Below are positions 1 to 32,585 of a DNA stretch of 32,585 nt, one piece after another. Within the stretch, counting starts at the first letter, position 1. Every line of letters begins with the position of its first letter. The stretch is from an uncultured Lentisphaerota bacterium (GTDB lineage: Bacteria > Verrucomicrobiota > Kiritimatiellia > RFP12 > UBA1067). The notes beneath the pieces were generated by a model. The model made no database searches, was not told where the DNA came from, and saw nothing but the letters and a program-made list of their open reading frames with translations. The stretch lies in assembly GCA_900320225.1 (NCBI GenBank), contig ONRL01000081.1, positions 1 to 32,585 on the forward strand. Direction: 5' to 3'. The position numbers were made by a program, and so were the translations under genes.

Positions 1-381
1 GAGACGGTTGGCGAGCGGCCCCGTCTGCGCGAGCGGGCCGTTCACCGTGACCGTGCGGCCGGCCGCCACGTTGAACGAGCCGTTCACCTCGAGCGTGCCT
101 GTGCCGCCGAATGTGTAGTCCGCGCCGTCCACGGCCACGGACGCCGCCGTCACGTCGCCGTTCACGTCCACGGACGTCTGCGACGACGCGCCGAAGATGG
201 CCTTGTTGGCGGTCGCCGTCTCGTCCCACGCGCCCGCGTCCCAGTTCAGGTCCGTGAGCCAATTGGCGCTCACGGGGCTCGCCAGCCACGTGTAGTCCGC
301 CGCCGGCGCCGACAGCGCCAGTCCTGCGAAACAGCCGACCGCCAAGCGCGCGGTCCAGACACAAGATGTTTTCTCCGACAC
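1..381 (-). CDS. Secreted autotransporter-type repeat protein, N-terminal part
   Basis: The gene reads leftwards and runs off the left edge; 127 codons are visible. I chose GTG at 381-379 because AAGGAGG lies 8 nt upstream (390-396); an in-frame ATG at 408 lacks a well-placed ribosome site. The N-terminus has basic residues, a hydrophobic stretch and an APAA-type signal peptidase site at about residue 28. The mature part is rich in Gly, Ala, Asn, Thr and Val, with short strands such as TVTVNG and GTLEVNG, which is the style of passenger/beta-helix repeat proteins exported by autotransporters. Whether a C-terminal beta-barrel or sorting signal follows cannot be seen. The function of the mature protein is unknown; an adhesin or surface-layer role is an inference. 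Confidence 0.72.
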   Translation of the reverse strand, partial: MSEKTSCVWTARLAVGCFAGLALSAPAADYTWLASPVSANWLTDLNWDAGAWDETATANKAIFGASSQTSVDVNGDVTAASVAVDGADYTFGGTGTLEVNGSFNVAAGRTVTVNGPLAQTGPLANRL

Positions 382-509
382 AATACATTCCTCCTTGAAA
401 TCGTCCATATTATTTCATTTTCCCTCCCCCCCTGTCAATAGCGAATCGCGTGGCATATCCATTTTCATTTTTCATTTTCCATTTGCGCCTTGCCATTCCG
501 CCCTCATTT

Positions 510-518
510 TGGTAAACT
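510..518 (+). promoter_or_regulatory. Extended -10 element TGGTAAACT before yebC
   Basis: TGGTAAACT matches the TGnTAnnnT pattern seen before many genes here. It lies 37 nt before the yebC start, with the ribosome site AAAGGAG at 541-547 between them. No clear -35 was found. Confidence 0.45.
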
Positions 519-555
519 TGCCAAATCTGATTTCAACCCTAAAGGAGTATAAAAC

Positions 556-1320
556 ATGTCTGGTCACAGCCACTGGGCGACAATCAAGCGCGCGAAAGGC
601 GCCGCCGACGCGAAGAAGGGCAAGATCTTCTCGAAGCTCGGCAAGGAAATCACCATCGTCGTGAAGGCGAAGGGCGGCGATCCCAACACCAACCCCACCC
701 TCCGCACGCTCATCGCCAAGGCCAAGGCCGCGCAGATGCCGAACGACAACATCGAGCGCGCCATCAAGAAAGGCACGGGCGAACTGGAGTCCGCCGCGCT
801 CGTCGACGCTACCTACGAGGGTATCAAGGGCGGTATCGCCATCGTCGTGAACGTGCTGACTGACAACAAGAACCGCGCCGCCGCCGAAGTCGGCAACGTG
901 TTCAAGAAGAACGGCACCGAGTTCGCCAAGCAGGGCTCCGCCGGACGACTCTTCGACCGCATGGGCCAGATCATGATCCCGGCGGCCGACGGCGTAGACG
1001 AGGACAAGGTGACGGAAGTCGCGCTCGACGTGGGCGCCGAGGACGTCATCACCGAAGACGGCGGCTTCACGGTCAAGTGCCAGCCGAACGACTTCACCAC
1101 CGTCCTAGACGGCATCAAGGCCGCAGGCATCGCCGTGGACGAGGAGAACTCCTCCGTAGGCCTCGTGCCGAACATGACGGCCCCCGTGAGCGATGTCGCC
1201 GTCGCGAAGGCCATCAACAAGTTCGTCGACATGCTCGAGGACCTCGAGGACGTGCAGGACGTGTTCACGAACATGGAGACGACCGACGAGGTCGACGCCG
1301 CGCTTGAGGCGGAGGGCTGA
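556..1320 (+). CDS. yebC: YebC/PmpR family regulatory protein
   Basis: This 254-residue protein has the family signature from its first residues (MSGHSHWATIKRAKGAADA) and the usual three-domain length of 240-255 residues. The family was long described as DNA-binding transcriptional regulators; more recent work links members to relief of ribosome stalling at proline stretches. It acts in the cytoplasm. The middle domain carries the conserved GGIAIVVNVLTDNKNRA segment. AAAGGAG 8 nt upstream supports the ATG. It heads a tight run with the VOC gene (5-nt gap) and murC-murB (4-nt overlap), so co-transcription is likely. Confidence 0.95.
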   Translation: MSGHSHWATIKRAKGAADAKKGKIFSKLGKEITIVVKAKGGDPNTNPTLRTLIAKAKAAQMPNDNIERAIKKGTGELESAALVDATYEGIKGGIAIVVNVLTDNKNRAAAEVGNVFKKNGTEFAKQGSAGRLFDRMGQIMIPAADGVDEDKVTEVALDVGAEDVITEDGGFTVKCQPNDFTTVLDGIKAAGIAVDEENSSVGLVPNMTAPVSDVAVAKAINKFVDMLEDLEDVQDVFTNMETTDEVDAALEAEG

Positions 1321-1325
1321 TCGCC

Positions 1326-1688
1326 ATGAAGCTCGAACACGTCGGCTACAACGTCGCCGAGCCCCAGAAGCTCATGGACTGGTGGTGCGCGAACCTCGGC
1401 TTCAAGCAGGTTCACCCCGCGTTCATCGTGGACTCCACGGGCCAGATGTCCCTCGAGTTCTACAACAACCCGGCTGCGCCGGTTCCCGACTGGGCCAACA
1501 TGAGCCCGCTCGCCATGCACATCGCCTTCCTTTCTGACGACGTGGACGCCGAGGCCGCCCGCCTCGTGGCCGCCGGCGCCACCCTGCTCGAGACCGTGCA
1601 CAAGCCCGGCTTCGACATGGTGATGCTCCGCGACCCGTTCGGAATGGCTATCCAGTTCGTAAAGCGCGGCACCCCCATCCTCACATGA
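1326..1688 (+). CDS. VOC superfamily (glyoxalase/dioxygenase-like) protein
   Basis: A 120-residue single-domain protein with the beta-alpha-beta-beta-beta layout of the vicinal oxygen chelate fold. Candidate metal ligands are His5 (LEHVGYNV), the Glu of LEFY near residue 44, His in AMHIAF near residue 66, and the terminal RDPFGMAIQFV strand typical of Glyoxalase_2 proteins. Such proteins bind a divalent metal and act on small molecules; the substrate cannot be told from the sequence. It sits between yebC and murC-murB, and its stop overlaps the next start as ATGA, which suggests coupled translation. Confidence 0.82.
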   Translation: MKLEHVGYNVAEPQKLMDWWCANLGFKQVHPAFIVDSTGQMSLEFYNNPAAPVPDWANMSPLAMHIAFLSDDVDAEAARLVAAGATLLETVHKPGFDMVMLRDPFGMAIQFVKRGTPILT

Positions 1689-3832
1689 CGGGTGTCCACT
1701 TCCTGGGAATAGGCGGCGTCGGCATGGCTGGCGTCGCCTTTCTGTTAAAAGCCCGCGGCCGCGCGGTCTCGGGGTGTGATCTTTACTCCACGCCCCGCAC
1801 GCGTTGGCTGGAGGAGAACGGGATCCCCGTAGCGATCGGACATTCCCCTTCCCACCTTCAGGTCGCAACAAGCAAGACCCTCCCGGAGATGACCGTCGAT
1901 GAGCTTATCGTCACCCCGGCCGTTCCGTCCGACAACCCCGAACTCGCCGCCGCCCGCGCCGCTGGAATCACCGTCCGCAGTCGCGGCGAAGTCCTCGCCT
2001 CCCTCGTCAACGCCGCAGACGGCATCGCCGTCTGCGGAACCCATGGTAAAACCACCACCGCCACCTTCACCACCCGCCTGCTCCAGAACCTCGGGGCCCA
2101 CCCCTCCTGGTGCATCGGCGGCGAAACGGGGACTGTCCCCGTCGCCGGCGTGGGGACAGTCCCCACTCAAACGGGGACAGTCCCTGCCATTTTGGGGACA
2201 GGCCCCCTCGTGGTGGAAGCCGACGAGTCCGACGGCACACTCGCGCTCTACCGCCCCCGCACGCTGGTTCTCAACGCCGTCGACTTCGACCATCTTGAGC
2301 ATTTCAGCTCAAAAGAAGACTATTTCGATTGTTATCGAGCAGTTATACGACAAACAAGCGATACCATTATCGTTTGTGCCGATCACCCACAGGCCCTTGA
2401 ACTTGTCTATGGGGTCTGTCCCCAAAATAGGGCCTGTCCCCAGAAACATGGGGGTCTGTCCCCAAAAATCGTGACGTTCGGCTTCGCGCCTGAGGCGCAG
2501 GTGAATGCCGCCGATTGGCCGGACATCCCCGTTCTGGGGCGCCACAACGTCGCGAATGCGCTCGCCGCCATCGCCGTGGCCCTTTCACGGGGATTCTCGC
2601 GCGAACAAATCGCCGCCGCCCTTCCCGACGCCGTCTCCGCCCTTCCTGACCGACGATTTGAGCAGATTGCCTATTCGGACGGCGTGCGCGTGTACACCGA
2701 CTACGCCCACCACCCGACGGAGCTGAAATGCGCGATTGACATGGCGCGTGCCCTTCACCCCACGCGCCTCCGCGTTTTGTTCCAGCCCCACCGCTACTCC
2801 CGCACGAAGGCGCTGTGCGATGAATTTCCACCCGCATTCGCGGCGGCGGATGAGGTGGTGCTCGCACCCGTCTACCCCGCCTTCGAGGAGCCCCTTCTCG
2901 GCGGTGACATCGCCGACCTCTACGCCGCCTTTCGGGGACAGGCCCCACAGGTCATCTTGGCGCGGTCATTGGACGAAGGTTGGCGTCATCTCTTCCTCAC
3001 GGCCCGTCCCGGAGATATCCTCATGCTCCTCGGCGCGGGTGACATCATCAATCTCGTGCCGCGCGTCAAGAAGGAGATGGCGGGATGGAAGTTCACCGAC
3101 CGCGCATGGACGCCACTCGCGCCCCATTCGTTCTTCCGGACGGGGGGGCAGACCTGTGGCGGCGGCGAGAAAGTGATCGTGGGCATGGGTTCCAACACGT
3201 GGTTCAGCGATTGTGCCACCGACATCGACATCGTGCAGGTTCCGTCCGACCGCCTTGCAGCGCGTCCAGGGGCGTCCCTGCTCGCCGACCACCCTGAACT
3301 CGCTTTCATGGTCGGCATTCCCGGTACCGTCGGCGGCTGGACGAAGATGAACGCCGGGGCCTTCGGGGATTCCTTCGGTAACCACATAGAATCGGTAGAG
3401 GTCGTTCAGGCGGACGGATCCGTCCGCACGATCCCTGCCGCCGACTGCGGCTTCGCCTACCGCCGTTCCTCCATCCCCGGACTCATCACCTCCGTCACGC
3501 TCAAGCCCGCTCCCGCAGGCGGCGCGGCCGCGCGTCCGGCGGATTTCCTCGCACGCCGCAAGTCCTTTCCGCCGCGCACATGCGGAAGCGTGTTCAAGAA
3601 CCCACCGGACGCCCCCGCCGGCAAGTTGCTTGAAGAGACGGGTTGTAAATCTCTACGCGTGGGCAGAGCGCATGTTTGGCAAGAACACGCGAACGTAATC
3701 GTGGCGGAAGACGGCTGCACCTCGTCGGACATCCTCGCGCTCGCCCGTCTCATGGCCGCGCGCGTGCGCGACCGCTTTGGCGTGGTCCTTGAACCGGAAA
3801 TCCGCGGCCTCGTCACCGGGGACGGCGATTGA
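1685..3832 (+). CDS. murC-murB: Fused UDP-MurNAc:L-alanine ligase / UDP-MurNAc dehydrogenase (MurC-MurB)
   Basis: This 715-residue bifunctional cytoplasmic enzyme joins two steps of peptidoglycan precursor synthesis. Residues 1-460 are MurC: Rossmann motif GIGGVGMAG (8-16), ATP loop GTHGKTTT (118-125), VVEADESDG (176-184), DYAHHPTE (339-346) and FQPHRYSRT (367-374). Residues from about 470 are MurB: GMGSN (500-504), GIPGTVGGW (544-552), NAGAFG (556-561), the catalytic YRRSS (592-596), GSVFKNP with its Ser (634-640) and the C-terminal EPEIR (703-707). The MurB FAD-binding half looks shortened: only about 40 residues lie between GMGSN and GIPGTVGG. MurC carries two inserts, residues 148-173 and 242-260, encoded by clusters of a palindromic repeat. 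The 3' end overlaps the convergent flippase gene by 20 bp. Confidence 0.95.
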   Translation: MTGVHFLGIGGVGMAGVAFLLKARGRAVSGCDLYSTPRTRWLEENGIPVAIGHSPSHLQVATSKTLPEMTVDELIVTPAVPSDNPELAAARAAGITVRSRGEVLASLVNAADGIAVCGTHGKTTTATFTTRLLQNLGAHPSWCIGGETGTVPVAGVGTVPTQTGTVPAILGTGPLVVEADESDGTLALYRPRTLVLNAVDFDHLEHFSSKEDYFDCYRAVIRQTSDTIIVCADHPQALELVYGVCPQNRACPQKHGGLSPKIVTFGFAPEAQVNAADWPDIPVLGRHNVANALAAIAVALSRGFSREQIAAALPDAVSALPDRRFEQIAYSDGVRVYTDYAHHPTELKCAIDMARALHPTRLRVLFQPHRYSRTKALCDEFPPAFAAADEVVLAPVYPAFEEPLLGGDIADLYAAFRGQAPQVILARSLDEGWRHLFLTARPGDILMLLGAGDIINLVPRVKKEMAGWKFTDRAWTPLAPHSFFRTGGQTCGGGEKVIVGMGSNTWFSDCATDIDIVQVPSDRLAARPGASLLADHPELAFMVGIPGTVGGWTKMNAGAFGDSFGNHIESVEVVQADGSVRTIPAADCGFAYRRSSIPGLITSVTLKPAPAGGAAARPADFLARRKSFPPRTCGSVFKNPPDAPAGKLLEETGCKSLRVGRAHVWQEHANVIVAEDGCTSSDILALARLMAARVRDRFGVVLEPEIRGLVTGDGD
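2128..2206 (+). repeat. Four palindromic GGGGACAGTCCCC units inside murC
   Basis: Units start at 2128, 2152, 2173 and 2194 (GGGGACTGTCCCC, GGGGACAGTCCCC, GGGGACAGTCCCT, GGGGACAGGCCCC). Spacings of 24, 21 and 21 nt keep frame and encode a repeated GTVP/GTGP peptide in the loop between CIGG and LVVEADESD of MurC, a loop usually about half as long. Confidence 0.93.
2411..2463 (+). repeat. Three GGGGTCTGTCCCC-type units inside murC
   Basis: Units at 2411-2423, 2430-2441 and 2451-2463 are the same family as the 2128-2206 cluster, read mainly in the other orientation. They encode about 19 residues rich in Cys, Pro and Gln (242-260) just before the KIVTFGF strand of the MurC central domain. Confidence 0.9.
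2934..2946 (+). repeat. Single GGGGACAGGCCCC unit inside murC
   Basis: A lone copy of the 13-nt palindrome, encoding part of FRGQAPQ near the end of the MurC C-terminal domain. It brings the murC total to eight units; I found none elsewhere in the window. Confidence 0.8.
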
Positions 3833-5351
3833 GCCACCACCATGCGCCCGCCGCTCCCGCAAACACCAGAGACGTCGCGCACGACGTAGCGCACACGCGG
3901 AGGAACCCCGATCCCATCGACAGGCGGGGCAGCGCCCCGGCCAACGCCGCCAGACCGACAACGGCCACAAACGGTGCGACGACGGCACGTAGCCAGAGTC
4001 CCACGCCCAAGCCCGCGCGACGCCAACCAAACCACACGTTCAACGCTGCGCAGGTCGCCATGGCCGTGGCGGCGGCAATCGCCGCACTCACCACGCCACC
4101 GCCGCAGAATGCAATCGCCGCCGCGATCGGCAACATGACCGCCTGCCCCAATCCCACAGACACCTGCCAACCGGCGATTTGACCGCAGGCGTTCAACGCC
4201 AGCTGCTGACCCATCGTCAGCTTGTTGAGAACCGCCGCGCACAACATGATCGTACACACCTGCGCGGCGTATGCGGGCGGCTTCTCCAGCCAAAGCGCGA
4301 GGACCGTGGACAGCTCCATGGCAAGCGGTAACGCGAACAACGCAAGCAGGGTCGCACCAAAGAAACCCGCGCGGCAGGCCAACTGTACCGACATGTCCCG
4401 CTTACCCGCGCCCTCCTGCGACGTCACGGCGGGCTCAAACGCCCCCACCAGCGCGTTTGCCAGCGCCTCGGTGTGGTACTGGACCTGGGTTGACACGCCA
4501 TACGCGGCGTTCGCCGCCGCACCGAAGAAACGGTTCGTCACGAACGCGCTGCCATGCGTCCCCACGATCCATCCGCCGGTACCGAACACCGACCAGCCCG
4601 CGAAGGACAACAGCGACCGGATACGTCCACCCGTGCCGACGGCAGCCAAAGGATGGCGGCAGACGGGGAACTCGATAAGTACCCCGACCGTCTGAGCCGC
4701 CGCAACGCCTGCAAACGCCAGTGTCATGTACCCCGCATAGGCAATTAGCCTGTCGCAGCCCGCGCCGCGCAGCCACCAGGCTCCGCAAAACATCACAGCC
4801 GTCTGGGCAAGTCCAAATGCCGCCAGTTTCCCAAAACGCTGGTGCGCGATGTACATCGCGTTGAACGGCACGGACGCCACCGTCACGAACAACGTCACCA
4901 ACGCGAGGCGAAACGTCCACAGACACGCCACAAGCCGGTCCTGCGGCATCACCATCACGTTCCGCACGCACCACTCACCCATCGGCCAGGCGATTGCCGT
5001 CAGCAGGAGTGCCAGGACAAAGTGGATGCGGCAGGCGGCGGCGCACCATGCCGCAAGGTCCTTCTGGCTCCCGCCCCCCACGGCAAACGCATAGTGCCGC
5101 GCCACGCTGATGCCCAGTACGCCGCCGAAGAAACTCACGAACGCCATCATCGAGCCCACCACGGCGTACAACCCAAAATCAACGGCGCCAAGCGCCGCCA
5201 GCACCCACCGCGCACTGAACAGGCCCAGCACAAGCGCAATCAGGCTCCGCGCATATGTCACGGCGGCGTTGACGGCGATTCGTCGTCCATTCGCCGTCGT
5301 GCCACTGTCTTCGTTCTGCACGTCCGCGTTCTTATTCCCTTGAACTTCCAT
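3813..5351 (-). CDS. Wzx/MATE-like polysaccharide flippase
   Basis: A polytopic membrane protein of about 512 residues with 12 or more hydrophobic segments, a small-residue-rich sequence and the N-terminal pattern of polysaccharide exporters (VNAAVTYARSLIALVLGLFS, then LGAVDFGLYAVVGSM). Such proteins of the MOP superfamily move lipid-linked oligosaccharide across the inner membrane. I start at ATG 5351 with AGGA just upstream, not at 5381, because a strong -10 (TGGTATCAT, 5373-5365) lies inside the longer reading frame. It is divergent from the GT25 gene and near a GT4 gene, which fits an LPS or capsule role. Its 3' end overlaps murC-murB. The exact substrate is unknown. Confidence 0.82.
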   Translation of the reverse strand: MEVQGNKNADVQNEDSGTTANGRRIAVNAAVTYARSLIALVLGLFSARWVLAALGAVDFGLYAVVGSMMAFVSFFGGVLGISVARHYAFAVGGGSQKDLAAWCAAACRIHFVLALLLTAIAWPMGEWCVRNVMVMPQDRLVACLWTFRLALVTLFVTVASVPFNAMYIAHQRFGKLAAFGLAQTAVMFCGAWWLRGAGCDRLIAYAGYMTLAFAGVAAAQTVGVLIEFPVCRHPLAAVGTGGRIRSLLSFAGWSVFGTGGWIVGTHGSAFVTNRFFGAAANAAYGVSTQVQYHTEALANALVGAFEPAVTSQEGAGKRDMSVQLACRAGFFGATLLALFALPLAMELSTVLALWLEKPPAYAAQVCTIMLCAAVLNKLTMGQQLALNACGQIAGWQVSVGLGQAVMLPIAAAIAFCGGGVVSAAIAAATAMATCAALNVWFGWRRAGLGVGLWLRAVVAPFVAVVGLAALAGALPRLSMGSGFLRVCATSCATSLVFAGAAGAWWWLNRRPR

Positions 5352-5364
5352 TTCCTGTGCGCGA

Positions 5365-5373
5365 ATGATACCA
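5365..5373 (-). promoter_or_regulatory. Extended -10 TGGTATCAT for the flippase gene
   Basis: The element lies 13 nt from the chosen ATG (5351). A start site about 7 nt downstream would leave only a very short leader holding AGGA. Confidence 0.5.
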
Positions 5374-5388
5374 AATTCCACGCCGATT

Positions 5389-5397
5389 TGCTATACT
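5389..5397 (+). promoter_or_regulatory. Extended -10 TGCTATACT for the GT25 gene
   Basis: TGCTATACT ends 8 nt before the GTG start at 5406, with no ribosome site between. This predicts a leaderless transcript. Confidence 0.55.
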
Positions 5398-5405
5398 CAT
5401 TTTCC

Positions 5406-6119
5406 GTGACAGCCTTCCTCATCAACCTCGACCGTCATCCCGACCGGCTTGCAGCCGCGCAAACGCGCCTTTCACAGGCAGGCGTGAAGGCCGTGCGCGT
5501 GCCCGCCGTGGACGGTGCCTCACTCTCGCCCGCCACTCGGCGCGCCGCCGTCGCGTATTTCCACGCGCTCCTGGCGCGCGGCCGGCTCTACACGCCGGGG
5601 CAGATCGGCTGCACGGTCTCCCACCTTGCCGTCTACCGCCGGATGGTCGAGGCAAACGTTCCCGCCGCCCTCGTCTTTGAGGACGACGTCCTGCTCACGC
5701 CCGGCTTCCCCGCCGCCCTCGCCGCCGCGGAGAAGGCCGCCGCCCCCTCCCGCCCGCAGGTCTTCCTGTTTTCGGACGGAACGCAGTCCCCTCTTTCCGG
5801 AGACGGCCACGCCTTCATCCGCGCCACGTGCGGCGACTGTTCCGAAGCCTACCTTATCACCCTTCCCGCCGCGCGCGAACTCCTGCGCGTCAACTCGCCG
5901 ATGGTCGTGATGCTCGACAGCTGGACCCGTTTCGCTACTCGCGGACACATCGAGCTTTACCGCGCGACACCCGCCACAGCCACGCAGGATCATACCTTCC
6001 AGTCCGTCGTCCCCGTCAACGGACGCCCCTCCAACTGGTTCGGCCGCTTTCTCTGGAACGCCGCCCGGCTCATCGAGAAGCCTCTCGACGCCCTCTGGTT
6101 CCGCCTGACGGGCAAGTAG
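5406..6119 (+). CDS. Glycosyltransferase family 25 (LPS-type)
   Basis: A 237-residue protein beginning VTAFLINLDRHPDRL, the hallmark N-terminus of GT25 enzymes, followed by GQIGCTVSHLAVYRRMVE and the metal-binding VFEDDV motif (residues about 95-100). GT25 enzymes transfer hexoses, often galactose, to LPS or glycoprotein glycans at the cytoplasmic face. GTG at 5406 is chosen because homology begins there and a -10 element ends 8 nt before it; longer reading frames upstream have no family resemblance and run through the divergent promoter. The C-terminal tail (WFGRFLWNAARL) is amphipathic and may touch the membrane. Confidence 0.88.
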   Translation: MTAFLINLDRHPDRLAAAQTRLSQAGVKAVRVPAVDGASLSPATRRAAVAYFHALLARGRLYTPGQIGCTVSHLAVYRRMVEANVPAALVFEDDVLLTPGFPAALAAAEKAAAPSRPQVFLFSDGTQSPLSGDGHAFIRATCGDCSEAYLITLPAARELLRVNSPMVVMLDSWTRFATRGHIELYRATPATATQDHTFQSVVPVNGRPSNWFGRFLWNAARLIEKPLDALWFRLTGK

Positions 6120-6120
6120 C

Positions 6121-6143
6121 GGCGCGCGCGGGGCGCGCTCTAC
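6121..6143 (-). repeat. REP-type hairpin with GTAG, overlapping the GT4 stop codon
   Basis: On the minus strand GTAG (6143-6140) is followed by a GCGCG...CGCGC palindrome with a CCC-type loop. It resembles the REP at 13717-13741. The TAG of GTAG is the stop codon of the GT4 gene. It lies between convergent genes and may also act as a terminator. Confidence 0.6.
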
Positions 6144-7360
6144 CGTCTTGCGGCTTGCACGAAGTCAAGCCAGTGGCCGATCAAGTGGTCGATGTCGAGA
6201 TCACCCGTCAACGCCGGCACCTTCCTGCGGTCCGAACGTACCATCCACTTGCGGATCCTCTCTGCCAGCGCCACCGCGTCATGCGGCGGCACCAGACAAT
6301 CCGCCTTGTCCGCGTCGGAGAGCAACTCGTCAAGGAAGCTGATTCCACGGCACCCCATCACCGGCACGCCGCACGCCAGCGCCTCCGCATACACGCAACA
6401 GAAACTCTCCCAGTAGGAGGATGGCAGCACGAACAGGTCGAGCGAACGGTAGAAATCGGCCAGCCGTTCATGTGGCATCTCCCGCTCGAAACGCACCACG
6501 TCCATGAGTCCCTGCGACTTCGCATAGGCCATGCAATCCTCCAACGCCTCGCCGCTCCCCACGAAGCGCACCGTCAGATCGGGCACCGTGCCCTTCAACC
6601 GCGCCACCGCCTGCAGAAGCGTCATCTGACCCTTCAGCGGGTGGAAATTCGCCACGCAACCGATGACAAGCCCCGTATCGTGCCGAGGATCTGTTGCCGG
6701 ACTGAACTTTCGCGGATCCACGCCATTGTACAGCACGTATGAGGACTTGGGCGAATCGAACGGACGCATCCAACGCCCGAAAAGGAGCCGCTCGCGGAGA
6801 TCCGCCCACGGCCCCTCCATGCCCTTCACGAACATCTTGCCGAAAGACGCGCGCGAGCGTTCGCTCGTGAACACGTGCACGTCCATCTCCGCGCACAGAC
6901 GCCGCCAGTAGGCATGCAGCAACGTGGCGTGGCCCGGCACCTCACCCAGGCGCCCGCTCCGCAAATGCACGGGACACGTGAAGTGGTGCTGCAGCGCGCA
7001 CAGCGCCTGCGGGTTTAGGCGTTTCACGGCGCGGGCGTACGGTGCGAAGTTGACGGTGTGCGCATGGCAAACGGCTACGTCGCCCCATTTGACGCCCGTC
7101 TCCTCCACGCAGTGCACGAATGCGCACGCATTGCGCCGCTCCACGAGGAACGGCGCGAGCTCGCACGGCAGGACGGCGTGCGGGAAGCGGTGTACGCGCA
7201 CGCCCTCCACCTCGTAGTCCGGTCCCGTCCCCGGCACGAACACGCGCACGTCGAAACGCCCGTCGCGGATCAACGCCTGCGCGGCGTCGAGACAGTAGCC
7301 GCCCCGCCACGTCTCGGGCGAGGGAAAGAACGGCGTGACGAAGAGGTAGATGCGCTTCAT
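6140..7360 (-). CDS. Glycosyltransferase family 4 (GT-B)
   Basis: A protein of about 406 residues with a GT-B fold pattern: N-terminal MKRIYLFVTPFFPSPETWRG, an interdomain YNGVDPRKF, nucleotide-sugar domain start IGCVANFHPLKGQMTLLQA, and the E-x7-E donor site in WESFCCVYAEALACGVPV. Such retaining enzymes build LPS or exopolysaccharide from nucleotide sugars in the cytoplasm. ATG 7360 is preferred over TTG 7393: it matches the family N-terminus and leaves 16 nt after the upstream sigma-54 activator gene, with which it may be co-transcribed. Its stop codon lies inside a REP-like element. Confidence 0.9.
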   Translation of the reverse strand: MKRIYLFVTPFFPSPETWRGGYCLDAAQALIRDGRFDVRVFVPGTGPDYEVEGVRVHRFPHAVLPCELAPFLVERRNACAFVHCVEETGVKWGDVAVCHAHTVNFAPYARAVKRLNPQALCALQHHFTCPVHLRSGRLGEVPGHATLLHAYWRRLCAEMDVHVFTSERSRASFGKMFVKGMEGPWADLRERLLFGRWMRPFDSPKSSYVLYNGVDPRKFSPATDPRHDTGLVIGCVANFHPLKGQMTLLQAVARLKGTVPDLTVRFVGSGEALEDCMAYAKSQGLMDVVRFEREMPHERLADFYRSLDLFVLPSSYWESFCCVYAEALACGVPVMGCRGISFLDELLSDADKADCLVPPHDAVALAERIRKWMVRSDRRKVPALTGDLDIDHLIGHWLDFVQAARR

Positions 7361-7376
7361 GCCGGCTTGAATCCGC

Positions 7377-8900
7377 CTATCCGTTGATGCCAAGCTTGCC
7401 CAGGCGGTAATTCATCATGCGAGGCGACACGCCCAGCTCGCGCCCGGCTGCACTGCGGTTGCCGCCATGGCGGCGGAGGGCGTCCTCCAGCACGCGCCGC
7501 TCGTAGGCCGCCAGCTTCGCATCCAGCGTGCGGCGCTCCTCGCCCGCGTCGAAGGGCGTCTCCGCGAACTCGTCCGCCTGCAGCTGCGGCGGCAGGTTGT
7601 AGCCGTGGATCGTGTCGTCCGTGGAGGTGAGAACGGCGCGTTCGATGCAGTTCTCGAGCTCGCGTACGTTGCCCGGCCACTTCCACGCGAGCAACATGTT
7701 CACGGCGGGCGCGGATATCTTCGTGACCTGCTTGCCGTACTTCACGCTCATCCGCTCCATGAAATGCTCCGCCAGAAGCAGCACGTCGCCCGTGCGCGCG
7801 GCGAGGTCGGGCATTGAGATCGGGAACACGGAGAGACGGTAGTAGAGGTCCTCGCGGAACTTGCCCTCGGCCATCATCCGCTCAAGGTCCCGGCTCGTCG
7901 CGGCGATGAAACGCACGTTCGAGTGAATCTCCACGTTCGACCCGATGCGCGAGAAAGTGCGCTCCTGCAGGAACCGGAGCAACTTCACCTGGAGCGGCAC
8001 GCTCAGGTCGCCAATCTCGTCGAGGAACAGCGTACCGCCGTCCGCAGCCTCCGCGCGGCCGATGCGCCGCTGGTCGGCACCCGTAAACGAGCCCTTCTCA
8101 TGACCGAACAGCTCGCTCTCGATCAGCGTCTCCGGCAAGGCCGCGCAGTTGAGGGTCACGAACGGCCTGTCCTTCCGCGAGGACAGCCGCTGGATCGCGC
8201 GCGCGACAAGCTCTTTGCCCGTGCCGCTCGCGCCGCGCACGAGTACCGTCGCGTCACTCGGCGCCACCTGGCGGATCTGCTCGTACACGGCGCGCATCTC
8301 GCGGCAGTTGCCGAGCAGGTCGCCGGGGTTCGTGGTGAGCATGTCACGCAAACGGCGGTTCTCCGCCAGAAGCGCATCACGCTCCTCGCGCTCCTTCAGG
8401 CACACCGCCGCCGCCTCGGCCGTAATGTTCGCGATGATCTGCAACAGCGCCACGTCCCGGTTGAACGCGTCCGTCGTGAAATCCGGCGGGTTGGGGCGGT
8501 CCACCGACAACGTGCCGATCACCTGCCCAAGGTGGATGAGCGGCACGCACACGAACGCGATCGGACACACCCCGCCGCGCGCCCCCGTACGGTTGAGGAA
8601 CCGGCTGTCCTCGTGTACGTCCGGTACCACCTCCGCGCGGCCCGTCTGCGCCACGCGTCCCGTGATGCCCTCGCCCAAACGGTAGTGCCCATGCGCCTTC
8701 TCCTCCGCGTTCAGGCCGCGCGACGCCTCAATCGAAAGTTCGTTTCCCTGCAACAACGTGAACGTGCCACGGCACATGTCCATGCTCTTCTCGAGAATGC
8801 CGAGAACATCATCCAGCAGCGCGCGTACATTACGCTCCCGCACGAGAGCGGAGCTGATTTCCTGAAGAACAGTTATTTCAGATGACAATTTTGCTTTCAT
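7377..8900 (-). CDS. NifA-like sigma-54-dependent transcriptional activator (GAF-AAA-Fis)
   Basis: A 507-residue enhancer-binding protein: GAF sensor domain about 22-170, AAA+ domain with Walker A GASGTGKE (223-230), sigma-54 contact loop GSFTGA (270-275, usually GAFTGA), Walker B LFLDEIGD (291-298), and a C-terminal Fis-type helix-turn-helix (about 465-507, GGNRSAAGRELGVS). It would hydrolyse ATP to open sigma-54 promoters in response to a ligand or partner at the GAF domain. The overall layout matches NifA, but no nif genes are visible, so nitrogen control is not implied. A -10 element sits 8 nt from the ATG. It is divergent from the GH43-like gene and upstream of the GT4 gene. Confidence 0.92.
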   Translation of the reverse strand: MKAKLSSEITVLQEISSALVRERNVRALLDDVLGILEKSMDMCRGTFTLLQGNELSIEASRGLNAEEKAHGHYRLGEGITGRVAQTGRAEVVPDVHEDSRFLNRTGARGGVCPIAFVCVPLIHLGQVIGTLSVDRPNPPDFTTDAFNRDVALLQIIANITAEAAAVCLKEREERDALLAENRRLRDMLTTNPGDLLGNCREMRAVYEQIRQVAPSDATVLVRGASGTGKELVARAIQRLSSRKDRPFVTLNCAALPETLIESELFGHEKGSFTGADQRRIGRAEAADGGTLFLDEIGDLSVPLQVKLLRFLQERTFSRIGSNVEIHSNVRFIAATSRDLERMMAEGKFREDLYYRLSVFPISMPDLAARTGDVLLLAEHFMERMSVKYGKQVTKISAPAVNMLLAWKWPGNVRELENCIERAVLTSTDDTIHGYNLPPQLQADEFAETPFDAGEERRTLDAKLAAYERRVLEDALRRHGGNRSAAGRELGVSPRMMNYRLGKLGING

Positions 8901-8908
8901 CGCCGCTT

Positions 8909-8917
8909 AGTATACCA
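8909..8917 (-). promoter_or_regulatory. Extended -10 TGGTATACT, probably leaderless start
   Basis: TGGTATACT ends 8 nt from the ATG of the sigma-54 activator at 8900, with no Shine-Dalgarno between. Confidence 0.55.
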
Positions 8918-8941
8918 AAAACCCCACGTTAAGACAATATC

Positions 8942-8965
8942 TGTAATACATTACAATACATGTAA
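8942..8965. promoter_or_regulatory. AT-rich inverted repeats in a divergent promoter region
   Basis: TGTAAT-AC-ATTACA at 8942-8955 overlaps a second inverted repeat, TTACA-N5-TGTAA. The pair stands out against the GC-rich surroundings and lies between divergent genes, as an operator would. No binding protein is identified. Confidence 0.4.
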
Positions 8966-9017
8966 CCCCGCCAGTCATATTACCTCAAAACTGCCTCTTG
9001 CATAAGATCGGCATCCT

Positions 9018-9026
9018 TGGTAAAAT
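9018..9026 (+). promoter_or_regulatory. Extended -10 TGGTAAAAT, probably leaderless start
   Basis: TGGTAAAAT ends 6 nt before the ATG at 9033 of the GH43-like gene, with no ribosome site in between. Confidence 0.5.
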
Positions 9027-9032
9027 AGCGCC

Positions 9033-10278
9033 ATGCAACGCCTCTTTCCAGTTGCGTACGCGCTCCTCGTTGGTGCGTGCGTCTTCGCCGACACAGTCGA
9101 AACACTTGACACCACCCTTCTCAGGAAGTCCTGCGCCGACCCGTGGCTCTTCCGCCATGACGGCAAGTTCTACCTCACGCAGACCGGGGCCGCGAAGGTG
9201 CGCGTGCTGGCGTCCGACACGCTCGCCGGCCTCGCGGCGGCAGACTGCGCGCAGAGCATCGCCTACGACAGCGCGGGCGACCCGACAGTCAAGTCTCTCG
9301 GCTACGCGGGCGTGAGCGGCACGTGGAGCCCGGAGATTCACTGCTTCACCGAAGCCGACTTCCCCGGCCACGCGGGCTGGTACATGTTCCTCGCCCTCCG
9401 CGACTCGGCCCTCGGCGACGCCCGCCACGTGAAGAGCGTCGTACTGAAGTCGCTTTCCAACGACCCCGCCGGCCCCTACGGCCACCCCGTCACGGGCGAG
9501 AAGTTTTCCTCGCAGCTCGTCCTTGACAAGGACGGCCAGCCCTACGCCGAATGGGCGCTCGGACAGTCCGCGCTCGTGATCAGCACGGGTGCATGGAAAG
9601 GCGTCTACACATTGTATGTGACCGAAAAGGGACGCGGTACGCGCGACTTCTACCAGGAGATCCGCATCGCCCGTCTTAAGACGCCGTGGCAACTCGCCAC
9701 CGCAAGCGGCATCGTCACCGTACCCACGCAGTTCTGGGAGACGGTGGGCGCGTCGCGCACCGCCTACCGCGATCCCGAAAAGAAGAAGTCCGCACCCTAT
9801 TTCCCGCGCGTCGTGGAAGGCGCGACGGCCGTCTATGGCGACAAGGGCGACGTCTATCTCATCTACTCCGGCAGCGGATACTGGACGAACTACGGTCTCG
9901 GACAGCTCACCTGGACCGGCGAGGACCCGCTCAAGACCACCAGCTGGACGAAGTTCGAGTTCAACCCCATCTTCACCATCGCCAACAAGCGCGGCAAGCA
10001 CCTGCCCGGACTCGACCTGCAGGGCCGGCAAGCGGTTTCTCGTATACCACGCCTATCCCTACAATTCCTCGAAGGCGGAGAAGGTCGTGGACGGCGAGCG
10101 ACTCGCACCCGGCGCGAAAGGCAGACGCCGCCACGCCTACGTGGAGCCCTACCGCATCGACTACGGCGAGTGGAACGGCACCGGCTGGGGCGTGTTCCAC
10201 ATCGGCCTGAGGGACGACACGCATCCGGCCCCCTCCGGCAGCGGTCGCCCCGCGACCGCCGCCGTTCAAGCGGAGTGA
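9033..10278 (+). pseudogene. Secreted GH43-like glycosidase gene with a frameshift near 10003-10026
   Basis: The N-terminus has a short signal peptide, then a GH43 five-bladed propeller pattern: CADPWLFRHDGKFYLT with the candidate catalytic base Asp36, WSPEIHCF, and later GDVYLIYSGSGYWTNYGLGQL. GH43 enzymes cleave arabinosides or xylosides from plant polysaccharides. After KHLPG the reading frame loses family character, while the +1 frame continues with AGKRFLVYHAYPYN, the expected late GH43 strand, up to TGA at 10276-10278. One extra base (or two missing) in about 10003-10026 explains this. It may be a real inactivation or an assembly error. The unshifted frame ends at 10295. The last 15 or so codons of the restored frame lie in a REP-like element. 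Confidence 0.78.
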
Positions 10279-10285
10279 CAAGATT
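10241..10285 (+). repeat. REP-like hairpin and tail forming the end of the GH43-like gene
   Basis: GCGGTCGC-CCC-GCGACCGC (10241-10259) is a perfect 8-bp hairpin, followed by AAGCGGAGTGACAAGAT. The same tail follows the hairpins at 12478-12520 and, degenerate, at 13741-13766. The TGA in GAGTGACA is the stop codon of the restored GH43 frame. Confidence 0.6.
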
Positions 10286-10287
10286 TC

Positions 10288-10296
10288 TGGTATAAT
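10288..10296 (+). promoter_or_regulatory. Extended -10 TGGTATAAT for the agp-like gene
   Basis: A perfect TATAAT with TGG in front, 26 nt before the ATG, with AAGGAG between. Confidence 0.65.
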
Positions 10297-10322
10297 CGTG
10301 TGACAAGGAGATAAAATCGAAA

Positions 10323-11549
10323 ATGAAAAAACTGTTGTGCGTTTTGGCGGCCGTCACAGCTGCTGGCGGATGGGCGGCGGAACTGCGCCAGGTGGTGATC
10401 GTGAGCCGACACAACCTGCGCGCGCCCCTGGGCACGGCGAAACAGAATCTCGCCGAGTCCACGACAAACAAATGGTTCGCCTGGACGTCCGCGCCCGGCG
10501 AGCTTTCGCGGAAAGGCGCCGCGCTCGAAACCGCGATGGGCGGCTGGTTCCGCGACCGACTCGGCGATCTCGGCCTCTTCGAGCGGAACGCGTGCCTCCG
10601 CCCCGACCAGGTGCGCTTCATCGCGAACAACATGCAGCGCACCGTCGCCACCGCGCGGAGTTTCGCCACCGGCTTCATGCCCGAGGCCGACGTCGTGGTC
10701 GAGCACCTGCCGTTGGGCACGTTGCGTGATTCGCGCTTCTCTCTCTGCGTGCCGGGTCCCGACGCCGTGCTGGCTGAGCGCATCAAGCGGCAGCTTGACG
10801 AGACGTTCGGCGGCGGCGAGGGCATCGACCGCAGCCTCGCGCCCTCATACGCGCTCATTTCGCGCGTCATCGACTACCCCAGCTCGCCGCGCGGACGCCG
10901 ACCGGACGCAGTCCCCTTCGCCTCGACGGGCGTGAGCTACTTCGACATCGTCCGCCCCCCGCACTCCATCGGGCTCCACGGTCCGATCGGCGAGGCGTAT
11001 CCCGTGGCCGACTCCATCCTGCTCCAGCAGTACGAGGATCCGTCCGCCGCCGGTTCGTTCGGGCATCCCCTCACGTGGGAAGAATGGCGCCTGATCGGCA
11101 AGGTAAAGGAAACCTACATCAGCATGCGATACGGCACGAAGGCGATGTCCGCCAAACTGGGTAAGGAATTCCTCCCCATGCTAGCCAAGCGCCTGGAGCG
11201 CGGCGAACCCCGCCTTACGTTCGTGGGCGGGCACGACACCACGCTCGCGCAGGTCGGCACGCAGCTCGACGTGGAACCATACGAACTGCCGGGCGCGGTC
11301 GAATACCGCACGCCCATCGGTTCGAAGATCGTTCTCGGCCGCTGGCGCTGCGATGACGGGATCGACCGCTTGTCCGTCGATTTCGTGTACCAGACGACGG
11401 CGCAGATACGCGCCTGTCAGCTCGCCGACCGCGCCCACCCCCCGAGCGTCGTGCGTCTCCGCCTGAAAGGGCTCACGCCTGACGCAGGCGGACGCTATCC
11501 GCTCACAGACGTCCTGCCCCGCCTTCTCTCTCCCGATCCGGGACCGTGA
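10323..11549 (+). CDS. agp: Periplasmic histidine acid phosphatase, Agp (glucose-1-phosphatase) type
   Basis: A 408-residue exported phosphatase. A signal peptide covers about residues 1-19. The phosphate-binding motif is SRHNLRAPL (His30 is the nucleophile), the same variant as in E. coli glucose-1-phosphatase, and GHDTTLA supplies the HD proton donor pair (304-305). Other stretches also match Agp, as I remember it: NKW after the motif, MQRTVATA, RTPIGSKIV and VYQTTAQIR. It would release phosphate from sugar phosphates in the periplasm. ATG 10323 has AAGGAG upstream and its own -10. It lies just after the broken GH43-like gene. Other substrates of the histidine acid phosphatase family, such as phytate, cannot be excluded. 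Confidence 0.87.
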   Translation: MKKLLCVLAAVTAAGGWAAELRQVVIVSRHNLRAPLGTAKQNLAESTTNKWFAWTSAPGELSRKGAALETAMGGWFRDRLGDLGLFERNACLRPDQVRFIANNMQRTVATARSFATGFMPEADVVVEHLPLGTLRDSRFSLCVPGPDAVLAERIKRQLDETFGGGEGIDRSLAPSYALISRVIDYPSSPRGRRPDAVPFASTGVSYFDIVRPPHSIGLHGPIGEAYPVADSILLQQYEDPSAAGSFGHPLTWEEWRLIGKVKETYISMRYGTKAMSAKLGKEFLPMLAKRLERGEPRLTFVGGHDTTLAQVGTQLDVEPYELPGAVEYRTPIGSKIVLGRWRCDDGIDRLSVDFVYQTTAQIRACQLADRAHPPSVVRLRLKGLTPDAGGRYPLTDVLPRLLSPDPGP

Positions 11550-11588
11550 TCGGACCGCCCACGCATTCTACGCCCGTCCCCGAACCAA

Positions 11589-11615
11589 GGTTTTAAGCAA
11601 TGCCGCAACGCAGTC
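11589..11615 (+). repeat. Short repeat before the PIN gene (copy A of three)
   Basis: The 27-nt block starting GGTTTTAAGCAA resembles blocks at 12518-12546 and 13763-13793; all three contain TTTAA(A)G(C/T)AA, GC and GCAA at matching places. Each lies 5' of an accessory gene on the plus strand. Confidence 0.55.
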
Positions 11616-11627
11616 ATTCGAAAAACA

Positions 11628-11636
11628 TGGTATAAT
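11628..11636 (+). promoter_or_regulatory. Extended -10 TGGTATAAT for the PIN gene
   Basis: A perfect TATAAT preceded by TGG, 33 nt before ATG 11670. Confidence 0.65.
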
Positions 11637-11669
11637 AATTGGCACGCCCAGCGGAGGAAGGTGAAGAAA

Positions 11670-12179
11670 ATGGCAGAAGAGGTGGAACAGCCGAAGAAAA
11701 AAGTGTACGTTGAGACTACGGTCGTCAGCGACGCTACCGCTCTGCCAACGAACGACCTGACACTCGCCGGGAGGCAAATGGCGACGCGCGAGTGGTGGAA
11801 GACGGCGGCGGAACGGTTCGATTTGTTTGTGTCTCCCATTGTACGTCGAGAGGCGGCAAAGGGAGATGCCGATGCGGCAAATCGAAGACTGGAGGCATTG
11901 TCCTCATTCCCAGAACTTGAGTTGACGTTGGAAGTTTCGGCGCTGGCGCAAAAGTTGGTTGAGGCCAAGGCTGTGCCTGCGAAGTTCAAGGAGGATGCCT
12001 TGCACATAGCGATAGCGGCTGTGAGCGGCATGGACTATCTTGTTTCTTGGAACTTCAGGCACATTACGAATGCGCAGATGATTCCAAAGATAAAGAAAGT
12101 CTGTTCGGACAACGGTTATGTCTGTGCGGAGATATGTACTCCGCAGATGTTACAGGAGGAGGTGCAAGATGACGCATGA
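11670..12179 (+). CDS. PIN-domain protein, likely VapC-type toxin
   Basis: A 169-residue PIN-like protein: the first acidic strand is VYVETTVVSD (about 12-21), with a later FKEDALHIAIAAVSGMDYLVSW segment that carries the conserved acidic residue and the typical A-xx-D-xLVSWN pattern. PIN proteins are Mg-dependent ribonucleases, and most small bacterial ones are VapC toxins cutting tRNA or rRNA. ATG 11670 is chosen because GGAGGAAGG (11653-11661) is correctly spaced for it and overlaps the alternative GTG 11661. The downstream small gene overlaps it by 11 nt, as in a toxin-partner pair. The base composition is more AT-rich than flanking metabolic genes. Confidence 0.8.
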   Translation: MAEEVEQPKKKVYVETTVVSDATALPTNDLTLAGRQMATREWWKTAAERFDLFVSPIVRREAAKGDADAANRRLEALSSFPELELTLEVSALAQKLVEAKAVPAKFKEDALHIAIAAVSGMDYLVSWNFRHITNAQMIPKIKKVCSDNGYVCAEICTPQMLQEEVQDDA

Positions 12180-12345
12180 CGCAACGCTTGAGGAAATGTG
12201 GCGAATCAAAGAGGAATTAAGTACCGCCCATGACACGTGGGAGGAGTATATTGCCGACATACTCGCCTTTCAGGAAGAGGAACGGAAGCGCGGTGTGAAA
12301 TTCGTTCGATTCCCATCTCGCAAGCCAGAACCCGCAATGACCTGA
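12169..12345 (+). CDS. Small acidic-helical partner of the PIN protein, candidate antitoxin
   Basis: A 58-residue protein beginning MTHDATLEEMWRIKEELS and ending in a basic KFVRFPSRK tail. ATG 12169 has AGGAGG at the right distance; the upstream in-frame codons lie inside the PIN gene and are not used. Proteins of this size and helical pattern commonly follow PIN genes in toxin-antitoxin pairs, where they wrap the toxin. No ribbon-helix-helix or other DNA-binding motif is obvious. The order toxin first, partner second is less common than the reverse. The antitoxin role is inferred from position and size. Confidence 0.6.
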   Translation: MTHDATLEEMWRIKEELSTAHDTWEEYIADILAFQEEERKRGVKFVRFPSRKPEPAMT

Positions 12346-12354
12346 AACCAATCT

Positions 12355-12546
12355 CAACCGCAGAACTGAAATGAGAAAGGAACCACCGACAACACAGTGA
12401 ATCGGTCGTTATGCGGGCAACCGCCACGGACACACGCAACGGGAGGGGCCGCGCTTGTCGCGGCCCAAAGCGGGAGGGCGAGCGTCCGCGCGAGCCGCCG
12501 CCCCAAGCGGAGTGACAGGATGTTTTAAGTAACGCGGCAAGGAGTT
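12355..12546 (+). repeat. Composite dispersed repeat, copy 1
   Basis: The first 53 nt (12355-12407) match 13572-13624 at 50 positions. They are followed by two hairpin units and a 3' block (12518-12546) shared with 11589-11615 and 13763-13793. It separates the PIN/antitoxin pair from the ORF6N gene. The first block contains the 9-codon frame MRKEPPTTQ, which has no ribosome site. Confidence 0.8.
12442..12466 (+). repeat. REP element: GGAG plus GGGCCGCG hairpin
   Basis: GGAG (12442-12445) is directly followed by the perfect 8-bp stem GGGCCGCG / CGCGGCCC with loop CTTGT. A second GGAG with a weaker hairpin follows at 12473-12500. Confidence 0.82.
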
Positions 12547-12548
12547 TC

Positions 12549-13520
12549 ATGAACGACGTGACAACCATACATGAATTGAACGGTTCAGATCCGATACGCT
12601 CGCGAATCTTGACGATTCGTGGCGTTCAGGTAATGCTGGCGCCTGACCTCGCCAAGCTTTACAATGTGACGACAAAGCGTCTGAACGAACAGGTGAAACG
12701 TAATATTGAGCGTTTCCCAGAGCGATACATGTTTCAACTGACAATGGATGAATTCAACGGCTTGAGGTCGCAATTTGCGACCTCAAGTGAAGATGCTGGA
12801 TTGGGAACCGGAACTTTGAGGTCGCAATTTGCGACCTCAAAGCGTGGCGGCACACGGTATCTCCCATACGCATTCACGGAGCATGGCATAATCATGTTGG
12901 CATCCGTGCTCAATTCGCCAATTGCTGTTTCTGCGTCAGTAAGGATTACAGATACCTTTGTCGCCATGCGCAAGGCACTTGCCTCCATTGCGCCGCTGCT
13001 TGCCCGCATAGAGGCAACAGACAGGCGGCAAATTGCCGATCAGGCAAAGAACGACGCCAACCAGGCCCGCAACGAGGAACGGTTCAAGCTGATCCTTGAT
13101 GCGATGCAGGACAAGAAGTTCCCGCCGCAAAAGGTGTTCTACGACGGGCAGATATACGATGCGTTCGAGCAGATGAAGAAGTTCGTGCGCATGGCTAGGC
13201 AGGAGCTTGTCATCATCGACCCGTACTTTGCCGACTCCGTTCTTCCGCTTGTCGCGCAGAAAAGGCAAGGCGTGTCGGTCCTCGTGGTGAAGAACTCGCG
13301 CAACAAGCTACTCCATGCGGTCGACGTGGCGCAGTTCAACGCCCAGTACGCCAATTCGCTCACGGTGAAGGTGTCCAACAAGTTCCACGACCGTTTCCTC
13401 ATCATCGACCAGATGACGCTCATCCATGTCGGCGCGTCGCTCAACTACCTCGGCAAGAAGTGCTTTGCGTTCTCTTCGCTCGACAAGTCCAACATCCCCG
13501 ACATCATGGCTAAGATCTGA
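12549..13520 (+). CDS. ORF6N-domain protein with C-terminal PLD-like domain
   Basis: A 323-residue protein. Residues about 14-115 are an ORF6N domain (RILTIRGVQVMLAPDLAKLY, then NIERFPERYMFQL and YLPYAFTEHGIIML), a KilA-N-related DNA-binding module common in phage and mobile elements. A helical linker (150-185) leads to a domain with a single phospholipase-D-like half: VIIDPYFAD, then KFHDRFLIID (His280, Arg282 in place of the usual Lys) and HVGASLNYLGKKCFAF. The enzyme may be a nuclease or a degenerate nucleic-acid binder; activity is uncertain. AAGGAG lies 4 nt before the ATG. The linker within ORF6N is expanded by two copies of a palindrome, each encoding LRSQFATS. It lies between two copies of a composite repeat. 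Confidence 0.85.
   Translation: MNDVTTIHELNGSDPIRSRILTIRGVQVMLAPDLAKLYNVTTKRLNEQVKRNIERFPERYMFQLTMDEFNGLRSQFATSSEDAGLGTGTLRSQFATSKRGGTRYLPYAFTEHGIIMLASVLNSPIAVSASVRITDTFVAMRKALASIAPLLARIEATDRRQIADQAKNDANQARNEERFKLILDAMQDKKFPPQKVFYDGQIYDAFEQMKKFVRMARQELVIIDPYFADSVLPLVAQKRQGVSVLVVKNSRNKLLHAVDVAQFNAQYANSLTVKVSNKFHDRFLIIDQMTLIHVGASLNYLGKKCFAFSSLDKSNIPDIMAKI
12762..12841 (+). repeat. Two 25-nt perfect palindromes inside the ORF6N domain
   Basis: 12762-12786 and 12816-12840 are identical: a 12-nt arm beginning TTGAGGTCGCAA, one central T, then the reverse complement. They are 54 nt (18 codons) apart, in frame, and both encode LRSQFATS. Confidence 0.93.
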
Positions 13521-13627
13521 CCGTACGGCACAACTCCGCCGATTTATGCTAAACTATCCGCAAACGATCCCCAACCGCAGAACTGAAATGAGAAAGGAAC
13601 AGCCGACAACACAGTGAAACGGTCATA

Positions 13628-13671
13628 GGCGGGCATCCTCCTTCGCTAAAGCTACGGAGGACAAGTCCGCC
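13628..13671 (+). repeat. Two-stem hairpin repeat in copy 2
   Basis: Outer arms GGCGG / CCGCC enclose an inner stem CCTCCTTCGCT / AGCTACGGAGG (9 of 11 paired). The core CTTCGCTAAAGCTACGG resembles dispersed repeats I know from other environmental bacterial genomes, so this is probably a separate repeat nested in the composite one. Confidence 0.6.
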
Positions 13672-13684
13672 GGTCGCCGCATCG

Positions 13685-13741
13685 GTAGGGTCACGCGTCA
13701 CGCGTGACCGAAAACGGTAGGGCGCGCGCCCCGCGCGCGCC
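13685..13741 (+). repeat. Two REP elements: GTAG plus perfect hairpins
   Basis: GTAG 13685-13688 is directly followed by GGTCACGCG-TCA-CGCGTGACC (9-bp stem). GTAG 13717-13720 is directly followed by GGCGCGCG-CCCC-, G, and CGCGCGCC (8-bp stem, ends 13741). This is the classical REP layout recognised by Y1 RAYT enzymes. Confidence 0.87.
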
Positions 13742-13858
13742 GCCGGCCGATGAAGCGCGACAGGATGATTTAAAGCAAGGCTGCAAAGCAGTCGCCTGTG
13801 GAAACGTAGGAAACTTCCGGTAGACGACACTTGGCAGAGGAAACGCATTATGCGTTCG

Positions 13859-13923
13859 CCTCTCTTTGTGTTTCTACCATGGCAATCCTACGGCCTCCAC
13901 AGGAACACGAAGAGAGGTTTTTT
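13859..13923 (+). terminator. Hairpin followed by six T: intrinsic terminator or attenuator
   Basis: The arm starting CCTCTCTTTGTG (13859-13874) pairs at 14 of 16 positions with 13902-13917, across a 27-nt loop, and is followed by TTTTTT (13918-13923). A smaller stem AACGCAT / ATGCGTT lies just upstream (13841-13855). It stands 340 nt after the ORF6N stop and 104 nt before the next gene, so it could end the former transcript or attenuate the latter. Confidence 0.55.
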
Positions 13924-14026
13924 ATGCCCTCGATTCGTGTCAGACAGCCAGCAGCGATACGGAACGAGAACAAGCCCGATTCTCCGCCTGTGAAACGAAG
14001 CGAGGGCAAGCAGGAGTGTGTGAAAA

Positions 14027-14689
14027 ATGGCGATACCAGGAATGCGAAACCGTGTGATAACTTTTTGCGGCGTGGCCATGTGGCTAGTGGCGCAAGGTCA
14101 GTCAATAACAATCGGTGGCGAGAAAGGCGTGTCGATTGTCGATACGCCACAAGTCATTGTCAAGCAAAATGCCCGTTATTCGCTTTGGGAAGGTGTGGAC
14201 GTGGCAATAAAGGCAGTCATAGATTCTGGCATTTCCCCGAACCTCGAGAATGTATTAAAGGAACTTGACGAGATGGCTCGGCAAAATGATATCAAATTGC
14301 CATACAGCTATTCGCTGTCTGGCAAGGTCTCGTTTAGCACGAAGGGGAATGGGAAAACACGCATGGGGCGAAATTCCGTGCGTCGCACATTGACCCCACA
14401 GAACAAACAGCGTAAGGAAGATTTTGAAAAAAGGGTTGCAGCCCGTCTTTTAGGAGTCCTCTCAAAAATGCCACGATATGCAAGGAATGTGACTGCGCTG
14501 GTGCCACAAGAACCAACACCTGAAATGTTCTCAACGAAAGATGCCTTCATTAATGCCTATGTTGCATACAAAATGAAAACGGTTGACGAACAGATCAAGG
14601 CAACATATGCAAAGAAGATAGGTGGACTTGGCGACTACAAACGGGATGTGAAACGCGAAGCTGAGGTTATGTGGAACCGCAGTAAATAA
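14027..14689 (+). CDS. Exported protein of unknown function
   Basis: I do not recognise this 220-residue protein. It begins MAIPGMRNRVITFCGVAMWL, a basic start and a hydrophobic stretch ending near AQGQS, which is a plausible signal peptide. The remainder is basic and mostly helical, with no cysteine pairs or enzyme motif that I can name. ATG 14027 has AGGAG 10 nt upstream; ATG 14042 is the alternative. Codon use is more AT-rich than in the flanking catabolic genes, as in the PIN and ORF6N genes, which suggests an acquired region. It lies after composite repeat copy 2 and before two large hairpins. Confidence 0.62.
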   Translation: MAIPGMRNRVITFCGVAMWLVAQGQSITIGGEKGVSIVDTPQVIVKQNARYSLWEGVDVAIKAVIDSGISPNLENVLKELDEMARQNDIKLPYSYSLSGKVSFSTKGNGKTRMGRNSVRRTLTPQNKQRKEDFEKRVAARLLGVLSKMPRYARNVTALVPQEPTPEMFSTKDAFINAYVAYKMKTVDEQIKATYAKKIGGLGDYKRDVKREAEVMWNRSK

Positions 14690-14738
14690 AATGAAGTACA
14701 TGTTGTTTACGACATGGCCATACTTGTACCTGACTAGG

Positions 14739-14763
14739 TGGCCGCGACAAGCGCGGCCACTCC
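14739..14763 (-). repeat. REP element: GGAG plus TGGCCGCG hairpin, minus strand
   Basis: On the minus strand GGAG (14763-14760) is followed at once by TGGCCGCG-CTTGT-CGCGGCCA, nearly identical in stem and loop to the copy at 12442-12466 but in the other orientation. Confidence 0.82.
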
Positions 14764-14811
14764 CGCAGCTATACACCTGTTTGTCACTGGAACAAGGCGT
14801 GGCGCGGAGCG

Positions 14812-14900
14812 GGGGGTCGCTTCGGGAATGCGGGCTCGCGGAGGCGTCGCGCGTCAGCGCGGCGGCTCCGCGAGACTAAGGGGCCCGAAGTGAAGCCCCC
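14812..14900. repeat. Nested long palindrome between convergent genes
   Basis: An inner hairpin 14835-14874 pairs 16 of 18 positions (arm CTCGCGGAGGCGTCGCGC, loop GTCA). It is enclosed by CTTCGGG (14820-14826) / CCCGAAG (14884-14890) and GGGGG / CCCCC. It lies between convergent 3' ends and could act as a bidirectional terminator, although no T tract follows. Confidence 0.7.
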
Positions 14901-14961
14901 GGCCGCGTCACGCCCGTACACGACAAACCTGTTAACGGTCAAGATGTCCGTTGGCACAGTC

Positions 14962-16329
14962 TTAGGGCCGGCGGCGGCCGGTGTCGGGGTCGTAACGGAT
15001 GACGCCTTCATGGGTGGAGAGGATGCCGTTTACCGGATCGTCGGTGATCGTGAAGGATTTGACTAGGCGCCAATCGGAACCGTTCGGCTCGTAGACGTTC
15101 ACGGCATCGCACGGGCGCGTGCCGCAGACGCGGATGTGGGGCCGCCAGGGGCGGACGAGGTCGAAGCCCGTGCCGTCCGGGAGCATCTTCACGGTGAAGG
15201 CGACGCGTCCGCGGCCGTCGTACATCGGAATCTCGTCGCCTGGCTTGTATTCCGTCACGCGGTCCCACACGTCCATCACGTTGTTCATGTCCTGGTAGCA
15301 GTTCCAGGTGACGCGGCCGTCCTCGGGGCGCATGTAGAAGTGGTTCACCTGGCTGCCGTCGCGGGCGTTGACGATGATGTGGAAATGGGCGGGGAAGTCC
15401 GTATGGCCGTTGGGGAAGTTGGAGTCGAATCCGCCCAGCCAGATGTTGCCGTTCGCAATGGACTTCTCCTCGCCGAACCCGAGGCGCACGAACGCCTCCC
15501 GCAGCGCGAACACGAAGTTGGCGACGGTCTTGATCTCGTTCGTCGGGTAGGGAACCGTCCGGTGCGGTCCCGCCTGCATGCCCGGCAGATGGTGGGTGAG
15601 GGAGGCGCTGACAGATCCTTGGCGGGGAAGCGGCGTCGAGAAGGATGTCGGCGGTTTCCGGGCCGTCGGGATGAAGCGCGCACCCGTGGCGGACACGACG
15701 ACGTTGCTCGCGCCGTACACGGTGCGGACGGCGACGCCCGGCCAGGAAAGCTCCACCTGCGGCGGGGGAAGGTTGGTGCCGTCCTTCTCCAGCGAGAGGT
15801 AGGCCTCGCGCACGTTCACGCCGGAGTGCTCTTCGCCGGGAACGACCCGCCAGCCGTCGGGGAGCGTTGTCTGCGGCATCGGGTCGCCGAGACGCGGGCG
15901 CGCCTTCATCACCTTCACGCCGTAGCGCGTGACGGCGCCGGGGTAGGCGCTGACGAACACATCCCAGTTCGTGGGCGCGGAGTAGGAGTAGTCGATACCG
16001 CCGTTCGGCTTGCGCGTCCACTCCACATGGAGCGTGCCGTCGGGACCGAGGTCCTCGTCCCAACTGTCGCCCACGCGGTCGGTCTTCCGGAACACGAGGC
16101 AGGCGAGACGCGACGCACGGTTGAGCTTGTAGACGCCGCGCGCGTCGACGGGCGTGCGCACGCGTTTCGAGAAGTCGTGCCCTTCCCGCTCCAGCGCCTG
16201 ATACCAGGCGAGCTTGTCGGCGGGCGCGCGCGTCTTCTGGAAGCGTTCGCCGAGCGCGGCGGCGGTTTCCTGTTCGGTCGCCATGAGCCCGGCCGAAGCC
16301 AAAATGAGAACCATGAGGAGTTGTTTCAT
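14962..16329 (-). CDS. Secreted protein of unknown function
   Basis: A 455-residue protein with a clear signal peptide (MKQLLMVLILASAGLMATEQ). I do not recognise a family. The mature part is rich in aromatic and charged residues and holds a conspicuous late segment, FPNGHTDFPAHFHIIVNARD, with three His that could bind metal or ligand. I chose ATG 16329, not the ORF start 16431: the signal peptide starts there and a -10 (TGGTACAAT) ends 6 nt before it, which predicts a leaderless mRNA. It is divergent from the glycosidase-GntP-kinase operon, so a role in the same carbohydrate use is possible. Confidence 0.65.
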   Translation of the reverse strand: MKQLLMVLILASAGLMATEQETAAALGERFQKTRAPADKLAWYQALEREGHDFSKRVRTPVDARGVYKLNRASRLACLVFRKTDRVGDSWDEDLGPDGTLHVEWTRKPNGGIDYSYSAPTNWDVFVSAYPGAVTRYGVKVMKARPRLGDPMPQTTLPDGWRVVPGEEHSGVNVREAYLSLEKDGTNLPPPQVELSWPGVAVRTVYGASNVVVSATGARFIPTARKPPTSFSTPLPRQGSVSASLTHHLPGMQAGPHRTVPYPTNEIKTVANFVFALREAFVRLGFGEEKSIANGNIWLGGFDSNFPNGHTDFPAHFHIIVNARDGSQVNHFYMRPEDGRVTWNCYQDMNNVMDVWDRVTEYKPGDEIPMYDGRGRVAFTVKMLPDGTGFDLVRPWRPHIRVCGTRPCDAVNVYEPNGSDWRLVKSFTITDDPVNGILSTHEGVIRYDPDTGRRRP

Positions 16330-16335
16330 GCCCCT

Positions 16336-16344
16336 ATTGTACCA
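16336..16344 (-). promoter_or_regulatory. Extended -10 TGGTACAAT, probably leaderless start
   Basis: The element ends 6 nt from ATG 16329 with no ribosome site between. Confidence 0.55.
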
Positions 16345-16413
16345 TTTTCCGCCGATGTGGTCATTGAGTCTTTTGTGATTGAAGCGAATTGCCGCCCCCA
16401 AACACGTAACGTT

Positions 16414-16422
16414 TGGTATAAT
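16414..16422 (+). promoter_or_regulatory. Extended -10 TGGTATAAT for the glycosidase operon
   Basis: A perfect TATAAT after TGG, 26 nt before ATG 16449, with CAGGAGAT as ribosome site. Confidence 0.65.
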
Positions 16423-16448
16423 TTCCGCCATGTGAACAGGAGATACTT

Positions 16449-18275
16449 ATGAGGAAAGCAGTGAACAGCAAGATGACGTGGTTGATTGTGGCCACATTGT
16501 CGGTTGTGACCTCCGCCGCCGGGACGGGGTTCGGGCAGGCGGAGGTGCATATCGGCTACCGGGGGCGTAAGGAGGAAGTGCGCGCCGTCGCGTGCCAGAG
16601 GCAGCCCGACGGCGCGTGGCGCCTCCACTTGCCCACGCGGGACATCCCGCGCGACGCCTGGTACGTCGACGTGTTCACGGACGGCGCGACGATGCCCAAG
16701 GGCGAAGGCTACTGGGTGACGGGCGACGGCAACTACGGCCGACTGACGCGCGACATGGGCTTTCACGAGACCTACGCGACGCGTCTGCCGCTCTTCGGCG
16801 GCGTTTCGGCAAAGGGCGCGTTCGTCGCCATCGTCAAAACCCTGCGCGGCGAATTCATCCAGCAAGTGAAGGCTACGAAAGGCATCTATCGCATCTACCC
16901 GCGTTTCAAGATCGAGAAGATCGAGTTCGACGTCTACGACGACATCGTCGTCGACTACTATCCGCTGGAGGGGGCAGACGCCAACTACTCGGGGATGGCC
17001 CGGAAGTATCGTGCCTACCAGCTTGCGGAAGGCGGGGTGAAGCCGCTGAGGGAGAAAATCAAGACGAGCGACGCGCTCAAATACTCCACCGAGTCGATCT
17101 TCCTTCGCTGCAAGTTCGGCCGTTCCGTACGCAAAGGCATCGACCACAGCAGCTTCCTCACCAACAAGCCGCCGATGAACGTCGACCACACGTTCGACGA
17201 CTTCATGGACATCATGCGGAAGTGCAAATCGCTCGACCTCGACAAGGTGGACATGTGCATGGTCGGCTGGCAGCCTGACGGACACGACGGCCCCTTCCCC
17301 GATCTTTTCCCGCCCGACGATCGCTTCGGCGGCGAGGCGAAGATGCGCGAGGCGATCGCGCTCGGGAAGTCGCTCGGCTACCGCATGAGCGTGCACGTGA
17401 ACTGGCACAACTACTACGAGAAGAGCGTGCGCTACCGCGTGGAGGACGTCGCCAAGGACAAAGACGGCAACCCGCGCATCTACGCGAAGTTCAAGGGCGT
17501 CTTGCCGGCGGGGCGCGTCTACGACTGCTGCTGGGAGGTGATGAGCAACCGCTACGTCGACGACGACATGGACCGCCTTCTCGACATGGGGCTGAACGGC
17601 ATCCTCCACATGGACGTCACGAGCGCGGAGGACCCGATGCCGTGCCACGACCCCCGCCATCCCAACAGCCGCGCCGGCATGATCCGCTGGCAGAAAGTAA
17701 TCGGCGAGAAGGCGCGCCGGCGTTTCGGAGGGTCGAGCAGCGAAAGCGGGTTCGACCACTTCGCCTCGGCGCTCGACAACATCCTCTACGTCGCCTGGGA
17801 GCCGCGGATGCATCCGCTGCACCGAAGGCCCAACCCGTTCTGCGACGGGATGCTGCCGATTTTCCCGATCGTCTACAACGGCATCATCATGAGCCAGCCG
17901 TACTACGCGACGATCGACGCGCCATGCCACCGGACGAAGGACGAGATGCTGAGCGAGGCGTTCGGCGCGTTCCTGTGGATCCCCACCGCCGAGGAGCGCG
18001 TGCTGAAGGTATTCGAGTGGGGCGGACGGCCGATGTTCTACTACACGATGTACACGGACCGCGACCTCGCGGACATCAAGCGGATGTACGACCAGTGGCA
18101 GCCGCTCAAGCACCTCCAACTCGAATTCATCCACGAACACGTGGAACTTGCGCCCGGCGTCACCGCCACGCGCTACGAAAACGGCGAGGAGGTCGTCTGC
18201 AACGCCTCAGACGCCCCCTTCACCTACCGCGGCGTAGCCCTTCCCGCGAAAACGCACCGCCTCTTCACCCGCTAA
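16449..18275 (+). CDS. Secreted TIM-barrel glycoside-hydrolase-like protein (GH101/DUF5696-like)
   Basis: A 608-residue exported protein: signal peptide about 1-30, a beta-rich N-terminal part (40-190), then a barrel-like region with VDMCMVGWQPDGHDGPFPD, RMSVHVNWHNYYEKS and GLNGILHMDVTSAEDP, where acidic residues end predicted strands as in glycosidase active sites. A short beta domain closes the protein. The pattern recalls the DUF5696 and GH101 groups; the match is from memory and the catalytic pair is not proven. It would act on a glycan outside the cytoplasm. It is first in an apparent operon with a GntP permease (12-nt gap) and a glycerate kinase. Confidence 0.65.
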   Translation: MRKAVNSKMTWLIVATLSVVTSAAGTGFGQAEVHIGYRGRKEEVRAVACQRQPDGAWRLHLPTRDIPRDAWYVDVFTDGATMPKGEGYWVTGDGNYGRLTRDMGFHETYATRLPLFGGVSAKGAFVAIVKTLRGEFIQQVKATKGIYRIYPRFKIEKIEFDVYDDIVVDYYPLEGADANYSGMARKYRAYQLAEGGVKPLREKIKTSDALKYSTESIFLRCKFGRSVRKGIDHSSFLTNKPPMNVDHTFDDFMDIMRKCKSLDLDKVDMCMVGWQPDGHDGPFPDLFPPDDRFGGEAKMREAIALGKSLGYRMSVHVNWHNYYEKSVRYRVEDVAKDKDGNPRIYAKFKGVLPAGRVYDCCWEVMSNRYVDDDMDRLLDMGLNGILHMDVTSAEDPMPCHDPRHPNSRAGMIRWQKVIGEKARRRFGGSSSESGFDHFASALDNILYVAWEPRMHPLHRRPNPFCDGMLPIFPIVYNGIIMSQPYYATIDAPCHRTKDEMLSEAFGAFLWIPTAEERVLKVFEWGGRPMFYYTMYTDRDLADIKRMYDQWQPLKHLQLEFIHEHVELAPGVTATRYENGEEVVCNASDAPFTYRGVALPAKTHRLFTR

Positions 18276-18287
18276 AGGACACCTGAC

Positions 18288-19565
18288 ATGGATCCCGTCT
18301 TCACCACGCTCGGCGCAACCATCGGACTCGTCCTCGCCATCGCGCTCGTGCTGCTGCGCATGCAGCCCGCCTACGCGCTCATGGCCGGCGCGCTTGTCGG
18401 CGGACTCGCCGGCGGCGGCGGACTCGCCGCCACGATGGCGCACGCCGTTTCCGGCGCGCAGGGCATGACGCCCGCGATCCTGCGCATCCTCGCCTCAGGC
18501 GTCCTCGCTGGCGCGCTCATCAAAACCGGCAGCGCAGAACGCATCGCCCGCGCGATCGTCGACACGCTCGGCCAGCGCTTCGCCCTCGCGGCCGTCGCCC
18601 TCGCCACGCTCGTCGTCTGCGCCGTGGGCGTGTTCATCGACATCAGCGTGATCACCGTCGCCCCCATCGCGCTCGCCGTTGCGCGGCGCGCCCACATCTC
18701 CGTACCCGCCATCCTGCTCGCGATGATCGGCGGCGGCAAGGCCGGCAACATCATCTCCCCGAACCCCAACACCATCGCCACGGCTGAGGCCTTCAAGGTG
18801 GACCTCACCGCCCTCATGGCCGCCAACATCCTGCCTGCCCTCGCGGCGCTTGCCGCAACGGTCCTGCTTGCCGGCTGGCTCGCAAAACGTGCAGAAAATG
18901 GGCGCGTCGAGGAGGTTGGCGTGGAGGGCCAAACGCCCGCTACCCCGACTGATTTGCAGCTCCCGCCCCTCTGGGCCGCCCTGGCGGGCCCCGTGGCCGT
19001 GGTCGCGCTCCTCGCGCTGCGGCCCATCGCCGGCGTCACGATCGATCCCTTCCTCGCCCTCCCGCTCGGCGGCATCGTCGCCATCGCAACCACCGGCAAC
19101 CTGCGAAATGGCTTCGCCTTCGCGGAGTTCGGTCTCTCGAAGGTGGTCGGCGTCGCGATCCTGCTCCTCGGCACCGGCACCATCGCCGGCATCATCAAGG
19201 CATCGGCCCTCCAGGGCGACGTGGTCGCCCTTCTCAACGCCGCCCACCTGCCCGCGTTCGTGCTCGCCCCCGTCTCGGGCGTGCTGATGGCGGGCGCGAC
19301 GGCTTCGACCACGGCCGGAGCCACAATCGCGGCCCAGACGTTCTCGCCCGCCCTCGCCGAAGCCGGGGTGGCCGCACTCGGCGCGGCCGCGATGATCCAC
19401 GCCGGCGCCACGGTGGTCGACTCCCTGCCGCACGGCTCATTCTTCCACGCGACCGGCGGTGCGGTGTTCATGGACATCCGCGCGCGCCTGCGCCTCATCC
19501 CCTTCGAGGCCGCCATCGGCCTCGTCTCCACGCTCACCTCCGTCGCCGTGTATCTTGTCCGTTAA
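18288..19565 (+). CDS. GntP-family proton-coupled organic acid permease
   Basis: A 425-residue inner-membrane transporter with about 12 hydrophobic segments. Family features include GVFIDISVITVAPIALA, the reentrant GGGKAGNIISPNPNTIA segment and a second similar half with MAGATASTTAGATIA and IHAGATVVDSLPHGSFF. GntP proteins import gluconate, fructuronate, glycerate or related hydroxy acids with protons. Its place between a secreted glycosidase and glycerate 2-kinase (12-nt gap in both directions) points to glycerate or a close relative as substrate, an inference from context. AAAGGA lies upstream of the ATG. Confidence 0.88.
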   Translation: MDPVFTTLGATIGLVLAIALVLLRMQPAYALMAGALVGGLAGGGGLAATMAHAVSGAQGMTPAILRILASGVLAGALIKTGSAERIARAIVDTLGQRFALAAVALATLVVCAVGVFIDISVITVAPIALAVARRAHISVPAILLAMIGGGKAGNIISPNPNTIATAEAFKVDLTALMAANILPALAALAATVLLAGWLAKRAENGRVEEVGVEGQTPATPTDLQLPPLWAALAGPVAVVALLALRPIAGVTIDPFLALPLGGIVAIATTGNLRNGFAFAEFGLSKVVGVAILLLGTGTIAGIIKASALQGDVVALLNAAHLPAFVLAPVSGVLMAGATASTTAGATIAAQTFSPALAEAGVAALGAAAMIHAGATVVDSLPHGSFFHATGGAVFMDIRARLRLIPFEAAIGLVSTLTSVAVYLVR

Positions 19566-19577
19566 GCGAATGTGAAA

Positions 19578-20813
19578 ATGAAACTCCGCGAGACAGCCGT
19601 TGAGATCGCCCGGGAGGCGATCGACGCCGTGAAGCCCGACGCCGCCGTGCGCCGCGCCCTTTCCTCTGCCGCCTTCGACCCAGCTGGCAAGGTCCTGCTT
19701 GTCGCCGCCGGCAAGGCCGCCTGGCGCATGGCCGCCGCCGCGAGCGACATCTTGGGAGACCGCCTCGCGCGCGGCATCGTCGTGACGAAGTACGGCCACG
19801 TGGAACATCCCCTTCCGCACATCGTCTGCCACGAGGCGGGGCACCCCGTGCCGGACGAAAAATCGTTCCGCGCGACGGAGGCGGTCCTCGACTTCGTGAA
19901 GGGTCTGTCCCCGCACGACACGGTCGTGTTCCTCCTCTCCGGCGGCGGTTCGGCGCTTTTCGAGGCGCCGCTCGTCTCCGGAGTTGAACTCGCCGACGTC
20001 ACGCGCCAGCTGCTCGCCTGCGGCGCGGACATCGTGGAGATCAACACGATCCGCAAGCGCCTCTCCCGCGTCAAGGGCGGACGCTTCGCCGCCGCCTGCG
20101 CCCCGGCGCGCATCTTCCAGGTGGTTCTCTCGGACATCCTCGGCGACCCGCTCGACATGATCGCCTCCGGTCCCGCCGCCACCGACACCTCCACCTGCGC
20201 GCAGGCGCAAGCCATCGTCACAAAGTACAATCTCAAGTTATCCCCCGGCGTCCTCGCTTGCCTCGCCCAGGAAACGCCCCGCGTAGTCGAAAACGTGGAG
20301 ACAGTCGTTGCGGGAAGCGTTCGCGAGCTCTGCGCCGCCGCGGCATCGGCCTGCACGGCGCGCGGTTTCGCGCCCGAGGTGATCGACACCGCCGTCGCCG
20401 ACGAAGCCCGCGTGGCGGGACGCCGCCTCGCCGAGATCGTGCGCGCGCATGCGGCGGATGGCGTGCGCCGTGCCTTCATCATGGGCGGCGAAACGGTGGT
20501 GAAACTCACCGGACACGGCAAGGGCGGGCGCAACCAGGAGTTCGCGCTCGCCGCCGCGCCGATCCTCGACGGAATACAGAACGTGGTGCTGATCAGCGTC
20601 GGTTCGGACGGCACAGACGGCCCGACGGACGCCGCAGGCGGATGCGTCGACGGCGAAACGGCAATCCACCTACGCGCACACGGTCTGTCCGTAGAACGCG
20701 CGCTTGCGGAGAACGACGCCTATCCCACGTTCGCCGCCGTGGACGGGCTGGTCATCACCGGTCCCACTGGCACGAACGTCAACGACGTCGCCATCGGCCT
20801 CATTGACGCATGA
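19578..20813 (+). CDS. Glycerate 2-kinase, MOFRL type
   Basis: A protein of about 411 residues, the usual size of MOFRL-type (GckA/TtuD) glycerate kinases. Motifs: AGKAAWRMA near residue 45, GHPVPDEKS, LLSGGGSALFEAP, INTIRKRLSRVKGGRFA, VVLSDILGDPLDMIASGPA, and the C-terminal MOFRL part GKGGRNQEFALAAAP with GSDGTDGPTDAAGG. It would phosphorylate D-glycerate with ATP to 2-phosphoglycerate, feeding glycolysis. I start at ATG 19578, although GTG 19572 is possible; neither has a strong ribosome site, so translation is probably coupled to the permease gene ending at 19565. The 3' end overlaps the convergent gene by 14 bp. Confidence 0.92.
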   Translation: MKLRETAVEIAREAIDAVKPDAAVRRALSSAAFDPAGKVLLVAAGKAAWRMAAAASDILGDRLARGIVVTKYGHVEHPLPHIVCHEAGHPVPDEKSFRATEAVLDFVKGLSPHDTVVFLLSGGGSALFEAPLVSGVELADVTRQLLACGADIVEINTIRKRLSRVKGGRFAAACAPARIFQVVLSDILGDPLDMIASGPAATDTSTCAQAQAIVTKYNLKLSPGVLACLAQETPRVVENVETVVAGSVRELCAAAASACTARGFAPEVIDTAVADEARVAGRRLAEIVRAHAADGVRRAFIMGGETVVKLTGHGKGGRNQEFALAAAPILDGIQNVVLISVGSDGTDGPTDAAGGCVDGETAIHLRAHGLSVERALAENDAYPTFAAVDGLVITGPTGTNVNDVAIGLIDA

Positions 20814-22815
20814 TCTTGAACACCTGGCCTTGGTAGAATGCAAGGCCCACGGGAAGCGAGAGCCATTCGCCGTCGCGCGTGAACGGCACGGCGCGCCACG
20901 TACCCTCGGGTGAAAGTACGGACACGGCCGTTGCGTCCTGCGCGCGCAGGCGAAACGCGTCGATCGGCTCGGAGTTGAGGTTCACCGCAAGGACGATCGA
21001 CCCGCCGCCCTTCCGTGCACGGGCGAGGATGAGCACGTCCTGGTCGTTACCGCATACATACGGCAGAGGCCGCCCAACGAGACGGTCGAGCAACTTGACG
21101 AAATACGCCTTGCGCGCCTCTGAGAACCTGTGCAGGGACGTCATGTCGGTGTGGTAGGCGCACGTAACGACCGTACCCCCCAGCGCGTTGCGCCAGAGCA
21201 CCGTCCCCGGCGCCGCCTCCTCGAACACGGGCGATCCGGTGTAGGGCGAAAAGCCGAGATTCGTCAGCACTTCCGCCCCGGACGCGAGATTCGAGAAATA
21301 CGGCATGCGATCCGACGGCGTGGCCGCGTATGTCACGTCATCCGCCACGTCCCGCTCGCGGTTGAAGCGGAAATCCTTCATCTCGGCCGTGAGGCCGATC
21401 AAGTTCTGACGCCCCCGCTTGGTGAGCGCCAGCGCCGCCTCCGCCGTCACGAGCACTTTGTGCGAGAACACCTGCGCGAGCTCGGCGTCGGTGAAACGTG
21501 TGACCTCGTCCTGGCGCGACACCACGTACACGCCGTCGCGCGTGAAGTCCTTCTCCGCGTGGAACGGGATTCCGAACGGGATGAACGCCCGCTCGGCGAA
21601 CGTGCCGGGGTTGATGAACATCTCGCCGTGGTTCGACGCGACGTGCCATTTCGGGAAGCGTGAGAAACACGGCACCGCGACGCCCTCCGCATCGGACGCC
21701 TCGGCGGCCTCGCGGGCGAGTGCGTCGAGAAGACCGCGGTTCCGCGCCAGCACGTCGGTGTACGCGCGCGAGACGGGCGTCAGGCCCTTGTGTCCGTTCA
21801 CATACCACGTCTTCGCGCCCGTGAAGCCCAGGAACGACGCCACCTCCAGGTGCGTGAAGAACGACAGCGCCGACTTGCTCCAGAGGTTGTGCGGACAGGT
21901 GTCCGCCTCGTCGAGGATGTCGATGCCGGAGTCGCGGTAGTATTCCGCGAACCCGAGCATGCGCATGACGTTCCCCGGCAGATGCGTGGCGTACCGCTCC
22001 ATGTAGCTGCCGGTCGACACGCGCATCACCGGCTTCTGTCCCTTCGCTGCGATGGCGCGCGCCATCGGCGGCACGAGAAACGTCTCCTCGCCGGCCACGC
22101 AGATGCCGGCGGGGATGGACGGATCCACGGCGTCGATCGCCGTGCGGAAGCGTTTCGCGAGACGGTTCATCATGTCGCGCTGGACGGCGAGGAACGTCGT
22201 GTAGTCGGGATCGTCCTGCCGCGCGGCGGACACCTTCGCGCGCAGCGTCTTCTCCGAATACGCCGTGCCCCGCCGTGCGTTGAACTCCGCCACGTGGCGC
22301 GGGCAGAAGCATTCGGCGGCGTGGGAGTAGGCACGTACGTCGTCGTCGGTCAGGATGAACGCCGGCTTCTCCTTCGCGAGCAGCTTGAACGTGTCGTCGA
22401 TGTACTTCGCGAAGCCAGGGTCGTCCGGGCAGAACCGCACCTTCTCGCCCTTGATGTTCACGGTGCGCGTCCAGTCCTCGATGTCCTTGTCCACGCGCGG
22501 CCAGTGGCCGATGATCGCCTGCACGAGCACGCCGAGGCGCACGCCGGATCCGTCGAGCTCGCGCCGAAGCGCGCGGTAGCTCGCCACGTAGCGCCCCACC
22601 TTCTCCATGGCGGGCTTGCCCTCGGGATGGAGCGTGAGGGAGTAGAGCACGAGGTCGCATCCGGTGCGGTCCCGGTATTCGCGGCAGTCCGCAGCGCACT
22701 GCGCCTCGCGTCCGGGCGAGAACGGCATGACGTTGTAGAGCGTGAAGTCGGCACCGCCGGCGAACGACGGAGCGGCAAGCGCAAGGAATGCGCACGCGAT
22801 GTTGATGATTTTCAT
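20800..22815 (-). CDS. Secreted beta-galactosidase-like (GH42/clan A-like) protein
   Basis: A 671-residue exported protein. Start ATG 22815 is set by the signal peptide (MKIINIACAFLALAAPSFAG) and GAAAGG upstream; the longer frame has no signal. The N-terminal part looks like a TIM barrel, with FILTDDDVRAYSHAAECFCP, HVAEFNARRG, GICVAGEETF and DILDEADTCPHNLWS, reminiscent of GH42-type proteins that act on families of beta-galactosides. The middle (YVVSRQDEVTRF...) resembles a trimerisation-like module and the end is a small beta domain. It is convergent with glycerate kinase and 11 nt after the lipoprotein pair. Assignment to a numbered family is uncertain. Confidence 0.62.
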   Translation of the reverse strand: MKIINIACAFLALAAPSFAGGADFTLYNVMPFSPGREAQCAADCREYRDRTGCDLVLYSLTLHPEGKPAMEKVGRYVASYRALRRELDGSGVRLGVLVQAIIGHWPRVDKDIEDWTRTVNIKGEKVRFCPDDPGFAKYIDDTFKLLAKEKPAFILTDDDVRAYSHAAECFCPRHVAEFNARRGTAYSEKTLRAKVSAARQDDPDYTTFLAVQRDMMNRLAKRFRTAIDAVDPSIPAGICVAGEETFLVPPMARAIAAKGQKPVMRVSTGSYMERYATHLPGNVMRMLGFAEYYRDSGIDILDEADTCPHNLWSKSALSFFTHLEVASFLGFTGAKTWYVNGHKGLTPVSRAYTDVLARNRGLLDALAREAAEASDAEGVAVPCFSRFPKWHVASNHGEMFINPGTFAERAFIPFGIPFHAEKDFTRDGVYVVSRQDEVTRFTDAELAQVFSHKVLVTAEAALALTKRGRQNLIGLTAEMKDFRFNRERDVADDVTYAATPSDRMPYFSNLASGAEVLTNLGFSPYTGSPVFEEAAPGTVLWRNALGGTVVTCAYHTDMTSLHRFSEARKAYFVKLLDRLVGRPLPYVCGNDQDVLILARARKGGGSIVLAVNLNSEPIDAFRLRAQDATAVSVLSPEGTWRAVPFTRDGEWLSLPVGLAFYQGQVFKIMRQ

Positions 22816-22826
22816 GTTGATGCCTT

Positions 22827-23453
22827 TCATTTCGAGGGCCTGCAAAGTGGGATGAAGAAGAGGTCGAGTCTCGTGCCCTTCTTCGGGTCGTTTTCGTAGC
22901 GGAAGAAGCGCCAGAGGAACGAGGTGTTCGTGTAACCGTCCTTTTTCGCGTCGCGCGTGATGAACGGGAAGATGTCCGTCGTCGCGTCGCCGTTCAGCTC
23001 CTCGTGGTGGAAGAGCCGCCAGAAGAGCGGCGAGGACCACACGAGCCCGAACAGCGAAAGCGACTCGTCCACTTCGCCATCGAACACCTTCTCCTTCGTG
23101 TCGTAGTCAAAGTTCACCACGCGCTGCCGCTCGCCGCCGAAGACCAGCCGGTTGCCGAACTCGACTTTATCTTCAAACGAGACCGTCCGCTCCTTCCCCT
23201 CGCGCCACAGCTTGCCCGCGGCCTTCCTGACGTCGGCCAACCGCACCCCTCTGCGGCACCTGGCGTTCTCCCCGCCGTGCACGTGGATGACATGCTTCCG
23301 CCCCGCCGTCTCGAAGTTGAACTGGAGCGCCTCGCTTGCGCTGCGGCTGTCCACCAGGAACACATCGTTCGTGACGAAGTCCTTCTTGCTCCAATCCCGT
23401 TCCTTGCGCACCTTCCCGACGATAGATCCGTCCAGTTTCTCGGCGTTCATCAT
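22827..23453 (-). CDS. C-terminal part of the repeat lipoprotein (separate gene or frameshift)
   Basis: A 208-residue frame starting MMNAEKLDGSIVGK. It has no signal peptide. It ends with FLWRFFRYENDPKKGTRLDL, a segment I expect at the C-terminus of large WPL-repeat lipoproteins rather than in a separate protein. Its ATG overlaps the stop of the upstream frame as ATGA (23453-23450), which would allow coupled translation; equally, one base change near 23450-23500 would fuse the two frames into a protein of about 830 residues. I cannot decide from sequence alone. The function is unknown. Confidence 0.6.
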   Translation of the reverse strand: MMNAEKLDGSIVGKVRKERDWSKKDFVTNDVFLVDSRSASEALQFNFETAGRKHVIHVHGGENARCRRGVRLADVRKAAGKLWREGKERTVSFEDKVEFGNRLVFGGERQRVVNFDYDTKEKVFDGEVDESLSLFGLVWSSPLFWRLFHHEELNGDATTDIFPFITRDAKKDGYTNTSFLWRFFRYENDPKKGTRLDLFFIPLCRPSK

Positions 23454-25318
23454 GTTTTCAAGCAGGAGACGAGCGGCCACAGCCAGAATCCAGACGTCGC
23501 GCCCGCCGTAGTGCCGACGAACGGCGTCAGCCACCAAGAATCCGTGATGTTACCGGTTGTCATGCGTCCCGCCAGCAACGTCATGAAATCGCCGCTGCTC
23601 TCGCGATAGTACAGGGGCCAGGCCCAATCCGAGCTGGCAGTGCCGTTTGTCTCCGCGTTGCGGCCGAACACGCCCAGCAGCACACGTGTCTCCTCAGAGC
23701 CATGATCAGTAGCGGTGTGCCACGAGAGAATCGGCGGAATAAGAGCGGTCTCGCTCTTTTTCACGGCGTCCTTCGTATGGCAGTACGGCAACGAGTAGAA
23801 CCCGTTCGGCCCCTTGTACCACAGCGGGAACATGCCGCTCTTCTTCTCGCTGTAGCCGCCGAGCGGCGAATAGAAGTACGAGTTGCCGTGGTAGTCCACG
23901 CCTCCACCTGTCAGGAGCGGCGGGACCATCCACGAGTCGGCATCTCCCGTCTTGGGGTTGAACGACTGCCACCAGAGCGGCGTCACGAAGTCCAGGCTGT
24001 CCCAGTAGGCGACGGGGAAAATCCACTTGCTATCCTCGTTCCGCCCGAAGAGGGGCGTCACGAACATATCCTTGTTGCTTTCGTACCAAAGCGGGAAGCA
24101 CCACGAGCGGCGGAAACCGCTCGGACCGTCCCAGGTCGCGCCGGCGAGGCCCATGAGCGCCTTGAAAATTTCGACGTCCTTGTCGCGTCCGCCGCCCGTG
24201 AGCAGCGGCGGCACGAACCACCAGTCACTCGCTCCCGCCTTGTTCCAGCGCTCGCACCAGAACCACGACGCAAACAGGCTCGGGCTCTTGTACCAGACGG
24301 GGAACGTCCAATGCGATTCCTTCGTCTGCCCGTAGATGGGCGTGACGAACGTCCCGTCGCCGTCGCTGTAGTAGAGCGGAACCAGCCACGACTCCGAAAA
24401 CGATTCACTGCCGGCATGCCCGGCGAGACCGAGCAGGTAGCGGTTGTCGTAAGCGCCCTTGACATCAGTACCCCACGAAAGAAGCGGCGGCACGCACCAC
24501 CAGGAGTTCGTGACCTTGCCGCCATCCGTGCCGGTGCCGCCGCACCAGAGCGGCGAGAGGAAATTCCCGCCAACGGAGGCGTACAGCGGAATCAGCCAGC
24601 TGTCACCCTGCTGGCTCATGCCGAAAAACGGCGTCACGTACGTCAAGTTGTCATCGTGGTAGTAGAGCGGCAACAGCCAGCTCGCGCCTTTTCCGTTCAT
24701 GCCGAAGAGCGGCGTGGCGAGCGTAAGGTTGTCGTCGTGGTAGTAGAGGGGGAAGATCCAGTCTCGCTCCTTGTTGTGGCCGAAGACCGGGAAAAGCGTG
24801 AAATCTTGGTCGTCGATATCCCACCAAACAAGCGGAAAGAGCGTGAAGTATTTCCCCGTGTAAAACACCAGCGGGAAAAGCGAATGGAAGTCGCGGTGGT
24901 TCCATACGACGGGAAACACGTCGAAGTAGTACTCGCCCCAGAACACAGGGAAGACGCGTCCATCCTTCTCTGCGGCGTCGTATTGCCCGAACGGCCAGAG
25001 GAAGTTGTGCTCCGACCCGTAGTGCGAGTAGAGGGGACGAATCGCGAAGTGGTCGTCCGAAAACGAGAGCATCGGCCAGAGCACGGAGCCCACCGGCTCG
25101 CGCCAGTAGGCGAGCGGCCAGAGGTTCACGCGGTCCTCGGGCGCGCCCGCGTAGGTGACATCGTGCCCTTCGTAGAACGGCGTCGACTTCATCTGCTCCG
25201 TTTTGCAGCCCGCCAACAGCGTCGCGCCGGCCGCCAGGCCCATCAACAGGACACGCAGCACACGGGCCGGCGACAGGGCGCACGGCTCACGACTTCTCGT
25301 TTTTCTTGTGCCGAACAT
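23450..25318 (-). CDS. Repeat lipoprotein rich in W/F-P-L-x-Y motifs
   Basis: A 622-residue lipoprotein: basic N-terminus, hydrophobic stretch and lipobox LLAGC with lipidated Cys38. The mature part is built from many degenerate repeats of about 20-45 residues of the type WLLPLYYHDDNLTYVTPFFG and FPLVWWDIDD, rich in Trp, Tyr, Phe, Pro, Asp and Gly, consistent with beta-strand repeats at the cell surface or outer membrane. ATG 25318 is chosen for AAGGAG/AAAGGA upstream; the first 13 codons of the longer frame add nothing. I know such proteins only as uncharacterised families of this phylum. The frame stops at 23450, where the next frame carries what looks like its continuation. Confidence 0.72.
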   Translation of the reverse strand: MFGTRKTRSREPCALSPARVLRVLLMGLAAGATLLAGCKTEQMKSTPFYEGHDVTYAGAPEDRVNLWPLAYWREPVGSVLWPMLSFSDDHFAIRPLYSHYGSEHNFLWPFGQYDAAEKDGRVFPVFWGEYYFDVFPVVWNHRDFHSLFPLVFYTGKYFTLFPLVWWDIDDQDFTLFPVFGHNKERDWIFPLYYHDDNLTLATPLFGMNGKGASWLLPLYYHDDNLTYVTPFFGMSQQGDSWLIPLYASVGGNFLSPLWCGGTGTDGGKVTNSWWCVPPLLSWGTDVKGAYDNRYLLGLAGHAGSESFSESWLVPLYYSDGDGTFVTPIYGQTKESHWTFPVWYKSPSLFASWFWCERWNKAGASDWWFVPPLLTGGGRDKDVEIFKALMGLAGATWDGPSGFRRSWCFPLWYESNKDMFVTPLFGRNEDSKWIFPVAYWDSLDFVTPLWWQSFNPKTGDADSWMVPPLLTGGGVDYHGNSYFYSPLGGYSEKKSGMFPLWYKGPNGFYSLPYCHTKDAVKKSETALIPPILSWHTATDHGSEETRVLLGVFGRNAETNGTASSDWAWPLYYRESSGDFMTLLAGRMTTGNITDSWWLTPFVGTTAGATSGFWLWPLVSCLKT

Positions 25319-25357
25319 ATCGGCTTCCTTTCTCCTTATGGGTGCTTGTCGATTCAT

Positions 25358-25363
25358 AGTATA
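25358..25363 (-). promoter_or_regulatory. -10 TATACT for the repeat lipoprotein
   Basis: TATACT within the palindrome TAGTATACTA, 39 nt from ATG 25318. The TG extension is absent here. Confidence 0.4.
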
Positions 25364-25408
25364 CTACATCTGGATAGTTGGTGGTGTTAGCCACCCGTCA
25401 GCGGGTTG

Positions 25409-26467
25409 TCAGTTTTTCGTTAGCGCGCAGCCCGCATCGAGGTGACTAGGGGCAGGGCGGCGGACCTCACCGCCCACATCGGGATGGCGAGCCTCACCGC
25501 CCGTCCCCCACGTCCCCAGCGCCTTCACCAGCGAAGCAATCGTGCCCCCCGGCGTGATGGTCCCGGCCCACACCTCGGACGCCTGCTTCAGCACATACTC
25601 ATTGCACCGCATGGCACGCTGCTTGTTGAGTCCCGTGCCAAATGGAACCGGCGAAATCAAAAGGCCGCTCCCCAGCTCACACGCCCGCACAACGGCAGGT
25701 TCCAGCGCTTCTCTCGGCGGGATGCCGCCCGGATGAATCCGCACAAACCGACGCCCCCTCATCAGCAACTTACCCAGCACCGCCCTTTCCTGCGCACTTG
25801 TGAAAGTGGATATCACCACTTCGGTTTGTTTATGTTCGGGGTGGCGGGTCTCCGCGCCCGCCTTCCTCCTCCACAGCAATCTCGGCTTCAGCTCGCATGC
25901 ACACACCCCCTGCGACGCCACAAACCCCACGAACCGCTTATTCAGCAGCGCGATGTTGCCAAGCGCGTAGCTCGTCATCGGACCGAATCGGTCACTCGAC
26001 CATTTCGCCGGATTCAGTTGAATATAGCGGCGGAAGGCCTGCAGCTTTTCCTCCGTCGTCACAAGCTTCTCCCGGTAGTCGCGCTGCCAGGGAGTGTCAC
26101 CCACATTCACGGCCCGCCCGGCCGCGCGCAAATCGCGATAAACCTTCGCGATCCATCCCTTGAACTGTCCGATCACGTAGCCCAGTTGGTGCTTGCGGTT
26201 ATCTTGCCGCCGGGCAATCCGCAAGATGGCGTGGAGATGGTTCGGCATCACCACGAAATCAACGACTTCCGAGCCCGGGTGCCGTTCGCCCAATGTGCGC
26301 AGCGAATCGGCAACCGCTTCGCCGAGTTCGCTCAACACGCTCTTCGTGCCCACGACCGCCCCGAAGATCGTCTTGTTGAACGCCGCCTGGACCGTCACGA
26401 AAAACATGCCGTGCGAATAGTCGATGTTCGCATGCCGCACCGCCGGCCGGTATTTCATCTCTTCCAT
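25409..26467 (-). CDS. REP-associated Y1 transposase (RAYT-like) with DprA/SLOG-like C-terminus
   Basis: A 352-residue protein. Residues 1-165 are a Y1/HUH transposase: YSHGMFFVTVQAAFNKTIFG, the HUH motif VVMPNHLHAILRI (about 68-80), and the C-terminal helix region WQRDYREKLVTTEEKL followed by YIQLNPAKW, where a Tyr would attack DNA. Residues from about 215 resemble half of a DprA/SLOG fold: FVRIHPGGIPP, then GSGLLISPVPFGTGLNK, then CNEYVL and GTITPGGTIASLV, parallel to the YPPEN, LLSE-P-GT, RN and GSLIT segments of DprA. RAYT proteins process REP hairpins with GTAG/GGAG, which the window contains. The gene itself holds hairpin repeats that encode its linker and its tail. AGGAG lies 8 nt before the ATG. 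Confidence 0.82.
   Translation of the reverse strand: MEEMKYRPAVRHANIDYSHGMFFVTVQAAFNKTIFGAVVGTKSVLSELGEAVADSLRTLGERHPGSEVVDFVVMPNHLHAILRIARRQDNRKHQLGYVIGQFKGWIAKVYRDLRAAGRAVNVGDTPWQRDYREKLVTTEEKLQAFRRYIQLNPAKWSSDRFGPMTSYALGNIALLNKRFVGFVASQGVCACELKPRLLWRRKAGAETRHPEHKQTEVVISTFTSAQERAVLGKLLMRGRRFVRIHPGGIPPREALEPAVVRACELGSGLLISPVPFGTGLNKQRAMRCNEYVLKQASEVWAGTITPGGTIASLVKALGTWGTGGEARHPDVGGEVRRPAPSHLDAGCALTKN
25451..25501 (+). repeat. Two GGCGG...CACCGCC hairpin repeats in the transposase 3' end
   Basis: CGGCGGACCTCACCGCCC and GGGATGGCGAGCCTCACCG are similar units. Read on the minus strand they encode the tail with EARHPDVGGEVRRP. Confidence 0.65.
25835..25862 (+). repeat. TTCGGGGTGGCGG hairpin repeat inside the transposase gene
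   Basis: TTCGGGGTGGCGGGTCTCCG continues to CCCGCC, giving GGCGGG / CCCGCC arms. The first 13 nt are identical to the unit at 31853. It encodes GAETRHPEH in the linker between the two domains. Confidence 0.72.
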
Positions 26468-26497
26468 CTGTTTCTCCTTTTTTGTCCTGACGCCATC

Positions 26498-26506
26498 ATC
26501 TTACCA
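26498..26506 (-). promoter_or_regulatory. Extended -10 TGGTAAGAT for the transposase
   Basis: TGGTAAGAT lies 30 nt before ATG 26467 with AGGAG between. Confidence 0.45.
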
Positions 26507-26594
26507 CATGACGCCACGAGGCGGAACCCCCTAAACTGTCAAATGATTTCAACAGAATTGTATGAAAGCTGCATGCAAATTGCAACAGAAACAC

Positions 26595-27389
26595 TTACGT
26601 CCTTTCCTCCTTCGCCCTCAGCATCCCGACCATCCTCTCGTCGACCGCCTGCCGGCCGATCTCGACCAGCGGCCCGACACGCCGGAAATCGAGCGCCACG
26701 ACCTTCCCGACATCGGGACGGATGAGCACGTCGGGCTTGTTGACGGCGAGTTCGCGGCGCGTGAGCTCGTAGTTCAGGATGCCGAAGGATTTCAGCAGCA
26801 CGTCGGTGATGCGCAACTTTTTGAACGGCTTGGCGGTTGCCGGATCTTCCAGCGGATTCACATCCACGGCAATGACCACATCCGCCCCCAGCGCGCGGCA
26901 CACCGACACGGGCACAGGATTGACGAACTGCCCGTCGACGAGCACGCGCCCGTCCCGCTCAATAGGGGAAAACACGCCGGGAATCGACATCGACGCGCGC
27001 ACGGCCGAAATCAGATCCCCATCCTGCATTACGACCGCCTCGCCCGTGTTGAGATCGGTAGCCACCGCCGCAAACGGGATCGGCAAGTCGGGAAACCTCT
27101 CCGTCGCAATGATCTGCCGCAACTTCTTCTCAACGCTCCGCCCTGCAATCAATGCCTTCATGGTGGGGAAGTCGAATAGCAGCTCCGGCAGCTTCTTCCA
27201 GCTCGACATCTCGCACCACGCGAGCGCTTCATCCACCCGTCCGGCGGCGATCACCGCGCCCGCGATCGCGCCGATCGAGGTGCCCGCGATGCAGTGAATC
27301 GGGATTCCCAACTCCTGCAGCCGCTGCCACACGCCGAGGTGCGCGATTCCCCGCGCGCCTCCGCCACCTAACGCCAATCCAATTTTCAT
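26595..27389 (-). CDS. Patatin-like phospholipase, RssA-type
   Basis: A 264-residue patatin-family serine hydrolase. The oxyanion loop is GGGGARGIAHLG (8-19), the nucleophile elbow GTSIG (Ser38), and the dyad Asp is in DGQFVNP (Asp152; DGG is more usual). Length and layout match RssA-type proteins, which are cytoplasmic or membrane-associated acyl hydrolases. AAAGGAGG precedes the ATG, 16 nt after the alpha/beta hydrolase gene, so it is last in a three-gene operon of hydrolases. The lipid substrate is unknown. Confidence 0.92.
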   Translation of the reverse strand: MKIGLALGGGGARGIAHLGVWQRLQELGIPIHCIAGTSIGAIAGAVIAAGRVDEALAWCEMSSWKKLPELLFDFPTMKALIAGRSVEKKLRQIIATERFPDLPIPFAAVATDLNTGEAVVMQDGDLISAVRASMSIPGVFSPIERDGRVLVDGQFVNPVPVSVCRALGADVVIAVDVNPLEDPATAKPFKKLRITDVLLKSFGILNYELTRRELAVNKPDVLIRPDVGKVVALDFRRVGPLVEIGRQAVDERMVGMLRAKEERT

Positions 27390-27405
27390 GATGTTCTACC
27401 TCCTT

Positions 27406-28233
27406 TTATCTCATCGTTTCCTTCAGGGGTTTTGCTTGCTGAGCTTCCCGTGCGAATTCTTCAATCGCCTTGAGATAACGTTCCTCGCCCATCGTGAATA
27501 CGAGATCGTCGTGGTTCGCGCCCTCAACGGGGATGAAGCGCTTGGGCTCGTTTGCGAGCTCGAATAGCTCCTTGCCGTGGCCGTGCGGGATCACTGAATC
27601 GTCCGTTCCGTGGATGATCAGCACGGGGCACTTCACGTCCTTGATCATCTTGAGGTTCGGGAATGGATCGATCGGCAGAACGCGTATTCGCGTCACCACG
27701 CGCGGCGCGGAAAGGAACGGCGCCTCCAAAACAAGTCCGCCCACCGGCTTCGTGGCGGCAAGCTCGGTTGCGGGGCCACTGCCAATGGAAAAGCCATCGA
27801 CGATGATGTCCTCGGGCTTGAAGCCGCGCGTTTCGACGAGCCAGTCGTAGAGACGGTGAACGTTCCGATAGCAGCCTTCCTCGTCAGGAGTGCCATCCGA
27901 CAGCCCGTAGCCGGGATAATCGACACACGCGACCGTGAAGCCGCGCCGTGCGAGATACCGCAAGGCGAACAGCGAATTTGCGGCATCTTCCGCGTTGCCG
28001 TGGCACCGTAGAATCGCCTTTTTGCTGTGCTCCGGCCCCAGCACAATTGCTGCGATCTTCACGCCGTTCGTGCCGATGTCCACGTATCCTTCGGTGGATT
28101 CGCCATATCCGCCCTTGCAAGCTTCGGGGTGAAACATGAGCGAATTGACGCACCCCGTTCCAACAATCAACGCAACGACTGCGACGCAGGCCAGAATCCT
28201 CAAAACTGATTTCACCACCTTTCCTCTCTTCAT
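27406..28233 (-). CDS. Alpha/beta hydrolase, probable lipoprotein
   Basis: A 275-residue hydrolase with a hydrophobic N-terminal segment and lipobox-like VGTGC (Cys28). The catalytic triad is visible: Ser149 in GFSIGS, Asp211/212 in HGTDDSVIP, His241 in ANHDD, with the oxyanion HGNAED (78-83). It resembles the ABHD13/17-like group of esterases or thioesterases. Membrane anchoring in the periplasm is inferred. Its start overlaps the stop of the upstream esterase-like gene as ATGA, so the two are translationally coupled. Confidence 0.87.
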   Translation of the reverse strand: MKRGKVVKSVLRILACVAVVALIVGTGCVNSLMFHPEACKGGYGESTEGYVDIGTNGVKIAAIVLGPEHSKKAILRCHGNAEDAANSLFALRYLARRGFTVACVDYPGYGLSDGTPDEEGCYRNVHRLYDWLVETRGFKPEDIIVDGFSIGSGPATELAATKPVGGLVLEAPFLSAPRVVTRIRVLPIDPFPNLKMIKDVKCPVLIIHGTDDSVIPHGHGKELFELANEPKRFIPVEGANHDDLVFTMGEERYLKAIEEFAREAQQAKPLKETMR

Positions 28234-30269
28234 CTTTTCTCCTTCATTTCTTCATGTGGGGTCGTTGACACGGTTACGAGCCAGTTCAGTGCCGTAGAAC
28301 ATGAAATCGAACCATCAACGACCAGGCGACTATTCGTATCATTCTTGAGCGCCTTAAACACGGAAACACTTGCGTCATGTTTGCGCCAGTCATGGGTTTC
28401 GCGCGGGTTTAAATACAAAGTGACGGGACATCTGACACGTCTGGCAAAACTGCAGAGTTCGTAGTAAGGCATCCACTTCTCGGCTTCCCGCATGAGTCCA
28501 CTCCGATTGTGCCAGTGGAATGGAGGCCATGTATTCGGATACTCCGCAACACCGACGAACTCTGGGTGATACGCATGAATCGCCTGGACGTTCCCGCCAA
28601 GTGCCGCAGTCATCAATGCAAGTGCCGCGCCTTGATCGACCCCAACGCAGCAAACGCCATTTAAATGTGATGTCCGTCGCGCCAGCCACTCCGTAGCCCA
28701 TACTGCGCCCGAAAGAACAGGATAGAAAAAATATGACTCACGTCCAGATTCTATACCAACTATAGAGTACCCTTCAAGAACCGCCCACTGAGAAAGACGG
28801 TATTTTTCACGTATGTCATATTCCCCTTTCCTATAATCATAATCGGGTTCAAACACCGACAAATACAAGACGGTCCTGTCGGACGGTTTCTGCAAACTCT
28901 TCGCATCAGGATCTGGGCCACGTCCAAAAAATGCAAGGACTGGCGTTTCAGGATGCAGGATACCCCTCGGTTCGGACAACACGCCACATACACGCCGCTC
29001 CCCAATCTTGAACGTCACCCTGCTGACCATTACAGATGGGGTACTGAGCTCGACAATTTCCGTGACCTCCGGATCCCCATGCCAGTCACGACGCATTTCA
29101 TTCTGCTTACTCTTCCAATATGAATCAAAATCAGCTGGTTTTCTCGGCAAGTCTACTGTATGCCATTGGTACATAACATTCCCTCCGATTGTTCGGTGAT
29201 GGTTCTTCAGATATTCAGACGGAGAGGTCCCCTTGGCAAAAGAAAGTCCCGCGATCTCTGTTTTAGTGGCATCGTTTGCGATACCGTGGAGACGAACAAT
29301 CATCATCTTTTCTGTACCATCATCTGGACATTTCCCGTAAATCTCCTCAATACGAGAAACCGACAACCCCGTCAAGGCGTTCAAAATTCTGTATTCAGAC
29401 TTGGTATTCGGCAAGGTTTTCATGTCCCTCTTGATTGCACGCGCTCTGTTTAAGGCTTCTCGTTGGTCAAGGCGTTTTCCGCAATTCCCGCACGAGCCAT
29501 CCTCATTCCACAAGCCGCGGTCCCCTCGTATTTCAACATGTCTGCCGCAATTTCGGCATATCGCATAACTTGACCAACGTCTGAGCCAATCGTCGGGCAT
29601 AGATGATTTACCCCATCTGCCATGGCGGATTTCATCCGAACCTACCCTTGCCCATCCACCACCTCCCTGCAGCGAACCATCAAATTCCTCAAGTCCCTTT
29701 GATGTCACACACCAACCGCTGAACCTCACGTCGCCGCAACTGGAAAACTTGATCGGAACATATGCCTTACCATTGCAATCTGTTTTCACGTAAGAGGCAA
29801 GATACCCTCTTTCCTGCACCTCCCCGTCATATACGATTCGATAACCAGAATTGGCATTTATCGATATGTCAATCTCAATGTCAGGAATGGAGCGCCCCTC
29901 ATGATCGACTATCTTGATCCATGCGCCATCTTTTGCTGCACAATATTCGTTTCTGAACTTCACGCACAAATCATACGGGATAAAAGCGGTATCTACGATT
30001 GGACAAATGGCAAAACGTTCGACAAGTACAAGCGGGAGCCCTGGAAATAAGGCTGTAGGAGGAGGAATCATCTCCCATGCTCCATTCCCTTTAGAGGCTG
30101 TCAACGATTTTCCCAGGAGGCAAAAGGGGATATGACGGTCGTGATAATCAGCTGTATAGCAATACAACATTCCATCTCGCCCCGGCCCTGGGATTGGCTG
30201 AATAGGTATCCGGCATCCGGTGATCATCAGACAAGAAGTAAGGGACAATACCATCACAAGTCTATTCAT
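28230..30269 (-). CDS. Lipoprotein with zinc ribbon and degenerate acetylxylan-esterase-like domain
   Basis: A 679-residue protein. ATG 30269 is chosen because AAGGAG precedes it and the signal with lipobox MITGC (Cys19) starts there. The N-terminal half contains Ig-like strand patterns and a putative zinc ribbon, C238-x2-C241 and C260-x2-C263. From about residue 375 it resembles AXE1/cephalosporin-C deacetylases (KPADFDSYWKSKQNEM). At the nucleophile position, where GxSQGG is expected, it has GVDQGA (Asp545), so normal serine catalysis is unlikely. Base composition is AT-richer than in neighbours, which suggests transfer. It heads the esterase-patatin operon. Its function is unknown. Confidence 0.7.
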   Translation of the reverse strand: MNRLVMVLSLTSCLMITGCRIPIQPIPGPGRDGMLYCYTADYHDRHIPFCLLGKSLTASKGNGAWEMIPPPTALFPGLPLVLVERFAICPIVDTAFIPYDLCVKFRNEYCAAKDGAWIKIVDHEGRSIPDIEIDISINANSGYRIVYDGEVQERGYLASYVKTDCNGKAYVPIKFSSCGDVRFSGWCVTSKGLEEFDGSLQGGGGWARVGSDEIRHGRWGKSSMPDDWLRRWSSYAICRNCGRHVEIRGDRGLWNEDGSCGNCGKRLDQREALNRARAIKRDMKTLPNTKSEYRILNALTGLSVSRIEEIYGKCPDDGTEKMMIVRLHGIANDATKTEIAGLSFAKGTSPSEYLKNHHRTIGGNVMYQWHTVDLPRKPADFDSYWKSKQNEMRRDWHGDPEVTEIVELSTPSVMVSRVTFKIGERRVCGVLSEPRGILHPETPVLAFFGRGPDPDAKSLQKPSDRTVLYLSVFEPDYDYRKGEYDIREKYRLSQWAVLEGYSIVGIESGRESYFFYPVLSGAVWATEWLARRTSHLNGVCCVGVDQGAALALMTAALGGNVQAIHAYHPEFVGVAEYPNTWPPFHWHNRSGLMREAEKWMPYYELCSFARRVRCPVTLYLNPRETHDWRKHDASVSVFKALKNDTNSRLVVDGSISCSTALNWLVTVSTTPHEEMKEKR

Positions 30270-30312
30270 TTCCGTTTCTCCTTGTTTAATCCTGTCCAAG
30301 CAACTGTGTATC

Positions 30313-30329
30313 CTTTGCGTTCTTTGCGG
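30313..30329 (-). repeat. CCGCAAAGAACGCAAAG dispersed-repeat remnant
   Basis: On the minus strand CCGCAAAGAACGCAAAG is a tandem of AAAGAACGC-like units. I recognise this motif from intergenic repeats of many environmental bacteria. Its forward translation gives spurious LPQRTQR-like N-termini, as in the long frame rejected at 30341. Confidence 0.5.
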
Positions 30330-30337
30330 CAAATAAA

Positions 30338-32398
30338 TCAACCCTCATTGTACCACGCGTTCAGCTTCGCGTTGAACTCGAGGCGCGTGCCCTGCGCCCA
30401 TTCCTTCACGCGGTCGGTGAGGTCCTCGACATGCATCGTCACGCGGCGGCGCGGCACGAACGGCGACCAGAAGAACCACAGGAGCACGCTCTTGATGAAC
30501 GTCGGCACGAACGCGGGCGAGTCCTTGCGCCCCGCGCGGCTCCAGATGCTGCCCCAGAGGCCGCGCGTGCGCACGCCGATGACGCGCACGCCGGAAGGAA
30601 GGTCGCCGCAGATGTTGTAGGCGAGCTGGCGCGTGCCGATGTCATCGCGGTCGGGTTCGGTCTGGATGTGCCCCGAGGGGTAGAAGATCACGTTGCCACC
30701 GTCGGCAAGCGCGTTCTTCACGACGTCGCCAAGGCCGCGCGCGATCGAGGCGCCCTTCGCCGTGCGGTGTTTGCGCAGGTCCGGCACCGGCACCGCGCCA
30801 AGCGTGCGCAGCACGGCCGGCGCCACGATGCCTGCATGGAAAAACCTCTCGTCGCACAGTCCCCTGAGCGGCGTTTTCCAGAACACCACGGTCACGAGCA
30901 TCGGATCGACCATCGCCGGGTGGTTCGGCAGCACGAGCAGAGAAGATTGTGCAATTGTGCAATTATGCAATTGGGAATTATCCAATGCGGAATTTGGGCC
31001 ACTTGCCCCCTTTTCCCCATTTGCGCATTTTCCCATTTGCGCATTTTCACAATTGCACAATTGCACATTTGCACATTTCAAGATTTCATCCATTCCGTCC
31101 ACGTCCACCTTATACCGCCGCAGGAAGAGCCACCGCCCCGTGCGGAGCAGAACCGACCGATAGCTGAACACGAACAGGAACGGCACGACGAACATCACGA
31201 GCGAAACGAGCAGCAGAAAAGCCTTCGGGCCGAACGCCCAGCTGACGAGCGCATAGCATCCGCTCGCCGCGAGCATGAAGAAGAAGGACACCTGATTGAG
31301 GTAGGCGATCATCGTATTGAGACGCGGACCCTTCACGACCTTCTGGATTTCCGCGTCGAGCGGCAATTTGAAGAAACCGAGGTCACACGCGAGCAGCCCC
31401 AGCACGATGCCGAACGCGACCGGCGGAAGCGGCACGAAGAACAGCACCGCAAGCAACGTCGCCGCGATCCAGCCCGTGAGCAGCGTCGCCCCGAGGAGGA
31501 AGCGCCGACGGTCCACGAATCCCGCCAGCACCTGGCCCGCCACGATGCCGATGGCGGCCGCGCACAGGAGTACGCCCGTCCCTGTCCCGCTCAGGTTGAG
31601 TCCGTTCTCCGCCTTGCCGTACACGAGAAGTCCCATCTGCAGCGTCGCCGCCCCCCACCAAAAGACCGACAGCGTGAGGATGATGGCGTTCAAGCCGTTG
31701 CAGCGGGCGGCGATACGACGGACGCGGCGAACGTACCGAATGGGATTGACGGCGTGGAGCGCGCGGTTCTTCTCCTCGCGCGCATGTATCGTGTAACTCG
31801 CCGCGAGGCCGCACGCGGCAAAGGCCACCAAACAGAAATAGGATAAATTCCATTCGGGGTGGCGGACTTCCAAGTCCGCAACCACCGCCCCCGCCACCGT
31901 GCCCGCCAAAACGCCGAGAAAAGACATCCCCTCCATTCCCCCCATGCCGGTCGAGATGCGGCCCATTCCGCCGATGTCCCGGACGAGCGCGTATTTCGCG
32001 GGCGAGTAAAGGGAACTCTGGAGCCCCATCAGCAGAACGGCGCCGACGACCAGCCACGGCGACTTGAACGCGAGTCCCGCGATTGCCACGAGCATGATCG
32101 GCAGTTCGGCCCACTTTGCGGCGCGAATGATGCGCTGTTTCGCCCACACGGCGGTCAACCGGTCCGCAAGCGGCGAACAGAGGATGTAGGGCAACACGAG
32201 CGCACCGGCCGTTACGCCCATCGCAATCGACTTCACGCGCGCGTCGGCGATCCAACTGATCACGGTAAAACCGGCCAACGTCTTCACGAAGTTGTCATTC
32301 AACGTTCCGAAGAACGTGGTCACGTACAACGGCAGGAAAGAAGACCTCTCAGCATCTTCGGCAACTCGCGCAGATGCGCTTTCGCTCTCGTCAAACAT
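30338..32398 (-). CDS. LplT-like MFS transporter fused to a PlsC-type acyltransferase
   Basis: A 686-residue membrane protein. Residues 20-415 are an MFS domain of the LplT kind (FLPLYVTTFFGTLNDNFVK, SLYSPAKYALVRDI), with about 12 hydrophobic segments. Residues 486-686 are a glycerophosphate acyltransferase domain with NHPAMVD (492-498) and FYPSGH (572-577, for FPEG). By analogy with LplT-Aas, it would flip a lysophospholipid inwards and re-acylate it. The linker 440-485 is an unusual Cys/Asn/Gln-rich insert coded by an AT-rich inverted repeat. A hairpin repeat codes LEVRHPEW (176-183) in a loop. AAAAGGAGC precedes the ATG. No AMP-binding domain is present. Confidence 0.88.
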   Translation of the reverse strand: MFDESESASARVAEDAERSSFLPLYVTTFFGTLNDNFVKTLAGFTVISWIADARVKSIAMGVTAGALVLPYILCSPLADRLTAVWAKQRIIRAAKWAELPIMLVAIAGLAFKSPWLVVGAVLLMGLQSSLYSPAKYALVRDIGGMGRISTGMGGMEGMSFLGVLAGTVAGAVVADLEVRHPEWNLSYFCLVAFAACGLAASYTIHAREEKNRALHAVNPIRYVRRVRRIAARCNGLNAIILTLSVFWWGAATLQMGLLVYGKAENGLNLSGTGTGVLLCAAAIGIVAGQVLAGFVDRRRFLLGATLLTGWIAATLLAVLFFVPLPPVAFGIVLGLLACDLGFFKLPLDAEIQKVVKGPRLNTMIAYLNQVSFFFMLAASGCYALVSWAFGPKAFLLLVSLVMFVVPFLFVFSYRSVLLRTGRWLFLRRYKVDVDGMDEILKCANVQLCNCENAQMGKCANGEKGASGPNSALDNSQLHNCTIAQSSLLVLPNHPAMVDPMLVTVVFWKTPLRGLCDERFFHAGIVAPAVLRTLGAVPVPDLRKHRTAKGASIARGLGDVVKNALADGGNVIFYPSGHIQTEPDRDDIGTRQLAYNICGDLPSGVRVIGVRTRGLWGSIWSRAGRKDSPAFVPTFIKSVLLWFFWSPFVPRRRVTMHVEDLTDRVKEWAQGTRLEFNAKLNAWYNEG
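30944..31081. repeat. AT-rich inverted repeat of 8-nt units, inserted in coding sequence
   Basis: The left end is made of TGTGCAAT/TATGCAAT units, the right end of CACAATTG and CACATTTG units, so the two ends are reverse complements. The middle holds CATTTGCGCATTTTCC repeats. It is in frame (46 codons) in the linker of the transporter-acyltransferase gene. Confidence 0.85.
31853..31879 (+). repeat. TTCGGGGTGGCGG hairpin repeat inside the MFS domain gene
   Basis: GCGGACTT-CC-AAGTCCGC forms a perfect 8-bp hairpin after TTCGGGGTG. It shares its first 13 nt with the unit at 25835 and encodes LEVRHPEW on the minus strand. Confidence 0.72.
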
Positions 32399-32429
32399 CT
32401 GAAGCTCCTTTTATGGTAAGCACGCGATT

Positions 32430-32459
32430 ACTTTATCATAAACGACGGTGGCCTGTCAA
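32430..32459 (-). promoter_or_regulatory. Sigma-70-type promoter for the transporter-acyltransferase gene
   Basis: TTGACA (32459-32454), an 18-nt spacer and TAAAGT (32435-32430) preceded by TGA. This is the only clear -35 hexamer I found in the window. The leader is about 30 nt with AAAAGGAG near ATG 32398. Confidence 0.55.
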
Positions 32460-32585
32460 TGGCCTTCTGAAAATATTTTTCAGGCGTGTCGCGTGGATTT
32501 CAAAAGCGGAATTTTTGTGGAGAGCAAAAGCGGAAAGCTCTGCGCCATTTCTGGATTTGCGAATTTGCAGTTATGAGAGATTGGG

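Follow-up and report, generated by a model that had tools for sequence, protein, structure and literature searches.

Gene and locus

The window, a 32,585 nt stretch of DNA from an uncultured Lentisphaerota bacterium, carries a gene for a Y1 HUH protein of the RAYT type which has a DprA-like domain at its C-terminus (Table 1). Enzymes of this type are small, cut DNA and act on the short hairpin repeats found in bacterial genomes, while DprA is a DNA-uptake protein. The gene starts with an ATG at 26467 and has the sequence GGAGA a short way 5' of this start codon. One flank is formed by a gene for a patatin-like phospholipase (26595–27389, reverse strand, Pfam E=9e-33), and the other by a gene for a 635 aa protein (23450–25357, reverse strand), the start of which resembles that of a lipoprotein and for which a Pfam search gave no match. 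This 635 aa protein has repeated aromatic FPL/W/Y segments and its gene contains an 81 bp tandem repeat of 1.9 copies (24616–24772), while the 8 bp unit CATTTGCA is repeated in 7.6 copies at 31018–31078 of the window. As the relatives L007 and L008, which come from two sister genomes of uncultured bacteria (RUG assemblies), have the RAYT gene together with both flanks in conserved order, the gene is a settled part of the chromosome, and a recent mobile insertion is ruled out at this locus. A phage or plasmid origin was also rejected, with no match found in plasmid and phage collections in a tblastn search using the C-terminal domain of the relative L037; one viral contig (L179) carries a related HUH domain, but no DprA tail.

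Table 1. Positions of the RAYT gene, its domains and its REP-like units in the window
Feature	Residues	Positions	Strand	Basis or remark
Whole gene, RAYT-type Y1 HUH protein with C-terminal DprA-like domain	1–352	25409..26467	-	352 aa plus stop
N-terminal HUH/Y1 nuclease domain	1–160	25988..26467	-	Pfam Y1_Tnp, invariant catalytic columns, VIA-align to 4er8
DprA-type Rossmann (SLOG) domain, with REP-encoded insert within	163–321	25505..25981	-	Profile and predicted structure
G-N-x-x-L-L and first strand with degenerate GSR motif, GNIALLNKRFVGFVASQ	170–186	25910..25960	-	Profile alignment, predicted strand
In-frame REP-like palindrome, KAGAETRHPEHKQ	201–213	25829..25867	-	Loop between GSR strand and next core strand
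Palindrome sequence GGGCGCGGAGACCCGCCACCC		25839–25859		Within the in-frame REP insert
GTGG-footed hairpin, single-stranded form, GGGGTGGCGGGCCTCCGCGCCCGCC and complement				
Position of DprA ssDNA-binding motif 2, here A-M-R-C-N	285–289	25601..25615	-	Alignment
Disordered tail	322–352	25412..25504	-	Predicted structure
Two degenerate REP-like units in disordered tail		25459–25475, 25486–25502		

The HUH/Y1 nuclease half

The first-pass annotation described the first half of the protein as a RAYT-type HUH enzyme, and both sequence and structure comparisons agree with this. The Pfam family Y1_Tnp is matched at 24.1 bits (cut-off 23), residues H77, H79, W127, Y148, N152 and P153 are invariant in an alignment of 26 sequences (motifs H77-L-H79 and N152-P153), and the HUH/Y catalytic set is complete. 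Residues 6–159 of the predicted model align with the Escherichia coli TnpAREP structure 4er8 in VIA-align (Z 12.6, rmsd 2.7, 125 aligned residues), and the model of this half also superposes on IS200/IS605 transposases, while a PDB search with the single sequence gave only weak HUH matches and a few chance matches. The protein thus has the HUH and Y-x-x-x-N-P core of the TnpAREP/RAYT proteins, and like these is encoded by a chromosomal low-copy gene (for the classes see Quentin et al. 2018, PMC6006769), but it differs from them in falling under the curated NCBIfam cut-off: REP_Tyr_transpos was matched at E=3e-14 and 53.1 bits against a cut-off of 80, and the protein is therefore filed as RAYT-type and not as an NCBIfam equivalog.

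The second difference from known RAYTs is the DprA-like domain, which stands in place of a short tail. RAYTs without this domain mostly stop approximately 20 aa past the core, with a GLV...DWPYSG tail that corresponds to the tail of TnpAEc, and the DprA-like domain thus occupies the place of a regulatory, REP-contacting tail. In TnpAEc this tail contacts the GTAG foot, and deletion of its last 13 residues raises activity (PMC8266576). There is precedent for added C-terminal domains in the RAYT subclass 2.1.2, although the tails there are helical DNA-binding domains (HTH or DnaA_C-like; PMC6006769) and not a Rossmann fold.

The C-terminal half is a DprA-type Rossmann domain

Assignment of the second half to the DprA/SLOG type, also proposed in the first pass, holds in profile matches, in the predicted structure and in a fold search in which DprA entries came first. 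An AlphaFold2 model of the full protein (26-row alignment) had a mean pLDDT of 84.9, with values above 90 across most of residues 163–310 outside the insert; the pTM of 0.63 leaves the mutual placement of the HUH and DprA-like domains uncertain, while the DprA-like domain modelled alone reached a pLDDT of 90.9 and a pTM of 0.86. In the full model, residues 156–341 align with ShosA (Z 14.4) and residues 158–329 with SpDprA (Z 12.4). With the domain alone, the list is headed by seven DprA/ShosA entries (Z 14.2–10.5), i.e. ShosA (14.2), SpDprA (12.2), three HpDprA entries (12.0–11.7), HpDprA 5mll (11.2) and RpDprA (10.5), with the next best entry at 7.6. The other SLOG relatives (LOG, YpsA, TRPM and ThsA SLOG domains) rank below DprA at Z 3.3–7.6, and the fold is that of the SLOG superfamily. 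Compared with DprA itself (SpDprA 3uqz, HpDprA 4ljk, RpDprA 3maj), the Rossmann fold is collinear all the way from the GSR strand and the preceding GN..LL segment to the RN helix (Z 10.5–12.2), but the window protein has no SAM or DML1 domain. The fold does not begin at residue 205, as first proposed, but at approximately residue 163, with residues 201–213 being a REP-encoded insert.

Profile comparisons gave a similar picture, with the family profile finding SpDprA among all PDB chains at E=1.7e-4, and with hhalign matches of the RAYT C-terminal domain to canonical DprA of related genomes (E=7e-4), to PsyrA-type proteins (E=4e-11) and to a group of DprA-like proteins, most of them free-standing (E=1e-35). 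A chance similarity to DprA is ruled out by the last of these values together with structural Z scores well above those of the next folds. As for the Pfam family DNA_processg_A (cut-off 29.6), which the first-pass annotation had named for a check, a Pfam search with the window's own C-terminal domain gave no match and this cut-off was not reached, while the DprA-like relatives L189 (48.8 bits) and L192 (33.8 bits) pass it, and because these free-standing relatives do so, the chain from the window domain to DprA is closed. A search of a viral structure library returned nothing at an E of 0.001 or better, the top row being a phage DprA-like protein at E=0.043. The gene in the window is thus a well-supported fusion of a RAYT/TnpAREP with a DprA-type Rossmann (SLOG) domain.

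The nearest relatives of the domain are free-standing DprA-like proteins (L181–L187 and L192, and the longer L188–L190 and L194–L196), which have the SGF(H)SP.E and A..RN motifs in common with it, but which lack an HUH domain, nearly all have the arginine of DprA motif 2, and in some cases exceed the Pfam DNA_processg_A cut-off. As a group they show a conserved SGFHSP.E, with DNA_processg_A scores that are weak or barely above the cut-off, and no RAYT-type frame was seen within the few kb around the genes of L181–L190, L192 and L194–L196. In one further case (L191:921–2723, forward strand), a single open frame encodes a four-helix-bundle protein (Pfam 23S_rRNA_IVP, TIGR04258 suffix domain) followed by a DprA-like domain of the same kind.

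The PsyrA/RqlI and ShosA antitoxins belong to the same branch of the DprA-like fold and share the A-M-x-x-N helix, with ShosA being the top structural match, whereas PsyrA/RqlI differ in having a C-terminal helix-turn-helix and a helicase partner, and in lacking an HUH domain. PsyrA-type antitoxins are present in genomes of the same phylum (L123, L124, L125 and L129; PADLOC PsyrA scores of 442 bits for L124 and 345 for L129). One possibility is that the domain binds a helicase, or some other protein acting on ssDNA, and keeps it in check, in the manner of the PsyrA/RqlI antitoxins. There is a physical interaction between RqlI and the RecQ-like helicase RqlH (PMC4670107), the RAYT domain profile favours PsyrA-type proteins (28–50 bits) over canonical DprA (at most 7 bits), and PsyrA is the sole PADLOC match of the window protein (E=0.0038, 14.4 bits), albeit over residues 167–316 only and thus not as a full-length PsyrA. 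However, the free-standing DprA-like proteins are nearer relatives than PsyrA, and there is no adjoining helicase gene, the direct neighbours encoding the patatin and the unannotated protein with the lipoprotein-like start, and we consider such a partner-binding role to be unlikely.

No report of a RAYT/TnpAREP joined with DprA or SLOG was found in the open-licence literature among the matches listed, and the RAYT classification paper does not mention a DprA or Rossmann tail (PMC6006769). The RAYT-DprA-like fusion therefore looks undescribed, while other RAYT tails and REP insertion in RAYT genes are already known.

Conservation of the DprA functional motifs

The first-pass annotation also stated that the first GSR strand of DprA was absent, which was found to be incorrect. 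Residues 170–186 (GNIALLNKRFVGFVASQ) align with GNLDLLKFPKVAVVGSR of SpDprA, including the GN..LL segment directly upstream of the Rossmann core, the AlphaFold2 model has a strand at residues 179–183, and none of 24 sequences varies at G170 or S185. The strand was probably overlooked because the REP-encoded insert separates it from the next core strand.

The ssDNA-binding signatures of DprA consist of motif 1 (G-S/T/A-R) and motif 2 (F/L/Y-x-x-R-N/D) (PMC9769556), and in the window protein neither is intact: motif 1 reads A-S-Q, with Q186 replacing the arginine, and motif 2 reads A-M-R-C-N, with C288 in the place of the arginine. Among the 24 family sequences, position 186 is occupied by R in 14, by Q in nine and by E in one, and motif 2 has its arginine in five and its asparagine (N289) in all 24. 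This results in a gradient across the family, with five proteins having CSR and RN, nine having ASR and CN, and ten having ASQ or ASE and CN, the last being the clade of the window protein. The five CSR and RN proteins form a fused subclade (L032, L034 and L036–L038) in which both signature arginines are kept, and their RN matches motif 2 of the free-standing DprA-like relatives. The DprA-like domain has nine invariant columns in 24 diverse proteins; E227, which is aligned with the D of the DprA GID, is invariant, as is N289. The alignments support retention of a putative S185/E227/N289 pocket in the window protein, the ligand of which may be a nucleotide or something else.

The SpDprA dimer residues lie within G249–D275 and the acidic triad for RecA binding consists of E235, D243 and E265 (PMC4066776). 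The structural alignment of the domain alone covers SpDprA 80–241 and no further, while the alignment of the whole protein reached SpDprA 271, but did so across the disordered REP-encoded tail. The dimer residues as well as D243 and E265 thus fall past the end of the window domain, which differs from DprA in lacking both ssDNA-binding arginines, the dimer-residue stretch and most of the RecA triad. These losses bear on the function first suggested for the fusion, i.e. that the C-terminal domain binds ssDNA, passes it to RecA and loads the transposase on displaced single strands. The DprA-type fold and the retention of both arginines in the CSR and RN subclade speak for it, but as both arginines are replaced in the window protein and its domain ends at approximately SpDprA 241, DprA-style ssDNA binding and RecA loading are unsupported for this protein. 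RecA loading, or ssDNA binding of the usual DprA type, is unlikely in its case, and we regard the proposed loading of the transposase as distinctly improbable.

The same missing stretch affects the possibility that the DprA-like domain is an oligomerisation module, which dimerises the RAYT and so pairs two REP hairpins. Although DprA Rossmann domains form dimers (PMC4489622, PMC4066776) and the TnpA proteins of IS200/IS605 function as dimers (PMC6006769), the window domain is without the part bearing the SpDprA dimer residues, and this role is doubtful.

REP-like palindromes within and outside the gene

The REP unit of the insert and tail is a palindrome of the form GGCGGGC-loop-GCCCGCC, which on the opposite strand often starts with GGGGTGGCGGG, giving the hairpin a GTGG foot; a GGGT ahead of GGCGGGC, equivalent to this GTGG foot, was present in 10 of the 20 distinct copies read. 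The pLDDT is low at residues 205–212 within the insert. The L007 and L008 genomes contain 36 and 71 copies of the REP core, respectively (2 mismatches; 7 for the control in each genome), often paired at a distance of 27 bases, and the dispersed GT[AG]G-footed palindromes associated with RAYTs are thus found in the sister genomes. Only three copies of the REP motif are present in the source genome's own fragmented assembly, and the target set of the window protein is consequently poorly defined. One of these three (L040:1480–1535) lies in frame inside a gene identified by inspection as coding for a putative N-acyl-D-amino-acid deacylase. When folded on its own as DNA, the L007 unit was stabler than all 200 shuffled versions (z -3.25), and the window's own REP units were moderately stable relative to shuffled sequences (z -1.7 to -0.5).

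In-frame REP units within the gene have been reported for RAYT subclass 2.4 (PMC6006769), and this is a further likeness to TnpAREP/RAYT, along with the scattered GT[AG]G-footed palindromes. The location differs, however, as in subclass 2.4 the units are found between HUH and Y, while here a loop within the DprA-like domain and the tail contain them. The gene also varies in how many units it has, with one in the linker of the window gene, three in L007 and more in L008. The linker expansion in L008 (L008:3001–4220) puts the HUH part and the DprA-like domain in different frames, representing either a split gene or an assembly error.

Distribution, phylogeny and selection

We searched 388 genomes of the phylum with profiles, and found RAYT matches (E of 1e-4 or better) in 270 genomes while the C-terminal profile was matched in 100, of which 60 had an E of 1e-20 or better, free-standing relatives included. 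The source genome itself has seven RAYT-type genes with a DprA-like domain (contigs C276, C277, C131, C279, C189, C254 and C115) and at least four without (C178, C293, C221 and C294). The survey of RAYT homologues called for in the first pass showed that the fused proteins form nearly one clade: in a tree of 92 HUH domains, 55 had the tail and 37 did not (numbers which are not a frequency, as the sample was partly drawn by the tail itself), and the tail label required three changes compared to 29 when shuffled. The two exceptions within the main fused group are L031, the frame of which is broken by a stop, and L179 from the viral contig, while the fused L005, L136 and L138 fall outside this group, on a long and weakly supported branch. 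As a RAYT architecture the fusion is phylum-wide, and the tree topology favours, but does not prove, a single origin. Very divergent RAYT paralogues of the source and related genomes (L002–L006, L126–L144) also carry a GN..LL / SR / SP..S.GE tail, and the DprA-like tail thus predates the close family and exceeds it in diversity.

Both domains are maintained by purifying selection, as is apparent from their low dN/dS values: in comparison with L007 these were 0.22 for the HUH domain, 0.13 for residues 161–321 and 0.08 for residues 216–321, and in comparison with L010 they were 0.14 for the HUH domain and 0.10 for the DprA-like domain, with synonymous sites close to or beyond saturation. Residues 322–352 gave values of 0.48 and 1.03, and this tail is loosely constrained. 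The piling up of REP units inside the domain and the shift of the domain to another frame by the L008 expansion might be taken to mean that it is an evolutionary leftover, a fold without function, but with a dN/dS of 0.08–0.13 in the domain and the nine invariant columns this is very improbable.

Possible role of the DprA-like domain

Taken jointly, we lean towards reading the protein as a REP-associated Y1 transposase, encoded on the chromosome, with a DprA-derived Rossmann domain that acts in cis in place of the usual short C-terminal tail. The HUH domain would nick and rejoin single-stranded DNA where a hairpin has a 5' GTGG foot, and the DprA-like domain, located where the TnpAREP tail contacts the GTAG foot, would tune this activity, through a grip on the flanking strand or through a ligand in the conserved S/E/N pocket which alters activity. 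On the basis of motif content and position, the DprA-like domain is most likely a cis regulatory or DNA-contact module instead of the usual RAYT tail, and not a RecA loader. A more specific and rather speculative version, to which we give little weight, is that a free-standing DprA-like module was captured by a RAYT and, having once bound ssDNA, became a sensor, with the S185/E227/N289 pocket binding a nucleotide or similar signal and gating REP cutting; if true, hairpin processing would respond to the state of the cell.

RAYTs are widespread domesticated transposases, and the fused clade, with its strong selection and a ssDNA-binding signature graded from intact to lost, offers a direct handle on their role in the host. 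The CSR/RN, ASR/CN and ASQ/CN forms provide a comparison series for REP handling. As a small module in circulation, the DprA fold can be free-standing, fused to a RAYT or fused to a four-helix-bundle protein, and this modularity bears on the regulation of HUH enzymes. Being widespread, under constraint and open to direct tests, the fusion is of real interest.
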